This document shows, piece by piece, positions 1 through 64,000 of a DNA stretch of 64,000 nucleotides (the stretch's first letter is position 1; each line of letters starts with the position of its first letter). The stretch is taken from positions 248,001 to 312,000 of the forward strand of contig NZ_BBUL01000020.1 of assembly GCF_000953825.1 (NCBI RefSeq), in the 5' to 3' direction. The position numbers were made by a program, and so were the translations under genes. Below the pieces are notes generated by a model, which was not told where the DNA came from, did not search any database, and saw only the letters and a program-made list of their open reading frames with translations. The DNA is from Cellvibrio sp. OA-2007 (GTDB lineage Bacteria; Pseudomonadota; Gammaproteobacteria; Pseudomonadales; Cellvibrionaceae).

Positions 1-2766
1 CGCAACTACTGTGCGGCGGCAGCGGCCTTGGGGCCTTTGTTGGCCTTGGCGCTGCTGCTCAGTTATGTGCCCGCACTGTTTGCTGGGCAGGCCTTTTTTA
101 GTGAGTGGGGCTGGCTGCCGCAGCTGGGGTTAAACCTGAGTTTGCGGCTGGATGGGCTGGGCTTGATGTTTGCCTTGTTGATTCTTGGCATCGGCCTGCT
201 GGTAATTATTTACGCGCGTTATTACTTGGCCGATAAGGATTCCCTCGGCCGCCTCTATGCGCTATTGCAGCTATTTATGATGGCGATGCTGGGCATAGTG
301 CTGGCCGATAACCTGCTGCTATTGATTGTATTTTGGGAGCTGACCAGCCTGAGTTCGTTCCTGCTGATTGGCTACTGGTCGCACCGCAGCGATGCCCGCA
401 AAGGCGCGCGTATGGCGCTGGCGATCACCGGGGCAGGGGGTTTGTGTTTGCTTGCCGGCGCGCTGGTGCTCGGCCAAATCACTGGCTCTTACAGCTTGCA
501 AGTAATCACTAACTCGGCGGAGTTGATTCAATCTCACGCGCTTTATCCGGTCGCACTTATTCTGATTTTGATTGGCGCGTTTACCAAATCGGCGCAGTTT
601 CCCTTCCACTTTTGGCTGCCCCATGCGATGGCGGCACCCACACCGGTATCGGCCTATTTGCACTCGGCGACTATGGTGAAGGCGGGGGTATTTTTGCTCG
701 CGCGTCTGTATCCGGCGCTATCGGGTTCAGATTTGTGGTTCTATCTAGTCACCTTTACCGGCCTTGCAACCCTCGTCTTTGGCGCCTATACCGCGCTGTT
801 TAAACATGACCTTAAAGGGCTGTTGGCCTATTCGACGATTAGCCACCTCGGCCTGATTACCATGTTGTTTGGTTTTAGCAGCCAGCTGGCGACTATGGCG
901 GCGCTGTTTCATATCATCAACCACGCGACGTTTAAGGCCTCGCTATTTATGGCGGCGGGCATCATCGACCACGAAACCGGCACCCGCGATATGCGTCAGA
1001 TCAACGGTATGTGGAAGTACATGCCGATCACCGCTACGGTGGCCATGGTGTCGGCTTCGGCCATGGCGGGGGTGCCGCTGCTCAACGGCTTTTTGAGTAA
1101 GGAGATGTTTTTTGCCGAGACGCTGCAGGTGGAGTTAATGGGCGGCTTCGATTGGATTATTCCGTTTTTTGCCACCCTCGCCGGTATCTTTGCGGTGGCC
1201 TATTCCTATCGTTTTATTCACGATGTGTTTTTTAACGGCTACCCCATCGACCTGCCCATCTACCCGCCCCATGAGCCGCCGCGCTACATGATTATGCCCA
1301 TGGCGCTGCTCTGTGCACTCTGTTTGCTGGTGGGGATTTTGCCCAACCTGACTGTTGCGCCTTTTTTGGATGCAGCCAGTTTGGCGGTGTTGGGCAATGG
1401 GGTGCCCGAGCACCATATCGCGCTTTGGCACGGGTTAAATCTGCCGTTGATGATGAGCCTGCTGGCGTTTTTGGGCGGTCTTTTGCTCTATAGCCAGCGC
1501 GGCGGCCTGTTTGCCTTTTATGAGCGCAAATACCGTTTGGATGAAAACGTCGAGTTTGAAAAGCGCATCCAAGTCATTGTGCGTTTTGCCCAGCGGGTGA
1601 CGGACGCCTTGGAAATCGGTTCATTGCAGCGCTCGGTGGCACTGCTGCTCGGCATGGTATTGCTGGTGGGCACGGTAGAGTTCTGGCCACTGGTGCGGCT
1701 AATGGGCGATGTTGCGCTCACGCCAATCGATTGGGTCAGCCTGTTATTGGCGGTGGTATTGATGATCGCCGCGCTGGTCACGGTAATCATTCACCACAAC
1801 CGTTTTGCTGCACTGTTGGTATTGGGCGTGGTGGGGTTGATGGTCTCGCTCGCCTTTGTGCGTTTCTCCGCGCCGGACTTGGCGCTCACCCAAATCTCGG
1901 TGGAAGTGGTCACCATCATCCTGCTGATGTTGGCGCTCTATTTCCTGCCGCAGCAGACGCCGTTTGAATCCTCGGCGGGCACCGTGGTGCGCGATATCGC
2001 CTTGGCTGCCGGTGCGGGCATAGGTGTTGGCCTGCTGACCTTGGCGATTTTGACTCGCCCTTACGACACCAGTCTCGCCGAATTTTTCCTCGCCAATAGC
2101 GTCAGCGGCGGCGGTGGTACCAATGTGGTGAATGTGATTCTGGTCGATTTCCGCGGCTTTGATACGCTCGGTGAAATCAGTGTATTGGCGATTGCTGGCT
2201 TGGGTGTGTACCTGATGCTGGATGGTTTGCAATTGCCGCTGCCGGGCACCGATGGCGAAGGCCGCAACTGGTCGCGCGACCCTTATCCGCCAATCCTCAC
2301 CGTGCTTTCACGCATTCTGCTGCCGCTGGCGCTGATGGTATCGGCCTATATTTTCCTGCGCGGCCACAACCAACCGGGCGGGGGGTTTATCGCCGGTTTG
2401 ATTACCAGTATCGCGCTGATTTTGCAGTATGTATGCAGCGGTTCTGCCTGGGTGCAACAGCGTTTGCCGGTGGATTATGGTCGCTTGAGTGTGTTTGGTG
2501 TGCTGGTCGCCGCACTCACCGGTATCGCCAGTTGGGCGTTTGGCCATCCCTTCCTCACCACTACTTTTACCCATGTGCACTGGCCGCTGGTGGGCGAGTT
2601 TGAACTCGCCTCGGCAATGATTTTTGATACGGGTGTATTTCTCACTGTAGTGGGCGCCACCCTGTTAATGCTGGCACAGCTGGGGCGTTTGGCGCAGACC
2701 ACCCACGGTGCGATTGCCATCCACCCCGATCTTTCGCCCAATCCTGCTTTGAAGGAGCTAAATTAA
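1..2766 (+). CDS. mrpA: Mrp antiporter subunit A fused to subunit B (5' partial)
   Basis: Largest subunit of the multi-subunit Na+(K+)/H+ antiporter (Mrp/Mnh/Pha), an inner-membrane complex related to the antiporter-like subunits of complex I. The reading frame is open from base 1, so the start lies upstream of the window; the first in-frame start-like codon (TTG at 28) is inside the first membrane helix and is unlikely to be used. The proton-channel signature is visible: E113 in FWELTSLSSF and K196 in TKSAQFPFHFWLP (numbering from base 1). About 20 helices follow. The C-terminal third, from about residue 760, carries the MrpB-like part (GHNQPGGGFIAGL), so mrpA and mrpB are one gene, as in the group 2 Mrp operons of Proteobacteria. 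It overlaps mrpC by one base. Probably only some 20 N-terminal residues are missing. Confidence 0.96.
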   Translation, partial: RNYCAAAAALGPLLALALLLSYVPALFAGQAFFSEWGWLPQLGLNLSLRLDGLGLMFALLILGIGLLVIIYARYYLADKDSLGRLYALLQLFMMAMLGIVLADNLLLLIVFWELTSLSSFLLIGYWSHRSDARKGARMALAITGAGGLCLLAGALVLGQITGSYSLQVITNSAELIQSHALYPVALILILIGAFTKSAQFPFHFWLPHAMAAPTPVSAYLHSATMVKAGVFLLARLYPALSGSDLWFYLVTFTGLATLVFGAYTALFKHDLKGLLAYSTISHLGLITMLFGFSSQLATMAALFHIINHATFKASLFMAAGIIDHETGTRDMRQINGMWKYMPITATVAMVSASAMAGVPLLNGFLSKEMFFAETLQVELMGGFDWIIPFFATLAGIFAVAYSYRFIHDVFFNGYPIDLPIYPPHEPPRYMIMPMALLCALCLLVGILPNLTVAPFLDAASLAVLGNGVPEHHIALWHGLNLPLMMSLLAFLGGLLLYSQRGGLFAFYERKYRLDENVEFEKRIQVIVRFAQRVTDALEIGSLQRSVALLLGMVLLVGTVEFWPLVRLMGDVALTPIDWVSLLLAVVLMIAALVTVIIHHNRFAALLVLGVVGLMVSLAFVRFSAPDLALTQISVEVVTIILLMLALYFLPQQTPFESSAGTVVRDIALAAGAGIGVGLLTLAILTRPYDTSLAEFFLANSVSGGGGTNVVNVILVDFRGFDTLGEISVLAIAGLGVYLMLDGLQLPLPGTDGEGRNWSRDPYPPILTVLSRILLPLALMVSAYIFLRGHNQPGGGFIAGLITSIALILQYVCSGSAWVQQRLPVDYGRLSVFGVLVAALTGIASWAFGHPFLTTTFTHVHWPLVGEFELASAMIFDTGVFLTVVGATLLMLAQLGRLAQTTHGAIAIHPDLSPNPALKELN

Positions 2767-3149
2767 TGGAAGCCTTAATTGCCGCTGTGATTGCGGTTTT
2801 AGTGAGCTGCGGGATTTACCTGCTGCTGCGCGCGCGTACTTTTCCGGTCATTCTCGGCCTGACCCTGCTGTCTTACGCGGTCAATCTGTTTATTTTTGTG
2901 ATGGGGCGTTTGGGCAGTGAATCCGCCGCCGTGATCGGCCAGGGCGATAACCTGAATCGCTACGCCGACCCTTTACCGCAAGCGCTGGTGCTAACCGCAA
3001 TTGTGATTGGCTTTGCAATGACCGCCTTTCTGCTGGTGCTCGCCCTGCGCGCCCGCGCCGAACTGGGCAATGACCATGTGGACGGCAGCGCCGCCATCGG
3101 CGAGAAACCGGTCAAACCGGTGCGCCCGCTAGAGGAGGATGAAGTGTGA
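2766..3149 (+). CDS. mrpC: Mrp antiporter subunit C
   Basis: Small NuoK-like membrane subunit of the Mrp Na+/H+ antiporter, 127 residues with three predicted helices. The conserved stretch DPLPQALVLTAIVIGFAMTA typifies MrpC/MnhC/PhaC. The start ATG overlaps the last base of the mrpA stop and the stop overlaps the mrpD start by four bases, which indicates translational coupling. The C-terminal tail after residue 100 is charged and probably cytoplasmic. Confidence 0.96.
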   Translation: MEALIAAVIAVLVSCGIYLLLRARTFPVILGLTLLSYAVNLFIFVMGRLGSESAAVIGQGDNLNRYADPLPQALVLTAIVIGFAMTAFLLVLALRARAELGNDHVDGSAAIGEKPVKPVRPLEEDEV

Positions 3150-4657
3150 GCCACTGGATTATTGTTCCGGTTTTACTGCCGCTGTTTACCGCCGTACTGC
3201 TGATTCTGCTCTCTGGCCGCCGCACGCTAATCCGCAGCTTAAGTTTGCTCTCGGCCACCGCCTTATTGGCCACCAGTATGCTGCTGTTAGGGCAGGCGAA
3301 TGACGGTGAAATCCGCCTCTATGCGCTGGGCAACTGGCTGCCGCCGTTCGGCATTTTGCTGGTGTTGGATCGCCTTAGCGCCTTGATGTTAATGGTCACT
3401 GCAGTGCTGGCATTTTTCAGCATCGCCTATGCGGTGCGCGGTAACGATGCCCCCGGCGACAAACTGCACGCCATGGTGCACTTCCTGCTCTTGGGGGTGA
3501 ACGGCGCATTTCTCACCGGCGATTTGTTTAACCTGTTTGTGTTTTTTGAGGTGCTGTTAATTTCCTCTTATGGCTTGTTATTGCACGGGCGCGGCGCCGA
3601 GCGGGCGCGGGCAGGGCTGCATTATGTGGTGCTCAACCTGTGTGGTTCGGCGTTGTTTTTGATCGCCGTGGCCGCGCTCTATGGGGTGACTGGCTCACTC
3701 AATATGGCCGATATGGCCGACAAAGTACGCCAGATCAGCCCGGAAGATGCCCCTTTGGTCGCCACCGCTGGCGTGCTTCTGCTGATCGTGTTTGGCCTTA
3801 AAGCCGCCATAGCACCACTCTACTTTTGGCTGCCGCGCGCCTATGCCGCCGCGAGTGCACCAGTCGCGGCCATGTTTGCGATTATGACCAAGGTAGGTGT
3901 GTACACCATAGTGCGGGTTTATACGCAAATCTTCGGCAATGATGCGGGCAATGTCGCCGATCTTGCTTGGCCGTGGCTCTGGCCATTGGCGCTGATTACG
4001 CTGGTATTGGGTTTGTTGGGGGCGCTGGCGGCGCGTGAACTGCGCATTCAAATCGCCTACTTGGTGGTTGTCTCGGTCGGTACTTTACTGGCGGGCATCG
4101 CGCTTAATACACCAGCGGCACTGGCGGCGAGTTTCTATTATTTGGTCCACTCCACGCTGATCTGTGGCGTGTTGTTTTTGCTGGCCGATCTTATCCTGCG
4201 CCAGCGCGGTGAGCTGTTGGATCGCATTACCAAAGGCCCGCAACTGCGCCAATCTGCACTCTTGGGCGCGCTGTTTTTTATCGCCGCCATCGGTGTGATT
4301 GGCCTGCCGCCGCTGAGTGGATTTATCGGCAAGTTGCTGCTGCTGAGTGCTGCCGGTGTGCATCTGGAAACCGCGCTGCTTTGGTTGATTGTGCTGGCCG
4401 GTAGCCTGTTCACCCTGATGGCGCTGAGCCGCAGCGGTTCCACCTTTTTCTGGCGTACCGACAGCCGTATCGAACAGGCACCTGCCGCCGATAAGGGCGC
4501 ATTGCTGGCGGTGATCGGCCTGCTGTTGTGCATCCTGGCAATCAGCATCCATGCCGCGCCGATACTGGCTTACACCCAAGCGTTGGCGCAGCAACTGTTG
4601 GAACCGCAAGCCTATAGCGAGGCTATGCAGGTCTTCCGTGTGATAGAGAGGAATTAA
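3146..4657 (+). CDS. mrpD: Mrp antiporter subunit D
   Basis: Second large antiporter-like subunit (NuoL/M/N family), 503 residues with about 14 membrane helices. It shows the family signature FNLFVFFEVLLISSYGLL with the conserved Glu in the helix-5 region, and GLKAAIAPLYFWLPRAYAAA with the conserved Lys in helix 7. It starts with GTG, preceded by a strong AGAGGAGG ribosome site at about 3131-3138, and overlaps mrpC by four bases. With MrpA it forms the putative proton and sodium paths. Confidence 0.97.
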   Translation: MSHWIIVPVLLPLFTAVLLILLSGRRTLIRSLSLLSATALLATSMLLLGQANDGEIRLYALGNWLPPFGILLVLDRLSALMLMVTAVLAFFSIAYAVRGNDAPGDKLHAMVHFLLLGVNGAFLTGDLFNLFVFFEVLLISSYGLLLHGRGAERARAGLHYVVLNLCGSALFLIAVAALYGVTGSLNMADMADKVRQISPEDAPLVATAGVLLLIVFGLKAAIAPLYFWLPRAYAAASAPVAAMFAIMTKVGVYTIVRVYTQIFGNDAGNVADLAWPWLWPLALITLVLGLLGALAARELRIQIAYLVVVSVGTLLAGIALNTPAALAASFYYLVHSTLICGVLFLLADLILRQRGELLDRITKGPQLRQSALLGALFFIAAIGVIGLPPLSGFIGKLLLLSAAGVHLETALLWLIVLAGSLFTLMALSRSGSTFFWRTDSRIEQAPAADKGALLAVIGLLLCILAISIHAAPILAYTQALAQQLLEPQAYSEAMQVFRVIERN

Positions 4658-4659
4658 CT

Positions 4660-5205
4660 ATGGCGCTCAACCTTGGCAATCCGCAGGTGGCTAAACCGCC
4701 CAAAGCGCGCAGCTGGTTTCCGCACGCCGCGCTCAGTTGTTTTATGTTGGTGCTGTGGCTACTGCTCGCCAATAGCATCAGTGTTGGTCAGGTTTTACTT
4801 GGCAGTATTCTCGCCTGGTTTATCCCCTGGTTTAGTCAGGGTTTTTGGCCTGAGTCACTGCGCATGCGTAAACCCTGGGTACTGTGCAAATTCCTGCTGG
4901 TGGTGATGTGGGATATTGTGATCGCCAACCTGATTCTGGCGGCGCGTATTCTGGGTCCAGTCAAACGCCTGCAGCCGGGATTTATGCAGGTGCCGCTCGA
5001 TATCGAACAAGAGTTCACCATCACCCTGCTGGCCAGCACCATCTCGCTTACCCCCGGCACAGTGTCGGCGGATTTGAATATGGAAGGCCGCTACTTGCTG
5101 GTGCACAGCCTGCATGTGACCGACATAGACGCCGCCATCGCCGCCATTAAACAGCGCTACGAAGCCCCGCTCAAAGAGGTGTTTGAATGCTCACCACAGC
5201 CATAA
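4660..5205 (+). CDS. mrpE: Mrp antiporter subunit E
   Basis: 181-residue membrane subunit of the Mrp complex (MnhE family). It has two N-terminal helices, then a soluble domain with the family motif LLASTISLTPGTVS and the ending LLVHSLHV. It begins two bases after mrpD behind an AGAGAGG ribosome site and overlaps mrpF by 19 bases. The N-terminal 20 residues are basic and proline-rich, slightly longer than in many homologues. Confidence 0.95.
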   Translation: MALNLGNPQVAKPPKARSWFPHAALSCFMLVLWLLLANSISVGQVLLGSILAWFIPWFSQGFWPESLRMRKPWVLCKFLLVVMWDIVIANLILAARILGPVKRLQPGFMQVPLDIEQEFTITLLASTISLTPGTVSADLNMEGRYLLVHSLHVTDIDAAIAAIKQRYEAPLKEVFECSPQP

Positions 5206-5456
5206 ATATCGCCATGTTCCTGCTCGGCCTCGCCATCGCCCTAAACCTGTGGCGGCTGGTGATCGGCCCCTCGCTGCCCGACCGCATCCTCGCGCTGGAC
5301 ACCATGTACATCAACGCCATCGCCCTACTGGTGCTGTTCGGCATTCATCAGGGCAACAATTTGTATTTTGAAGCCGCACTGTTAATCGCAGTGATGGGTT
5401 TTGTCGGCACCGTTGCGCTCAGCAAATACCTGCTGCGCGGCGACATTATTGAATAA
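5187..5456 (+). CDS. mrpF: Mrp antiporter subunit F
   Basis: 89-residue, three-helix Mrp subunit (MnhF family) with the typical GPSLPDRILALDTMYINAIALLVL core. The start lies inside mrpE behind an AAAGAGG ribosome site. The last 17 codons including the stop, and one base beyond it, are repeated exactly at 6733-6784 on the far side of the RhuM-Fic insert. The protein itself is intact: the left copy of the repeat still provides its C-terminus (GTVALSKYLLRGDIIE). Confidence 0.95.
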   Translation: MLTTAINIAMFLLGLAIALNLWRLVIGPSLPDRILALDTMYINAIALLVLFGIHQGNNLYFEAALLIAVMGFVGTVALSKYLLRGDIIE

Positions 5457-5457
5457 T
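5406..5457 (+). repeat. 52-bp direct repeat, left copy (3' end of mrpF)
   Basis: Bases 5406-5457 are identical over 52 bp to 6733-6784, offset 1327. The copy covers the end of mrpF including its stop. The flanks diverge immediately on both sides. The pair brackets the RhuM-Fic insert and looks like an attachment-site or duplication boundary. Confidence 0.95.
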
Positions 5458-5586
5458 GAAAACCTGTCACCGCAAAATTTCATGTAATGCAAATTGGCGC
5501 AGGGTCGTGACGGTAAAGACGTGTCTTTCATTCGGATCTTCAATCACCACCCCCGATTTTGATAATTCATAAAAAGAATTAACACG

Positions 5587-6573
5587 ATGAACCAAAACCA
5601 AATACAACTCTTTACTTCTACCGATGGCCAAACGGCTATTGAGGTTCGTTTACAAGGTGATACTGTCTGGCTTAACCGCCAGCAGTTGGCAGAATTGTTT
5701 GATCGGGATATTAAAACCATTGGTAAGCATGTAAATAACGTGTTCAGGGAGGGCGAGCTTAACCAGAATACAGTTGTCGCAAATTTTGCGACAACTGCGG
5801 CTGATGGTAAAACCTATCAGATGGAACATTACAATTTAGATGTGATTATCTCCGTCGGTTACCGCGTTAAATCGCAACGCGGTGTACAGTTCCGCCAATG
5901 GGCCACCCAAACGCTCAAGCAACACTTGGTTCAAGGCTACACGCTCAATCAAAAAAGATTGCAGGAGCGTGGTATAGAGTTTGAGCAGGTGGTTAGCCTG
6001 CTATCCCAAACCTTGGCTAATCAATCGCTAGTCAACCCGGAAGGTGCTGCCGTGGTGGGTGTGATTCAGGATTACGCCCGCAGTTGGAGCCTATTGCAAG
6101 GTTATGACGAGCAATCCCTCGGCAATAACACCACCACACAACGGGGCATGGCAGCACTGGATTTGGACATGGCATTACAGGCCATTGGCGAACTGAAACA
6201 AGAGCTTATCGCCAAAGGTGAAGCCACTGTGCTATTTGGCCAATTGCGCGGCAATGGCTTAGCCTCTGCCATCGCCACGATTGAGCAAGGTTTTGGCGAT
6301 GAATTGTTTTACCCTAACGTCGCTAGCCGTGCCGCACACTTGCTGTATTTTGTGATCAAGAACCACCCACTGGCCGATGGTAATAAGCGCAGCGGTTCAT
6401 TTTTGTTTTTGTGGTATCTGCGTTTAAACCAAGGCTTTTTAGCCAAGCCTGTCGAGCAGTTAATTAATGACAACACCTTGGTTGCTTTAGCGCTATTAGT
6501 TGCGGAAAGCAAACCCGAACAAAAAGAATTAATGGTTCGCTTGATTGAGCATTTTGTGGTGTTGAAGGCGTAA
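5587..6573 (+). CDS. RhuM family / Fic domain protein
   Basis: 328-residue protein with an N-terminal RhuM domain (about residues 1-115, with HYNLDVIISVGYRVKS and a DNA-binding-like WLNRQQLAELF segment). The C-terminal Fic fold carries the motif H260-P-L-A-D-G-N-K-R268. Fic enzymes transfer AMP or related groups from nucleotides to target proteins; the motif's His and DGNKR phosphate-binding loop are present, while the second Arg of the classical HPFxDGNGRxxR motif is absent, as in Doc and RhuM-linked Fic proteins. The target is unknown. No separate antitoxin gene is adjacent. It sits inside the mrp operon between subunits F and G, bounded by 52-bp direct repeats, so it was probably acquired. 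It could act as a toxin, a defence effector or a regulator; the sequence does not decide. Confidence 0.88.
   Translation: MNQNQIQLFTSTDGQTAIEVRLQGDTVWLNRQQLAELFDRDIKTIGKHVNNVFREGELNQNTVVANFATTAADGKTYQMEHYNLDVIISVGYRVKSQRGVQFRQWATQTLKQHLVQGYTLNQKRLQERGIEFEQVVSLLSQTLANQSLVNPEGAAVVGVIQDYARSWSLLQGYDEQSLGNNTTTQRGMAALDLDMALQAIGELKQELIAKGEATVLFGQLRGNGLASAIATIEQGFGDELFYPNVASRAAHLLYFVIKNHPLADGNKRSGSFLFLWYLRLNQGFLAKPVEQLINDNTLVALALLVAESKPEQKELMVRLIEHFVVLKA
5771..5797. repeat. 27-bp palindrome inside the RhuM-Fic gene
   Basis: Two perfect 13-bp arms (CAGTTGTCGCAAA and its reverse complement) flank one central base. It lies in the codons for VVANFATTA, between the RhuM HTH-like part and the HYNLD motif. 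It could form a strong hairpin in the mRNA or bind a dimeric protein. Confidence 0.9.
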
Positions 6574-6594
6574 AAAAACAAGAGAAGCAATTTA

Positions 6595-6783
6595 ATGCTA
6601 GAAATCGATTCGCTAGAAGATGTCGCCGCACTGCGTGAAAGCCTAGACATTGAACTGGAAGGCGGAGAAAGTGACTGCCAGAATCATGCACTACATGAAA
6701 TGTTCTTGTTAATAGGCTTGGGCAAGCGTGCAGGCACCGTTGCGCTCAGCAAATACCTGCTGCGCGGCGACATTATTGAATAA
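6595..6783 (+). pseudogene. Chimeric remnant: AlbA_2/Schlafen-like N-terminus joined to duplicated mrpF tail
   Basis: A 62-codon frame 21 bases after the Fic gene. Its first about 20 residues (MLEIDSLEDVAALRESLDIE) resemble the N-terminus of AlbA_2 (Schlafen-like, divergent AAA-4) proteins, where an LRES-x-x-LE segment precedes the nucleic-acid-binding core. The rest of that domain is missing. The last 16 residues are the duplicated mrpF C-terminus. It is therefore most likely a decayed cargo gene truncated at the repeat boundary and not a functional protein. The family match is from memory of the short motif. Confidence 0.5.
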
Positions 6784-6784
6784 T
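6733..6784 (+). repeat. 52-bp direct repeat, right copy
   Basis: Exact copy of 5406-5457. It restores the sequence that would originally have run from mrpF into the mrpF-mrpG spacer. Deleting 5458-6784 (or the equivalent one-repeat excision) would leave mrpF and mrpG about 40 bases apart, as in uninterrupted mrp operons. Confidence 0.95.
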
Positions 6785-6822
6785 AGAAAGTCGAATAATG
6801 AAAAGTTGAATAGGGGAATCCG

Positions 6823-7152
6823 ATGTCAGTTTGGTTGGAATACATAATCAGTTTTTGCCTGCTTGCCGGCGCCGCGTTTGCGCTGATTGGCTCAATCGGC
6901 CTCATGCGCCTACCCGATTTCTACATGCGCCTGCACGGCCCCGCCAAAGCCACCACCTTGGGGGTGGGCGGCATCATCATCGGCTCAGTCATTTTCTTCT
7001 CCACCCGGGGCGATGGCCTGAGTCTGCATGAATTACTCATCGCACTCTTCCTCTTCCTCACCGCCCCCGTAAGCGCGCATATTGTTGCCAAAGCGGCACT
7101 GCATTTGAAGTTGGCAGCGGTGGAAAGGACGCGGGGGAAACCGTGGGAGTAG
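6823..7152 (+). CDS. mrpG: Mrp antiporter subunit G
   Basis: 109-residue, three-helix MnhG/PhaG subunit. It shows the family motif IGSIGLMRLPDFYMRLHGPAKATTLG and a C-terminal LTAPVSAHIVAKAAL. The ribosome site GGGG lies at about 6812-6815. It is the last gene of the mrp operon, now separated from mrpF by 1.37 kb because of the RhuM-Fic insert, so its expression may depend on read-through of the insert. Confidence 0.95.
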   Translation: MSVWLEYIISFCLLAGAAFALIGSIGLMRLPDFYMRLHGPAKATTLGVGGIIIGSVIFFSTRGDGLSLHELLIALFLFLTAPVSAHIVAKAALHLKLAAVERTRGKPWE

Positions 7153-7231
7153 AAAAATGGAAGATTACATTTGTTGTTAATTTAGCGATGAAATAGGATT
7201 ACCCTGTTATTTTCTTAAGGAGTGAGTAGTT

Positions 7232-7489
7232 ATGCCGATAATCAGCCGGTTTTATGGAATCCTAATTGCCATGTATTTTAATGATCACAACCCGCCGCAT
7301 TTTCATGCGAAATATTCTGGCTATGAAGCGATGTTTGCTTTCGATGGCACAGTTCTGGAGGGAGAAATGCCCAAGAGGGCGATGGTGTTTGTGCAAGAAT
7401 GGATCGCACTTCACAAGGCTGAACTCGAAGATAATTGGAATAGAGCAAAAACAGGACAATCACTCAATTACATTGCACCCTTGGAGTAG
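7232..7489 (+). CDS. DUF4160 domain protein
   Basis: 85-residue protein with the DUF4160 hallmark HNPPHFHAKY (residues 19-28) and a C-terminal helix. The function is not established. It has a good AAGGAG ribosome site at 7217-7222 and is followed after three bases by a DUF2442 gene. This pairing recurs in many bacterial genomes, often near mobile genes, and has been suspected to be toxin-antitoxin-like; that role is inference. Confidence 0.9.
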   Translation: MPIISRFYGILIAMYFNDHNPPHFHAKYSGYEAMFAFDGTVLEGEMPKRAMVFVQEWIALHKAELEDNWNRAKTGQSLNYIAPLE

Positions 7490-7492
7490 ATC

Positions 7493-7744
7493 ATGTTGCA
7501 TATTCGCTCAGCTAAATATCTATCAGGATTTAAACTCTGGCTTGTTTTTGACGATGGCACTGCGGGCGAAGTCGATTTGGATGGGGTACTTACAGGGCCA
7601 GTATTTGAGGTGTTAAAAAATGTGGATATTTTTAAAAAAGTCGCAGTAGATCCTGAGCTAGAAACAGTCGTTTGGCCTAATGGTGCAGATTTAGCACCGG
7701 AGTTTTTGAAAGAACTCCATCAAAAACAAATACAAGTATCTTAA
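7493..7744 (+). CDS. DUF2442 domain protein
   Basis: 83-residue protein of the DUF2442 family, recognisable by VFDDGTAGEVDL, the GPVFEVLKN helix and the ending TVVWPNGADLAPEFL. It is in an operon with the DUF4160 gene three bases upstream. No catalytic motif is visible. It is probably the partner protein of a two-gene accessory module. Confidence 0.9.
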   Translation: MLHIRSAKYLSGFKLWLVFDDGTAGEVDLDGVLTGPVFEVLKNVDIFKKVAVDPELETVVWPNGADLAPEFLKELHQKQIQVS

Positions 7745-7840
7745 TAATCTACACCCGCAAAGGCTCGATTATGTTGAGTTCTGCGTGTGTGATTTATCTG
7801 CGATAAAAAATTTTATTGTTACAAATCTAGAAGGAATTAA

Positions 7841-8569
<729 letters not shown>

Positions 8570-8608
8570 GCATCTAAAAATATTTAAAACTCGTACGGAT
8601 GGCGAATT

Positions 8609-9070
8609 ATGCTTAACATTTCTCGCGCTGAGCTTGTTGATACGGCGGCGATTATTCAATTACAACGCCTTGCTTACCAAACGGAAGCTGAGCGCTACAA
8701 CGATTGGTCATTGCCAGCGCTCACACAAACAATTGAATCCCTGCAGGCCGAATTTACCCAGCAGATTATTTTAAAAGCCGTACAGGGCGAAGAGATTATC
8801 GGATCAGTCAGGGCAAGTATGCAGCAAGATGTTTGCAATATTGGCCGCTTAATAGTGCACCCGCAATATCAGCGTCAAGGTATTGGTTCGCAGTTGTTGC
8901 GTAAGGTTGAAACGCTACACCCGCAAGCGCGCATATTCGAACTTTTTACGGGCAGCAAAAGTTTTGAAAATATCCGCCTTTATCAAAAACATGGCTATGC
9001 GATTAGCCACAGTGAAAAGTTATCGCCAGAAGTGGAATTAGTTTTTCTACGTAAAACAAAAGATGAATAG
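8609..9070 (+). CDS. GNAT family N-acetyltransferase
   Basis: 153-residue acyltransferase of the GNAT superfamily. The acetyl-CoA-binding motif A reads IGRLIVHPQYQRQGIGSQLLRKVE (R/Q-x-x-G-x-G/A), followed by FTGSKSFENIRLYQKHGYAI, the usual motif B with a Tyr near the end. The substrate cannot be told. It lies 39 bases after the metallo-beta-lactamase and may be co-transcribed with it. Confidence 0.9.
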   Translation: MLNISRAELVDTAAIIQLQRLAYQTEAERYNDWSLPALTQTIESLQAEFTQQIILKAVQGEEIIGSVRASMQQDVCNIGRLIVHPQYQRQGIGSQLLRKVETLHPQARIFELFTGSKSFENIRLYQKHGYAISHSEKLSPEVELVFLRKTKDE

Positions 9071-9076
9071 TTGTGA

Positions 9077-9226
9077 CTAACACCCAAAACGAAAAATTAC
9101 GCCGAACTCGCCACGTCCGATTACGCCGGTGACTTCCAGTTTCATTTCACAGAGCCTAGTGGTAATGAGTTTGCGATGTGGTCGGAAGTGAGGGCAAGTG
9201 AAAAATATTTCGAGCGCGTTACCTGA
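9077..9226 (+). pseudogene. C-terminal remnant of a VOC (glyoxalase-like) protein
   Basis: An open frame without a start codon that ends at 9226. It translates to the last 40-odd residues typical of VOC/glyoxalase proteins: FQFHFTEPSGNEFAMWSE, where the Glu of EPSGNE is the usual C-terminal metal ligand region. An in-frame stop at 9074-9076 precedes it and no upstream part exists, since the GNAT gene ends at 9070. It is a truncated leftover, a sign of rearrangement in this accessory stretch. Confidence 0.6.
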
Positions 9227-9336
9227 TCGTTAGCAGGTAATAGCAACTTGCGTGATATAAGTTCTAACAAAATTCTATAACTATTGTGTGTGTAAAAAAT
9301 GTACGAATCATTAAAAAATGTGTTGAAGGATGAAAC

Positions 9337-10608
9337 ATGAAATCAATCTATATCGCGCTTGCAGTTATTATTTTTCTATCCAATATTGCTTTCGCACAGT
9401 CGAGGAGTCTGTATTGGATTTCAGCTGATTTACTTGAAATGCATGTTGATGCATCCTCTACAAGCGAAATTATGCATCAGTGGCCATTAAACACTCCGCT
9501 TATTAAATTAGAAGAACGGGGTGAGTGGTGTAAGGTTACTGATATCAATGAAAGGCTTGCGGGTTTTGTATTGTGTGACCAACTTATAACTGACAAACAA
9601 AAAAATATGAAAGTATTTTGGAATCATCCTTCTGTCGAAAGTTTAATTACAGTAGCTCGCTATATCGAGCGGCAGTTAACCGATGAACAAACCCAAGATG
9701 AATATCGTTTTGTAAGCGAGTCATATTCATTGTGGGTCGAGGAGCACGATTCCACGATAGAAACCTTTGAAATACCCATAAGTCGACAGGCTAATGAAGA
9801 ATTTAATGCAATGAAGGCGTCTTTATTAAAGGGCGTAAAAGTGAATGAGGATCTGAGTAAATCACCGTATGAAAATGGTTATTACTTTCAAAAGCTCGAA
9901 AAATTCGATGCACAGGAAATTTATGAGGTGGGTGACTACCTTGATGAGCTATTGAAGAGAAAAATATTGCCACGGATAAAAACCTCATTTTTTTCATCTG
10001 CACAGGATGTACTATTTCCCGCAGCTACAAACTCGGTTGATGATCTATCAGTGGTAGCCAACTCCAAACTTAGTGCAAAGGTGATTAAGTCGGCCTACGG
10101 AGTAATAGCACGTGGTGAGCCTTACATATTTAGCTATTGGGATATTGGTAAGTTGGAAGTAACTCTAGTGGATCCGTTAGCAATCTATTCAGTAGCTAAA
10201 AATGGCTTGGTAGGAAAACAAACTGGAAAAAGGTTTGACACAGAATCTGGGTATGGAGACTGTGACTTTGGAATGCCACTCTATCTACCAAATGATCTTG
10301 TCGCGGTAGATAACTATCCTGCGATTAAATATCCACTGGTGCAATTTTATACACAAAAACATATTCCACCAAAAGTACATGTTCGCACCCATTCATACCA
10401 GTTGCGAGGAGATTCACCTGAAAAAGATAGCATTAAGGTTCATCTCAATACGGTAGATCTAAACGCAGACAATGTGGCTGATATTGCTGTAACTGAAAGC
10501 GCAATTCCCGCCTATGAGAGTGAGGCTAAAACTTGGGTGACTTATTTTATTAATCTCAACGGGGAATGGTATTTTGCATTTAATTTTGTCGTGCCGGAGT
10601 GCACTTAA
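9337..10608 (+). CDS. Secreted protein with SH3-like N-terminal domain, unknown function
   Basis: 423 residues with a clear signal peptide ending at about residue 20 (NIAFA). Residues 25-85 look like a bacterial SH3 domain (YWISADLLEMHVDASSTSEIMHQWPLNTPLIKLEERGEWCKV), which often binds peptidoglycan or mediates protein contacts. The rest is not recognised. The stop overlaps the start of the next gene (TAATG), so it is coupled to the WG-repeat protein. The base composition is more AT-rich than the mrp and pil genes, suggesting acquisition. The SH3 call is by pattern and moderately sure. Confidence 0.75.
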   Translation: MKSIYIALAVIIFLSNIAFAQSRSLYWISADLLEMHVDASSTSEIMHQWPLNTPLIKLEERGEWCKVTDINERLAGFVLCDQLITDKQKNMKVFWNHPSVESLITVARYIERQLTDEQTQDEYRFVSESYSLWVEEHDSTIETFEIPISRQANEEFNAMKASLLKGVKVNEDLSKSPYENGYYFQKLEKFDAQEIYEVGDYLDELLKRKILPRIKTSFFSSAQDVLFPAATNSVDDLSVVANSKLSAKVIKSAYGVIARGEPYIFSYWDIGKLEVTLVDPLAIYSVAKNGLVGKQTGKRFDTESGYGDCDFGMPLYLPNDLVAVDNYPAIKYPLVQFYTQKHIPPKVHVRTHSYQLRGDSPEKDSIKVHLNTVDLNADNVADIAVTESAIPAYESEAKTWVTYFINLNGEWYFAFNFVVPECT

Positions 10609-12812
10609 TGAAGAAATTAGTAGCGTTTTTAATTTTAGTGGCAGTGTTTAATGCAAAAGCAGAGAAGTTGGACGCGGCATGGCAATGGGATAGCGCTAGA
10701 TATTACAATGGTATCGTTATTTTGCAGCGCAATAGCCCTGAATCTTTCTTTAAAATTTTTGATCCATCGACCCAGAAATACTATCGGATCGAGAATTTTG
10801 CAAACAGTAAAGCATCACGAATTAAAGATGTTGATTTCTTTCGTGATCAGCCCTACTTAAGGGTTGACATAGAATCTACTGACACCGAAAAATGGTCGAG
10901 TTCTGGTGTAGTGGATTCGCAAGGGAATTGGATAATAAAATCTGTCGATTTTTCAGTTACCGATGTTGCTCTAGGTTACGCCGTAGGTCATTCACCGAGT
11001 GGAGCACTTGAAATAAGAAACTTTGAAGATAATGTAATTCTTTCCTTCCCGCGCGAGTGGCGTTGTAAAATCGTAAAACTAGAAGGTAGCATTATTTTCC
11101 CGTGTGAAAACTCATCAAAGATCATTCGGTTGAACCTTAATGATAAATCCAATATTTTCACTGAGTTAGAATTCTCTGGTGAATACAGCGGAACTAATAA
11201 AAACGCTACCTTATTTGTTATGCACGAGCCAAACAAAACAATTTTATACTCTGAGACAAAAGGTAAACTTTACGAATTTCCAGCTAATAAGGGAATTACA
11301 TTTTATACCGACAATCTGTTTGGCTTGCACTCCCTGCATACATCGTACACGGAGGGGTATTACCATCTTGAGCAAGGCCTCTTGAAACTAAAAACTGGAG
11401 AGGTTCACAGTATCGAAGGATTCGGAAATAGTTGCTTGAAATGGAGAGCGACGGTGGATGGCGTTGAGTCAACTCGTGTTTTGGATGATCATGCTAAATG
11501 GCACGATGCTGCGGAGGATGTGAAAAATATATGTGGTGTAAAATCAATAGTGAGTGCATCTGAGCAAATCCCTACACCTACATTGAAACCAGTAAAGACG
11601 GAAGCTGATCTGTGTGGTTATCAAAATGCCCAGGGAGAATGGCAAATTCCACCAGAGTTTTCTTGGTGTTCGGAGTTTGTGGAGCAAGCGGCGGTTATTC
11701 GTAAGGAGGGTATTTACGGTGTCATAAATCAAAAAGGGCAGTGGATTACAGAAAAGCCGGTAAATCGTAATCGCATTGTAAAAGAGTGGGATGCGCGCGA
11801 TTCGAGTCGAATTAACACCGGAGTAATCAACAAGCAAGGTCAATGGGTGATTCCTCCTATGTTGAATGAAGATGAAAGTTATTTGACGGATCAAGGCGTC
11901 TACTCTTGCGCGTTTAAATCGGTATCTGGCTGTTATCGATTAAATTTTTCCGGCGAACTCGAACAAGTCAGCGTACAAAAAGTTGAGCATTTAAAAAAGG
12001 AAAAAATAAATGCAGACAGATTTAAAGTGGTTGAAGACAGATTAATGCCAAGTGCAATTGACGGCGTGTGGGGTTACCAGGGATTATCAGGCGAGTGGCT
12101 AATAGCGCCAAAATATGCTGAAGCTGAACATTTTAGTGGTGGCGTAGCAAGGGTCGCGCAACTAGATGAGCAGGAAAATTTAATATGGGGGCTGGTGGAT
12201 GAAAAAGGTCGCGAACTCGTTAGGCCGCAATACCAGGAAATACAAAACTTCTATCAGAAGGTTACCTGGTTCAGACAAAACGATAGTTGGGGTTTGATTG
12301 ATCAAAACGGCGCTGTGCTAATCGAGCCGCAATTTAGTAATGTAAAACCATTTAAATCTGACTTGGCTTCAGCTAGAACAGCTAGCTGGTTACCAACAAT
12401 GGCAAATAGAGACCTGTTGGTGAATTTTAAAGGTGAAATTATTCAGCCTAATGACCCGATTCCTGAATACATAGATGCCTTTTCGGAAGATGCACGCTAT
12501 GCGCGCGCTTACACTGGCAAAGATTGGGGATATATAGATCGCGAGGGAAAGTGGTTGGGGTACCCCAATTTTAGATCTGCAAGTCAATTTATTGGTGACC
12601 ATGCGTTTGTGAGTGTTGGGGATTACGAATATCGGATTGAAGGCCGAAAAATTATCTGGCAACCGCCTGCAGAAGAACAAAGTAGTTACATTGTTAAACA
12701 TGTTCAGCAGATTGGAGGCTATCCGGTATTGTTGGTTAAAATTCTGCAAGGTAGCAGAGAGTCAGTTGGTCTAATTAGTGGTATTAATGGTGAGTGGATT
12801 CGTGTTGAATAA
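10608..12812 (+). CDS. WG-repeat protein, secreted
   Basis: 734 residues from the ATG overlapping the previous stop; an upstream GTG at 10599 is less likely. A signal peptide (MKKLVAFLILVAVFNAKA) is followed by about 300 residues that are not recognised. Then come at least five WG (KWG Leptospira-type) repeats from about residue 335 onward, with cores such as YGVINQKGQWI, WGLVDEKGRELVRPQY, WGLIDQNGAVLIEPQF and WGYIDREGKWL. Such repeats form beta structures on envelope proteins and are thought to bind other proteins. It is coupled to the SH3-like gene, and its 3' end overlaps the minus-strand membrane protein by 29 bases. Confidence 0.88.
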   Translation: MKKLVAFLILVAVFNAKAEKLDAAWQWDSARYYNGIVILQRNSPESFFKIFDPSTQKYYRIENFANSKASRIKDVDFFRDQPYLRVDIESTDTEKWSSSGVVDSQGNWIIKSVDFSVTDVALGYAVGHSPSGALEIRNFEDNVILSFPREWRCKIVKLEGSIIFPCENSSKIIRLNLNDKSNIFTELEFSGEYSGTNKNATLFVMHEPNKTILYSETKGKLYEFPANKGITFYTDNLFGLHSLHTSYTEGYYHLEQGLLKLKTGEVHSIEGFGNSCLKWRATVDGVESTRVLDDHAKWHDAAEDVKNICGVKSIVSASEQIPTPTLKPVKTEADLCGYQNAQGEWQIPPEFSWCSEFVEQAAVIRKEGIYGVINQKGQWITEKPVNRNRIVKEWDARDSSRINTGVINKQGQWVIPPMLNEDESYLTDQGVYSCAFKSVSGCYRLNFSGELEQVSVQKVEHLKKEKINADRFKVVEDRLMPSAIDGVWGYQGLSGEWLIAPKYAEAEHFSGGVARVAQLDEQENLIWGLVDEKGRELVRPQYQEIQNFYQKVTWFRQNDSWGLIDQNGAVLIEPQFSNVKPFKSDLASARTASWLPTMANRDLLVNFKGEIIQPNDPIPEYIDAFSEDARYARAYTGKDWGYIDREGKWLGYPNFRSASQFIGDHAFVSVGDYEYRIEGRKIIWQPPAEEQSSYIVKHVQQIGGYPVLLVKILQGSRESVGLISGINGEWIRVE

Positions 12813-13401
12813 CTCCTCTATAATCGCCCTTGGCTGTTAATGCGAATAGGTATGACAGCCAAAAAGCTTCCGCCAAAACCTCAAAGCCTTCCTCAAAAAT
12901 CCCGATAAAGTGGGGTACGGAGGCCAGATCAATAATAATTGCCGCCGCGCCAAAGACGATCGAAATGACAAGCAATAGTCTAGCGAAGTTGTTTCCGCAG
13001 TGGTGATATAACCAAAGCACACTCAAACTGCCCAGAACAGCAATACTAAGCATGGGCAGTTCTTTAGCCCATGCACTATCACACCAACTGACCCATTCAT
13101 CGCATCCATATTTCCATTGTTCATGGAATTGAAATTGCTCATCCATCGCCATCAGCAACATAGCCAGAAAAAACCAGCCGCCCCAAAATGTGGGGAGCTT
13201 TTGTTCTTTAATTAATAAAAGCGAGACAAAGGCGATGGCCCAAAGCTGCGCGCTGGATAGCCACGAGATACTCGAGTGGTCAGAGCGAAATGCTTGTTGC
13301 CAAAAAGGCCAAGCTTGTGAAACAGCAAGAGCAATAAAGAGCACAGCGGTAAGCACAGGTGTCAGAGAAAAAGCCCCTGATAAAAAACGATGTGACATCA
13401 T
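12784..13401 (-). CDS. Multi-pass membrane protein, unknown function
   Basis: 205 residues if begun at the double Met at 13401/13398; an upstream Met at 13437 would add 12 residues without a ribosome site. Five to six helices are predicted. A charged MDEQFQFHEQW segment (Asp/Glu/His-rich, in a loop after helix 3) recalls metal-binding membrane hydrolases such as the CREST/ceramidase type, but this is only a resemblance. It converges on the WG-repeat gene with a 29-base overlap of the 3' ends, so the two mRNAs are antisense at their tails. Confidence 0.75.
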   Translation of the reverse strand: MMSHRFLSGAFSLTPVLTAVLFIALAVSQAWPFWQQAFRSDHSSISWLSSAQLWAIAFVSLLLIKEQKLPTFWGGWFFLAMLLMAMDEQFQFHEQWKYGCDEWVSWCDSAWAKELPMLSIAVLGSLSVLWLYHHCGNNFARLLLVISIVFGAAAIIIDLASVPHFIGIFEEGFEVLAEAFWLSYLFALTAKGDYRGVIQHESTHH

Positions 13402-13629
13402 ATAGAAAGTGCTTCGGATAAAAGATATTGAGCACATTGTGCCTGACGAGAGCGAATATTTTTACCATTAATGCCCAATTTGACAGGAAAAAACGGTTGT
13501 ACTTCGTCATGCTATTGTAGACCCATTATTCGATTACCGTGGCACCAGTATCAAGCCGTGCCGCAATCAGCCCGAATTATTAATCTCACTCATCCTAAAT
13601 AGAAATAAAACCATCAGGCCTCCGTCGCT

Positions 13630-13905
13630 ATGCAATCCGACCCGAAAAAGCTTGTCGAGAAAAACCAGAATCTCAATCACTCGGAATTACTGAAAGTGGT
13701 ATCGCACATACAGCGCGAGCAGGGTGATTGGATTCTGCATACACTTATGATCGAGGGCTGTGAGGTGCCGTTTAAATTCAAGCGCAAGGGTAAATATCTG
13801 AGTTTAAAAGGCGCGCGCGTCAATATCACCTATTACCCGGAACAGGAGACCGTAGCGGGGATGAATTTTGAGGTGATGAAAGTAGTGCGAATCAAACGAG
13901 GGTAA
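13630..13905 (+). CDS. Small conserved-looking hypothetical protein
   Basis: 91 residues, basic (many Lys), with no signal peptide or membrane segment. A helical N-terminus is followed by beta-like stretches (WILHTLMIEGCEVPFKFKRKGKYLSLKG). It is not recognised. It sits seven bases before the GTG of the SLC13 permease, so the two are probably co-transcribed. Bases 13438-13629 upstream form the divergent control region shared with the minus-strand membrane protein; nothing specific was seen there. Confidence 0.7.
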   Translation: MQSDPKKLVEKNQNLNHSELLKVVSHIQREQGDWILHTLMIEGCEVPFKFKRKGKYLSLKGARVNITYYPEQETVAGMNFEVMKVVRIKRG

Positions 13906-13912
13906 TTACTGA

Positions 13913-15799
13913 GTGAACCAACAACAGCTGCTGATTAGCATCATCTTATGCGCCACCATGGGTTTGTTTTTGTGGGGTCGTTGGCGCCATGATCTGGTTG
14001 CCAGCGGCGCGCTTTTGTCTGCGGTGCTATTGGGTGTGGTGCCGGTTGAACAGGCCTTTCTTGGGTTTGCGCATCCGGCGGTGATAACCGTGGCCTGCAT
14101 TTTAGTGCTCAGCCGCGGCTTGCAAATCTCAGGCGCGGTGGATGTGCTGGCGCATCGGTTACTGCCCAGCAATTCCGGTATCGGCCTGAGTCTATTAGCT
14201 CTGATTGGTTTGGGCGCGCTGCTTTCCAGCTTTATGAATAATGTGGGTGCTATGGCGCTGTTGATGCCGATTGCGCTAAAACTCGCCCAGCGCCTGGAGC
14301 TGCCGCCGGGGCAGGTACTTATGCCGCTGGCCTTTGGCACCATTTTGGGCGGTATGACTACCTTGATCGGCACACCACCTAACCTGATTGTGTCGGGTTT
14401 TCGCGCTACCCATAGCCAGGGCGAGGGATTTGGCCTGTTCGCTTTTGCCCCCGTTGGTGTCGCGGTCGCGCTGGTGGGCATTATTTTTATTGTGTTTATC
14501 GGTTGGCGCTTGGTGCCCAAACGCGAGCAACCGGGCATTGCAGGTTTTGAGTCGGGCGCTTATCTCACCGAGGTAAAAGTGCCGGAAAAAAGCGCCACCA
14601 TTGGCAAATCACTCTATGAACTGGAGCAGTCGCTTGAAGATAGCGGTGCGCAGATTTTAGCGCTGATTCGCAATGACTTACGCCTGCTTGCGCCCAATGC
14701 GCATCGGCGTATTCAAGCCCTGGATACGCTGGTGATTGAAGTGGAGGCCAAATCGATTGCGAGTATTTTAACCCGCGCCGAATTAGTGCTGGCTGAAACC
14801 AAACCGACCACCAGTGATACCGCTAGCAGCGATACTCAACAAGAATCGAATCTAGCCAGTTCATCGCCAACCGCTGCAGATACAGAAAATGGCGATAAGA
14901 AGCCTGCAGACAGTGCAGATACTAAAGAAAATCATAGCGATCATGCCGCCCAATTGATTGAGCTGGTGGTATTGCCCAACTCGTCCCTCAGCGGCACCAG
15001 CGCTGCGATCAGCCGCCTGCGCTATCACTACGGCATTAATTTACTCGCCATTTCTCGCCAAGGGCGGCGCTCAACCGTGCGCCTGAAAGCCATGCGCATT
15101 AAACCGGGCGATTTGTTATTGCTGCAGGGCTCGGCTGAAGCGGTGGCCGAATTTGCCACAGACACAAGCTGCGTCCCTCTGGCTGAGCGCGAGCTGCATA
15201 TTCCCAGCCCCCGCAAAGCCTGGCGCGCAACCGGGTTGATGCTCGTCACGCTGGGTTTAGTGTTGACGGGTTTGGTGCCTGCCGAAATCGCGTTTGCGCT
15301 GGGGGTATTAGTCGCGCTTATTACGGGTGTAGTGCCCAGTTCGGACTTGCCAAAATCAATCGATTCGTCGGTGATTGTGTTACTGGCGATGCTGATTCCC
15401 ATCGCTGAAGCCATGTCCAGTACTGGCACCGCCGCGCTCATCGCCCAGATACTGCTCAACTATCTCGCACAGGATCACGCCGTGCTCGGCTTGATTGTGA
15501 TTCTGGTCGTGACCATGTTTTTATCTGACCTGATGAACAACGCCGCCACCGCCGCCATGATGTGCCCCATCGCGGTCGGTCTGGCCAGCGCCCTCAACGC
15601 CAACCCGGATACCTTTTTAATGGCTGTTGCCATAGGTTCTTCTTGTGCTTTTTTAACTCCGGTAGGGCATCAAAACAACACCCTTATCCTCGGCCCGGGC
15701 GGTTTTAGCTTCGGCGATTATTGGCGCTTGGGGCTGCCGCTTGAACTGCTTGTATTAATCACTTCTGTGCCGGTACTGCTCTGGGTTTGGCCGCTGTGA
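13913..15799 (+). CDS. SLC13/DASS family permease with two TrkA_C domains
   Basis: 628-residue inner-membrane transporter of the SLC13 (CitT/DASS, ion-transporter) type, starting at GTG. Membrane half 1 spans residues 1-205 with the motif SFMNNVGAMALLMP and GTPPNLIVSGF. Two RCK-type TrkA_C domains lie in the middle (about 216-285 and 346-415). Membrane half 2 carries SDLMNNAATAAMMCP and ends with a TPVGHQNNTLILGPGG segment. Such proteins move di- and tricarboxylates or sulfate with Na+; the substrate here is not predictable. The two TrkA_C domains are separated by about 48 residues of Ser/Thr/Asp-rich low-complexity sequence, which is unusual. Confidence 0.92.
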   Translation: MNQQQLLISIILCATMGLFLWGRWRHDLVASGALLSAVLLGVVPVEQAFLGFAHPAVITVACILVLSRGLQISGAVDVLAHRLLPSNSGIGLSLLALIGLGALLSSFMNNVGAMALLMPIALKLAQRLELPPGQVLMPLAFGTILGGMTTLIGTPPNLIVSGFRATHSQGEGFGLFAFAPVGVAVALVGIIFIVFIGWRLVPKREQPGIAGFESGAYLTEVKVPEKSATIGKSLYELEQSLEDSGAQILALIRNDLRLLAPNAHRRIQALDTLVIEVEAKSIASILTRAELVLAETKPTTSDTASSDTQQESNLASSSPTAADTENGDKKPADSADTKENHSDHAAQLIELVVLPNSSLSGTSAAISRLRYHYGINLLAISRQGRRSTVRLKAMRIKPGDLLLLQGSAEAVAEFATDTSCVPLAERELHIPSPRKAWRATGLMLVTLGLVLTGLVPAEIAFALGVLVALITGVVPSSDLPKSIDSSVIVLLAMLIPIAEAMSSTGTAALIAQILLNYLAQDHAVLGLIVILVVTMFLSDLMNNAATAAMMCPIAVGLASALNANPDTFLMAVAIGSSCAFLTPVGHQNNTLILGPGGFSFGDYWRLGLPLELLVLITSVPVLLWVWPL

Positions 15800-15873
15800 A
15801 AAAATCATCCACTTAAATTTAATGAGGCGCGGCAGCTTCGCGCCATCATGTGTCTGGCAATTACTTTTACATC

Positions 15874-16707
15874 ATGAACGATTTAATCCATGCAATTAAA
15901 ACGACCGTCAACACCCACTCTTATTTGCCGTTTGCGGTGTATTCATCGCTAAAAGAGCAGCGTATTTTTAATGTGCCGATCATAAAACCGGTATTAATTG
16001 TGGTGTTGGATGGTGAAAAAAGATTGGGTAAAGACGCAGATGTGATCTGTTCTGCGGGCAGTTTTATTTTTCTCTCTAATAACCCCATGCTCGATATGCG
16101 TAACATCCCCAGCGAACGGGAATACTTTGCCTTATTGATTGAATTTGAACAGCAAGACTTTGCTGTATTTAACAGCAGACCTAAAACAACGCAGAAATAT
16201 TTGGTGGGGACAATAGAAAAATCGCTGCAAACATTGTTGCAACAATTTATCGAATGGTCGGCTTTTGCCCCGCCAGCGCTGTGGCCGATACGCCGGGCAG
16301 AAATTTTGCAGTATTTGGATTTTTTGGGTTATCACCCAGTGCGCGGCATGGCGGGCGATACACGTTTGAGTCAAAAGCTGCATGACCTTGTACGCGCCAA
16401 CTTGGCGGAAGATCTCAGCAGCGCCGAAATCTGCGCGCAACTGGCGATGAGTGAATCCACTCTGCGGCGCAAACTGCAAGCAGAAGGCACCAGTGTGCAA
16501 GACATTAAAGATCAAACCAAATTAGGTTATGGTTTGCATTTGCTGCAAACCAGCGCAGATTCAATTGGCACCATTGCTGAACTCTGCGGCTATCAATCGC
16601 AATCGCGGTTTAGCGAGCGCTTTAAACAGCGCTTTGGTTTAACCCCCAGTGAGTTGAGAAAAACAAAATTGCACGAATCGGGCGAACATTTGGCGGTTTT
16701 GGAGTGA
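15874..16707 (+). CDS. AraC family transcriptional regulator
   Basis: 277 residues from ATG 15874; a GTG at 15850 lies upstream. The N-terminal part (to about 170) is an AraC-type sensor related to the AraC_N group (PFAVYSSLKEQRIFNVPIIKPVLIVVLDG). The C-terminal 100 residues contain two helix-turn-helix motifs (SSAEICAQLAMSESTLRRKL and GTIAELCGYQSQSRFSERFKQRFGLTPSELR). The effector is unknown. It lies 62 bases upstream of a PEBP-family gene that it may control. A GGCGCG/CGCGCC hairpin at 15826-15844 precedes it. Confidence 0.93.
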   Translation: MNDLIHAIKTTVNTHSYLPFAVYSSLKEQRIFNVPIIKPVLIVVLDGEKRLGKDADVICSAGSFIFLSNNPMLDMRNIPSEREYFALLIEFEQQDFAVFNSRPKTTQKYLVGTIEKSLQTLLQQFIEWSAFAPPALWPIRRAEILQYLDFLGYHPVRGMAGDTRLSQKLHDLVRANLAEDLSSAEICAQLAMSESTLRRKLQAEGTSVQDIKDQTKLGYGLHLLQTSADSIGTIAELCGYQSQSRFSERFKQRFGLTPSELRKTKLHESGEHLAVLE

Positions 16708-16769
16708 GCGCAATAAGCGTCAGCGTCGTAAACTGTTCTTTCACAACATTACTGATAGGAGATGTGTTT

Positions 16770-17333
16770 ATGAAAAACCTGACAAGCGGATTGGTACTTT
16801 TCGTGTCTTTGTTGGCGCCCTTGGGTGTATCGGCGGAACCAGCAAAATTCACCCTAACCAGCAGCGATATAGCCGCTGGCAAACAGATGAAAAAAGCGCA
16901 GGAATTTAACGGCTTTGGCTGCACGGGCGATGATCTCTCGCCGCAACTTTCATGGAGCGGTGCACCTGAAGGCACAGTGGCGTTTGCAATCACCGCCTAT
17001 GACCCGGATGCACCCACCGGCAGCGGTTGGTGGCACTGGCAGGTGGTGAACATCCCCGCCGATGTCACTAGCATTGCCACCGGCGCCGGTAAAGCCGAGA
17101 GCAAAACATTACCTAAAGGCAGTGTGCAAATTGAAAATGATTACGGTGTAGCCGCATTTGGTGGCGCCTGCCCACCACAAGGCCACGGTGTACATCGCTA
17201 TCAATTCACCGTACATGCCTTATCTAAAAAATTGGAACTGCCCGCCAATGCCTCAGGCGCGCTCACCGGTTATATGGTGAATGCAAATTCACTCGCATCG
17301 AGCACGATTGAAGCCTTGTATAAGCGCGACTAG
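16770..17333 (+). CDS. YbhB/YbcL (PEBP) family protein, exported
   Basis: 187 residues from ATG 16770, chosen because an AGGAG site (16757-16761) precedes it and a signal peptide (to VSAEP) follows. The family (phosphatidylethanolamine-binding/Raf-kinase-inhibitor-like) is shown by NGFGCTGDDLSPQLSW, AYDPDAPTGSGWWHWQVVNIP and CPPQGHGVHRYQFTVHAL, which form the anion-binding pocket. The bacterial function is not settled. The AraC gene directly upstream suggests inducible expression. Confidence 0.93.
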   Translation: MKNLTSGLVLFVSLLAPLGVSAEPAKFTLTSSDIAAGKQMKKAQEFNGFGCTGDDLSPQLSWSGAPEGTVAFAITAYDPDAPTGSGWWHWQVVNIPADVTSIATGAGKAESKTLPKGSVQIENDYGVAAFGGACPPQGHGVHRYQFTVHALSKKLELPANASGALTGYMVNANSLASSTIEALYKRD

Positions 17334-17378
17334 TAATAACCTGCCGCTAAAAAATTAATATTGTAGGCGTACAAGCAA

Positions 17379-17438
17379 AGCAGTCCAAAACAGTGATTTG
17401 GTTTAGTGCAGCGTGATTATCGTATGTTTTGGACTGCT
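17379..17438. repeat. 14-bp perfect inverted repeat between convergent genes
   Basis: Arms AGCAGTCCAAAACA (17379-17392) and its exact reverse complement (17425-17438) enclose a 32-base loop. It lies between the 3' ends of the PEBP gene (+) and the coiled-coil gene (-). It lacks a T tract, so a simple intrinsic terminator is unlikely; it may be a bidirectional structural terminator, a protein site or an element end. Confidence 0.85.
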
Positions 17439-17541
17439 CTCTTGTGAATTCAATTGAATGATTGGCCATGTGATTGTTGCCTCTTAGCTGGCTGAGTGTG
17501 TTGAACTGAAAAACAGTTAATACAAGGCAAAACACCAGGCA

Positions 17542-19599
17542 TCAAACCTGTTCGGCTTTTTCGACTAGTAGCGAAATTTCTTTATCGATAGCTTCGCCGC
17601 TTTCGAGGAGGAGGGACATGCGCATTTCGAATTCATTTACGGCATTGTCAAGTACGACGGCACCTGGGCCTTTCAGTTCCAATAACCCGTAGGCGCGGCG
17701 CAACTCGCTAATAAAGTGATCGAATGTTTTGCGGTTTTCATCTATTTGAAATGCATAGCGTATGTTCAGGTTATTGAGCATTTCTTTGATTTGAATATTA
17801 ATTGCTGGTTCGTCTTGTTCTTTTTCTGAGATGTGTGAGTAGTGGGTTAAATCATTTAACCGCTCATTCGCTGCGGCAATGACCATTTGGAAATTGGTAT
17901 CTAACATTTCCACTGCGGGTTCTTGAGTTGTGTTATTTCGCAGTGCGCGAATATTGGTGTAATTGAATAGAATGCCATTGTCGAGATGTACTAACGGCTC
18001 CTGAGTATCGGGGTTAATCAATTGATGTCGTTCTTGGGTGTTGACTAAATGCTCGGGAGCATATTCGGTTTTACCTGCGCTGCAATCGATATAAAAACCA
18101 GCAGTCAGATTGAAGCGATCAATAAAATCCTGTAACAGCTGGGTCAGTTTATCAAAATCCTGACATTGCAGAAAATCTAACAGAATCATGTTGATGGCAT
18201 ATACATGCTGGTAGTTCATGGCGGTTTTTTGCAGTTCCTGTACCAGCATTTCTGCTTCTTCAAAGTTGGTTGATTGGGCTGCTTCAGTGTCCGGTAGCGT
18301 TTCGGTGGCGGGTGTTTGATTTAACTGCGAAGCTTGTTCTTGCAGGCGCGAATATAAACTGTCTACTTCTTCCTCCAGAATTACTATGCAACCCTGGCAC
18401 TCTTTAACAAGCCGCTCCAGCCGCTGTATTTCTTTTTCCTTTTCTTGATTGACTGTGTCAGAGTCTTCACTGTTGATAGAGTCTTTGATAATTGAAATCT
18501 CATTTTCAATTTTATTGACGGTGTTGTGTTGCAGTTTGTTGCTTTCTTGCAGATGTTTAATTTCCGCGATGATCGTATCTGGGTCATCCTGATTTTCAGG
18601 GGCGATTTTTTGCATTAAGTTGTCGTACAACGAATTTATGTCACCAGTGGGAGCATTGTCCCTGCGCATTAAGCCGTAGTTGGTAATTTGCAGTTTTGCT
18701 TCTTTAAGCTGTTGTTTTAAATCGCTGACATGGCGGTCAGATTTTAATAACTCAATTTCTAACAAGTTAACCTGACTTTCTATGCGTTTTTGTTGGGCAT
18801 TGTTCAATGAGGAAGGGGTGTTTTTGATTTCGTGGAGCAGTGCACGCAAATTGTGATTTTCTATTGAGTGGGCTTCACCAAATTTTTCAATGTAATGCTC
18901 GTTGAGCGGCAGTGAAAATGAGGCCTTGTTTGGCTCGGCGCTGGTAGCAGGAGCACTTTTTAATTTTTCCAGCGCACCTTGTAGGTGTTCAATCAGGCTG
19001 CTGTTTTTGGCGTTGAGGTGCTCCAAACTGTGTTGTTCATTGCGCAGATTTTCCAAGCGTTTTAACAGATGGGCATTTTTGGCTTGGTGGCGTTTTATTT
19101 CATCGTCGCGGCCGCGCAACTGCCGCTGTAAATCACTAATCGCTTTTTCCAGTTGGCTGGCGCTTTGATCGGTCCACTGCACTATGGGGGCCAGTCTCCG
19201 CTCCAGAGTGCCCCAGCCGGCATGAGTAATGCCGCGCTCTGCAAATACTTCTTGTTCTGCACTTAAATACAGGTGGCGCAAGGCGGCGATTTTGCCGCTG
19301 AATGGATGTTCTTTATCAAGACTGAGCAGGCTGCTACTGGTAAATTTTGTAAAACGTTCCTGTGAGTCGTTGAGCGTGTATGCAAAATAATCGGCAATGC
19401 CCGGTTGACTAGTCGGTGCGCGATTCTTGTCATAAAACGTATCGCCAGCTTTAGCGCCAGCGCCTTTTGTTCTCTCTAATAGCTTCTCGATAATTTTTTT
19501 CTGGCGCAGCAGGCGCCTGACTACAAACGCCAATAACACTGATAGCGCCAGCGTCAGCTCGCCCAAAATGATAGTGGATAGCGGAATATTAAAATCCAT
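17542..19599 (-). CDS. Large coiled-coil protein with N-terminal membrane anchor
   Basis: 685 residues from ATG 19599, which has AGGG eight bases upstream on the minus strand; the in-frame GTG at 19608 is less likely. One membrane helix lies at about residues 7-28 (IILGELTLALSVLLAFVV), followed by a short basic stretch. Long coiled coils cover about residues 150-235, 260-310 and 345-425 (Glu/Leu/Gln heptads). The C-terminal 230 residues are globular; part (DFLQCQDFDKLTQLLQDFIDRF..AGFYID) resembles a GAF-like sensor region. It is not recognised as a named family. The architecture suggests a cytoplasmic scaffold tethered to the inner membrane. It is divergent from the pectate lyase gene. Confidence 0.8.
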   Translation of the reverse strand: MDFNIPLSTIILGELTLALSVLLAFVVRRLLRQKKIIEKLLERTKGAGAKAGDTFYDKNRAPTSQPGIADYFAYTLNDSQERFTKFTSSSLLSLDKEHPFSGKIAALRHLYLSAEQEVFAERGITHAGWGTLERRLAPIVQWTDQSASQLEKAISDLQRQLRGRDDEIKRHQAKNAHLLKRLENLRNEQHSLEHLNAKNSSLIEHLQGALEKLKSAPATSAEPNKASFSLPLNEHYIEKFGEAHSIENHNLRALLHEIKNTPSSLNNAQQKRIESQVNLLEIELLKSDRHVSDLKQQLKEAKLQITNYGLMRRDNAPTGDINSLYDNLMQKIAPENQDDPDTIIAEIKHLQESNKLQHNTVNKIENEISIIKDSINSEDSDTVNQEKEKEIQRLERLVKECQGCIVILEEEVDSLYSRLQEQASQLNQTPATETLPDTEAAQSTNFEEAEMLVQELQKTAMNYQHVYAINMILLDFLQCQDFDKLTQLLQDFIDRFNLTAGFYIDCSAGKTEYAPEHLVNTQERHQLINPDTQEPLVHLDNGILFNYTNIRALRNNTTQEPAVEMLDTNFQMVIAAANERLNDLTHYSHISEKEQDEPAINIQIKEMLNNLNIRYAFQIDENRKTFDHFISELRRAYGLLELKGPGAVVLDNAVNEFEMRMSLLLESGEAIDKEISLLVEKAEQV

Positions 19600-19608
19600 A
19601 TGTTGCAC

Positions 19609-20231
19609 CCTAAGTGCCTTATCCCAATAGGTAGTTAATGGTGGTCATGACGCTAAATGGAAAACTCTTCTTTAGCATAGTTTCTACTGGTCGGAGATCA
19701 AATCCGGGTAGTTGAATGCAAAGTGAAGTGACGCTTTCCCTGACCGACTACTTGTGGCTGTTGCTGAACATTGCAAAAGAAAAATATAACGGTTACATGA
19801 ATTTATACGAAATAATGTAATCGTAATCATTGGTTATTTTGGAATTTCCATCACAATAAATGGCGAAAAACCCCTATTTTATGGTTGACCTGATTTTTTT
19901 GAGGGCGCACTATGTAAGTCCCTTAAGTGTACAAAGACTGTACAAACCCTTTAAAAACACAGCCTTCGGGCTTAGCTATAGGTTACTCGGGAATCCAACA
20001 ACAATAATCCCGGTCAGCCAAGGTGCTTTAAGCATCGCCAGAGTGTTACTTAATACCCACAATCATAAGTGCTGCGAATTTATTCAGCAGTCATTGCCTT
20101 TACCTTTTGCGGTAGGCCTATCGGTGTTTTCGGTCAAAGCCCCTTCAGCGGAGAACTGAAGGTAGTCGCGCCTGTGCGTGTGGCTTAAAAATCCGAATAA
20201 CAACGATATAGCTACGATCAAGGTAAAAACT
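19609..20231. promoter_or_regulatory. Long gene-free divergent region with structured leader upstream of the pectate lyase
   Basis: 623 bases without a convincing gene. It must hold the promoters of the minus-strand coiled-coil gene and the plus-strand pectate lyase gene. A near-palindrome GGTTACAT..ATGTAATC (19791-19822) could be an operator. The right half can fold: AGCC-TTCG-GGCT (19961-19972, a UUCG tetraloop), GGTGC-TTTAA-GCATC near 20025, TACC..GGTA (20101-20114), and CCTTCAG..CTGAAGG (20142-20162) enclosed by AAGCC/GGCTT (20137-20186). This looks like a structured 5' leader. No known riboswitch was identified with confidence. Confidence 0.45.
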
Positions 20232-23200
20232 ATGACATCTATGAAACTTTCCTGTCGTATTGGCCAGTATATGGCTTTTACAGCAGCGACCAGTGTGCTC
20301 GCCTGCGCGGTGCAGGCACAAACCCTCGGTTCCAACCTTGCCCTGACCGGCCCCAGTGCGGGCGCCGACGGCTCCGGTTTTAGCGATACCAAATTGGTGC
20401 GCGATGCCGATACCGCTACTTATACCGAAGCGAGCGGCACTTCCAACCAGCGTGTCTCAGTGAAATGGGGCAGTGAGGTGGCGTTTAATACGGTGGTGTT
20501 GCGCGAGTCTGGCAGCAAAGTCACCAGCTGGCAGCTAGTGAATAACGATACGGGCGATGTATTGGCCACCGGTACCGGCATAGGCGCCGCGCGCACGGTG
20601 AACCTGGGTTCAGTATCGATGAAAAAGCTGAACCTGATCGTCAGTGGCAGCTCGCCCTTGCGGATGGCGGAGATTGAAGTCTATAACGCGACTGGCGCCT
20701 CCAGCGTCGCTCCATCCAGTGCTCCCGCCTCAAGCAAACCGGCTTCTAGTATAGCTCCCATAGTGCAAACACAGGTGTACCAAGCAGAGAGCGGTAGTTT
20801 GTCGCAAGCGGCAGTGGAGTCCAATCACGCCGGTTACAACGGCAGTGGTTTTGTGAATTTCGATAATCTGGTCGGCAGTGCTATCCAGTGGACAGTAAAT
20901 CAAGCCAGCGCAGGCAATGCGACCCTGAGCTTCCGTTTTGCCAATGGCTCTACTACAAATCGCCCTATGTCGATCAGCGTGAATGGCACGGTGGTGAATT
21001 CAGCCTTGGCGTTTAATGGCACTGGCGCCTGGGCGACTTGGGCGACTCAAACCATGACCGCCTACCTGAATGCAGGCAACAATGTGATTCGCGCGGTATC
21101 GACTGCGAGTGATGGCGGCCCGAATCTGGATGAGCTGTCGGTAACCAGCACGCTGGTTGTGGCTTCTTCCAGCGCGCCTGCCTCTTCGGTAGCGCCCAGC
21201 AGTAAACCAGCTTCTTCAGTGGCACCGAGCAGTACGCCTGCTTCAAGCACTCCGGCATCATCGCTGGCGACTTCTAGCGCGCCATCGTCATACAACGGCG
21301 CAATTCGTCCGGCCAAGATGGAAGGTTTTGCGGCCTACGCCAATGTGACTGGCGGTACCGGTGGCAGTGTAGTGACTGTATCAACCGGTACCCAGCTAAA
21401 CGCTGCGCTCTGTGGCCGCAGCACCATGAGCGAACCTATAGTGATTCGTGTTAACGGCACGATTAACCACGGCAACACCACTTCGCAGGGCTGTAATACC
21501 CAGTCAGATGTGATTGAAATCAAGCAGATGAGCAACGTATCAATCATCGGTGTTGGTACTAACGCACTGTTTGATGAGATAGGCATTCATGTGCGCGATG
21601 CGTCCAATATCATCATTCAAAACGTGCACATCCGTAATGTTAAAAAGAGCGGTTCACCGACCTCTAACGGCGGCGATGCCATCGGCATGGAAACCAATGT
21701 GGATCGCGTTTGGATCGACCACAACTGGCTGGAAGCGTCGGGCGGTGAAAAAGACGGTTACGACTCGCTGCTGGATATGAAAGCCGGGGTGACCAACGTG
21801 ACTGTGTCCTACAACTTGTATAACGATTCCAGCCGCGCCGGTTTGATCGGTTCCAGTGATAGCGACAACAAAAATACCAACATCACCTTCCATCACAATT
21901 GGTACAAAAACATTGAACAGCGCACGCCGTTAATTCGCCATGCTCTGGTACATATGTACAACAACTATTGGTCTAACGATTCCATCGATTACATGTTCCA
22001 TGGGATCAACTCGCGCATGAACGCAAAGGCGTTGGTAGAGAGCAACTACTTCTACAACGCGAATAATCCGCTGATTGCCTCGGACGATTCATCAACCCCC
22101 GGCTGCTGGCAGACCAACAACGACAACACTGTGTTACCGGAAATCTATTACAGCCGCACCGTGGGCGATGGTGCCTTGGTAGTGCCTGCCGTGGTGAACG
22201 GTCAGTTGCAATCGACCTGTTCTGTCTCAGTGCCTTACAGCGTGCAAATGGATGCAGCCAACGATGTGCCAGCAATTGTGATGGCAAACGTGGGCGTGGG
22301 TAAAATCGGTGCCGTGAGCAACTCGTCTGCTCCCGCTTCCAGCAAGCCGGCATCCTCAGTACTAGCCAGCAGCAAGTCGTCTACTGCGCCTGGCAGTGTG
22401 CCAGCTTCCAGTACACCAGCGAGCCAAACACAGGTATACCAAGCGGAGAGCGCCAGCCTGTCGCAAGCGGCAGTAGAATCCAACCACACCGGTTTTAACG
22501 GCAGCGGTTTTGTGAACTTCGATAATCTGGTCGGCAGCTCTGCGCAATGGACCGTGAATCAGGCCAGCGCAGGTAATGTGACCCTGACATTCCGCTTTGC
22601 CAATGGCACCACCACTAATCGCCCTATGTCCATCAGCGTCAACGGCACGGTAGTGAATTCTGGCTTGGCCTTTAATGGCACAGGTGCCTGGGCAAGTTGG
22701 GCGGAGCAATCGTTCACCGCTTATCTGAATGCGGGCAGCAATGTAATTCGCGCTGTATCGACTAGCGGCGATGGCGGCCCCAATATCGACCAGCTGTCTG
22801 TCACCGGCGGCGCGGTTGTAGTGGGCTCCTCTAGCAGTCAGGCGTCAGTTGCACCGAGCAGTTCCAGTGTTGCATCCAGCCAATCAAGCAGCTCATCGTC
22901 AGTGATTGTGGATAACGGCACCATTAGCGCCGCCTGTATCCAATTGGCGACTAACCCCTCGGTTAACTGGCGCGATACTTCGCTCAAAACCGATCAAGAA
23001 ATCGTGTCCTGTCTGTCCAAAACCCTCGGCAAACCAGTGGGTTATGGTGAAAAAGCGCTGGGTGGATTTGACCCTAATGGCAACAGCAAACTCACTATCA
23101 TCACCAAAACCGGTGGCGTTTCGGTTGAACAACAATTGCTGAACGCACTGACCGACAATGCGCACAACTGGATTGTGTTCGACAAAATCCAATTCGCGCA

Positions 23201-24338
23201 GCCGTCTGAAATTGGCATGTATCGCACCTACTGTAACAACAGCACTGTGCAATCTTTGATGGGCATCACTGAAGCGCAATGCAACGATTACAGATCCTGG
23301 TGCAGCAGCAAAGGTATCAGTGGCGAAGCGGCGTGCCGCACCGAGTTCTTCAACAAAGCCATGAACCATAAAGATATTCCCATCCGTATCCCGGCGATTG
23401 GTTCTAACAAAACCCTCGACGGTCGCGGCAGCGAGGCTTACTTCCTGTTCAGCGGTTTTGCGATTGGTAAAGACAGCAGCGGCGCACCAACCCAAACCTC
23501 CGAGAGCGTGATCCTCACCCACTTGAAGTTCCAGGGCGCAGGCCACACCGAAGACCACTATGTTGACCCGGATATGATTCGCTCCACCGGCGCATCACAC
23601 GATATCTGGATTCACAAAAACACCTTCGATACCACCGGCGATTCCGCCTTTGATGTAAAAGTGGGCGCCTATGACATCACCATGTCATTCAACCGTTTAG
23701 TGAATGTGAAGCGCGCGGTGCTGCACGGCTCCAGCGACAGCCGCACCATCAATTCACAAATCACCACCACTATGCACAACAACGCGTTTGTCACTACTGA
23801 CGATAGCTACATGCTGTTGGGTAATACATTGCGTCGAGTACCTTTACTGCGCCGCGGTACCACTCATATGTTCAACAATGTGTTTGTGAATTATCGCAAT
23901 CAAATTTTGAGTTTGCGTGTCGGCGCCAGTGCCTTGATGGAAGACAGCGTGTTTGTGGTCAATGCAGTGCATCAGGAAAAGAGTTCAGTGGAAGCATCGC
24001 TGGCTGAAATCAGCAGCAACCTGTTCAAGGATATTAGCGACGGCAACTTCCGCAATGATCGCAACCTGCTCTGGTTCGGCAGCGCAACTTGTAACCTGAC
24101 CTCCAGCACTCAAACCGCGCTGACCGCCAGCAATGGTTCAGTCGCCAATCTGGCCAATAATTACAGCGCCGCCTCACGCGCTACTATCAACAGCTGGCGT
24201 TTTGCCGCCGGTCAGGAGTTAGTGGATTATGTGAGCGCAACCGCCGGTAAACACGGTCAGATCCCCTACAACTCACCACTCGCGGGTGACAAGTACTACG
24301 TGTTGGGTCTGGGCAAGGTGCCCTGCCAGACACGCTAA
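20232..24338 (+). CDS. Bimodular pectate lyase (F5/8C-CBM35-PL1-CBM35-PL1)
   Basis: 1368-residue secreted enzyme for breaking polygalacturonate by beta-elimination. The start ATG 20232 has AAGG eight bases upstream and a signal peptide cleaved near residue 29 (AVQAQ). Modules: discoidin-like F5/8C (32-156), Ser linker, CBM35 (181-307), Ser/Pro/Ala linker, PL1 lyase 1 (357-695, with VWIDHNW and QRTPLIR around R564), linker, second CBM35 (734-862), linker, PL1 lyase 2 (894-1368, with IWIHKN and RRVPLLRR around R1202). The Arg of RxPxxR is the expected catalytic base. The two CBM35 copies are near-duplicates at DNA level, while the two lyases are clearly different subtypes. CBM35 modules of this kind bind uronic-acid sugars. 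Serine linkers are typical of Cellvibrio and Saccharophagus enzymes. Confidence 0.95.
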   Translation: MTSMKLSCRIGQYMAFTAATSVLACAVQAQTLGSNLALTGPSAGADGSGFSDTKLVRDADTATYTEASGTSNQRVSVKWGSEVAFNTVVLRESGSKVTSWQLVNNDTGDVLATGTGIGAARTVNLGSVSMKKLNLIVSGSSPLRMAEIEVYNATGASSVAPSSAPASSKPASSIAPIVQTQVYQAESGSLSQAAVESNHAGYNGSGFVNFDNLVGSAIQWTVNQASAGNATLSFRFANGSTTNRPMSISVNGTVVNSALAFNGTGAWATWATQTMTAYLNAGNNVIRAVSTASDGGPNLDELSVTSTLVVASSSAPASSVAPSSKPASSVAPSSTPASSTPASSLATSSAPSSYNGAIRPAKMEGFAAYANVTGGTGGSVVTVSTGTQLNAALCGRSTMSEPIVIRVNGTINHGNTTSQGCNTQSDVIEIKQMSNVSIIGVGTNALFDEIGIHVRDASNIIIQNVHIRNVKKSGSPTSNGGDAIGMETNVDRVWIDHNWLEASGGEKDGYDSLLDMKAGVTNVTVSYNLYNDSSRAGLIGSSDSDNKNTNITFHHNWYKNIEQRTPLIRHALVHMYNNYWSNDSIDYMFHGINSRMNAKALVESNYFYNANNPLIASDDSSTPGCWQTNNDNTVLPEIYYSRTVGDGALVVPAVVNGQLQSTCSVSVPYSVQMDAANDVPAIVMANVGVGKIGAVSNSSAPASSKPASSVLASSKSSTAPGSVPASSTPASQTQVYQAESASLSQAAVESNHTGFNGSGFVNFDNLVGSSAQWTVNQASAGNVTLTFRFANGTTTNRPMSISVNGTVVNSGLAFNGTGAWASWAEQSFTAYLNAGSNVIRAVSTSGDGGPNIDQLSVTGGAVVVGSSSSQASVAPSSSSVASSQSSSSSSVIVDNGTISAACIQLATNPSVNWRDTSLKTDQEIVSCLSKTLGKPVGYGEKALGGFDPNGNSKLTIITKTGGVSVEQQLLNALTDNAHNWIVFDKIQFAQPSEIGMYRTYCNNSTVQSLMGITEAQCNDYRSWCSSKGISGEAACRTEFFNKAMNHKDIPIRIPAIGSNKTLDGRGSEAYFLFSGFAIGKDSSGAPTQTSESVILTHLKFQGAGHTEDHYVDPDMIRSTGASHDIWIHKNTFDTTGDSAFDVKVGAYDITMSFNRLVNVKRAVLHGSSDSRTINSQITTTMHNNAFVTTDDSYMLLGNTLRRVPLLRRGTTHMFNNVFVNYRNQILSLRVGASALMEDSVFVVNAVHQEKSSVEASLAEISSNLFKDISDGNFRNDRNLLWFGSATCNLTSSTQTALTASNGSVANLANNYSAASRATINSWRFAAGQELVDYVSATAGKHGQIPYNSPLAGDKYYVLGLGKVPCQTR
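20771..21150 (+). repeat. CBM35-coding repeat, copy 1
   Basis: This segment (starting CAGGTGTACCAAGCAGAGAG) and 22432-22815 are aligned copies with only scattered substitutions, many silent, and no shift of frame. They reflect an internal duplication of the CBM35 module within the pectate lyase gene. Confidence 0.9.
22432..22815 (+). repeat. CBM35-coding repeat, copy 2
   Basis: Second copy of the CBM35 module (starts CAGGTATACCAAGCGGAGAG), parallel to 20771-21150. High similarity between the copies makes this gene a possible site for recombination that would delete or multiply PL1 lyase 1. Confidence 0.9.
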
Positions 24339-24358
24339 GTCTTAACCCAAGAGCAAAC

Positions 24359-24393
24359 AAAAAGCCCCGGTGTTTTGCACTGGGGCTTTTTTA
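24359..24393 (+). terminator. Intrinsic terminator after the pectate lyase gene
   Basis: An 11-bp stem (AAGCCCCGGTG, with one mismatch to CACTGGGGCTT) and TTTTG loop is followed by TTTTTT, 21 bases after the stop. It is a textbook rho-independent terminator. Confidence 0.93.
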
Positions 24394-24616
24394 TAAGTGC
24401 TTTGCCATTAATTCCCTCTATGCATAAAGAATCGATATAGATAACTGCGTCACATTAAGTAGCGATTTCGTGGTTGCTTGCTAGGCTGGTAACTAGCAAT
24501 CGGGTTTATTAATCGGCTTGGTTATAACGATTTTTTCGTTTTTTGCGTATTTCAATGCCTGAACATCCAATCGCCGAACCCGACAGATTTCTTTAATTTA
24601 TCGCAGGGTAATTTTT

Positions 24617-27600
24617 ATGGCGTCATCCCCTTTGAAGCTTTTAGCTAAAGTGCCGGTGCTTGCAGGTTTGTTATTAACTGCACAGGCCGCTCTGGCGGGC
24701 ACGTTAACGGGTGTATCCGTAACTCCGGCAGATAACACTGCTGGCGCGACTACTAGCTACACATTTACCTACACGACCGAATCGAATTTGAATGCAGATA
24801 CTGCACTTTTTTACGTGACATTTCCGGCGGGCTTTTCGGTTGCCACCGGAGCATGTGATCGCATTACATCGTTTACATTGAACCCTGACCCGGGCGGGGC
24901 TATTTGCCGTGCATCCTACGGTAGTGGCGAAACGGTTGGTTTTGCGGTGAATACCGGGACTGGTGGTGGTGTCAGTGTGCCTGGTAGTACCCAAGTTACA
25001 GTAGTGGTTGGTGGAGTAACCAATCCAGCGACTCCAGGCGATTATGTATTTACTCCGGGCGGAGGAATAGGCTCAAGCACCGGGATTTATACTGCCGAGA
25101 TGGCGGATCCCATGTTCCCTTTCGAATTGGACGTTGCAGCTCAACAGACAGTGACTATAGGAACATCCAGTGCAGTCAATGGCGCCTGTGGTTCGGCGGT
25201 CGGTGGCGTATTTTCCACTGCGCCTGCCGCTGATTTGTGCGCCGCAGGTGCAGCAACGGCAGTTACATCAAACCCTACCACCTACACATGGGGTTGTAAT
25301 GGTACGGGCGGCGGCACCGACACAGCCGCTAATGCCTGTTCTGCCAATAAGGGCTACGACCTGATTTTAAGCATTAGCCCAAACAGTAGCGGTTCGGTGA
25401 GTTGCACCAATGATCCGGTGATTCACGGTGGCAATACTACCTGTACACCTACTGCCAGCCCCGGCTACAGTTTTAATAATTGGACGGGCGATTGTTCAGG
25501 TGCCACTTGTATTTTGAATAACGTCACTAGCAGTTTGAACCCGCAAGCTAATTTCACCCTTAACCAATATGCGATCACCACCGCGGTGAGCCCTGCACCT
25601 GCCGGTACCGCGACCTGCACTAGTAATCCGGTTGATCATGGTAGCGATACCAGCTGTACCTACACCACTAACCCCGGTTACACCTTTGCCAACTGGAGCG
25701 GCGACTGCACCGGTGCGACCTGTGATCTAAATGGTGTAACCGGCGCCAAGTCGGTAACGGCTAACTTTACTAGTCCAACGTTTAATATCACCGTTAACAC
25801 CTCAGGCTCAGGTACTGCCTCCTGCTCCCCTAACCCGGTAAATGGCGGTAGCAACAGCACTTGTACCGCGAGTGCTAACACGGGTTACAGCTTTACCGGT
25901 TGGAGCGGTGACTGCAGTGGCGGCAGCTGTGTACTGACCAGTGTTGCATCCGCTAAAACCGTAACCGCTAATTTCAGCCTGAACAGCTACAGCATTAGCG
26001 GTAGCGCCTCACCCTCAGCAGGGGGTAGTGTCAGTTGCGATGGCAGTGTCAGCCACGGCAGCAATGGCAGCTGCATCGCCACTGCCAATACCGGCTACAC
26101 CTTCAATGGTTGGACTGGCTGCCCCAGCGCCAGTGGCAATAATTGTAGTTTTACCAATGTCACTTCAAGTCAAAGTGTGACGGCGAATTTCACCATCAAC
26201 AGCTACAGCCTCACTGCTGTCGCCAACCCAATTGATGCGGGTTCTGTCACCTGTACCAGCCCGGTCAATCACGGCAATAGCGCAAGTTGTACGGCCAACC
26301 CTGCCGCGGGTTATCGCTTGAAAGAGTGGGCTGGTGCTTGTACTGGGAGCAGCTGTGCTATTGCCAGCGTGACGGCGAATTCATCGGTGACTGCCACTTT
26401 TGAGTTGCTGCCTACCTATAGCGTCAGCACTAGCGTATCGCCAGCTGGTGCCGGTTTTGTCACCTGCTCCAAGGACGTAATGGAAGGCGGCACAGCGACC
26501 TGCACGGCCAAGGCAAATGATGGCTATCGCTTTGCATCCTGGGGTGGAGATTGTGCAGCCGCTACCACCAGCACTTGCACAATGCAAAAACTAACCAGTA
26601 ACAAAACGGTCAGTGCAGCGTTTGATGTGGCATCTACCTTTACGATTACCGCATCCATGCAATCTATATTGGGCAACTCCACCAGCCTTCCGATCCTGGT
26701 GAATGGCGTGTCGATTGCCAGTCACCTTAGATGTTCGGCTAACCCGGTATCACTAGGGAAGACGGTAAGCTGTAGGTTTGAGGCAGACATACTCTCAAGG
26801 GATGTTACCTTCAAAGGTTGGGGTGGGGAGTGCACCAAGGTAGAGGGTCAGACTTGTATCATTGAAAACATGTCTACCGACAAACATCTCACCGTTTACA
26901 CGGGTATTCTGTACAACAGCAGAATTGTGATTACACCGGCAGGAGCGGGTAGTGTTTGGTGCGATAAAGATCTGCTAGGGATCTTCAGCGGAATCGACCA
27001 AAGCTATGTGCCACTCGTACAAGAACACTGCAAAGTCGTGCCCAATGTCGGCTACGAATTGGAGTCCATCACCGATCCAGCGCGTTGTGCCGGCGCGAGT
27101 TGTCCGGTGGCTAATGCCAATTTCAAACAGAAAAGCAATACGCCAGTTGTGACTTGTGAGAGTTGTAATGCCAGTACCACTGTGACTAACACCACAACCA
27201 CCGATACAGCGAGTAAAACCAGTGCACCTGATAATCAGGGCAATCGCACCCAGACCAATGTGGCCACCACCACCAACACACAGTCCGGAGTTGCGACTAC
27301 CAGCGTTACCGTAGGAGCGCAGTCCTCGGACGGCACACTTCAGCCCGGTGGTTCAGTATCAACCAATGACCTTAAGGCGCTAGTCACTGTAGGTGAGGGC
27401 TCTACAACCCTGTTAACCAACAACCCGGTTACCGGTAATTCCTCAAAAGTTGTAATAACCACATCAGGAACCACAATCTCGGCTTCTACTCCAAATAGCG
27501 CTGATTTCAACCTGGGTACTATGCCAGGGTCGAATATGTCGATCAATCAAACGACCCAAGGCACCGTGATACAAGTGGCGGACAGCGCGACAGGAACTAC

Positions 27601-28228
27601 GCTTGGCACCACCACTATTTTGGGAAATACCTCCACCACGTCGACTGCGGATGGCTCTACCTTGGTAAGTACGGCAGCGAGTGGCAACTCAGGTGTGACT
27701 AGCAGTTTCTATGGCGCGGGAACGGTACTTAGCAGTGGTTTGATGGGCGGTGCTTCCTATACCGCTACCCAATGCACGTCTATAGTTTGTTCGGGCGGCT
27801 CAACAGCTGGGCTTGGAATAAGTGGGCTTAGTGGAGCCGGAGCTGGCGGAACAGGTGGTTTTAGCATCGGTCTCGGTCAGGGAACCGGTGGGTTTAGTGG
27901 CGGAACTACCAGTGTTACCCTCGGTTCAGGGCAGACCGTCACGGGAACAGGAACCCTCGCCGGGACGGGAGCTTCGGTAAACCTGAAGCTTGCAGGCACC
28001 TGGAGTCCCGGCAATAAACCGGGAATGCGCAAAACCTCAGCGGCAGAAGATGAGCGCAAGGTATTTGTGGATATTACCGGCGATGCGCTGCAATCGGTGC
28101 AAATCTTTACTCAGGCATCCGGTCTTGTAGAAGTCTTCAAACCCGAAGCCAATGGCCCGGCGTTGACCAAGATGGTGGTGAATGGCAATTCATTGGATAT
28201 GACTCTCACCTTTCCGGCAGCTAAGTAA
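24617..28228 (+). CDS. Secreted InlB-like (divergent B-repeat) repeat protein
   Basis: 1203 residues with a signal peptide to about residue 27 (AQAALA) and AGGG eight bases before ATG. Residues 28-185 form an N-terminal domain of beta type, and 190-245 a short Cys-containing module (NGACGSAVGG..CGC-rich). Seven tandem about 70-residue units follow (about 247-760), each with GYxFxxWxGDCxGxxCxLxxVTxxxxVxANF; this matches the divergent InlB B-repeat (Bacterial repeat domain) family. The paired Cys residues suggest a disulfide in each unit. The last 400 residues are Thr/Ser/Gly-rich, ending in a folded beta-like part (ERKVFVDITGDALQSVQIF). It is probably a cell-surface or extracellular adhesion protein. 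It is followed 12 bases later by a lipoprotein gene, likely a partner. Confidence 0.87.
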   Translation: MASSPLKLLAKVPVLAGLLLTAQAALAGTLTGVSVTPADNTAGATTSYTFTYTTESNLNADTALFYVTFPAGFSVATGACDRITSFTLNPDPGGAICRASYGSGETVGFAVNTGTGGGVSVPGSTQVTVVVGGVTNPATPGDYVFTPGGGIGSSTGIYTAEMADPMFPFELDVAAQQTVTIGTSSAVNGACGSAVGGVFSTAPAADLCAAGAATAVTSNPTTYTWGCNGTGGGTDTAANACSANKGYDLILSISPNSSGSVSCTNDPVIHGGNTTCTPTASPGYSFNNWTGDCSGATCILNNVTSSLNPQANFTLNQYAITTAVSPAPAGTATCTSNPVDHGSDTSCTYTTNPGYTFANWSGDCTGATCDLNGVTGAKSVTANFTSPTFNITVNTSGSGTASCSPNPVNGGSNSTCTASANTGYSFTGWSGDCSGGSCVLTSVASAKTVTANFSLNSYSISGSASPSAGGSVSCDGSVSHGSNGSCIATANTGYTFNGWTGCPSASGNNCSFTNVTSSQSVTANFTINSYSLTAVANPIDAGSVTCTSPVNHGNSASCTANPAAGYRLKEWAGACTGSSCAIASVTANSSVTATFELLPTYSVSTSVSPAGAGFVTCSKDVMEGGTATCTAKANDGYRFASWGGDCAAATTSTCTMQKLTSNKTVSAAFDVASTFTITASMQSILGNSTSLPILVNGVSIASHLRCSANPVSLGKTVSCRFEADILSRDVTFKGWGGECTKVEGQTCIIENMSTDKHLTVYTGILYNSRIVITPAGAGSVWCDKDLLGIFSGIDQSYVPLVQEHCKVVPNVGYELESITDPARCAGASCPVANANFKQKSNTPVVTCESCNASTTVTNTTTTDTASKTSAPDNQGNRTQTNVATTTNTQSGVATTSVTVGAQSSDGTLQPGGSVSTNDLKALVTVGEGSTTLLTNNPVTGNSSKVVITTSGTTISASTPNSADFNLGTMPGSNMSINQTTQGTVIQVADSATGTTLGTTTILGNTSTTSTADGSTLVSTAASGNSGVTSSFYGAGTVLSSGLMGGASYTATQCTSIVCSGGSTAGLGISGLSGAGAGGTGGFSIGLGQGTGGFSGGTTSVTLGSGQTVTGTGTLAGTGASVNLKLAGTWSPGNKPGMRKTSAAEDERKVFVDITGDALQSVQIFTQASGLVEVFKPEANGPALTKMVVNGNSLDMTLTFPAAK

Positions 28229-28240
28229 CAGGAGCAGATT

Positions 28241-28534
28241 ATGAAAAAATTAATGGTTAAGTCATTACTCCTGTTATCGGTAGTTGGCTTGGTGGCCTGC
28301 GGCGGCAGCGATAAAAAGAAGAGCAACAGTTCCAGCAGCGCTCCAGCCAGTAGTGCTGCTGCGAGCAGCTCTTCAGTGAGCAATGTCATGGAAGCGGGTA
28401 AGGAATATCCCTATAGCGCCAACACGAAAATTACCAACACCGGAAAAACGGATCTGGTAGTCACCAAAAAATATTATTGGGAGAGCCAAAAAACCGTGGT
28501 GGTGTTAAAAGAAGGTAGTGCAACAATTGATTGA
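28241..28534 (+). CDS. Small lipoprotein with serine-rich linker
   Basis: 97 residues with a lipoprotein signal (LVACGG, Cys at about residue 21). A Lys/Ser-rich linker (SSSSAPASSAAASSSS) is followed by about 45 residues of likely beta structure. The linker is the same style as in the pectate lyase. The AGGAGC ribosome site and 12-base gap put it in the operon of the InlB-like repeat protein. It is perhaps an outer-membrane anchor or chaperone for that protein; this role is inference. Confidence 0.85.
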   Translation: MKKLMVKSLLLLSVVGLVACGGSDKKKSNSSSSAPASSAAASSSSVSNVMEAGKEYPYSANTKITNTGKTDLVVTKKYYWESQKTVVVLKEGSATID

Positions 28535-28555
28535 CCAACAATGCATTGGTTAAAT

Positions 28556-28580
28556 AAACCCGGTGTGCACCGGGTTTTAT
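28556..28580 (+). terminator. Intrinsic terminator after the lipoprotein gene
   Basis: Stem AAACCCGGTG / CACCGGGTTT with a two-base TG loop and trailing T residues, about 20 bases after the stop. Confidence 0.9.
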
Positions 28581-28616
28581 ATTCGCATAGGTTTGGCAAG
28601 CATATCCGTCCGTGTC

Positions 28617-29378
28617 CTATTCTGCTTCTCCGACAGATTGAGCAACTACGCGAACACCATCTTTGCGCGCCGGTGGCATTTTCGCAATTTCACCTTCAAT
28701 CCAGTTTTTAATTTCTTCGGTTAATTCCTTGCGGTCTTTACCTTCGGTGTTAAAGGGTTCGCTAATCACTACGCGAATGGTGCCGGGATATTTAAGAAAT
28801 TGTCTGTGCGGCCAACATTCGCCGGCATTGTGGGCGACGGCGATAACCGGAACACCGGCGCTGATGGCGATGTCGGCACCGCTGCGGGCGTAGTTGCCAA
28901 CCTGGCCAACCGGTGTGCGGGTGCCTTCGGGAAAGATCATCAAATTATTGCCCTGCTGCAAACGGCGCAGGCCAATTTTTTTAATTTCTTTTAACGCTTG
29001 CATGGGGCTGCTGCGATCTATTGCGATTGGGCGCAAACTTGCCAAACCCCAACCGAAAAATGGGATGCGAAATAATTCCTTTTTAAGGATGGTGCTGACC
29101 GGGCCAAAATAATATTGCAGAAACATAGTTTCCCAGGTGCTTTGGTGTTTGGCCATAATCACACAGGGAAATTTGTCTGCGTGTTTGTTGCCGATAATTT
29201 CAAAGCGTACGCCGCAGCAGAGCCAAATCCAGAACATCACAAAACGGTTCCAGCAAGTCACTATACGCCAGCGCCAGCTGTAGGGAAAAATAGGCCAGAT
29301 AATCACCGCAACCAAACCGGCGATGGCGCTGGTAATGTTGTAACCAATACTGAAAACAAGACTGCGAAGTTTGAGCAC
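28617..29378 (-). CDS. plsC: 1-acyl-sn-glycerol-3-phosphate acyltransferase
   Basis: 253-residue inner-membrane acyltransferase that adds the second acyl chain to lysophosphatidic acid. Motif I reads KHQSTWET (the H-x4-D/E catalytic motif in its Glu form), motif III FPEGTRTP, and motif IV-like VIAVAHNAGECWP. One N-terminal membrane helix is present. It is the last gene of the minus-strand glyQ-glyS-gmhB-plsC run, an order shared with Pseudomonas. It starts 24 bases after gmhB. Confidence 0.94.
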   Translation of the reverse strand: MLKLRSLVFSIGYNITSAIAGLVAVIIWPIFPYSWRWRIVTCWNRFVMFWIWLCCGVRFEIIGNKHADKFPCVIMAKHQSTWETMFLQYYFGPVSTILKKELFRIPFFGWGLASLRPIAIDRSSPMQALKEIKKIGLRRLQQGNNLMIFPEGTRTPVGQVGNYARSGADIAISAGVPVIAVAHNAGECWPHRQFLKYPGTIRVVISEPFNTEGKDRKELTEEIKNWIEGEIAKMPPARKDGVRVVAQSVGEAE

Positions 29379-29402
29379 GTTAATTCCTGTTAGCTGGAGT
29401 AA

Positions 29403-29978
29403 TCAGTGAGTGGTGGCGAGAATAAAATCGGCGGCGGCAGCAAGGTTATCAAATACCTGTACTTGATCGGCATCGATAATGGGTGGTGTGGTTTGAAAAC
29501 TGGGAACTGTTAATTGCGCCAGAGTGCGCACGCCATTGCCAGTTTTTACCAGCACAGGTTTACAGCCTTTTTGTACGGCGGCTTGCAAATCACGCAGGCT
29601 GTCGCCAATAAAATAACAGCTTTCTACTGAGGTATTAAATTCTGCTTCAATAGCATCCAGCAACCCGGGTTTGGGTTTGCGGCATTTGCAATTGTCGTCG
29701 GGGTGATGTGGGCAATAAAAAATACCACCGAGCTCACCGCCAGTTTCTTCCACGCGCTGGGTAATTTTTTCGTGCATGGCTTCCAGGTCTTCCAACTCAA
29801 ATTTACCTTTGGCTAGCCCCGCTTGGTTGGTGGCGATTACCACCGTAAACCCGGCTTTGTTCAAGCGCACAATCGCATCGATGCTACCGGCAATTGGAAT
29901 GCATTCGTCAGCGCTTTTTACATAGTCATCGCGGTCGTGATTAATCACACCATCGCGGTCGAGAATAATTAGTTTCAT
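29403..29978 (-). CDS. gmhB: D-glycero-beta-D-manno-heptose-1,7-bisphosphate 7-phosphatase
   Basis: 191-residue HAD-family phosphatase of ADP-heptose (LPS inner core) synthesis. The nucleophile motif DRDGVIN (D7, D9) follows MKLIIL; then ATNQAG (motif II), KPKPG (motif III Lys) and GDSLRDLQAA (motif IV). The zinc-binding cysteine cluster CPHHPDDNCKC is complete. It is the third gene of the glyQ-glyS-gmhB-plsC set. Confidence 0.95.
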   Translation of the reverse strand: MKLIILDRDGVINHDRDDYVKSADECIPIAGSIDAIVRLNKAGFTVVIATNQAGLAKGKFELEDLEAMHEKITQRVEETGGELGGIFYCPHHPDDNCKCRKPKPGLLDAIEAEFNTSVESCYFIGDSLRDLQAAVQKGCKPVLVKTGNGVRTLAQLTVPSFQTTPPIIDADQVQVFDNLAAAADFILATTH

Positions 29979-30008
29979 GGGTTACTCGGTGGGTATTTAG
30001 AGCGTCAT

Positions 30009-30035
30009 CGTCATCCCCGCTGCGCGAGGATGACG
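30009..30035. repeat. REP-like hairpin between glyS and gmhB
   Basis: Stem CGTCATCC/GGATGACG extended by CGC/GCG across one mismatch, loop TGC. It is of the common intergenic CGTCATCCCCGC..GATGACG palindrome type. It may stabilise or terminate the glyS mRNA on the minus strand. Confidence 0.75.
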
Positions 30036-30065
30036 ACTCCCTTTAAAAATCAATTCGCGGTCAAT

Positions 30066-30096
30066 GGTGGGTATCGCAACGCTCCACCCACCCTAC
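30066..30096. repeat. Half copy of the GGGTATCG..CTCCACCCA palindromic repeat
   Basis: GGTGGGTATCG..CTCCACCCACCCTAC matches 25 of 31 bases of the right arm of the 67-bp palindrome at 43955-44021. It lies just after the glyS stop, next to the REP-like hairpin. It is a degraded member of a dispersed repeat family. Confidence 0.75.
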
Positions 30097-30099
30097 GAA

Positions 30100-32178
30100 T
30101 TAGTTTTTCGCTGGCACCAGATAAGAAATATCTGCTACTTCCAAAAACAACCCGCGCAGTTGTTGCAATAACGCCAAGCGGTTTTGTTGCAGCGCTGGGT
30201 CTTCACACATCACCATCACGCCGTCAAAAAACGCATCGACCGGTTGTTGTAAGTCGGCGAGTGCAGCAAGTGCCTTGGTGTATTCACGTGCGGCAAACAG
30301 CGGCGCCACTACAGCTGCTTTTGCGCTGACCGCTTGCGCCAAGGTTTTTTCTGCATCTTCTTGCAACAATGCAGTATTGACCTCGGTGCTCGGCGCGGCA
30401 TTTTGTTTGGCGAGAATATTGGATACACGTTTGTTCGCCGCAGCTAATGCCTGTGCTTGCGGCAACTTGCTGAATTCGTTTACCGCAAGTACACGCTGAT
30501 TGATATCCAAAGGTTGTGACAATTGTTTTGCCGTTACCGATTGGAAAACTTCAGCGGGGATATTTGCATCTTCAAAAAATGCGCGGAAACGTTCAAGCAT
30601 ATAAGCCAAAACCTGCTCGACTAATTCATCACCAACGGTGAGATTGGTGTGTTGGCTTTTTGCAAAAGTTAATAAGTCGCGCAAATCGAGGGCAAGATTT
30701 TTTTCCACCAACAAACGCAGAACCGCGATGCTGGCGCGGCGCAGTGCAAACGGATCTTTTGAGCCAGTTGGCTGTTGGCCGATGCCAAAAATACCGGTGA
30801 TGGTATCGAGGCGGTCAGCGAGTGCGATAATAGTGCCGGTCATGGTCTGCGGTAATTGGTCACCGGCAAAGCGCGGCATATATTGCTCGTTCATCGCCGC
30901 CGCCACTTCGGCGTTTTCGCCATCGTTAATTGCATAATAATAACCAGCGATACCTTGCATATCGTCAAACTCGCCCACCATGTTGGTCACTAAGTCTGAT
31001 TTACAAAGCTGCGCAGCGCGCTCAGCGGATGCAGCATCGGCATTTAATTTGCCAGCGATAAGTTTTGCAAGGCCAGCAACACGTTCGGTTTTGTCAAAGA
31101 TAGTGCCGAGTTGCGCTTGGAATACGATGGTTTTTAACCGCTCGCGCAATGATGCAAGCGTGGTTTTTTTATCGGTTTCAAAAAAGAACGCGGCGTCCGA
31201 CAAACGTGGGCGAATTACCCGCTCGTTGCCGTCGATAATTTGCGCTGCATCTTTGCTTTGAATATTGGCCACGGTGATAAAGTTGTTTTTCAACTTGCCG
31301 TTGGCATCCACCACATGGAAATATTTTTGGTGTTCTTTCATCGACGCAATCAGTGCCTCAGAAGGAACAGCGAGGAAACGCTCTTCAAATTTTCCAGTCA
31401 GCGCCACTGGCCATTCAACAAGGGCGGTAACTTCGTCGAGTAAGTCGGCATCAATCACTGCCACACCGCCCACTTTTTTCGCTTCGGCTTCTACTTGTTG
31501 TTTGATGGTTGCACCGCGCGCGGCAAAATCCGCCACCACAAAACCAGTGTCTTTTAATACGCTGGCGTAGTCGCTCGCTTTCGCTAGGTCGATCGCGTTG
31601 TTGTAATGAAAACGGTGACCACGGGTGGTGCGGCCAGCGCTTAAACCTAAAATGTTTGCTGCAATCACATCGCTGCCAAACAGCATCACCAACCAATGCA
31701 CCGGGCGCACAAACTCTTCGCGTTTTGCGCCCCACTTCATGCGCTTGGCAATCGGCAACTTGGCGAGTGCGTCAGTCACTATCGCTTCCAACAAGGAAAC
31801 CGTTTTTTTACCTTCGTTGGTAATACGCGCGACTAACTTGTCGGCTTTACCGTCGTTTTCAGCTTTTAATTCGCTTGCGGCGATGCCATTTTTTTCGGCG
31901 AATGCGAGCGCTGCTTTAGTCGGCTGGCCATCTTTATCAAACGCGATAGCTGCTGGTGGGCCCCACACAACCAATTCTTTGGCGGGTGTTTCGCTGGCGA
32001 GATTTTCTACCAGTACGGCTAAACGGCGCGGCGCAGCAAAAGGTTTAATCGCAGTGAAAGATAATTCCGCTGCTTTCAAACTTGCTTCGATGGTCTCGGC
32101 AAACGAGGCCATTAAATTCTTCAACGCTTTGGGTGGTAACTCTTCGGTTCCCAATTCAACTAAAAAATCAGCAGACAT
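30100..32178 (-). CDS. glyS: Glycyl-tRNA synthetase beta subunit
   Basis: 692 residues, the normal length for GlyS of the alpha2beta2 bacterial enzyme that charges tRNA-Gly. It begins [19 protein letters not shown], contains HRFH and the HD-like segments DFDDMQGIAGYYYA, and ends with the anticodon-binding region (FFDGVMVMCEDPALQQNRLALLQQL). The ATG overlaps the glyQ stop by one base (TAATG). Confidence 0.98.
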   Translation of the reverse strand: MSADFLVELGTEELPPKALKNLMASFAETIEASLKAAELSFTAIKPFAAPRRLAVLVENLASETPAKELVVWGPPAAIAFDKDGQPTKAALAFAEKNGIAASELKAENDGKADKLVARITNEGKKTVSLLEAIVTDALAKLPIAKRMKWGAKREEFVRPVHWLVMLFGSDVIAANILGLSAGRTTRGHRFHYNNAIDLAKASDYASVLKDTGFVVADFAARGATIKQQVEAEAKKVGGVAVIDADLLDEVTALVEWPVALTGKFEERFLAVPSEALIASMKEHQKYFHVVDANGKLKNNFITVANIQSKDAAQIIDGNERVIRPRLSDAAFFFETDKKTTLASLRERLKTIVFQAQLGTIFDKTERVAGLAKLIAGKLNADAASAERAAQLCKSDLVTNMVGEFDDMQGIAGYYYAINDGENAEVAAAMNEQYMPRFAGDQLPQTMTGTIIALADRLDTITGIFGIGQQPTGSKDPFALRRASIAVLRLLVEKNLALDLRDLLTFAKSQHTNLTVGDELVEQVLAYMLERFRAFFEDANIPAEVFQSVTAKQLSQPLDINQRVLAVNEFSKLPQAQALAAANKRVSNILAKQNAAPSTEVNTALLQEDAEKTLAQAVSAKAAVVAPLFAAREYTKALAALADLQQPVDAFFDGVMVMCEDPALQQNRLALLQQLRGLFLEVADISYLVPAKN

Positions 32179-33128
32179 TATTTTTCCTCCGCAATTGCGG
32201 CGAGCAATTCGTTGCGTAGTGCTTCAGGTGCAAGGGGGAAGCCGAGGTTTTTGCGGCTATCGTAATAGGCTTGAGCAACGGCGCGGGACAAGGTGCGCAC
32301 GCGCAAAATAAAACGCTGGCGCTCGGTAACGGAAATTGCGTGGCGTGCATCGAGCAAGTTAAACGCGTGGGAGGCTTTCATCACCATTTCGTAGGCGGGC
32401 AGCGGCAGATTTTTTTCCATCAACCGCTGACTCTCTTGTTCGTAGAAATCGAAATTGCTGAACAAAAATGCGGTGTCGGCTTCTTCGAAATTGTAGGTGG
32501 ATTGCTCCACTTCGTTTTGATGAAACACATCGCCGTAGGTGACCTTGTCGCCGTTGGGATTAATCGTCCAGACCAAGTCGAAAATCGAATCCACACCCTG
32601 CAGGTACATAGCAATACGCTCGATACCATAGGTAATTTCGCCGGTTACAGGGAAACACTCCAACCCGCCGACTTGTTGGAAATAAGTAAATTGCGTTACT
32701 TCCATACCGTTGAGCCAAACTTCCCAACCCAGACCCCAAGCGCCCAAGGTTGGCGATTCCCAGTTGTCTTCAACGAAACGGATGTCGTGCACCAGCGTAT
32801 CTATACCCATCTCGCGCAGTGAACCCAAATAGAGTTCCTGAATATTGGCGGGCGATGGTTTAAGCGCTACCTGAAATTGATAGTAGTGTTGCAAGCGGTT
32901 GGGGTTTTCACCGTAACGACCGTCTTTGGGGCGACGACAGGGCTGAACGTAGGCGGTATTCCAGGTTTCCGGGCCGATAGCGCGCAGGAAAGTGGCCGGG
33001 TGAAAAGTACCGGCGCCGACTTCGAGGTCGAGTGGTTGCAGAATCACGCAGCCTTGGCGCGCCCAATAATCTTGCAGGGCGAGAATCAAACCCTGAAAAG
33101 TGCTTACGTCATAACGTTTTTCAGACAT
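32178..33128 (-). CDS. glyQ: Glycyl-tRNA synthetase alpha subunit
   Basis: 316 residues, class II catalytic subunit. It shows [29 protein letters not shown] and [36 protein letters not shown] (motif 2), and [24 protein letters not shown] at the C-terminus. First gene of the minus-strand operon; the promoter must lie in 33129-33350, where it is divergent from the cytochrome b561 gene. Confidence 0.98.
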
Positions 33129-33350
33129 GGTAGACCTAATCGGTTAAAGGTGGTCAGTAGGAATTGACGATAGAAAAATGCGGCGATTATAGCTGCCAAC
33201 GCCCGCTAATGGCAGGGCTGGGTCAAGATCCGTAAAAAATCCTCTGGACGGGGAACAATTCCTGCCACGATTAGACCAATACCCACTCGCTATCAACTCT
33301 GTTTAATTAAGCCGATAACAACTACATCTTTCATAAAACAAGGAAACCCT

Positions 33351-33896
33351 ATGGATACCCCACAAAAATTCAGTCCTCTCACCATCGCCCTGCACTGGGT
33401 GATAGCGCTCAGCATTATCGCCATGTTGGGTGTAGGTTTTTATATGTCAATTAACGAGTACTACCCGCTGTACGACTGGCATAAATCCTTTGGTGTGCTG
33501 ATTTTTTTTGTGGTGCTGGTGCGAGTTTGGTGGCGGGTGAAAAACGGTTGGCCGGTGCCAGTGCGTGCTTATCCAGCATTGGAGCATCGGGTGGCGCAGG
33601 TTACTCATTGGGTATTGATTGTCGGCACGGTGTTGATGCCAATCTCGGGCATGCTGTATTCCGGTTTGGGTGGTTGGGGCATTAAGGTATTTGGCTGGGC
33701 GATGGTGGCGGGCAATAAGAATCCGGCGACCGGTCAGACTGAACCTATCCATGCCGGCTTGGCAGAGCTGGGTGAGTTTACCCATGAGTGGTTGGGATAT
33801 GTGTTGGTAGTCGCAATTACCCTTCACCTTGCTGGTGCACTTAAGCATCACTGGCTCGATAAAGACCGCACCCTTTTGCGCATGTTGGGGCGCTAA
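33351..33896 (+). CDS. Cytochrome b561 family protein
   Basis: 181-residue four-helix inner-membrane di-heme cytochrome b561 (CybB type). The conserved His residues are seen in ALHWVIAL, WHKSFG, EHRVAQVTHW and HEWLGYVLVVAITLHLAGALKHH. It transfers electrons from quinol, possibly to superoxide as known for E. coli CybB. It is a single gene, divergent from glyQ. Confidence 0.93.
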   Translation: MDTPQKFSPLTIALHWVIALSIIAMLGVGFYMSINEYYPLYDWHKSFGVLIFFVVLVRVWWRVKNGWPVPVRAYPALEHRVAQVTHWVLIVGTVLMPISGMLYSGLGGWGIKVFGWAMVAGNKNPATGQTEPIHAGLAELGEFTHEWLGYVLVVAITLHLAGALKHHWLDKDRTLLRMLGR

Positions 33897-34111
33897 CCAC
33901 CTGCGCCGAGCGCCGAATTAGTGCGTTGTTACGGTCGTTTTACGTGCCGAGTAAAGCCCACGTAAACACTGAGTAAATCCAGCGTAAAAGCCGGTTTGGG
34001 TGGGTTTTAATCTACCGGGCACAGGCCTATGTTGTAATTACAGCGCGAGTGAAGCGGCCAATATTCCGGTCGCCACCCCCCTGGATCACAACTATCGTCA
34101 TGGGGTTTGTT

Positions 34112-34678
34112 ATGAAAAATTTAAGTGTGTTTGCGTTAGCGGCGAATGACCATTTGGTACAGCCAGAAGAGTTTAGCGATGTGCAGGCCAATACCCCCGC
34201 ACTGGCGATTCTCACCGATTTCCGCAGCCACAAGCCGCATATGATCGATAGCCACTTGGAAGCGACCGAAGCGCTGGAGATGATGTTGGCGGAAGATGTT
34301 ACTACCAAGCTGGTGGTTGATGACCGCAAAGAATTTATCGGCGTGATCGGTGCCAATGATTTGGCTGATCACAATATGTTGCTCAAACAAATGGCGCTGC
34401 ACATCAAACGCGATGAGCTGTTAGTGCGCGATTTAATGCATGCCCGCGCCAGTATCCGCGCAATTGAATACGACCAACTTAAATCAGCAACGGTAGCGGA
34501 TTTGGTCTCTACCATGAAAAAGTCCCATCAGGAGTATTTGCTGGTAGTCGATAAGGATGCCCATCATATTCGCGGTATTGTTTCTGCGCGTGAAATTGCC
34601 AGCCGGTTGCATACGCCAGTAGAGATCGAAAAAGAGCTGACTTTTGTGGATATTTTTACTGCTGTGACAGCGCACTAA
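34112..34678 (+). CDS. CBS-domain pair protein
   Basis: 188 residues from ATG 34112, chosen for GGGG at 34102-34105; an in-frame upstream Met at 34049 lacks a site. Two CBS motifs (about residues 45-110 and 115-185) form one Bateman module, with LMHARASIRAIEYDQLKSATVADLVSTMKKSHQEYLLVVD. There is no attached enzyme or transporter domain. Such modules bind adenosyl nucleotides; the role here is unknown. Confidence 0.88.
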   Translation: MKNLSVFALAANDHLVQPEEFSDVQANTPALAILTDFRSHKPHMIDSHLEATEALEMMLAEDVTTKLVVDDRKEFIGVIGANDLADHNMLLKQMALHIKRDELLVRDLMHARASIRAIEYDQLKSATVADLVSTMKKSHQEYLLVVDKDAHHIRGIVSAREIASRLHTPVEIEKELTFVDIFTAVTAH

Positions 34679-34742
34679 ACTGCTGAAAATATTATTCACT
34701 GCTCCGTATTTGTTACTACCGAGTTTTCGGCTATGTATGTAC

Positions 34743-34864
34743 CTCATCCCCAGAGGCGGGATTCAGTTGAAATGGGAATGGTCATACCCGCTTGCGGGTA
34801 TCCATTCATAGGTTTAACTACCATCAAAAGCTGGACTCCCGCGCGCGGGAGTGGCGATGATAGT
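34743..34864. repeat. REP-like hairpin cluster in the gap 34679-35012
   Basis: The 334-base gap has three palindromes: ATCCC..GGGAT near 34746, ATACCCGC-TT-GCGGGTAT (34784-34801), and the perfect 18-bp ACTCCCGCG/CGCGGGAGT (34835-34852), the last inside a wider imperfect stem CTACCATC/GATGATAG. They resemble REP-like intergenic repeats. The rest of the gap shows nothing besides the presumed promoter of the downstream acyltransferase. Confidence 0.75.
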
Positions 34865-35012
34865 TAATAGGAATCTGCGCTAACAGCGCCGCTCACCGCA
34901 GTAGCATTTTGCTCTCTTGCCAAAACTGAGTGTGAATTGCAACACACTCATTCAGTTAGTAACCGATTTCCGGTAAGCTGCGCGCACTTTTTGTTGTACT
35001 GGCGCAGGTTTC

Positions 35013-35897
35013 ATGAAAGACCACTTGGCACCGCTTATTTTTAAACTACTGGCGCTCTTGCCGCTGGGGTTGTTGCGCGCGTTGGGGAACCTGATTGGTT
35101 CACTGATGTGGCTGCTCAATGGCCGCGCCGCCAAGGTCACGCGCGAAAATATCGCGCTCTGTTTTCCTGAACTCTCCGCCGCAGATCAAACCCGTCTCGC
35201 CCGTCAAAGCCTGCGTGAAACTGGCAAAACGGCGATGGAAGCCGGTGCTATTTGGCGTAACTCCTGGCCTTGGCTGCAAGGAAAAATTGTCGCGCTGGAA
35301 GGCGATGAAATCCTGCGCGCAAAATTGGCCGAGGGGAAAGGGGTGTTGGTGCTGGCGCCGCATCATGGCAATTGGGAAGTAGTGGCGCCTTATCTGGCGA
35401 GCATCGCCAATCTGACCGCTATGTATCAACCCCTCGATAACCCCAAGATGGATGAACTGGTGCTGGCCGGGCGCAGTAAACTAAATATCACTATGGCGCC
35501 CACCAATCGCAAAGGGGTGATGATGCTGTTCAAGGCGCTGCAGGGCGGCACGATTGTAGGCATACTGCCCGACCAGGTTCCGGGGCGCGATGCAGGTATT
35601 GAAATCGCACCTTTTATGGGGCAGCCAGCCTTGACCATGACGCTGGTGCATGGGTTGGCGCAGCGCACCGGGTGCGCGGTTTGCTCCTGTTATGCCGAGC
35701 GGGTCAGCGGCGGTTTTAAAATGGTAGTGTTAGAGGCCGATGCGGCGATTTACAGCGAAGATCAGGCAACTGCAGTTGCCGGTTTGAACGAGAGTGTTGC
35801 CGCCTGTGTGCGACGCGCGCCCGCCCAGTATCAATGGGAGTACAAGCGCTTTCGGCGCCTGCCGCCGGAATATCCCAAACGCTATCAATTTAAATAA
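35013..35897 (+). CDS. Lipid A biosynthesis-type (LpxL/HtrB) acyltransferase
   Basis: 294-residue inner-membrane-associated acyltransferase of the LpxL/LpxM (lysophospholipid acyltransferase) family that adds secondary acyl chains to lipid A. It has one N-terminal hydrophobic segment and the catalytic motif APHHGNWE (H-x4-E). Also seen are GILPDQVPGRDAG and the C-terminal QYQWEYKRFRRLP typical of the family. Single gene; which lipid A position it acts on cannot be told. Confidence 0.92.
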   Translation: MKDHLAPLIFKLLALLPLGLLRALGNLIGSLMWLLNGRAAKVTRENIALCFPELSAADQTRLARQSLRETGKTAMEAGAIWRNSWPWLQGKIVALEGDEILRAKLAEGKGVLVLAPHHGNWEVVAPYLASIANLTAMYQPLDNPKMDELVLAGRSKLNITMAPTNRKGVMMLFKALQGGTIVGILPDQVPGRDAGIEIAPFMGQPALTMTLVHGLAQRTGCAVCSCYAERVSGGFKMVVLEADAAIYSEDQATAVAGLNESVAACVRRAPAQYQWEYKRFRRLPPEYPKRYQFK

Positions 35898-36015
35898 TGG
35901 TTTGAATCAGGACGCCAGTTAAATCTGTGTGCAAGGATGTGTTAACAAACTTCAGCGGCTACAATTAGACCACTGTTTTTTTATAACCCTTTCTCCCATA
36001 TTTTCGGTTGTTGTG

Positions 36016-36837
36016 ATGAATAAGAAATCTGTTTTGATGACCAGCCGCGCTCTGCGTACTTTGGTTTTGACAAGTATGGCGCTGGCATCACTAAGCGCCT
36101 GTACGCAACAAAAGGCCCTGCTGCAAACCCAGTCTGAATTGAGCGATGCCAATGCCTGTATCGCCAAGCATCAAGAGCAAGGTCAGCAGCTCAGTCAGCA
36201 GCAAGCCGATATTCTGCAACAGCTGCAACAAGTGCAGCAGCAGTTAGCCGCGCAGCAACAGGCGATTGAAGCTAAGCCACAGGTAATAGAACGTGTTGTT
36301 ACCCAGGCGAAATGCCCGCCAACGCCCTCAACCAAGAGCAAAAAAAATCAATTTAAAACTCAGCCGATGACCGACAAACAAGTCGTCGGTCTGCGCGAGC
36401 AAGCCTTGATCGCCGGTTTAAATGTGGTGATGCAAGCGCGGATTAGTACCGGTGTGGCCAATTCAGTAATCGATGCGCGCAATATCCAGATGTTTGAGCG
36501 CAATGGTGAAGAGTGGGTGCGCTTTACGATTTACAACCCGGATACCAAAGAGCCGCACGTATTGGAGCGCAAACGCCTGCGCTTCCAAACCGTACAGACG
36601 TCCAACCCAACCCCCGATCGCCGTCCGGTAGTGGAAATTCGTTTTACGATTGGCAAGCTGTCGCAGCGCGGTGAGTTTGTATTAAAAGATCGCAGCACCT
36701 CCGAGTTCCCCATCCTGATTGGCCGCAATTTGCTGCGCGACGTGATGTTGGTGGATGTCAGTGAAAATTACCTTGCGCCTTTACAGCGGGTTGAAGAAGC
36801 TGCCAGCAGTTCCAGCTCCGCCGCCACTAAAAAATAA
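36016..36837 (+). CDS. Retropepsin-like (ATP-dependent zinc protease family) lipoprotein
   Basis: 273 residues from ATG 36016; upstream codons to 35929 are in frame but unlikely. A lipoprotein signal (SLSACTQQ) is followed by a Gln-rich coiled coil (about 45-90). A C-terminal aspartyl-protease-like domain of the putative ATP-dependent zinc protease (DUF785/RimB-like) family covers about 125-255, with GVANSVIDARNIQMFER (in place of the usual D-T/S-G), RRPVVEIRFTIG and FPILIGRNLL. The usual catalytic Asp-Thr-Gly appears as TGVANSVIDA, so activity is uncertain. First gene of a three-gene set with the 7TM inactive transglutaminase and the ATP-grasp protein. Confidence 0.87.
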   Translation: MNKKSVLMTSRALRTLVLTSMALASLSACTQQKALLQTQSELSDANACIAKHQEQGQQLSQQQADILQQLQQVQQQLAAQQQAIEAKPQVIERVVTQAKCPPTPSTKSKKNQFKTQPMTDKQVVGLREQALIAGLNVVMQARISTGVANSVIDARNIQMFERNGEEWVRFTIYNPDTKEPHVLERKRLRFQTVQTSNPTPDRRPVVEIRFTIGKLSQRGEFVLKDRSTSEFPILIGRNLLRDVMLVDVSENYLAPLQRVEEAASSSSSAATKK

Positions 36838-36850
36838 TATCGTTCAACAT

Positions 36851-36877
36851 TAACACCAGCCGTAGCGGCTGGTGTTA
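36851..36877 (+). terminator. Perfect 11-bp hairpin between the protease-like gene and the 7TM gene
   Basis: TAACACCAGCC-GTAGC-GGCTGGTGTTA, a perfect stem with a five-base loop, has no T tract after it. It could attenuate or protect the transcript rather than fully end it, since the neighbours look like one functional set. Confidence 0.6.
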
Positions 36878-36904
36878 GCTGTCCTGCCTTCAAGGAACAC
36901 CTTC

Positions 36905-38470
36905 ATGAAAAAACCTTCACGCGCTCCTTTTTACGTCGTCATCGGCCTGCTGATGGTGGTCGGGTTGACCACTGCCTGGATGCGCCATCACCAAATGGAA
37001 ATTCCCTTCACCCCCGGTGTGCAAAAACCCGTGTGGCTGATTGAGGCGCGCATCGATTTTGATGCCACCGGTGAACCGGTCACCGCGCGTTTGGGTTTGC
37101 CTGATGACCCACCGGGTTATCGCAGTTTTATCGAACAGGCTGCTGCGCCCGGTTATGGCTATTCGGTAGTGAGTGAGAATGGTGTGCGCCGCGGTGAATG
37201 GTCCAAACGTGAAGCGGTGGGCGCCCAGACGATTTACTACAAAACCCAATTTATTGAGGTGGATTCCACCGGCGCTGCACCCGCACCCTTTGATGTACCC
37301 AAACCTGTGCATGTCGATTGGGATGGCCCCTCGCAAGAAACCGCCGCCCAGCAGGTATTGGATACGGCTTATGCCAAATCCAGTACTCCGCAAAGTTTGG
37401 CGCGCGAGTTGATCAAACTGTTTAATTCGGAAACGCTGGATCAAAACTCAGCGCTGTTGCTCTCGGCACAAACTGAAAAATCCATCCTGCTGGAAAAACT
37501 CATCAATCAAGCCGGTATACCTGCGCGCCCGGCGCTGGGTTTGTATTTGGAAGATGCCCGTCGCCACCAGAGCCTGACCCGTTTGGTGCAGGTATTTAAT
37601 GGCGAACAATGGGTGTTGTTTAACCCCTATACCGGCGAGCAGGGCGTACCGGAAAACCTGTTGCTCTGGCATACCGGCGGTGAATCGATACTGGATGTGG
37701 CGGGCGGCAATCGCTCGCGGGTGAGCTTTTCGATGATCCACCAAACCGTACCGGCGCTGGATTTGATCAAAGCCCAGTATAAAGAGAGTGTATTCAGTGT
37801 ATTGAGTATCCAGCATCTGCCGATTGAAGAGCAGAGCATGTTTAAGCTGCTGTTACTTTTGCCAATCGGCGCGTTGGTGGTGGTGTTTATGCGCATAATT
37901 ATCGGCCTCAAAACCTCGGGCACCTTTATGCCCATTTTGATTGCCATGGCATTTTTGCAAACCTCGCTGGTATTGGGGGTGGTGAGTTTTGTCTCGGTGG
38001 TTGCCATAGGGTTGGTATTGCGCACCTATCTCTCGCGGCTCAATTTGCTGCTGATCTCGCGGATTGCAACGTTAGTGGTATTGGTGATTTTTATTATCTC
38101 GGTACTCAGTCTGGTCGGTTATCAAATGGGCCTTAATACCGGTATGACCATTACCTTTTTCCCGATGATTATCATCGCCTGGACGATTGAGCGTATGTCC
38201 ATCCTCTGGGAGGAAGAGGGTCCCAAAGAAGTCATGGTGCAGGGCGGCGGCAGCTTACTGGTAGCGATACTCGCTTATACCCTGATGCAGTTCTCGCTGG
38301 TCGGTCACCTGACGTTTAACTTCCCCGAGCTCAACCTGGTTGCGCTGGCGTTGATTATGTTGATGGGTCAATACACCGGCTACAAACTTTCCGAGTTGCG
38401 TCGTTTCCGCGCCATGGTGGATAACGCCAATGTGGGCAAGTTGAACGACACCAGCAAGGGAGCCGATTAA
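36905..38470 (+). CDS. Inactive-transglutaminase fused to 7TM domain
   Basis: 521 residues from ATG 36905, preceded by AAGGA at 36892-36896. One N-terminal helix anchors a periplasmic inactive transglutaminase-like domain (about 30-300, ending NPYTGEQGVPENLLLWHTGG). Seven helices follow from about residue 315 (MFKLLLLLPIGALVVVFMRIIIGLKTSGTFMPILIAMAF), the 7TM_transglut module. The transglutaminase catalytic Cys is not evident. Its stop overlaps the ATP-grasp gene start (TAATG), so the two products are coupled. Probably a membrane receptor or export partner in a peptide-modification pathway. Confidence 0.9.
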   Translation: MKKPSRAPFYVVIGLLMVVGLTTAWMRHHQMEIPFTPGVQKPVWLIEARIDFDATGEPVTARLGLPDDPPGYRSFIEQAAAPGYGYSVVSENGVRRGEWSKREAVGAQTIYYKTQFIEVDSTGAAPAPFDVPKPVHVDWDGPSQETAAQQVLDTAYAKSSTPQSLARELIKLFNSETLDQNSALLLSAQTEKSILLEKLINQAGIPARPALGLYLEDARRHQSLTRLVQVFNGEQWVLFNPYTGEQGVPENLLLWHTGGESILDVAGGNRSRVSFSMIHQTVPALDLIKAQYKESVFSVLSIQHLPIEEQSMFKLLLLLPIGALVVVFMRIIIGLKTSGTFMPILIAMAFLQTSLVLGVVSFVSVVAIGLVLRTYLSRLNLLLISRIATLVVLVIFIISVLSLVGYQMGLNTGMTITFFPMIIIAWTIERMSILWEEEGPKEVMVQGGGSLLVAILAYTLMQFSLVGHLTFNFPELNLVALALIMLMGQYTGYKLSELRRFRAMVDNANVGKLNDTSKGAD

Positions 38471-39486
38471 TGAGTGCGCCCTCGACTGCTGCAGCAACTT
38501 CGGCTCCCACTGGCATTAAACGCTGGTGGAATTCCTGGGTTAGCCCTTGGCGTTTGAAAAGTATGGGCATTCTCGGCATGAACTGCCGCAACCATGACTT
38601 TATCGCCACTTACAATCCGCGCAGTTTGTTTCCTCTGGTGGATAACAAACTCAAAACCAAACTGTTGGCGGAAGAATATGAAGTCGCCACCCCAAAGTTA
38701 TTTTTTGTGGTGCATGTGCAACATGAAATTGCGACCATCGAAAACAAGCTAATGGAGCTGGATGCCTTTGCCGTGAAGCCCGCCAAGGGTTCTGGCGGTA
38801 AAGGAATTTTGGTGATTATCGGGCGCAAGGGCGATAAATTTATCAAATCTTCGGGTGCGGAAATCACCATCGAAGATATCAAACGCCATATGACCAACGC
38901 CCTCGCGGGGCTCTATTCGTTGGGCGGCAAACCCGATGTGGTAATCGTGGAAGACCTGATCCAGTTCGATGATTACTTCAAGGACTACTCCTACGAAGGT
39001 GTGCCCGATATCCGCATCATCATCTTCAAAGGCTACCCGGTGATGGCTATGCTGCGCCTCGCGACCCACAAGTCCGACGGCAAGGCCAACCTGCACCAGG
39101 GCGCCGTTGGTGTGGGTTTGGATATAGCCACCGGCCGCGCACTCAAAGCGGTGCAGCACTCCAAGCCAGTCACCCATCACCCGGATACCAAACGCGCGCT
39201 CAATGAAATCCAGATCGCCGACTGGCGCAACTGGCTGCTACTTGCATCCAAATGCTACGAAATGACGGGATTGGGCTATATCGGAACCGATCTGGTATTG
39301 GACAAAGTGCGTGGTGCGCAGCTGCTTGAACTCAACGCGCGCCCCGGTCTGGCGATTCAAGTCGCCAATGGCCGTGGCCTGCTGCCGCGTCTGCGCCATG
39401 TGGAATCGCTCAAAGCGCGTATGCACCGTACCGCGGAGCAGCGCGTGGACTACGCGATGAAAACCTTCACCGCCGAGGGGCTATAG
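38470..39486 (+). CDS. Alpha-L-glutamate ligase-like ATP-grasp protein
   Basis: 338 residues, ATP-grasp fold related to RimK and to sugar-transfer-associated ATP-grasp enzymes. It has VKPAKGSGGKGILVI (the glycine-rich ATP loop), VVIVEDLIQF, DIRIIIFKGYPVMAMLRLA and the metal-site segment LLELNARPGLAIQVANGRGL. It would join an amino acid or amine to a carboxylate through an acyl phosphate. The substrate is not known. Coupled to the inactive transglutaminase/7TM gene by a one-base overlap, and last of the three-gene set. Confidence 0.93.
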   Translation: MSAPSTAAATSAPTGIKRWWNSWVSPWRLKSMGILGMNCRNHDFIATYNPRSLFPLVDNKLKTKLLAEEYEVATPKLFFVVHVQHEIATIENKLMELDAFAVKPAKGSGGKGILVIIGRKGDKFIKSSGAEITIEDIKRHMTNALAGLYSLGGKPDVVIVEDLIQFDDYFKDYSYEGVPDIRIIIFKGYPVMAMLRLATHKSDGKANLHQGAVGVGLDIATGRALKAVQHSKPVTHHPDTKRALNEIQIADWRNWLLLASKCYEMTGLGYIGTDLVLDKVRGAQLLELNARPGLAIQVANGRGLLPRLRHVESLKARMHRTAEQRVDYAMKTFTAEGL

Positions 39487-39497
39487 CCCCTCTTTAT
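39475..39497 (+). terminator. Terminator overlapping the ATP-grasp stop codon
   Basis: GAGGGGC-TATA-GCCCCTC is a perfect 7-bp stem (39475-39492) followed by TTTATC; the TAG stop lies inside the stem. The short, weak T run makes it less than ideal but well placed. Confidence 0.75.
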
Positions 39498-39530
39498 CCC
39501 TTCCTTATTTACGGATAACGATCCTTCGTT

Positions 39531-39546
39531 TGTGCATCAGGTCACA
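39531..39546. promoter_or_regulatory. Candidate CRP/Vfr site
   Basis: TGTGC-ATCAGG-TCACA fits the TGTGA-N6-TCACA consensus with one half-site mismatch. It lies about 115 bases before the lipoprotein gene at 39659, near the expected upstream promoter region. Plausible but unproven. Confidence 0.4.
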
Positions 39547-39658
39547 TTTTTTGCGTTGAAATACCTGCCAAAAGTCTCGATCATGCCGCCGTGTAAGCCG
39601 AACCTTCTGCTTAGCAATTTTTTTTGTTGGTCAAATAATTAATGAATTAGGAGTATTC

Positions 39659-40216
39659 ATGAAAAAGTTATCCCTTATCGCGGCACTGCTTATGGTTGTG
39701 GGTTGTTCTGAAACCCTCGAAAGTGTTACTAAAACTGTAGTTAGAGACACAGTGAACCAAACATTGGGCACCGCAAATACAGCAGATACCTCAGCTTCAA
39801 CGGCAGACAATGGCAGTTACAGTCAAAGTAATACGGGCAATCAGGCGGCGGGCACTGTTAAAAACGAAAAAATCAGAGTCTCACAACAAACTAGAACCAG
39901 TCGCCCTTACGGCAAGATTATCGTGGCTAAAACCGAAGAAAATGCCAATGGCCATACCCGTGTAGTGTTTCGCGGCTGTAGTCATCCCAGAATAGGAGCC
40001 AACTTGGCATGTGACCTGAGCTTGCGTGAAGTGACCGAGAAAAACTTCCTCGCTCAGGATTACATTCCCTTCTGGAATACTGGAGATTGGAAATCCATAG
40101 CTGCCGGGCGTTATTACGCTCTTGCCTCCTACGATGGGTCTGGCGATTATTACGCTTCTGCTGATCTATCGATTAAAGTGGGCGTGACCAATTATTTGGA
40201 TGTAGCGCTCGAATAA
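39659..40216 (+). CDS. Predicted lipoprotein, unknown function
   Basis: 185 residues with a lipoprotein signal peptide (MVVGCSE). A Ser/Thr/Asn-rich spacer (about 30-65) is followed by a 110-residue domain with two Cys (GCSHPRIGANLACDL) that could form a disulfide. It is not recognised. The TAGGAG site fits the start. It is a single gene with a candidate CRP site upstream. Confidence 0.8.
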   Translation: MKKLSLIAALLMVVGCSETLESVTKTVVRDTVNQTLGTANTADTSASTADNGSYSQSNTGNQAAGTVKNEKIRVSQQTRTSRPYGKIIVAKTEENANGHTRVVFRGCSHPRIGANLACDLSLREVTEKNFLAQDYIPFWNTGDWKSIAAGRYYALASYDGSGDYYASADLSIKVGVTNYLDVALE

Positions 40217-40392
40217 ACTCTTGGCAGGGCGGGTCTCCCGATGTGAGGCTCGCTCAATCATCTCCTATTTGCGCTACATCAAACCCCGCAAAAAATCCTT
40301 TGATCGAGATCAAACACCATTCCCTTTTAAACGCGCAATCTACTCCTGACCGCACTGGCAATCAGTGCAATAACAGCGATGGAGAAATCACT

Positions 40393-40512
40393 ATGTTAGT
40401 TTCAGGTATTGTAGGTACTGCATCTTTAGTCGCCGTGTTGATTTTGTTGTTTGTCGGCGGATTGGCCTTGGCCGCGGTAGATAAACATCTCGATGCGGGG
40501 CGCGAGCATTAA
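40393..40512 (+). CDS. 39-residue single-helix membrane peptide
   Basis: Start chosen at ATG 40393 because GGAGA lies at 40381-40385; the longer reading from 40243 has no site and an unlikely N-terminus. One helix (SLVAVLILLFVGGLALAAVD) and a charged C-terminal tail (KHLDAGREH). It is too short for family assignment. A CGGCAT/ATGCCG hairpin follows at about 40512-40530. Confidence 0.6.
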   Translation: MLVSGIVGTASLVAVLILLFVGGLALAAVDKHLDAGREH

Positions 40513-40629
40513 CGGCATAACTATGCCGCTAAAAAAATAGGGCGCTATGCGCTCCAAGCAACATAATCATTCCTGTCATAAGGGTATCCTGCAGCATCTG
40601 ATAATGGATGGCGTAGGAAATACCCGCAT

Positions 40630-41787
40630 ATGATTGCAATGGTTAATACCCTGAAAGGCTGGGTGCCCCGTGTTGTGGCGATTACCGAGCGCGTCCCTTG
40701 GGCGATACCGCTGTTTGGTTTTGGCTCGGGTTTAGCTAGTTTTTTTCTGGTCGAACGCAAAGAAGAAATCGCGCAATTTATTGCGGTCATGATGCTGGCC
40801 AGTTGGTGCTGGCTGACCTTGGAAAAAGTCTTGCGGCGCTACTTCGCGCGCTGGTTTGGCGTGCAATTGCCGCCACCGGTGCTGAACTATTTTGCGCAAA
40901 TAGTGCATCAGGAAAGCCTCTTTTTTATTATCCCTTTCTTTTTTATCACCACTGCGTGGAATAGCGGACAGATGGTATTTACTGGCTTATTACTGGTCAG
41001 TGCCTTTATCTCCATTATCGATCCCCTGTATTTCCGCTGGCTCGCGCCCCGCCGCTGGCTCTATTTCAGTTTTCACGGGGTTACTCTATTTGCTGTTTTG
41101 CTCACCGCGCTGCCAATTATCTTTCAGTTGCCCACCTGGAAAAGTTATATCTGGTCGTTGGCGATTGCCTTGGCTATTACCCTGCCCAATGTGGCGAGTG
41201 AACTAGCCTGGCGTTGGTGGCAGCGTACTCTGGCGATCATCCTATTAGCCGCTGTAGTTACCCTCCTCGCGTTGGTATTGCGCCCCTGGGTGCCTCCGGC
41301 CACCTTGTGGTTAACCGAAGTAGCTATTACCCAGCAGTTTGATGGAGAAAAACGCGCGCCTGAAACGTCGCTTAAAAGCATCACCGAGCAGCAGCTGCAA
41401 AGCGGCTTGTATGCGTACACCGCCATTCATGCGCCACGAGGATTGCGGGAGCGGATTTATCATGTGTGGACGTTAAACGGTAAACCGATTGATAAGGTGG
41501 CGCTGGAGATTAATGGCGGGCGCCAAGCCGGATATCGCGCCTGGTCGCACAAGGTCAATTTTCCTGCAAACTCGCTTGGTCGCTGGCAAATTCATGTGAT
41601 GACGGAAGCCAATCAGCTGATCGGTGTGTTGCGTTTTAATGTGGTTACCGCAATGGACGCTGCGGCAGTAAATGATGCCCATCTGGATTCGTCGGCAGAA
41701 ACCATCACACCTGCTTCACCATCGAGCGCTACACCAGATGGCTTAATGAAAGAACAATTGCTAGAAATGACCGGGCAGAATAAATAA
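40630..41787 (+). CDS. DUF5924/DUF2914 membrane protein
   Basis: 385 residues. Six to eight membrane helices in the first 240 residues (DUF5924-like), then a periplasmic DUF2914 domain (about 245-345) with WLTEVAITQQF, RIYHVWTLNGKPIDKVALEINGGRQAGYRAWSHK and GRWQIHVMTEANQLIG. The tail is Ser/Ala-rich. The function is unknown; related proteins occur in many marine and soil gammaproteobacteria. Its own terminator follows. Confidence 0.85.
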   Translation: MIAMVNTLKGWVPRVVAITERVPWAIPLFGFGSGLASFFLVERKEEIAQFIAVMMLASWCWLTLEKVLRRYFARWFGVQLPPPVLNYFAQIVHQESLFFIIPFFFITTAWNSGQMVFTGLLLVSAFISIIDPLYFRWLAPRRWLYFSFHGVTLFAVLLTALPIIFQLPTWKSYIWSLAIALAITLPNVASELAWRWWQRTLAIILLAAVVTLLALVLRPWVPPATLWLTEVAITQQFDGEKRAPETSLKSITEQQLQSGLYAYTAIHAPRGLRERIYHVWTLNGKPIDKVALEINGGRQAGYRAWSHKVNFPANSLGRWQIHVMTEANQLIGVLRFNVVTAMDAAAVNDAHLDSSAETITPASPSSATPDGLMKEQLLEMTGQNK

Positions 41788-41813
41788 AACCCTGGTTCAG
41801 AACCGGGTTTATT
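41787..41813 (+). terminator. Intrinsic terminator after the DUF2914 gene
   Basis: AAACCC(T)GGTT-CAG-AACC-GGGTTT, a bulged stem closing on three loop bases and ending in T residues, begins at the last base of the stop codon. Confidence 0.75.
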
Positions 41814-41872
41814 TGGAGCTAGTTGCCGCTCTGCGCCTATAATGCGCAGACTTAATAAGGTAATTGCGCTTC

Positions 41873-43258
41873 ATGTCTTATACACCGGTTACTTATCGTC
41901 AGCCTCTCGCTTCCCCTAGTGATACAGCAGCGCCAGTTGCTGCCCATCGCGGCCAGACCTCAGCGCCTTTGCGTATCGCCTTACTCGGCTATCGCAGTCA
42001 TCCGCATGTAGGCGGGCAGGGGATTTATCTACATTATCTGAGTAAAGCGCTGGTGGAGTTGGGTCACAGTGTCGATGTAATATCTGGCCCGCCTTATCCT
42101 GAACTTGATCCGCGGGTGCGATTAATTACCTTGCCCAGTTTGGATTTATACGCGCACCCCAATCCCACCCGCGCATTGAAATTAAAACATTGTTTATCGC
42201 TCGCGGATTTTTACGAGTGGTGGAGCAAGTTGAGCGGCGCGTTTGGTGAACCCTATAGTTTTGGTCGCCGTTTGAATCGCTACTTCAAAAAACATAAGCC
42301 CCAGTATGATATTGTTCACGACAACCAAAGCCTTTGCTTCGGCTTGCTCGATTTACAAAAGCGTGGCGTGAATGTAATCGCCACCGTGCATCACCCCATC
42401 ACCCAAGACCGCAACCTCGCCCTCGCTGCCGCAACAACCAAAGGCCAGCGCTGGTTGATTAAGCGCTGGTACAGTTTTTTGGCGATGCAACAACAGGTGG
42501 TGCAACAACTCAACCATGTGATCACCGTATCGCAGCAATCCCAGCGGGATATAGTCGCGGCCTTTCATCGCCCGGCTGACCAAATTCAGGTTATTCCCAA
42601 CGGCGTCGATGCGACTATTTTTAAGCCGCTCGATACTATCCTTCGCACCCCATTGCGTTTAATTACTACCGCTTCTTCCGATCAGCCCTTAAAAGGTTTG
42701 AGCATTTTATTGCGCGCGCTGGCAAATTTACGCAGAGAGTTTCCCGCGTTACAGCTAATCGTAATTGGCAAACTAAAAGAAAACGGCGAAACCGAACAAG
42801 AATTACAACAGTTACAGCTGCAAGACGCGGTGCAATTTAAATCCGGCATCAGCAATCAACAACTCGTCGAAGAATATGCGCAAGCGAGCATCGCTATAGT
42901 TCCTTCACTCTATGAAGGTTTTGGTTTGCCCGCCGCAGAAGCTATGGCCTGCGGTGTGCCATTAATTTGTAGCGATGGCGGCGCACTGCCGGAAGTAGTC
43001 GGCAATGCCGCACGTTTAGTTCGCGCCGGAAGTGTGGAAGATTTACAACAAGCGCTAACAGAATTACTCAGCAATGCAAGCGCTCGCGAACAGCTAGGCG
43101 CGCAGGGCAGGGCGCACATACTGCAGCAACTCAGTTGGGTTTGCGTGGCAAAAAAAATGGAACACTTTTATTATCAAACGCTGACCCAATCCGTACCGAG
43201 TGCATCTGTTTCAACCGCTGAATTAGCCAGTGAGCAACTACCCAATGCTTACGATTAA
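41873..43258 (+). CDS. Glycosyltransferase, GT4 family
   Basis: 461 residues from ATG 41873 (a TTG at 41864 is alternative). GT-B fold: N-terminal GYRSHPHVGGQGIYLHYLSKAL (acceptor side, Gly-rich loop), and in the C-terminal half PNGVDATIF, a DQPLKGL segment, and EGFGLPAAEAMACGVPLICSDGGALPEV (the E-x7-E donor-binding motif). It retains the configuration of inverting/retaining GT4 enzymes such as those for LPS or exopolysaccharide. It overlaps the methyltransferase gene by 14 bases. Confidence 0.93.
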   Translation: MSYTPVTYRQPLASPSDTAAPVAAHRGQTSAPLRIALLGYRSHPHVGGQGIYLHYLSKALVELGHSVDVISGPPYPELDPRVRLITLPSLDLYAHPNPTRALKLKHCLSLADFYEWWSKLSGAFGEPYSFGRRLNRYFKKHKPQYDIVHDNQSLCFGLLDLQKRGVNVIATVHHPITQDRNLALAAATTKGQRWLIKRWYSFLAMQQQVVQQLNHVITVSQQSQRDIVAAFHRPADQIQVIPNGVDATIFKPLDTILRTPLRLITTASSDQPLKGLSILLRALANLRREFPALQLIVIGKLKENGETEQELQQLQLQDAVQFKSGISNQQLVEEYAQASIAIVPSLYEGFGLPAAEAMACGVPLICSDGGALPEVVGNAARLVRAGSVEDLQQALTELLSNASAREQLGAQGRAHILQQLSWVCVAKKMEHFYYQTLTQSVPSASVSTAELASEQLPNAYD

Positions 43259-43949
43259 TTTTCGCGATTTTCCACTCGCTAGCGGTGATTTAGTATTGGA
43301 CTTGGGTTGCGGCGAAGGTCGCCATGTGATCAATGTGTATTTACAGGCCGATGTCACCGCTGTAGGTGTAGATTTAAATCAAGGCGATCTGCTCACCAGC
43401 CGCGAGCGATTTTTACCTTTTGCACAAGTATCAAAAAATAAACAATTTTATTTACAACAAGCCGATGCGACCAAGTTGCCCTTTGCCGATAACAGCTTCG
43501 ATAAAATTATTTGCAGCGAAGTGTTGGAACATATTCCAGATTACCAAGCAGTGCTGGCGGAAATTGAGCGGATTTTAAAACCGGGTGGTCTGCTAGCGAT
43601 TAGTGTGCCGCGCGCCTGGCCAGAAAAAATTTGTTGGTGGTTGAGTGATGAGTACCATCAAGTAGAAGGCGGGCACATTCGCATTTTTAACGGAAAAAAA
43701 TTGCGCCGCGAAATTGAAACGAAACCATTTATGTTTTACCAGCGCCACTGGGCGCACGCGCTTCATTCGCCGTTTTGGTGGATGAAATGCCTCTGGTGGA
43801 AAACGCAAGATACTAATCCGCTCATCAAACTTTATCACCGCCTCTTGGTGTGGGATTTAATGGAAAAGCCATGGCTTACCCAAACCCTGGAAAAAATCCT
43901 CAACCCGATTATGGGCAAAAGTGTGGTGATGTATTTTGTTAAAAAATAA
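43245..43949 (+). CDS. Class I SAM-dependent methyltransferase
   Basis: 234 residues from ATG 43245; a GTG at 43230 would add five. It binds S-adenosylmethionine through LDLGCGEGRH (motif I), VGVDLN, QADATKLPFADNSFDKIICSEVLEHIPDY and LKPGGLLAISVP (UbiE/Methyltransf_11 pattern). The start lies within the glycosyltransferase gene, so translation is coupled. Its substrate is probably a glycan or lipid-linked sugar, inferred from context. Confidence 0.92.
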   Translation: MLTINFRDFPLASGDLVLDLGCGEGRHVINVYLQADVTAVGVDLNQGDLLTSRERFLPFAQVSKNKQFYLQQADATKLPFADNSFDKIICSEVLEHIPDYQAVLAEIERILKPGGLLAISVPRAWPEKICWWLSDEYHQVEGGHIRIFNGKKLRREIETKPFMFYQRHWAHALHSPFWWMKCLWWKTQDTNPLIKLYHRLLVWDLMEKPWLTQTLEKILNPIMGKSVVMYFVKK

Positions 43950-43954
43950 TCTAC

Positions 43955-44021
43955 GTAGGATGGGTGGAGCTTGCGATACCCATCGACCGAGATGGGTATC
44001 GTTGCACTCCACCCATCCTAC
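43955..44021. repeat. 67-bp palindromic repeat (MITE-like)
   Basis: Arms GTAGGATGGGTGGAG / CTCCACCCATCCTAC (15 bp) and CGATACCCATC / GATGGGTATCG (11 bp), with a small internal loop and the hexamer GACCGA at the tip. It lies between two genes of the same cluster. A diverged half copy sits at 30066-30096, so this is a dispersed family. Confidence 0.93.
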
Positions 44022-44050
44022 AAAAAAAGATAACAGGTAGTATTGAGCCT

Positions 44051-45139
44051 ATGAAAAATCTATTACTCACTAAAGGCTTTTTCCCTGAGGGTTTATTGCG
44101 CCCAACCATTAACTACATTTTACAAACCCAATTAGCTAATGGTTGTATTCCCTGGTTTACCGGCGGAAAGGCCGACCCTTGGGATCATATTGAAGCGGCC
44201 ATGGGTTTAACCATTGGCGGTGAACTGGCCGCCGCGCGCCGCGCGTATCAATGGCTGGTGGATGAGCAACTTGCTGATGGTAGTTGGTGGGCGAATTATT
44301 TAGATGATCAACCGGTCGATAAAAATCATCGCGAAACCAATTTTATCGCCTATATCGCTACCGGTATTTGGCATTATTATTTAGTCACTGAAGATAAAAA
44401 CTTTCTGCGTGATTTTTTCCCCGCAGTAAAAAAAGCCATCGACTTTGTGTTGCGCTATCAGGCACCGACCGGCGAAATCTATTGGGCAGTAGCGGAAGAT
44501 GGCAGCGCCAAACAAGATGCCTTAGTAACCGCATCCAGCTCAATTTATAAAAGTCTTGAATGTGCGCTGTTAATCGCACAGACACTCGGTGAAGAATCTG
44601 CCAGTTGGTATAAGGCTTATCAACAATTAGGCAATACACTGCGCCATCACCCCGAATGTTTTGACCGCACCTGGGAGCCGAAAACTCGTTTCTCTATGGA
44701 TTGGTTTTACCCGATCCTCACCGGCATAGCCCAAGGCAAAAATGCACAACAGCGCATCGACGCTAAATGGAATACCTTTGTTGAACCCAATATCGGCTGC
44801 CGCTGCGTGAGCGATGAACCCTGGGTCACAGTGGCAGAATCCTGTGAATTAACCCTCGCACTTTTAGCTGCAGGCGAACACGCAAAAGCAGTGACTTTAT
44901 TTAGCTGGTTATTTCAATTCAAAGATCAGGATGGCGGTTATTGGACGGGTTACAATTTTCGCGATGAGGTAATTTGGCCGCAGGAAAAAACCACCTGGAC
45001 CGCGGGCGCGATTTTATTGGCCGCCGATGCCCTCACCGAGCATACAGGTGCCGCCCAATTATTTATTCAATCTGCACTGAGTTTAGATTCCGCACGGGTT
45101 AAAACTAACCAATGCACAGCAAAACGGAACACTGATTGA
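44051..45139 (+). CDS. Alpha/alpha-barrel protein (phenyltransferase/prenyltransferase-like)
   Basis: 362 residues from ATG 44051; the longer frame from 43964 reads through the palindromic repeat and is not real. The protein is rich in Trp and alternating helices with QT-like repeats (LQTQLANGCIPWFTGGKADPWDHIEAAMGL, DEQLADGSWWANYL, FKDQDGGYWTGYNF), the look of an alpha/alpha toroid as in terpene cyclases and glycan-active barrels. Homologues are usually labelled phenyltransferase-domain proteins. No catalytic residues can be assigned. It is the third member of the GT4-methyltransferase cluster, but separated from it by the palindrome. Confidence 0.8.
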   Translation: MKNLLLTKGFFPEGLLRPTINYILQTQLANGCIPWFTGGKADPWDHIEAAMGLTIGGELAAARRAYQWLVDEQLADGSWWANYLDDQPVDKNHRETNFIAYIATGIWHYYLVTEDKNFLRDFFPAVKKAIDFVLRYQAPTGEIYWAVAEDGSAKQDALVTASSSIYKSLECALLIAQTLGEESASWYKAYQQLGNTLRHHPECFDRTWEPKTRFSMDWFYPILTGIAQGKNAQQRIDAKWNTFVEPNIGCRCVSDEPWVTVAESCELTLALLAAGEHAKAVTLFSWLFQFKDQDGGYWTGYNFRDEVIWPQEKTTWTAGAILLAADALTEHTGAAQLFIQSALSLDSARVKTNQCTAKRNTD

Positions 45140-45198
45140 TGTTCATCCGATTAGATTTTTTAGCCAAACTCATTTGATCTTTAGCGAAGCTAGCGACT

Positions 45199-45924
45199 AT
45201 GCGAATCCCACGAATTTACACCGAGCAAAATTTATTAAGCGGCGAACAGATAGCATTGGAAGAAGCGGCCTCGCACCACTTAAGTAAAGTGCTGCGCATG
45301 CAGCCGGGGCGCGAGCTAATTCTGTTTAACGGCGCCGGAGGTGAATTTGCTGCAACCATTCACGAAGTCACCAAAAAGTATGTGACCGTCAGCATTGCCG
45401 AACACACAGTAGACGACCGTGAATCGCCGCTGGAATTGGAATTAGCCATTGGCATATCCCGCGGAGAGCGCTTTGAATGGGTACTGCAAAAAGCCACTGA
45501 ACTCGGCGTTACTAAAATTACGCCGCTGATTACCGAGCGCACCGAAGTGAAAGTAGGTGGTGACCGACAAGAAAAAATGCACGACCGCTGGCAGCACATT
45601 CTGATCAGCGCCTGCGAGCAGTGCCAGCGCAATTTATTACCCGTGCTGAGTGCACCGGTGCAAATTTCGGATTGGTTACCGCAAGTAAAATCCGACCTGC
45701 GTTTTGTCCTGCATCACCGCGACAGCAAACGTCTGCCTGCCGAACAAAAACCCGAAAGCGTCACCCTGCTTATCGGCCCCGAAGGCGGCCTCAGCGAGCG
45801 CGAAATCGCCCATGCCCTTGAGCAAGATTTTAATGCGTTAACCTTAGGGCCAAGAGTATTAAGAACTGAGACAGCACCAGTCGCGGCAATTAGTTTAGTG
45901 CAGTATTTATGGGGGGATTTTTGA
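45199..45924 (+). CDS. rsmE: 16S rRNA (uracil-1498-N3) methyltransferase
   Basis: 241-residue SPOUT methyltransferase of 16S rRNA U1498. It begins MRIPRIYTEQNLLSGEQIALEEAASHHLSKVLRMQPG (PUA-like domain), and contains LQKATELGVTKITPLITERTE, LLIGPEGGLSEREI and LGPRVLRTETAPVAAI (the SAM-binding knot). It is of normal length. Confidence 0.97.
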   Translation: MRIPRIYTEQNLLSGEQIALEEAASHHLSKVLRMQPGRELILFNGAGGEFAATIHEVTKKYVTVSIAEHTVDDRESPLELELAIGISRGERFEWVLQKATELGVTKITPLITERTEVKVGGDRQEKMHDRWQHILISACEQCQRNLLPVLSAPVQISDWLPQVKSDLRFVLHHRDSKRLPAEQKPESVTLLIGPEGGLSEREIAHALEQDFNALTLGPRVLRTETAPVAAISLVQYLWGDF

Positions 45925-45960
45925 GTTTAACTACTGTGATAAAGCAACCTTCTCGCCTCC

Positions 45961-45999
45961 AATAGGCAATTGGACGGAACTGTAATAGGCAATTGGACG
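45961..45999 (+). repeat. 16-bp tandem direct repeats
   Basis: AATAGGCAATTGGACG occurs at 45961-45976 and 45984-45999, a 23-base period. The first copy is also part of CCAAT-AGGCA-ATTGG. It lies in the 214-base gap between rsmE and the DTW gene; the spacing of about two helix turns recalls protein-binding iterons or transposon-end repeats. No transposase is nearby. Confidence 0.8.
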
Positions 46000-46138
46000 C
46001 AAGTCTAACCGTCTTCCTGCCCATTCAATGGGAAGATGAGTGCCTTGTACTACTACCTAAAGGCGCCATTAATTTCATCCTTAATGATTATTTGTATGGC
46101 GTAGTATTTGTGGGGGGAAGGGGTTTAATAAAAAACGA

Positions 46139-46600
46139 ATGAAAATATTTTTACTCACTCATGAACGCGAACTGCAGCGCTTAACCAATACCGGCGCGTT
46201 GGCAACAAAGGTTGCGCCTGAAATCGTAGAGCGAATCGTCTGGGCGAGAAACATACCTGATCCGTCGTTGCTGGATGCAATCAACCACGGAAATACGGTA
46301 TTGCTGTACCCAACAGACGATTCCGATTTTGCACCAATCGAATCGTTTGAAAATATCATTTTGCTGGATGCCACCTGGCAGGAAGCACGCAAAATGTTTA
46401 ATAAAAGCCCTTATTTAAAAAACCTACCCAGAGCGCAGATCAAACCCCGGCAAGCATCCCAATATCAGCTAAGGCGCAATCAGCCGGAGGGAGGATTGTG
46501 TACGGCTGAGTGTGTGGTGGAAATACTCATTGCAAAAAATCAGATTTATGTTGCTGGGCGTTTGGATGCTGCATTTACAATTTTTAATTCGCAGCCATAG
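46139..46600 (+). CDS. DTW-domain protein (tRNA aminocarboxypropyltransferase-like)
   Basis: 153 residues with the DTW signature LLDATWQEARKMF and the downstream YQLRRNQPEGGLCTAECVVEIL. TapT/DTWD enzymes add aminocarboxypropyl to a tRNA uridine using S-adenosylmethionine. It is shorter than E. coli TapT and lacks the N-terminal cysteine zinc part, so it is a compact subtype. The 197-base gap after it (46601-46797) shows nothing notable. Confidence 0.85.
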   Translation: MKIFLLTHERELQRLTNTGALATKVAPEIVERIVWARNIPDPSLLDAINHGNTVLLYPTDDSDFAPIESFENIILLDATWQEARKMFNKSPYLKNLPRAQIKPRQASQYQLRRNQPEGGLCTAECVVEILIAKNQIYVAGRLDAAFTIFNSQP

Positions 46601-46797
46601 CGCTGTCCCTACGCATTCCTGATGCTGAACTATCACTAACTATGTATCCAACCACACAGACAGACGTAGCAAAAGCCTAATAGGATAAATGTGTTCCAGT
46701 TAAATTGAGCTGATGAACGCCAACCTTCTGTACAAAGTCTACAGTGACTAAGTTGATTAACTTGAGATACATGCCTTTTAATAACGCGGTGGTTTAT

Positions 46798-47058
46798 ATG
46801 TCTAATGAGTTGAAATTTGAATATGAAGGCATGGAGGTCAGCGTGATTTACAATCCAGCAACAAATAGCGTTAAGCGCATCGTTACCGAATCCGGTACGG
46901 AAATTCATAACGATGAATTAACCTTTGATAAATCGGCAGTCGCAAATTTCGGAGTAATGAGCGCGGAAGAGCAGGCAAAAATAGCGACTGCTTGGGGTGC
47001 AGCAGGAATTAAAACAAGAATAGAAGAGGGGCAGCTTGGTTCAATTAAAAACGCTTAG
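46798..47058 (+). CDS. Small hypothetical protein
   Basis: 86 residues from ATG 46798 (longer starts at 46744 and 46771 are possible). It is acidic, with beta-like N-terminus (LKFEYEGMEVSVIYNPATNSVKRIV) and helical C-terminus (SAEEQAKIATAWGAAGIK), and has no signal peptide or membrane helix. Not recognised. Start choice is uncertain because no clear ribosome site is present. Confidence 0.6.
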   Translation: MSNELKFEYEGMEVSVIYNPATNSVKRIVTESGTEIHNDELTFDKSAVANFGVMSAEEQAKIATAWGAAGIKTRIEEGQLGSIKNA

Positions 47059-47202
47059 TGTGCTTACCAATATAGTAGGCTGCAACTATGCATCCTACGC
47101 CAATTAGGATTACCGGAAATCCGTCTATCAGTCCACGACGAAAGACGCCTTTAATGATATTACTGTACCGATCACATAAAGCCACAACACAAATTTATTC
47201 AT
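47045..47202 (-). pseudogene. Possible frameshifted small membrane protein remnant
   Basis: Two overlapping minus-strand frames together resemble one small two-helix membrane protein: MNKFVLWLYVIGTVISLK (from 47202) and, in another frame, DGFPVILIGVGCIVAAYYIG ending at 47045. A frameshift near 47140 would join them. It follows the NYN remnant. Weak evidence. Confidence 0.3.
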
Positions 47203-47290
47203 AATTAAATTTTTGCTGTGTTCGGTCAATAATGGAATTTGGTATGTTATCGCAGTCAATAAGCAAAGCAATATTTTTGGTTTCTGACAT
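47195..47290 (-). pseudogene. 5' remnant of a NYN-domain (PIN-like) gene
   Basis: ATG 47290 has AGGA eight bases upstream on the minus strand. It begins MSETKNIALLIDCDNI, the start of NYN-domain proteins with the metal-binding Asp pair (LLIDxDN). After only 31 codons the frame stops (FNYE-stop) and no continuation is visible. NYN proteins are predicted RNA nucleases. It is most likely a truncated leftover of a once complete gene. Confidence 0.65.
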
Positions 47291-47383
47291 TGGGGTTTCC
47301 TGTGGGAGCATTTATAGGCCGCTTTCGATCAAAAGTAGCCTAATAAAATTGCTCCAGACAAAACAGTACGTGGCAATAAACAA

Positions 47384-48040
47384 CTACTTTTGAGCTAAAA
47401 CTTTTTCGATATTGTCAGAAAGAAGGCGATCATTCACAGCTACAACATAGCAAGCTTGGCGTCGTGTAGGATCTTTGTGTTTCTTTGCGAGGCGATTGCA
47501 ATGAAACAAAGCTCTTTCTATAGCAATTTCTTCGGTGATATAGGCATTCAAGTGGCCTTGTGCATTGATCCCAAAATTGTTGGTGGCATAAGCTTTATTT
47601 GCTTTGGCGTTCTGGTAGGCTTTCTTAAAATAGTAGTTTTTAAATAATTTTTTAACTTCATCTGATTGACTGTCGATGTTTAATGATTTTATGTCTGCCG
47701 GTTCGCTAATTTCTTTCGGGATATTACGCGTTTTTTCACTAGTGATTTTTCCGTCGATTGAAATAATGTTGCAATCCCACTGATATTTTTCTTTGCAATT
47801 TTTCTTTGCACTTTTTATCGCTTCTTCTGGCGAACTCCCCTCGCCATAAGCTGACCCGGGTTCCATAAATTGAGGAACAGCAAATGCTTTATGTTTTGCA
47901 CTCTTTTTTAAATATTGTTGATAGGTGTGATATTGCTGAAAATCGACAAGTTCAAATGGTATTTTTTGATCAGCAAGGCAAAAGGATGAAAAAGCAGTGA
48001 AAGATACTGCCGTGAGAAGAGATGTGATTCCTGAACGCAT
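47384..48040 (-). CDS. Secreted hypothetical protein with two Cys repeat motifs
   Basis: 218 residues with a signal peptide (cleaved near FCLA-DQ). Two similar segments are seen: GSSPEEAIKSAKKNCKEKYQWDCNII and TEEIAIERALFHCNRLAKKHKDPTRRQACYVV, each with an A-x(4)-C..C pair recalling DUF4189-like helical repeats. Probably periplasmic. Not recognised further. It is a single gene upstream of the fkbp-chp run, with a 93-base gap. Confidence 0.75.
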   Translation of the reverse strand: MRSGITSLLTAVSFTAFSSFCLADQKIPFELVDFQQYHTYQQYLKKSAKHKAFAVPQFMEPGSAYGEGSSPEEAIKSAKKNCKEKYQWDCNIISIDGKITSEKTRNIPKEISEPADIKSLNIDSQSDEVKKLFKNYYFKKAYQNAKANKAYATNNFGINAQGHLNAYITEEIAIERALFHCNRLAKKHKDPTRRQACYVVAVNDRLLSDNIEKVLAQK

Positions 48041-48133
48041 TAATTGCTCCTTATAAAAAATTGGATATTTGTGTAGGTTTTTACCTTAGTATTGATTTTA
48101 GTTTGTTGTAGTTAATAACTGCGGCATAGTGAA

Positions 48134-48472
48134 TCAGTCATCCCTCGTCAGCACTTCCAACAACTCAATCTCAAACACCAAATTCGAATTGGGTTTTATC
48201 AGCGCGCCGATTTGGCGTTCGCCGTAGGCTAAGTGGGCGGGAACTTGCAGTTTGCGTTTGCCGCCTACTTGCATGCCCATTAGGCCTTGATCCCAGCCTT
48301 TTATCACGCGGCCGGTGCCGATAACACATTGGAAGGGTTTGTTGTGGCGGTGGGAGGAATCGAATTCGGTGCCGTCTTCGAGCCAGCCGGTGTAGTGGGT
48401 GGTGATGAGGGCGCCTTTGACGACGGTTTTACCGTCGCCAAGTTGCAGGTCTTCAATGATGAGGTCGTTCAT
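48134..48472 (-). CDS. FKBP-type peptidyl-prolyl cis-trans isomerase
   Basis: 112 residues, a single FKBP domain: GALITTHYTGWLEDGTEFDSSHRHNKPFQCVIGTGRVIKGWDQGLMGMQVGGKRKLQVPAHLAYGERQIG. The pocket residues Y, D, F, V, I, W and Y are conserved. No signal peptide, so it is cytoplasmic. It starts 23 bases after chpC and may share its transcript. Confidence 0.95.
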   Translation of the reverse strand: MNDLIIEDLQLGDGKTVVKGALITTHYTGWLEDGTEFDSSHRHNKPFQCVIGTGRVIKGWDQGLMGMQVGGKRKLQVPAHLAYGERQIGALIKPNSNLVFEIELLEVLTRDD

Positions 48473-48495
48473 AGCTGAGGGGGTTGTGCGGGGGA

Positions 48496-48981
48496 TTAAT
48501 TATCTAAGTGCAGATAATCCAGAAACGCGCGCTCCATGGCTTCTACATTGGGTATTACCGCTTCTTCGCCCGCCCAGGAGACGTGCATAAGTTCGAAGGG
48601 TTTGTTGTCGCTGTCTTCGCGTTCAGAAATTTCTTCTTCCGTAACACGCGCCAAACGGGGCAAGCCCTGGGTGAGGATGGCGATAAATGGCAGGGATTCG
48701 TGTGCGCCAGTGGTGTTAAGTACGGCAAAACGCGAGCGGCTGGCGACGCCGGGTTTGTCTTCGCCGTTCATCACTTCAAAGGAGAAGAGCGGAATGGTCT
48801 GTTCGCGCCAGTTGCAGTTGCCGAGATACCAAGCAGGCGCATCGGCGACAGGAATCACTTGGGACACAGGAACAATTTCGGCCACGGTCACGTTGGGGGC
48901 AAGCAGCAGGCGCCCCTGAAGCGGAATGAGCAGGCTGGCGACTTCTTGTATCTTTTTCTCGATGCGCTGGGGAGCTCTCAT
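48496..48981 (-). CDS. chpC: CheW-like protein of the Pil-Chp system
   Basis: 161 residues with a CheW fold: LLLAPNVTVAEIVPVSQVIPVADAPAWYLGNCNWREQTIPLFSFEV, followed by the second half of the beta barrel (LPFIAILTQGLPRLARVTEEEISE). CheW proteins link receptors to the CheA-type kinase. Its place directly after chpB matches ChpC of Pseudomonas. It is the last gene of the chemosensory run. Confidence 0.92.
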   Translation of the reverse strand: MRAPQRIEKKIQEVASLLIPLQGRLLLAPNVTVAEIVPVSQVIPVADAPAWYLGNCNWREQTIPLFSFEVMNGEDKPGVASRSRFAVLNTTGAHESLPFIAILTQGLPRLARVTEEEISEREDSDNKPFELMHVSWAGEEAVIPNVEAMERAFLDYLHLDN

Positions 48982-49050
48982 GAAGATCTGATCCTGTTGG
49001 TTCTTGTTGTGCTTATTAATTGTCGCTAGCGAATGCCCTGATCAGATTCG

Positions 49051-49968
49051 TTAGCGCTTTAACTGTGCCAGTGCGCGCGCCAAATATTCGGGTGTGCCAT
49101 TGAGGCTGACACAACCAGTGGCGAGGGCGGAAACGGGCATTGAATCGCTGGTGCAATCCGCGGGCGATTGCGCCCAGGCCTTGCCGCCAACTTGTTTAAT
49201 CAAGCGGCAACTGGCCGCGCCATCATCACCCATGCCGGTAAAAATAATCAAGCCGCAGCGCTCGCGGTAAATGCGCGCGGCATTGGCGGCTAACTGGTCA
49301 ATCGAGGGGGCATAACTGCCTTTCCATGACTGGCCATAATTCACTACTAGGGTGCCGTTTGCCAAAATTTCAACCGGGTCGCGGGCGGTTACCAGGGTCA
49401 GACTATTGGCTTCTAGTACCACACCTTGTGTTGCCACCATCGCTGGGTAGCTACCTGCATTGGTCATCATGCGGTTCAGTGTTACCGCCTGGTTTGCATC
49501 TATATGTTGCACGTACAAAAAGGCGATGCCCAGATTGGCGGGCAGTTGCGCCAGAAACCGTTTTACTGCTGCCGGGCCGCCGGTAGACGCGGCCAGTACC
49601 CAGAGTTCACTGGCGGGATTGGCCTGTTGCAGGTTGATGTCGCCGCGCAACCGTTGCAAACGTAGGCCCGTGCGCCGCAACCAGGCGCTGTGTTCGTCGC
49701 TGCCCGGCGCAAATTCGCTGCTGTCGCTGAGGATAATCGGCACCCGGCTCTGTGCGAATAACTGCTCCAGCAGTTGTTGGTCGTCGCAATAATCCTCGGC
49801 GACATCGACTACCCAGGCATCCAGCGGTTGTTCAAGTAATTGTTGAGCTGCCGCTTCGCGCGCTGATAGCAGTAGATGGCAGCCCACCTTGTGACCCGAG
49901 TGAGCAATCAACTGGGTTAGCGCCTGCTGCTTGTGGGCACTATCGACCAGTATTCCCAGCTGCAGCAT
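49051..49968 (-). CDS. chpB: Methylesterase of the Pil-Chp system
   Basis: 305-residue CheB-type protein-glutamate methylesterase. The receiver-like N-terminus (1-110) is poorly conserved. The C-terminal catalytic domain has the triad segments ASTGGP (Ser), QHIDANQ (His) and GMGDDGA (Asp). It removes methyl groups from receptor glutamates, opposite to PilK. It begins nine bases after chpA. Confidence 0.93.
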   Translation of the reverse strand: MLQLGILVDSAHKQQALTQLIAHSGHKVGCHLLLSAREAAAQQLLEQPLDAWVVDVAEDYCDDQQLLEQLFAQSRVPIILSDSSEFAPGSDEHSAWLRRTGLRLQRLRGDINLQQANPASELWVLAASTGGPAAVKRFLAQLPANLGIAFLYVQHIDANQAVTLNRMMTNAGSYPAMVATQGVVLEANSLTLVTARDPVEILANGTLVVNYGQSWKGSYAPSIDQLAANAARIYRERCGLIIFTGMGDDGAASCRLIKQVGGKAWAQSPADCTSDSMPVSALATGCVSLNGTPEYLARALAQLKR

Positions 49969-49977
49969 AGCGGCGCC

Positions 49978-52900
49978 TTATTTCACGGTTTTGCCGAGCA
50001 ATTCGTTGATGTTGTTGAGCAGCAGATCTTCCTGATAGGGCTTGCCCATGTACTTGTTCACGCCGAGGCTAAAGGCGCGCTCACGGTGTTTTTCGCCCGT
50101 GCGCGAGGTGATCATGATGATCGGCAGATCTTTCAGGCGCGAACTGGTGCGAATATTTTTGGCGACTTCAAAGCCGTCCATACGCGGCATTTCGATATCC
50201 AGCAGCATCACATCGGGGATATGGTCTTGCAGCACTTGCAGTGCTTCTACCCCGTCTTTCGCGGTGATGACACGGAAGCCTTCGCGTTCCAGGAAGCGGC
50301 TGGTTACCTTGCGTACGGTTACCGAGTCGTCCACTACCATGACGGTCTTTTCCGACAGATCTTCCTCTGGTACGGCGCCCGCTTTGGCAGGCTCCAGCAA
50401 TACGGTGCTCTGCAGACCGAGCGCCAGTTGTTCACGGATCATGGCGTGCAGATCCAGAATCACCACTACGCTACCGTCGCCCATTACCGTGGCGCCCGAT
50501 ACACCGCGCACCGCACTGAACTGGGCACCGAGGGTTTTCACCACAATCTCGCGTGAACCGAGCAGGCGATCCACTTGCAGCGCGACCGTGTGTTCGGTAC
50601 TGCGTACTAACACCACCGGCAAAGGCAGGGTTTGACCATCGAGTTTCGGTTGGGCGCTGGAGTCGAGCAGGTTGCCGAGGTAGCGCACCAGATAGTTTTC
50701 GCCGGCGTAATCAAAGCGGGCGGTGTCATCTTGATAGTAGTGCTCCAGCTCAAACGGGCTGACGCGCACAATACCTTCGATCGAGTTTAGCGGGATGGCG
50801 TAAAGGTCGTCGCCAATTTGCACCATGAGCGCGCGGTTCACCGATACAGTAAACGGCAGGCGAATTGTAAACTCGGTGCCATTGCCCCAGTTGGAATCGA
50901 TAAACATGGCGCCGCCGAGTTGTTTGATCTCGGAATGCACTACGTCCATGCCCACACCGCGGCCGGAAATTTGCGTTACTTTCTCTGCCGTACTGAAACC
51001 GGCATGCAGAATAAATTGGATGATGTCTTGATCGGCGAGTTGTGCATCAGCCGACATCAGGCCGCGTTCAACCGCTTTTTCACGCACACGCTTGAGGTTG
51101 ATACCGCGCCCGTCGTCGATCAGGCGCAGGATCACATCGCCACCTTCGCGGCCGAGGGTTAGCAGGATGCGGCCATTGGGGTTTTTACCGGCGGCGATAC
51201 GCTCATCGGGTGTTTCAATCCCGTGGTCAACCGCGTTGCGCAGCATGTGTTCAAGGGGCGCAACCATGCGCTCCAAGACGCTACGATCCAGTTCGCCTTC
51301 GACGTTATCCAGCTCGAAATCTACTTCTTTGCCCAGTTCGGTCGCGGCTTGGCGCACGATCCGGCGCAGGCGCGGTACCAAGCGGGAGAAGGGCACCATG
51401 CGCGAACGCATCAGGCCTTCCTGCAGGTCGGTATTAATCCGCGACTGTTGCAGCAGCAGGGTTTCGGTGTCGCGGGTTTTATCCGCGAGGGTGTATTTCA
51501 AGTCCATCAAGTCCGATGCGGATTCGATCAGCGAGCGCGACAGCTGCTGCAACTGCGAGTAACGGTCCATCTCCAGTGGGTCGAATTCTTCGTGTTGCAT
51601 CATTTGTTCTTGGCGGAACAAGACCTGTGCTTCGGTTTCGATATCGAGGCGGCGCAACTGTTCTTGCAAACGCTGGATGGTGGAGTCCATCTCCTCGATA
51701 GATCCACTCAAGTCGATGACTTGTTGTTCCATACGGCCACGGCTGATGGAGGTTTCACCGGCAAGGTTTACCAGTTCTTCGAGTAATTCGGCCGAGACCT
51801 TAACCACTTCTTGCGGGCCAGTGCGGCGCGCCGCCAAATGCTGTACTTGCGCCGGGCCGCTGTTGCCAGAGCGCAGGCCGCTGCCGTATTCAGTGCCGGG
51901 AATAGCGCCTGGAACCGGTGCAACCGGTTTGGCTTTGGGGGCGAAGGTCAGTACGTTAGGTTTCTGACTGGGGCCATCATTGCGTGTATAGCTATCATTA
52001 TCAGCGCTGTTGTCAGCTAGATCGCGGGTATTGTCGATAATAACAGTAGGTGTGCTGTAAGCAGGTTGCTCGTCGTGTAATACCGGAGGATCTTCGCTGA
52101 ATTGAATACCTTCAACTACCTCATCAACGCTGACGTACTTATCCTCAGTTGTTAACTGATCGTCAACCGCGACATAGTTATCCAGTACCGGAATATCGGT
52201 TGCTTGCAGCTCATCATGGCTTGTTGCACCACTATTCATACGGGCTTGCGCCTGGCTAACGCCAGCGTGCATGCGGTCTTGGTAATCGTGCAGGCGATTG
52301 AAGAAAGACTGATCCAGCTCGGCATCGTCATCCATTTCGATCAGGATGGTTTCAAAGTCATGCGACAGGTCGCCCAAGTCGCTCAAGCCCGCTAACCGCG
52401 CACCGCCTTTGAATGTGTGCAGTGAACGTTTCAGTTCTTCGACGCAATCGGTGTTATTCCAATCGTCCTGCCACTCATTGAGCGAAGTGTCGATTTCTTC
52501 TAGCAGTTCGCCCGCTTCTTCGAGGAAGATCTCGACGATTTCTGGATCAAAGTCTTCATCTACTGTTTGCTCTGCCGGTGGTTGTGGCGCCACCAATTGA
52601 ACCTCAGCCTGGGGTTCAATGCTCTCAGTAACGGGTAACTCGGCGACAGGTTCGTCGGCTTCTTCCTCTATTGCTTCTGGGAGTTCGCTTGCTACTGGAT
52701 CTGGATTTACCTCTAGCTCTATAGCGATTTCGTCTTCGCTGCTGTCTGTTTCGAGGCTGTCTTCCTCAACCAAACTGATTTCGGGCAGCAGGGTGTAGGC
52801 TGTGTTATCTACTTCCTCATCAATAAGCTCGATGGTTTCATCGTCAGCTTGAGCCAGCGTGTCGTAGGGGGCCGGTTCGTCGAATTCAATCTCTTCATCC

Positions 52901-55900
52901 AGCTCGGCAAGAGGGATTTCTTCGGCGAATGATGCGTCATCTGCTTCAATCAGGGCGACTTCATCGCTTATCGCGGTTTCGTTCGCTGTATCTTCGTCGG
53001 CTGACGCCAGGTCTTCGATCAGGGGAATATCATCCTCGATTACGGGGATTTCTTCGTTGATCAAGGTGCTGAGCGTGACTGCTTCGGTGCTGAGTAATTC
53101 ATCCAGCTCATCGTTAACGGCTTCGGGAATGCCGTTCAGGTTTTGACCTGCGGCAATGGAGTCGACCATGTCCAACAGGGCGATATGGGCATTGTTGAGA
53201 GTGGTGCAGACTGCGGGCGAACAGGCCAATTGTTTGGCGATCACAGTCTCATACACGCTGTGAATTTTCTCGCTTAGCTCAGCCATGGCGGGCAGATAAG
53301 CATGGGCGGCGGCTTTGGTCAGCTTGCCCAGCTCTTCCATTACCGGAATCAGCTGAATGGCATCGGATGGATTAGCCGCCCACTGGGCGATAATCTTGTC
53401 TGCATCCAGCAGCAGATTCATTTCCTCGGCCATAAAAATGGCGAGCAATTCGGGGTCTACCGGGCGTTTGCCGGTTTCATCCAGCTCTTGCAGGCTGACT
53501 AGCGGGGTGACATGTATGTCACGTAGTTCATTGACGCGCGCGATAAACTGATGGAGACGCGGAATATCAACTGACTCGCCCGCCTCGATTTGATGCAGCG
53601 CAATTTGGGTGTAACTGACGGCATCGCGCAGCAGTTGGAGGATATCGTCGTTGATATTGACGTGATAGGAGCGCAATTCTTTAACGAAGCGCTCCAGCGG
53701 CGTTGCCAACTCGGCCACTTGCGTGACTTCGGCCATATGTGCGCTGCCTTTGAGGGTATGCAGGGCGCGCTGCATGCCTTCGCTGGGTGGCTCGTAAATG
53801 GGCGCCTCTGCTTCCATACGCGCAATATAGTCTTCAACCACTTGCAGATGGGTGAGCGCTTCCGCGCCAAAGATTTCCCAGAGTTGGGCGTCTGGGTCAT
53901 CTATATCAATATCGTCAGCGGCGGCGCTACTGAAGTTAAACGCGCTGGTTTGTTGTTCGCTATAAGCCTGAGCCAGTTGTGCGACTTCGTCTTCGTCAAC
54001 TATTTCGACTTCATCTTCCAGCGTAATTAAGGGCGGTGTTTCCTCTTCAGCGCTGAAGTCGAGGACTTCATCTTGCTCATCCAGTTCAACCAGAGGTAGC
54101 TCGGCTATCTCCAGTGTTATCTCTTCATCAGCACTAACTTGAGCATCGTCTTGTTCGCTGGTGAAGTTAAGCTCATCGGATAGCTCCGCTATGGCTTCGC
54201 CATAGGCGGCTTCATCTTCCAGGTGAGGCTCTTCAATATCCGTTTCTTCCAGCTGAAGACCAAGGTCGCTATCTTGCTCATCGTCTTCGTCCGCTAGCAG
54301 CAGGTTCTCTTCGCTGTCGTCCGCTTCTGCTGCAGCGATTGGTGCTTGGTTATCGTCTAATTCATCCGACAACCCATCAGGGATGACGCCTTGTGCAAGC
54401 GATACTGCCTGCTGGCGATAGGTTTCAGCCAGTTCTGCATGAGGGTTGGGCAGATTGTCGCGGAAAGCGGCGATCATATCCGGCAGTAGGGAGCGCACTT
54501 TTTCGATAATCTGCACGTGCACAGCGCCAGCAACTATGGTGCGGTCGATCACGCGGTTAAGCATGTTTTCGATTGACCAGGCTAGCTCGCCAATTTCGTT
54601 GGCGCCAACCATGCGGCCACTACCCTTGAGGGTATGGAACGCGCGACGGAATTCGGTCAGTGCTTCTTTGTCGTCAAAGTTTTGCGCCCAGCGGGGGAAA
54701 TACTCGGCGATAGTTTCGGTAACTTCTGTTGCTTCTTCGATGAAGATTTCGATGATTTCATCATCAATGTCGTCATCATCACGCTGAATAACAGGCGCGT
54801 CGGAGGTGGCGACTAAATCGCTTTCTTCTGGCGCGTCTGTGGCCTCTATCGCGAACGCATCTGTTTCAGCGGATTCTACTTCAGCAGTGTCAGCCAAATC
54901 GATTTCAGCGGCTGAAATTTCAGTAGCTTGCGCTGACTCGGTTTGATCTTCAGGCGCAGTGTCTTCAGCTGGTAACTGGGCTGAGGCGTAGCTGGCCGAT
55001 AACTGTGCAAACTCGTCGTTAATTGAGTCTGTAATTGGGTCTGTAGCGTCTTGGTAGGCTGCGCTTAACTGTTCTGCAGCAGTTGCGTCGTCAATTACGT
55101 CAGGTGTTGATGTGTCATCATTAACGCTGGTGTTGTCCACCCGTGTATCGGCGGGTTTGGTAATTTTGGCAACTGCATAGCCAAGGCTGGCGACACTTTC
55201 TTCCGCCACGCTGAGCAGCAGGTCATTTTCCTCTTTGCGGCCGCCACTACTTAAGCGCTCTAAATAGTACTCAACACTGGTAATTGCATCGGCGAGGGTA
55301 TCGAGTGTGGACCATTGGGGGGTTGCATCTTGCTGCAGCAATTGCTCTTCAATAAAGCGTGCGCAGGCGCCGAGAATTCGCGCCGGGCGCGGCAGCGGCA
55401 TTATGTCTAATCCGCCGCGAATTTCGCGCAAAGTGGTAGGTACAGATTGCAGATGTTGGCGATTCCACTGCGACGCTATGTATTCAATAATTGCGTCTTT
55501 AGCGTGTTCAAGTCCGTTGCGCGATTCACGCAGCACCGACTCTTTGGCGCGGCTGAGGGTGATGTCGGAATCTTCACCGCTGTCGCCGTCCTGATTGCTC
55601 ATTTCGGTCAAACTATCGAGTGAGTTCTCAATCGCAATCAATTGACTGGCGACAGCAATTAATTGCTCATCGGACAGCTGGCTATGGGATTCGACCACCA
55701 AATCCAATACTGCGCCCTGCTCGAGGATACTCTTGCGCAGGTCGCCCAAGCCGAGCACCGCCATGGTATCGGCAACGCGTTTGACAATTGGTAGGGCATT
55801 GCTGAGTGCGGACTGGGTATCACCGCCTGCAAGACAAGTGTCCAAACTATCTTTGATCAGGTTTAACTCTTCTTTCAGTGCACCCACTACTGAGCGCATT

Positions 55901-56868
55901 GCTTCGGCATCGGGTACCGAGAGCATGTTTTGACTATCTTCGCTGGTCTCTTTGCCTTCGAGCAGCGCCTCTTCAAGATGGTAGGTTTCGTAGATACGCT
56001 GTAACTGGGAGTTGGGCGGAAAGCCGGGAGCGTGTTTGCCCGCGCGCGCAACATAGTAGAGCAGGTTTTTAATCAGCTCGTCATTGGTAAAACTATTGAG
56101 TGCTTTGATGCCGTGAACGGCGAGCACTTTGATTTCTTTATCGAGCTGGCGGAGCAGATTTTTTACTGCGACGCTGATTTCAATCGCGTCGATTTCAATC
56201 GCTTCAACCAGTGCCAGCGATATATCCCAGAGCGCAAAACGCGCTGTACCGTGGGTGAGTTTTTGCAGACGGGAAAAAGCCTTGTGCAAGTAAGCGAGAT
56301 TTTCTTCCGGATTCACATTGCGGATAAAACCCGACGCCGCATATTGATACATCTGGCGCAGTTTGAGCACCATCGCCTGAAATTGCACATTGTCGTTGGT
56401 AACGGGTAGGCGCGCGCCGGAGGCTTTTTTAGCTGGGGTCAGGTTGGGTACAAAGAGTTTGGTATCGGTTAGCAGGCTTTCGCCGCGCACCGCGCGCAAA
56501 TCGTTGAGCAGTGGTAGAACCACCAGTGGATTATCTTTGCGCGTATTTTTGACTTGGTCGAGATACAGCGGGAATTGCAGAATTGCGCGCATCAGTACTT
56601 CTTGCGCTTCACCGCTGTTGGCGACTTTCTCGGCGATCATTGCCTGAGTCAGTTGTTCCATTTCGCTGGCCAGCATGGCCGCGCCATAGAACTCCACCAT
56701 CTGCAGGCTGCCATGCACCTGATGGATATGGGTAAGGCAGAAGCGGATACGCGCCGCGTCTTTAGGATTTTCAACATAGCTTTCGAGGGCTTGGCGCGCT
56801 TCCTTCAGCGTCTCACTGATCTCATGGATCAACCAATCCAACGCGGCAAAATTGCGATTATCTGCCAT
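49978..56868 (-). CDS. chpA: Hybrid chemosensory histidine kinase ChpA
   Basis: 2296-residue CheA-type kinase that controls type IV pili and twitching motility. Histidine-phosphotransfer domains are visible around H49 (HIHQVHGS), H745 (FHTLKGSG), H1037 (LHTLKGSA) and H1484 (LHTFKGGA). A further HPt-like segment near 465-530 lacks the His. The domains are separated by very acidic Glu/Asp-rich linkers. Then come a dimerisation region, the ATPase with NAVDHGIE, DDGRGIN and GRGVGMDVV, a CheW domain, and a C-terminal receiver with phospho-acceptor D2224 (LLDIEMPR) and a KPYQ Lys. The architecture matches ChpA of Pseudomonas, including several HPt sites and one receiver. Confidence 0.96.
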   Translation of the reverse strand: MADNRNFAALDWLIHEISETLKEARQALESYVENPKDAARIRFCLTHIHQVHGSLQMVEFYGAAMLASEMEQLTQAMIAEKVANSGEAQEVLMRAILQFPLYLDQVKNTRKDNPLVVLPLLNDLRAVRGESLLTDTKLFVPNLTPAKKASGARLPVTNDNVQFQAMVLKLRQMYQYAASGFIRNVNPEENLAYLHKAFSRLQKLTHGTARFALWDISLALVEAIEIDAIEISVAVKNLLRQLDKEIKVLAVHGIKALNSFTNDELIKNLLYYVARAGKHAPGFPPNSQLQRIYETYHLEEALLEGKETSEDSQNMLSVPDAEAMRSVVGALKEELNLIKDSLDTCLAGGDTQSALSNALPIVKRVADTMAVLGLGDLRKSILEQGAVLDLVVESHSQLSDEQLIAVASQLIAIENSLDSLTEMSNQDGDSGEDSDITLSRAKESVLRESRNGLEHAKDAIIEYIASQWNRQHLQSVPTTLREIRGGLDIMPLPRPARILGACARFIEEQLLQQDATPQWSTLDTLADAITSVEYYLERLSSGGRKEENDLLLSVAEESVASLGYAVAKITKPADTRVDNTSVNDDTSTPDVIDDATAAEQLSAAYQDATDPITDSINDEFAQLSASYASAQLPAEDTAPEDQTESAQATEISAAEIDLADTAEVESAETDAFAIEATDAPEESDLVATSDAPVIQRDDDDIDDEIIEIFIEEATEVTETIAEYFPRWAQNFDDKEALTEFRRAFHTLKGSGRMVGANEIGELAWSIENMLNRVIDRTIVAGAVHVQIIEKVRSLLPDMIAAFRDNLPNPHAELAETYRQQAVSLAQGVIPDGLSDELDDNQAPIAAAEADDSEENLLLADEDDEQDSDLGLQLEETDIEEPHLEDEAAYGEAIAELSDELNFTSEQDDAQVSADEEITLEIAELPLVELDEQDEVLDFSAEEETPPLITLEDEVEIVDEDEVAQLAQAYSEQQTSAFNFSSAAADDIDIDDPDAQLWEIFGAEALTHLQVVEDYIARMEAEAPIYEPPSEGMQRALHTLKGSAHMAEVTQVAELATPLERFVKELRSYHVNINDDILQLLRDAVSYTQIALHQIEAGESVDIPRLHQFIARVNELRDIHVTPLVSLQELDETGKRPVDPELLAIFMAEEMNLLLDADKIIAQWAANPSDAIQLIPVMEELGKLTKAAAHAYLPAMAELSEKIHSVYETVIAKQLACSPAVCTTLNNAHIALLDMVDSIAAGQNLNGIPEAVNDELDELLSTEAVTLSTLINEEIPVIEDDIPLIEDLASADEDTANETAISDEVALIEADDASFAEEIPLAELDEEIEFDEPAPYDTLAQADDETIELIDEEVDNTAYTLLPEISLVEEDSLETDSSEDEIAIELEVNPDPVASELPEAIEEEADEPVAELPVTESIEPQAEVQLVAPQPPAEQTVDEDFDPEIVEIFLEEAGELLEEIDTSLNEWQDDWNNTDCVEELKRSLHTFKGGARLAGLSDLGDLSHDFETILIEMDDDAELDQSFFNRLHDYQDRMHAGVSQAQARMNSGATSHDELQATDIPVLDNYVAVDDQLTTEDKYVSVDEVVEGIQFSEDPPVLHDEQPAYSTPTVIIDNTRDLADNSADNDSYTRNDGPSQKPNVLTFAPKAKPVAPVPGAIPGTEYGSGLRSGNSGPAQVQHLAARRTGPQEVVKVSAELLEELVNLAGETSISRGRMEQQVIDLSGSIEEMDSTIQRLQEQLRRLDIETEAQVLFRQEQMMQHEEFDPLEMDRYSQLQQLSRSLIESASDLMDLKYTLADKTRDTETLLLQQSRINTDLQEGLMRSRMVPFSRLVPRLRRIVRQAATELGKEVDFELDNVEGELDRSVLERMVAPLEHMLRNAVDHGIETPDERIAAGKNPNGRILLTLGREGGDVILRLIDDGRGINLKRVREKAVERGLMSADAQLADQDIIQFILHAGFSTAEKVTQISGRGVGMDVVHSEIKQLGGAMFIDSNWGNGTEFTIRLPFTVSVNRALMVQIGDDLYAIPLNSIEGIVRVSPFELEHYYQDDTARFDYAGENYLVRYLGNLLDSSAQPKLDGQTLPLPVVLVRSTEHTVALQVDRLLGSREIVVKTLGAQFSAVRGVSGATVMGDGSVVVILDLHAMIREQLALGLQSTVLLEPAKAGAVPEEDLSEKTVMVVDDSVTVRKVTSRFLEREGFRVITAKDGVEALQVLQDHIPDVMLLDIEMPRMDGFEVAKNIRTSSRLKDLPIIMITSRTGEKHRERAFSLGVNKYMGKPYQEDLLLNNINELLGKTVK

Positions 56869-56897
56869 GCAGAACGTTCCTCTCGTTGTTCTCGTTT

Positions 56898-57761
56898 TTA
56901 TCGTTCTTCACGAACGTAAGCCTGCACTTGGTCATCGCCAGTGCGTTGCATTTCGGGGTGTTCCCAGTCCACTACTTCACCAAGACCAACAATCAGTAGG
57001 CCGCCTGGTTTCAAACGGTCGACTAACGCATTCAAAACATCACGGCGCAGCCAGCGGCGAAAATACACCAACAAGTTTTGGCAAAAAATCACATCCACTT
57101 GCACCATGGGGAGTTGGCGCGCGTGAACTATATTGGTGTGAGTAAAACATACGCGGTCGCGCAATTTATTCACTACCTCATAACTACCATCAGTACAGAC
57201 CTGCAGGTAGCGTTTAACTTCATCGGGTTTTACCTGCTCCACACGGCGTTTGCTATAGCGGCCTTTACGACCGGCAGCTAAGGCCGACGAGCTGATATCC
57301 ATGGCGGTAATACCGTAATAAGGGTTAATCGCCGCCAATTCAAAACAATCGTTGACTACCATTGCCAGTGAGTAGGCTTCTTCACCGGTTGCGCAGCCCA
57401 TGCTCCAGATATCGAAACTGTTGTTCAGGGCTTTATTATTGATTTTTTGCTGCAGGTAATTGCGCACATATTCAATCGATTCGCGATGGCGGAAAAAACT
57501 GGTTTCTTTTACCGCAATGCGGTCGATCAAGCGCGACCACTCCACTTTGGCTTCAATTGTTTCTTGGGCGATAAACTGAAAATAACTATCGTAATTTTCA
57601 TCGCCATGGTCGCGCATGCGCGAACTCATTTGCGATTCAAGCCAGGCTTTCTGCTGAAAAACAAGCTGGATACCGGTGCGCTCTTCCAGCAGCTTGCCCC
57701 ATTGGAGAAACTGATCTTCGGTGAGTGTAGGTAGTGTGCGCAGTGACCAAGCCATAGGCAA
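56898..57761 (-). CDS. pilK: Chemoreceptor methyltransferase of the Pil-Chp system
   Basis: 287-residue CheR-type methyltransferase. It has the N-terminal helical domain (LLEERTGIQLVFQQKAWLESQMSSRMRD) and SAM-binding IWSMGCATGEEAYSLAMVV, then DVIFCQNLLVYF and LKPGGLLIVGLGEVV. It methylates glutamates of PilJ-type receptors. Its position between pilJ and chpA matches Pseudomonas. Confidence 0.94.
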   Translation of the reverse strand: MPMAWSLRTLPTLTEDQFLQWGKLLEERTGIQLVFQQKAWLESQMSSRMRDHGDENYDSYFQFIAQETIEAKVEWSRLIDRIAVKETSFFRHRESIEYVRNYLQQKINNKALNNSFDIWSMGCATGEEAYSLAMVVNDCFELAAINPYYGITAMDISSSALAAGRKGRYSKRRVEQVKPDEVKRYLQVCTDGSYEVVNKLRDRVCFTHTNIVHARQLPMVQVDVIFCQNLLVYFRRWLRRDVLNALVDRLKPGGLLIVGLGEVVDWEHPEMQRTGDDQVQAYVREER

Positions 57762-57812
57762 TATCTGTAAGTTACTGGCTGCGATGCCAGCGGGGCTGGC
57801 ATCACTTGTTTA

Positions 57813-59972
57813 TCAGGCTTTTGAGGTTTGGGCGAAAATGTCGTCGTCAGGCAACAATTCGTCGTCCAGATCGATCACTTCGGTATTGCTTTCGAACTCC
57901 ATTGCCGGAGTGGTGGCCATGGCTTGGCGCGCGGCATTGGCGCGACCTTCCGACATAACCTCTTCTGGCAGTTTGAAACCGGCTACCGACTCACGCAGGT
58001 CGAGGGCCATTTCCGCGAGGTTACCAATCGATTGAGCGGTAGCCGAAGTACCGGCAGAGGTTTGGGTGGTAATCTCTTGAATAACGTTCATCGTGTTGGA
58101 GATGTGACCCGCAGACGATGCTTGCTGACGCGCAGCGTTGGAAATGTTCTGGATCAATTCCGCCAAGCTTGAGGATACGTTTTCAATTTCTTCCAGTGCC
58201 ACACCCGCATCCTGTGCGAGGCGTGCACCGCGTACCACTTCAGAAGTGGTTTGTTCCATCGAAATTACCGCTTCGTTGGTATCGTTCTGAATGGTTTTTA
58301 CCAGCGCTTCAATCTGCTTGGTTGCGGCTGCGGAACGTTCCGCAAGGCGTTGAACTTCGTCCGCTACCACCGCGAACCCGCGGCCTGCGTCACCGGCCAT
58401 AGATGCCTGAATTGCTGCGTTAAGTGCGAGGATGTTGGTTTGGTCGGCAATGTCGTTAATCAAACTTACGATATCACCAATCTCTTGTGACGATTCACCG
58501 AGGCGCTTAATACGTTTGGAGGTGTCTTGAATCTGTTCACGAATGGTATCCATCCCGTGGATGGTGTTTTGTACCACTTTAGCGCCGTTGCCCGCGATTG
58601 ATACCGCACGCTCTGCTACCGCTGCCGATTCGGCGGCGTTGGCAGATACCTGGTCAATGGTCACGGCCATTTCATTTACCGCCGCCGATGCACCGGCAAT
58701 TTCTTGCGCCTGGTGTTCAGATGCTTCAGCGAGATGCAATGCAGTTTGCTGGGTCTCTTGCGCAGCGGCCGATACGTTTACCGCGGTTTCGTTGATTCGC
58801 GCTACCAGAATCCGCAGCTGGTCGATGGTGAAGTTAATAGAGTCAGCAATCGCACCGGTGAAGTCCTCGGTTACGGTCGCGGTAGTGGTCAAGTCACCGT
58901 CCGCGAGGTCGGCAAGTTCGTCGAGCAGACGCAAAATCGCGGTCTGGTTACGTTCGTTGGTATCGGCGGTTTCGTCAGCGCGTTTACGAGCGCCCATGTA
59001 CTGGTTGAAACCCAGGAAGAACAAAGAGCCGAGTGTGATTGCGGCCAAAATAATAACTGTAGTGTTATTGATGAGCGGGCGGCTATCGGCCTGACTTGAA
59101 ATCTTATCGGCAATAACTGCCAGACTTTGCAGCAGTTGTGGCGTATCGTTCAGCAATGCATCAGATGCCTGACGGGCGCGGGTCAGGGTAGTTGAACCTT
59201 CAACCATCTCTTGGATCGATTTGTTCACCCCTTCAAACAGGGTGGTAATTTGCTCGAGACTGGCGCGTGCTTGGGTGTCAGATACACGGGTAATACGCAG
59301 GGCAGGGTCGCCGTCTTTCATTGCAGTAAGTACGCGGGCGTAGAAGTTAGCGTCGCGGTTGAACTGATCAGCAGCGTCACCTGAGTCGGCGTCACCGCGC
59401 AGCATTTTATCTACGTTACGACCGATACGCTCGGCGCGCCAGGAGAGCAGCTGGGCTTGAATCGCTTGGTCGGCAGGTGCGCCGGATTCGAGCAAGATAT
59501 CTACGATATTGTTGTGTTCAGTCTGCAGGGTCGGCAGGTTGTCGTTCAGGGTATTACCCACGTTGTTGAGCGATACAATCAGGTCTTTGTTGGTCGCAAT
59601 TGCCTGGGCGTTGGTTTTTACCCGGTTCCAGATAGCGCCAAAGCTGTCGAACTCAGAGCTCAGTGTTTTTTGGGTGCGCTCGTCGCTGTTACGCAGCATA
59701 TCCCAAGTGCCGCCCATGCTCTGCACCACGCCGGTCAGTTCACCGAAGGCTTTTTCATCGCCCGAGGTGGCATCGCGTGAGAGCGAGGTCAAGCGATAGG
59801 CTTGCGCACGCAAGTCACCCGCCTGTTGCAAGTAGCGCTGGTCGTTGCTCTTGCCCTGGTTAATCAGGAACAACAGTATCATTGCGGCGGCAAATGAAAC
59901 CACCAGCAAGACCGCGGCAATAACAGTCGTCGGTTTTGCTCTGAAGGCGGCAATCTTTGAATCAGTTTTCAT
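57813..59972 (-). CDS. pilJ: Methyl-accepting chemoreceptor PilJ
   Basis: 719 residues. An N-terminal helix ([21 protein letters not shown]) and a second near residue 305 flank a periplasmic region of about 260 residues with two PilJ-type four-helix modules. HAMP follows, then the cytoplasmic signalling domain with the hairpin tip [40 protein letters not shown]. It senses type IV pilin state or surface contact in the known systems. It is 51 bases upstream of pilK. Confidence 0.95.
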
Positions 59973-60098
59973 CTAAGCACTCCTAACCAGCGTTCGGTTT
60001 TATTTTTTCTATCCACTGCGTTTTTTACACTAGGTAAAAAAACTCAAATTGACTCTCAATCTAACATTTGGGCGTAATGGTCGTGGTCTATCTGTAAG

Positions 60099-60641
60099 CT
60101 AGGTTTTTGCCGCATTGGTAAAACGCGGATCTTCCGCCAGCAGGGCAGGACGGAACAGCGACCAGCGCTCCCCTCCCTGAGGATAACTACCGGTAACAAA
60201 TGGCAAAATAGAGCTTGCTACAGCACCGGGCTGTTCACTGTATTCATCCATGGGAAAGTGTTGCATACCAAACACCTGGTCGACGATAAGGCCGGAGTAG
60301 AGTGTTTCGGTTTCTAATATCAATACCCGGCGGTGTTTACGTGTACCACCTAGTCGATCGCCAAAAAACATCGCCAAATCAAATAGTGGTAGCAACCGGC
60401 CGCGCACGTTGGCAACGCCTTTTACCCAGGGTTGCACACCGGGTAAGTGGGTGTGGTTGGGTACTTCCAGCATTTCTGAAATTTCACCAATAGGCACTAC
60501 AAAGTAGCTGCCCATCAGCGCAAAGCCAATGCCGCTCCAATGGGGGCGTATATCCGCCTGTGCTGGCAGACCGCGTGCAGCGGCGCGGCTGCGCTGTGCC
60601 AATGTGAGCAGGGCCTGAAAGGCGGCCTGGGGTTCAGACAT
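60099..60641 (-). CDS. pilI: CheW-like adaptor PilI
   Basis: 180 residues, a CheW-fold adaptor (WSGIGFALMGSYFVVPIGEISEMLEVPNHTHLPGVQPWVKGVANVRGRLLPLFDL; then RRVLILETETLYSGLIVDQVFGMQ). It links PilJ to ChpA. It lies between pilH and pilJ, as in Pseudomonas. Confidence 0.94.
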   Translation of the reverse strand: MSEPQAAFQALLTLAQRSRAAARGLPAQADIRPHWSGIGFALMGSYFVVPIGEISEMLEVPNHTHLPGVQPWVKGVANVRGRLLPLFDLAMFFGDRLGGTRKHRRVLILETETLYSGLIVDQVFGMQHFPMDEYSEQPGAVASSILPFVTGSYPQGGERWSLFRPALLAEDPRFTNAAKT

Positions 60642-60772
60642 AAATCTATCCGTAACGGTCGTGTAACATCACTCGGATTCGACCCCTAGAGTCGATGAAC
60701 TTGATGGTCGGTGATGATACTTGTTGTTATTGTCTCTCTATCATCCCTGTAGCCTGTGAACTTATCCTTTGT

Positions 60773-61135
60773 TTAGCGCAACACTTCGGCCATCGCGGCC
60801 ATCAACACTTCTTGCGTAATCGGTTTAGACAAATAAGCTTTTGCACCTTGGCGCATGCCCCAAACGCGATCGGTTTGCTGGTCTTTAGTGGTCACAATAA
60901 TAACGGGAATGTGCGCAGTTTCAGGGGTTTTTGACAATTGACGGGTTGCCTGAAAGCCGTTGAGGCCAGGCATAACAACATCCATCAGGACAACATCGGG
61001 CAGCTCTTTTTGCGCCATCACAATACCTGCTTCGCCGTTGTCGGCGGTCATGACCACATGGCCATTTTTTTCCAGCATGCTAGTGAGCGTGTAAGTCTCG
61101 GTTGGCGAATCGTCAATAATCAATACTCTGGCCAT
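60773..61135 (-). CDS. pilH: CheY-like response regulator PilH
   Basis: 120-residue stand-alone receiver: VLIIDDSPTETYTLTS (acidic pocket), phospho-acceptor Asp in VVLMDVVMPGLNGFQ, conserved Thr in VIIVTTKDQ and Lys in YLSKPI. In Pseudomonas PilH opposes or buffers PilG and is linked to PilT-driven retraction. Confidence 0.95.
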   Translation of the reverse strand: MARVLIIDDSPTETYTLTSMLEKNGHVVMTADNGEAGIVMAQKELPDVVLMDVVMPGLNGFQATRQLSKTPETAHIPVIIVTTKDQQTDRVWGMRQGAKAYLSKPITQEVLMAAMAEVLR

Positions 61136-61297
61136 AAATGCTCCAAAAAAACGAATAATTGTTCCGCAGGCGATGCGGTGAGTGTTAAACAGTCCTTTGG
61201 ATGTCGATCCAGACTATTACTCAGGTGACACCGGGAGCGTGTAGCGCGTTAGTAACAGTCAAAACCCCCACTAAGCGTATCTGGGATACGCCTATAT

Positions 61298-61693
61298 TCA
61301 AGAGGCTTTTAAATGCTTGACGTGCGCTTCGATAGCGCCGAGTAACTCGCTTTTGCTAAACGGTTTGGTGAGGTACTGATCGGAGCCAACAATGCGCCCT
61401 TTGGCTTTGTCAAACAGACCATCTTTACTGGATAGCATGATGACCGGAGTGGTCTTGAATTCGCTGTTATTTTTGATCAGGGCACAGGTTTGATAGCCGT
61501 CGAGGCGCGGCATCATGATGTCCACAAAAATAATATCAGGGCGGGTATCGGCAATTTTTGCCAGAGCATCAAAACCATCGGTGGCGGTGATGACCATGCA
61601 GCCCGCTTTTTTGAGCAGTGTTTCAGCCGTGCGCCGGATGGTTTTGCTATCGTCGATAACCATCACTTTGAGGCTTTCGTAAGTTACTTCCAT
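61298..61693 (-). CDS. pilG: CheY-like response regulator PilG
   Basis: 131 residues from the Met at 61693 (a longer frame to 61783 exists but the shorter one matches known PilG length and has AAGG upstream on the minus strand). Receiver motifs: MVIDDSKTIRRT, phospho-acceptor in IIFVDIMMPRLDG, MLSSKD and YLTKPF. It promotes pilus extension in known systems. First gene of the run. Confidence 0.95.
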   Translation of the reverse strand: MEVTYESLKVMVIDDSKTIRRTAETLLKKAGCMVITATDGFDALAKIADTRPDIIFVDIMMPRLDGYQTCALIKNNSEFKTTPVIMLSSKDGLFDKAKGRIVGSDQYLTKPFSKSELLGAIEAHVKHLKAS

Positions 61694-62041
61694 ACTCTGA
61701 CCTTGCCTTTTGTTATTGCCGTAGTTGCCAGATATACACGTTGATTGGTGAAACTTGAGTAACGCTTGAAGCTTGTGTTGCAATCACTTATCAAAACCGG
61801 CGTCAAAATAACGCCACCAGTGAAAACGAACTTTTAACACAGTTTTTAAGGTTATGCCATAACTAGTTGAATATATGAGTAATCTATTCCGATTTTGAAT
61901 TTTTTAGAGCGGAATAATCTGTCGGTAATAACCTTGCTTTAATTGCCCTCAGGACTTAACTTTAGCCCGCCGCACAGAGTCCGGCAATTTATTTGCGCTT
62001 CTGCTGCATATCTTTCTGTTGATCTAATCTGGGCAATCGCT
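61694..62041. promoter_or_regulatory. Divergent control region between pilG and gshB
   Basis: 348 bases without a gene between the minus-strand pil-chp operon and plus-strand gshB. It should contain both promoters. AT-rich stretches lie at about 61850-61915 but no clear -10/-35 pair or operator could be named. An in-frame TTG at 61943 upstream of gshB is judged not to be the start. Confidence 0.5.
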
Positions 62042-62995
62042 ATGGCAATCTCTCTCGGCGTGGTAATGGACCCTATCGCGGATATCAAATTTTATAAAGA
62101 TACGACTCTGGCGCTGTTGCTTGCAGCACAGGAGCGCGGCTGGGATTTGCATTATATGGAGCAGCGCGATCTTTATTTGTTGCAGGGCGAGGCGCGGGCA
62201 AATACCCGCAATCTGTTTGTCGCCGACAATGGCGATAGTTGGTTTGAGTTGGGGTTGCACGAAGATAAAAAGCTCGGTGATCTGGATGTGATCATCATGC
62301 GCAAAGACCCCCCCTTCGATAACGAATACATATACAGCACCTATATTCTTGAAGCTGCGCAGAATCAGGGTGCGTTAGTGGTAAACGATCCACGTAGTCT
62401 GCGCGATTGCAACGAGAAAATTTTCGCCACCCAATTTCCCCAGTGCTGCCCGCCGGTCTTGGTTAGTCGCGATATGCTGCGCCTGCGCGATTTCCACCGC
62501 AGCCATGGCGATGTGATATTTAAACCACTCGACGGCATGGGCGGCAGCCGTATTTTCCGCTGTCGTCAGGATGACCCCAATGTCGGTGTAATTCTGGAAA
62601 CCCTGACGGAATTTGGCAGCCAGAGCATTATGGCGCAGCGTTATATCCCGGCGATCAGCGAGGGCGATAAACGTATTTTGGTGGTCGATGGCGAGCCAGT
62701 TCCCTACTGCTTGGCGCGCATTCCTGCTCAGGGCGAAACGCGCGGTAATCTGGCGGCAGGCGGAAGTGGTGTGGCCCAGCCATTGACCGATCAGGATTAC
62801 TGGATAGTCGAGCAGGTGGCGCCGACGCTCAAAGCCAAGGGCCTGCTATTTGTCGGTTTGGATGTGATCGGTAATTATTTGACCGAGATTAACGTCACTA
62901 GCCCCACCTGTGCGCGAGAAATCGATAAAGCCTACAACACGGGAATTGGGTCACGGCTAATTGATGCTATAGAGCGTAAATTAGCGGCGCATTAA
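62042..62995 (+). CDS. gshB: Glutathione synthetase
   Basis: 317 residues from ATG 62042, the normal length for GshB. It condenses gamma-glutamylcysteine and glycine using ATP. Seen: MDPIADIKFYKDTTLALLLAAQERGWDLHYME, the ATP-grasp segments VIFKPLDGMGGSRIFR and QRYIPAISEGDKRILVVDGEPV, and VGLDVIGNYLTEINVTSPT. It is followed nine bases later by tonB, matching the Pseudomonas order tonB3-gshB-pilG. Confidence 0.97.
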   Translation: MAISLGVVMDPIADIKFYKDTTLALLLAAQERGWDLHYMEQRDLYLLQGEARANTRNLFVADNGDSWFELGLHEDKKLGDLDVIIMRKDPPFDNEYIYSTYILEAAQNQGALVVNDPRSLRDCNEKIFATQFPQCCPPVLVSRDMLRLRDFHRSHGDVIFKPLDGMGGSRIFRCRQDDPNVGVILETLTEFGSQSIMAQRYIPAISEGDKRILVVDGEPVPYCLARIPAQGETRGNLAAGGSGVAQPLTDQDYWIVEQVAPTLKAKGLLFVGLDVIGNYLTEINVTSPTCAREIDKAYNTGIGSRLIDAIERKLAAH

Positions 62996-63004
62996 TCAGC
63001 CCCA

Positions 63005-63961
63005 ATGGCTGACCCGTTGAACAACAGAGTAGAGCGAATGAATCAGGCTGTTGCCTTGGAAGAAGAAACCCTAGCCGTGCCGCCGGTTGATACCGGCGAT
63101 CGGCTGAGTTTTACTTTATTTTTGGCGATCGCTCTGCACGCTTTCTTGATATTGGGGTTTAGTTTTAAGCTGCCCGATCACAGTAATAAGTCACAAACAA
63201 TTGAAATTACTTTGGCGACTCATAAATCGCTGAAAGCGCCAGAGAATGCCGATTTTCTGGCGCAGCACAATCAAGAGGCGAGCGGCACACTGGATGAGGC
63301 CAAGCAGCTTACTGCCGAGAAGCAGGCGGAATTTGCCGATACCCAAGTGCGTGAGGTAAACCCGGTACCGCAGCAACAAGCGGCATCCACCAAGAAAATC
63401 AAAGAGCAACAGCTGCTCTCAACCACCGCCAAAAGCACCCAAACCACCCAGTTAAAATTAAATCCAGATGAGCGAGAAGAGCGTGAAGTGCTGGAAGGGT
63501 TAACTGAAGATCAGCCGCTAATCTCGTCCGAAATTGCCAGTTTGCAAGCCAAGTTGGATAAGCAGCGGCAGGAATACGCCAAGCGGCCACGGGTGCGTAC
63601 ACTTACCTCAGTCTCGACTAAAGAATCCTTTGATGCCAAGTACTTGCATGAGTGGGGCGCCAAAATTGAGCAGGTCGGCAACCGCAACTATCCCAAGGAA
63701 GCCTTAAGCCGTCATATCACCGGTCACTTGCGTTTATCGGTGGTGATTAATCCCGACGGCACTATTTATGAAATCAAAGTGCTGCAATCTTCGGGGCAGC
63801 GCATTCTCGATGATGCCGCGCGGCAAATTGTGCGCTTGGCAGCCCCGTTTGCGACATTTCCGGCCGAAATTCGCAAGCACGCCGACCGTCTGCAGATTAT
63901 TCGCACCTGGAATTTTGAGATCACTGGCAAAAACTCAACAATTACCACGTCCGCCAACTGA
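63005..63961 (+). CDS. tonB: TonB family energy-transducing protein
   Basis: 318 residues. A cytoplasmic N-terminus, one membrane helix (FLAIALHAFLILGFSFKL) with a His in it, a long charged periplasmic spacer, and a C-terminal TonB domain (NYPKEALSRHITGHLRLSVVINPDGTIYEIKVLQSSGQRILDDAA). It links the proton motive force to outer-membrane receptors. In Pseudomonas the homologue at this position (tonB3) is needed for twitching motility, which fits its place next to the pil-chp genes. Confidence 0.93.
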   Translation: MADPLNNRVERMNQAVALEEETLAVPPVDTGDRLSFTLFLAIALHAFLILGFSFKLPDHSNKSQTIEITLATHKSLKAPENADFLAQHNQEASGTLDEAKQLTAEKQAEFADTQVREVNPVPQQQAASTKKIKEQQLLSTTAKSTQTTQLKLNPDEREEREVLEGLTEDQPLISSEIASLQAKLDKQRQEYAKRPRVRTLTSVSTKESFDAKYLHEWGAKIEQVGNRNYPKEALSRHITGHLRLSVVINPDGTIYEIKVLQSSGQRILDDAARQIVRLAAPFATFPAEIRKHADRLQIIRTWNFEITGKNSTITTSAN

Positions 63962-64000
63962 TTGGCAGGCTAATTAATTTAGCCTACTTGCTTGTTTTAC

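What the first reader, a model, noticed from the sequence alone, without database searches (positions are those of the whole stretch)
5406..6784. RhuM-Fic cassette inserted between mrpF and mrpG, framed by perfect 52-bp direct repeats
A 1.3 kb block carries one RhuM-Fic gene plus a broken gene piece, and lies inside an otherwise uninterrupted antiporter operon. Both ends carry the same 52 bases, which are the last codons of mrpF with its stop. The insertion therefore leaves mrpF intact while moving mrpG away. This is how site-specific integrative elements use a gene end as attachment site, but no integrase is present, and protein-gene ends of mrpF are not a site I know of. It could be a new small mobile cassette or the relic of a larger one.
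Basis: partly seen in the sequence, partly recalled or inferred. Interest (0 to 1): 0.85.

Follow-up and report, generated by a model that had tools for sequence, protein, structure and literature searches.

The report
RhuM-Fic gene inserted with target duplication
A single bacterial toxin-like defence gene, with scraps of a neighbouring gene, has landed inside an ion-pump operon and duplicated about 55 bases of the pump gene on either side; similar single-gene landings are seen elsewhere, so genes of this kind seem to spread without any visible transposition enzyme.

Summary
In this Cellvibrio genome 52 bases (5406-5457 = 6733-6784), the end of mrpF with its stop, are repeated perfectly around a 1.27-kb foreign block. 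The 11 other Cellvibrio genomes with a detected mrpG have one copy and an uninterrupted mrpF-mrpG junction. The block holds an intact RhuM-Fic gene (PADLOC PDC-S23) and scrambled pieces of an AlbA_2/HATPase_c_4 gene on both sides.

The attachment-site reading is not supported: no recombinase, no occupation of this site in the 62 further genomes whose junction is listed, and other RhuM-Fic genes sit at other targets. [quoted passage not shown] Of 114 other RhuM-Fic loci 17 have flanking direct repeats, 14 of them 48-299 bp (the 45-bp cut was set after seeing the data); control ORFs 10 and 2 of 180. The clearest duplicate an hsdR head, an hsdR tail or a transporter tail. It is not peculiar to RhuM-Fic: AlbA_2 genes show it at least as often (8 of 30 unique). 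Joining enzyme and intermediate remain unknown.

The parts
5187..5456 (+). mrpF (K+/H+ antiporter subunit F), intact; target gene
   Evidence: Pfam PF04066 1.9e-22; NCBIfam NF004812 135.1 bits, cut-off 93
5406..5457 (+). Direct repeat, left copy: native end of mrpF with stop; GAAAA at 5458-5462 may also belong to the duplicated target
   Evidence: relatives' junctions
5474..5491 (+). Left arm of an 18-nt inverted repeat (16 of 18) with 6687-6704, unexplained
   Evidence: 0 of 60 shuffles of the end segments reach 16
5486..5518 (+). AlbA_2 gene piece, reads CKLAQGRDGK (about codons 21-30), displaced to the left of RhuM-Fic
   Evidence: 33 nt at 82% to L143/L175, 10 of 10 residues
5587..6573 (+). 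RhuM-Fic gene, 328 aa, Fic motif HPLADGNKR intact
   Evidence: Pfam Virulence_RhuM 1e-24 and Fic 7.6e-11; PADLOC PDC-S23 4.8e-168 over residues 1-327; motif in 122 of 125 loci, doubles included
6595..6654 (+). AlbA_2 gene head, codons 1-20 (MLEIDSLEDVAALRESLDIE)
6655..6735 (+). AlbA_2/HATPase_c_4 gene middle piece (LEGGESDC...LGKRAG), after an in-frame loss of roughly 330 codons; cut where the mrpF tail begins
6687..6704 (-). Right arm of the 18-nt inverted repeat
6733..6784 (+). Direct repeat, right copy (mrpF tail and stop), followed by the native mrpF-mrpG spacer
   Evidence: spacer resembles L009 and L008
6595..6783 (+). 62-aa fused ORF (AlbA_2 head + middle + mrpF tail)
6823..7152 (+). 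mrpG, intact, displaced by the insertion
   Evidence: PF03334 3e-28; NF009316 168.8 bits, cut-off 122

Best explanation
[quoted passage not shown] A DNA fragment carrying a RhuM-Fic gene and pieces of an AlbA_2/HATPase_c_4 gene, both kinds found in type I restriction loci, joined mrpF at two points about 55 bases apart, so that the stretch between them was copied on both sides. SHOWN: the empty site in relatives, the perfect repeat, the different base composition, the scrambled AlbA_2 pieces, and flanking repeats around a minority of other RhuM-Fic genes. INFERRED: a 3-bp shared run (GGC) at the right junction, since the donor is unknown; the joining was replicative or illegitimate (a template switch out of the target after mrpF's stop and back in 52-57 bases upstream, or fill-in of widely staggered breaks), with no element-coded recombinase; and such events persist because mrpF stays whole and mrpG keeps its start, while the toxin-like gene may be kept by selection for defence or addiction.
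For: 52-bp perfect repeat; one copy and a contiguous junction in 11 of 11 other Cellvibrio genomes with mrpG found. Insert 46% GC against 57% in the operon; best RhuM-Fic relative in the family 77%. AlbA_2 codons about 21-30 left of the gene, codons 1-20 and a middle piece to the right: scrambling expected of template switching. The glycine codon at the right junction is GGC in 4 of 7 AlbA_2 relatives. Flanking same-strand repeats: 17 of 114 other unique RhuM-Fic loci, 14 of at least 45 bp, against 10 and 2 of 180 ORF controls (Fisher 0.007 and 6e-5 without the window; the length cut is post hoc). Clean parallels: L205 101 bp 97% hsdR head; L204 57 bp 86% hsdR tail with stop; L211 135 bp 97% transporter tail with stop; L057 60 bp 78% and L116 48 bp 81% hsdR heads. 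Restriction genes inserting with long and variable target duplication are described in print (passages of PMC3031569, PMC1643837, PMC3154945).
Against: 97 of 115 RhuM-Fic loci show no flanking repeat by this test. AlbA_2 genes show repeats more often (8 of 30 unique), weaker RhuM matches 2 of 13 and Fic-family genes 3 of 26, so the signal may belong to defence islands in general. In the first 91 loci alone the excess over ORF controls is not significant (10 of 91, p = 0.09). Several repeats are not simple target duplications: L125 contains a dispersed repeat; L115 is a decayed second copy of the whole gene; the L093 and L097 copies look like paralogue fragments. Empty sites of the other loci were not demonstrated: for L125, the only one tried, two Advenella-side relatives align with L125 only up to the end of the upstream gene. 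Only one genome of this species was seen, so the age of the event is not known beyond the identity of the copies.
Confidence: 0.65

Rival explanations
1. Site-specific integrative element: the mrpF 3' end is an attB, the 52 bp are attL/attR, and the integrase has been lost or acts in trans.
For: Perfect repeat at a gene 3' end that keeps the gene whole; some other RhuM-Fic repeats are gene tails ending at or just after a stop (L204, L211).
Against: No recombinase match among the ORFs of the insert; the site is empty in 11 of 11 Cellvibrio and in the 62 further junctions listed; the right boundary lies inside a truncated AlbA_2 gene; other RhuM-Fic copies use unrelated targets, including gene heads.
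Confidence: 0.1
2. Relic of a transposon or IS-borne segment whose transposase and ends have been deleted; the long repeat is a secondary duplication.
For: The AlbA_2 gene is deleted internally, so deletions did occur; an 18-nt inverted repeat lies near both ends (16 of 18; 0 of 60 shuffles).
Against: 52-57 bp is far longer than usual IS target duplications (about 3-14 bp, recalled); no second DNA copy of any part of the insert in the genome except a 27-bp palindromic self-match; no comparable inverted repeat in the six other inserts examined (best 12 or 13 of 18, reached by 14 to 41 of 60 shuffles).
Confidence: 0.12
3. Imported ready-made: homologous recombination brought in a mrpF-mrpG segment that already carried the insert, from another species.
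For: The left junction resembles the short spacer of G010 (GAATAATGAAAA) and the right the long spacer of G019, as if two spacer alleles were involved.
Against: Both repeat copies are identical and share GGCACC, whereas L004, L005, L008, L009 and L012, the relatives with 88-89% identical MrpG, have GGCACA (L013 does have GGCACC); the short form also follows from a slip between two GAATAAT repeats.
Confidence: 0.08
4. Assembly artefact in a 97-contig genome.
For: Draft assembly; a 52-bp repeat is short enough to mislead an assembler using small k-mers (recalled).
Against: Both junctions must exist in reads for the AlbA_2-mrpF fusion and the mrpF-leader join to be assembled; the contig is 405 kb and the insert occurs once. 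No reads were available to check.
Confidence: 0.05

Closest known systems
Insertion with long target duplication of restriction-modification genes (Nobusato et al. 2000; Furuta et al. 2010; both seen only as citations inside held papers)
   Same: Foreign defence-type gene flanked by a long direct repeat of target DNA; empty site with one copy in related genomes; no transposase seen; neighbouring gene kept whole.
   Different: Cargo is a solitary RhuM-Fic gene plus AlbA_2 scraps, not a methylase/nuclease pair; the host gene is a cation antiporter subunit; Cellvibrio rather than Helicobacter; the insert is internally scrambled.
RhuM/Doc-type toxin genes in restriction loci (Anantharaman et al. 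2013, PMC3710099, passages seen)
   Same: RhuM domain fused to a Fic/Doc domain; relatives sit in hsd operons, also in Cellvibrio sp. 79; 46 of 93 loci, doubles included, have HsdM or HsdS in the stretch held.
   Different: Here it stands alone in a housekeeping operon without any hsd gene in the insert.
PADLOC candidate PDC-S23
   Same: Full-length match 4.8e-168.
   Different: PADLOC lists a candidate only; no function tested here.
Integrative elements with a gene 3' end as attachment site (recalled)
   Same: Gene end with stop repeated on both sides.
   Different: No integrase, no repeated use of the site seen, boundary inside a broken gene.

Membership tests
Insertion with long target duplication | Long direct repeat of target sequence on both sides of the insert | tested here: met
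   52 of 52 bp
Insertion with long target duplication | Related genomes have the same locus with one copy and no insert | tested here: met
   11 of 11 other Cellvibrio genomes in which mrpG was found
Insertion with long target duplication | Cargo is a restriction-modification gene | tested here: inconclusive
   Cargo is RhuM-Fic plus AlbA_2 pieces, genes linked to type I loci in other genomes, but no hsd gene in the insert
Insertion with long target duplication | No transposase or integrase in the insert | tested here: met
   ORFs of 50 aa or more and their Pfam/NCBIfam searches
RhuM-Fic (PDC-S23) | RhuM and Fic domains over full length, Fic motif HPFx[D/E]GN[G/K]R (motif recalled) | tested here: met
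   (HPLADGNKR at residue 260; third residue L instead of F)
RhuM-Fic (PDC-S23) | AMPylation activity, phage protection | not testable with these tools
   needs the bench
AlbA_2/HATPase_c_4 (COG2865-like) gene | Complete AlbA_2 and HATPase_c_4 domains | tested here: not met
   only codons 1-20, about 21-30 (displaced) and about 27 codons of the middle remain; no such Pfam hit
Site-specific integrative element | Encodes an integrase or excisionase | tested here: not met
Site-specific integrative element | Same site occupied in other genomes | tested here: not met
   11 Cellvibrio and 62 others among the 219 matching genomes of 390 searched; for the rest of the 219 the capped listing does not show both genes
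Site-specific integrative element | Excision as a circle | not testable with these tools
   PCR needed

The most novel reading that the evidence does not exclude
RhuM-Fic genes are a minimal kind of self-spreading gene: one ORF of about 1 kb, without transposase, that moves as a small circle and enters coding targets with variable 48-300 bp duplications, using host repair that its own toxin provokes. In this window the AlbA_2 head is split exactly at codon 20/21, codons 1-20 on the right and about 21-30 on the left, which is what a circle of RhuM-Fic plus the AlbA_2 head would give if opened there; in Halomonas LBP4 (L093) the AlbA_2 head after RhuM-Fic also ends at the same GRDG codons.
Probability: 0.13. 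Interest if true: 0.88.

Novelty: new variant of a known kind. Interest (0 to 1): 0.58.

Why it matters
How restriction and other defence genes move without transposases has been an open matter since long target duplications were noticed in Helicobacter. Here is a clean case in another bacterial group, with single-gene cargo and an empty site in 11 relatives, and a set of comparable loci (L205, L204, L211, L057, L116) in which the duplicated target and both junctions can be read. That makes the joining mechanism testable in a laboratory strain, and suggests that the phenomenon covers toxin-like accessory genes of type I loci as well as restriction enzymes themselves.

Tried and rejected
Viral contigs: 34 stretches matched a pattern, none a relative by tblastn. 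Phages: 2 records, plasmids: 20 records at E <= 1e-30; too few to call it plasmid- or phage-borne. DNA search of plasmids: 16 records, none covering 80% of the query. E. coli genomes: 1 short match in 5426 genomes, so no strain series with and without the gene there. Rfam at 5000-7500: nothing at E <= 0.1. Promoter/terminator scan: near shuffle level. Conserved ends of the unit: none seen by eye among the nine inserts printed; the inverted repeat of this window has no like in six others. The flank DNA has no meaningful match at the RhuM-Fic loci L045-L136 except the AlbA_2 head of L093. The HsdR profile drifted and was disregarded; only its HsdM and HsdS hits are used (counted by hand from the listing). 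Pfam on the 62-aa fused ORF gave only a 0.18 hit, disregarded. A first test of flanking repeats with exact matches over 2.5 kb (10 of 93 against 24 of 544 intervals) was replaced by the 800-bp test. Random-interval control: 12 of 347.

What was dropped before counting: 7 double loci and 3 loci with under 200 bp of flank among the 125 RhuM-Fic loci given, leaving 115 (114 without the window). The 45-bp length cut was chosen after seeing the lengths. The three hits below it are L135 (17 bp), L056 and L199 (39 bp each). The 180 control ORFs come from loci L045-L136, in which six loci occur twice. The comparison sets (Fic 3 of 27, RhuM 2 of 13, AlbA_2 10 of 34) were recounted without doubles (3 of 26, 2 of 13, 8 of 30; at least 45 bp: 2, 2 and 4). 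I did not check that the Fic-family loci lack RhuM or that the weaker RhuM matches lack Fic. The AlbA_2 Fisher test printed used 8 of 32, typed by hand, and is superseded.

Mechanisms considered and set aside: tandem duplication of mrpF alone (does not explain the foreign block); plasmid-type integration by homology (needs a plasmid with a mrpF piece, none seen).

Papers: PMC3031569, PMC1643837, PMC3154945, PMC2654758, PMC4978471, PMC3710099 and PMC8565338 were seen as passages found by term; the rest only in search listings. Nobusato 2000 and Furuta 2010 are cited from those passages; Furuta 2010 is not held. A search for RhuM with 'target duplication' found no paper. The library is open-licence papers only.

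Full report
WHAT IS THERE. The window lies in a Cellvibrio genome: G009, of the same genus, carries on contig C1 (2,347,035 bp) the RhuM-Fic gene that one search lists on the Cellvibrio sp. 79 contig of the same length. At 1-7152 runs an mrp/pha-type cation antiporter operon. mrpF (5187-5456) and mrpG (6823-7152) are both intact, but 1.37 kb apart. The last 16 sense codons of mrpF with the stop and one base, 5406-5457, recur without a mismatch at 6733-6784. Between the copies lies a block of 46% GC in an operon of 57%, present once at DNA level in the genome; a distant RhuM-like stretch (33%) and a distant AlbA_2 relative (43%) lie on other contigs.

EMPTY SITE. mrpG was found in 12 of 21 Cellvibrio genomes including this one. 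In all 11 others mrpF is followed directly by mrpG (L014), and none has a repeat around mrpG (0 of 11). The spacer right of copy 2 resembles that of G019 (L009), which also has a second GAATAAT 15 bases on; copy 1 ends like the short spacer of G010 (L008), GAATAATGAAAA. So the duplicated target may be 52 bases, or about 57 if copy 1 lost 15 bases by a slip between the two GAATAAT. Both copies have GGCACC where L004, L005, L008, L009 and L012 have GGCACA; L013 also has GGCACC. I take both copies to derive from this lineage's own mrpF.

CONTENT. RhuM-Fic, 328 aa, matches Virulence_RhuM and Fic and PADLOC PDC-S23 over its length; the Fic motif reads HPLADGNKR, and the motif is kept in 122 of 125 loci, doubles included. 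Right of it, 6595-6735 encodes MLEIDSLEDVAALRESLDIE joined to LEGGESDCQNHALHEMFLLIGLGKRAG. Full-length relatives (Pfam SLFN_AlbA_2 and, just under the cut-off, HATPase_c_4 for the Cellvibrio sp. 79 protein) show these to be codons 1-20 and a stretch some 330 codons further on, so the gene has lost its middle in frame and stops inside the motif GLGE(R)AGSG, where the mrpF tail takes over. The glycine codon there is GGC in 4 of 7 relatives, so a shared GGC at the join is likely but not proven. Left of RhuM-Fic, 5486-5518 encodes CKLAQGRDGK, the stretch that follows codon 20 in AlbA_2 genes (33 nt at 82%). The AlbA_2 gene is therefore split around RhuM-Fic exactly at codon 20/21. An 18-nt inverted repeat (16 of 18) lies near the two ends and is not reached in 60 shuffles; its right arm is inside the AlbA_2 piece. 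I cannot explain it. The remaining ORFs of 50 aa or more in the insert, all on the minus strand, have no Pfam match.

WHERE SUCH GENES LIVE. In Cellvibrio sp. 79 the order is rhuM-fic, hsdR, hsdM, hsdS, a SIR2-like gene, a Fic gene, one more ORF, AlbA_2 gene. Of 80 RhuM-Fic loci from named genomes, 35 have an hsd gene by BLAST with these queries; by iterated profiles 46 of 93 loci, doubles included, have HsdM or HsdS. Others stand alone, for instance between an Era-like GTPase gene (GTPase and KH domains) and recO in a Pasteurellaceae MAG (L075). The link of RhuM to restriction loci and its fusion to Doc are in print (PMC3710099, passages).

IS IT AN ATTACHMENT SITE? One search covered 390 genomes of the order with MrpF and MrpG joined; 219 matched. 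Where the listing shows both parts (39 in one piece, 24 in two, window excluded; one of the 24 is Cellvibrio G003) the genes are adjacent, two-piece gaps -43 to 134 bp; the window's own is 1225. For the other matching genomes the capped listing does not show both. No recombinase is in the insert. This does not favour an att site.

RECURRENCE. I asked whether other RhuM-Fic genes have same-strand repeats between the 800 bp on either side (blastn, E <= 1e-3). Of 115 unique loci 18 do, 15 with at least 45 bp, this window included in both. Control ORFs of 0.7-1.8 kb from loci L045-L136: 10 of 180, and 2 of 180 of at least 45 bp; random intervals 12 of 347; mrpG loci 0 of 11. Fisher tests without the window: 0.007 for any length, 6e-5 for the length cut, which was chosen after seeing the data. 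The first 91 loci alone (10 hits, window included) give 0.09, the second set (8 of 32) 0.002. Other accessory genes behave alike: AlbA_2 8 of 30 unique, Fic family 3 of 26, weaker RhuM matches 2 of 13. So this is a feature of such defence-type genes, not of RhuM-Fic alone, and for AlbA_2 it is the commoner.

THE CLEAR PARALLELS. L205: 101 bp at 97%, the head of hsdR (HSDR_N), repeated before a 1024-bp insert that is RhuM-Fic, up to its last codons, with about 45 bp of leader; the upstream copy has a stop. L057 and L116: 60 bp (78%) and 48 bp (81%) of an hsdR head, inserts of 1033 and 1065 bp. L204: 57 bp (86%) ending at a stop, the tail of hsdR (EcoEI_R_C), then the insert of 1015 bp, the copy and hsdS. 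L211: 135 bp (97%), the tail of an MFS transporter with its stop, insert 1309 bp. L204 and L211 have the same anatomy as this window. Less clear: L115 (a decayed second copy of a whole glycosyltransferase gene), L125 (185 bp, but with a core dispersed in that genome), L093 and L097 (paralogue fragments), L076, L195, L198, L199, L201, L210. Empty sites for these loci were not shown; I tried only L125, where two relatives align only up to the end of the upstream gene.

HOW IT PROBABLY WORKS. Two joins to the target, 52-57 bases apart and in the order that duplicates what lies between, are the shown facts. A template-switching copy (out of mrpF after its stop, through pieces of a RhuM-Fic/AlbA_2 locus, back into mrpF upstream) explains the duplication, the variable length elsewhere and the scrambled AlbA_2. 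Fill-in of staggered breaks explains the duplication but not the scrambling as simply. Neither is proven. After the event mrpF is whole, and mrpG keeps its native spacer; the fused 62-aa ORF ends at the copied mrpF stop, so translation just upstream of mrpG may be restored. That both joins of that ORF are in frame could be chance (1 in 9).

KNOWN OR NEW. Insertion of restriction genes with long and variable target duplication is described (passages of PMC3031569, PMC1643837, PMC3154945); the original papers were not seen. This is a variant: solitary accessory toxin-like gene as cargo, in a housekeeping operon, with a scrambled insert. I found no paper with RhuM and 'target duplication' together, in a library of open-licence papers only.

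Noticed in passing
window 7844-8569: A subclass B1 metallo-beta-lactamase that passes NCBIfam's cut-off for the KHM family (513.6 bits, cut-off 480). Relatives of 83-84% identity in 3 other Cellvibrio genomes and 57-60% in 2 more, 6 of 21 including this one; in G005 it also lies beside mrpG. Cellvibrio could be a natural source of this family; activity untested.
   Followed up: partly
window 7232-7744: DUF4160/DUF2442 pair resembling the DhiT/DhiA toxin-antitoxin system, below the NCBIfam cut-offs (77.4 of 100 and 34.2 of 200 bits), between mrpG and the metallo-beta-lactamase.
   Followed up: no
L138-L176 (AlbA_2/HATPase_c_4 loci): 8 of 30 unique genes tested have flanking same-strand direct repeats of 32-416 bp, 4 of them at least 45 bp; this family may move in the same way.
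   Followed up: partly
L250 521-2305: A Fic-family gene directly follows a HAD-hydrolase-like ORF; 103 bp near the end of that ORF are repeated (84%) right after the Fic gene.
   Followed up: no
L075 4960-7717: RhuM-Fic alone between an Era-like GTPase gene and recO in a Pasteurellaceae MAG, without a detectable flanking repeat.
   Followed up: no
window 5474-5491 and 6687-6704: 18-nt inverted repeat (16 of 18) near the two ends of the insert; its right arm is coding AlbA_2 sequence.
   Followed up: partly
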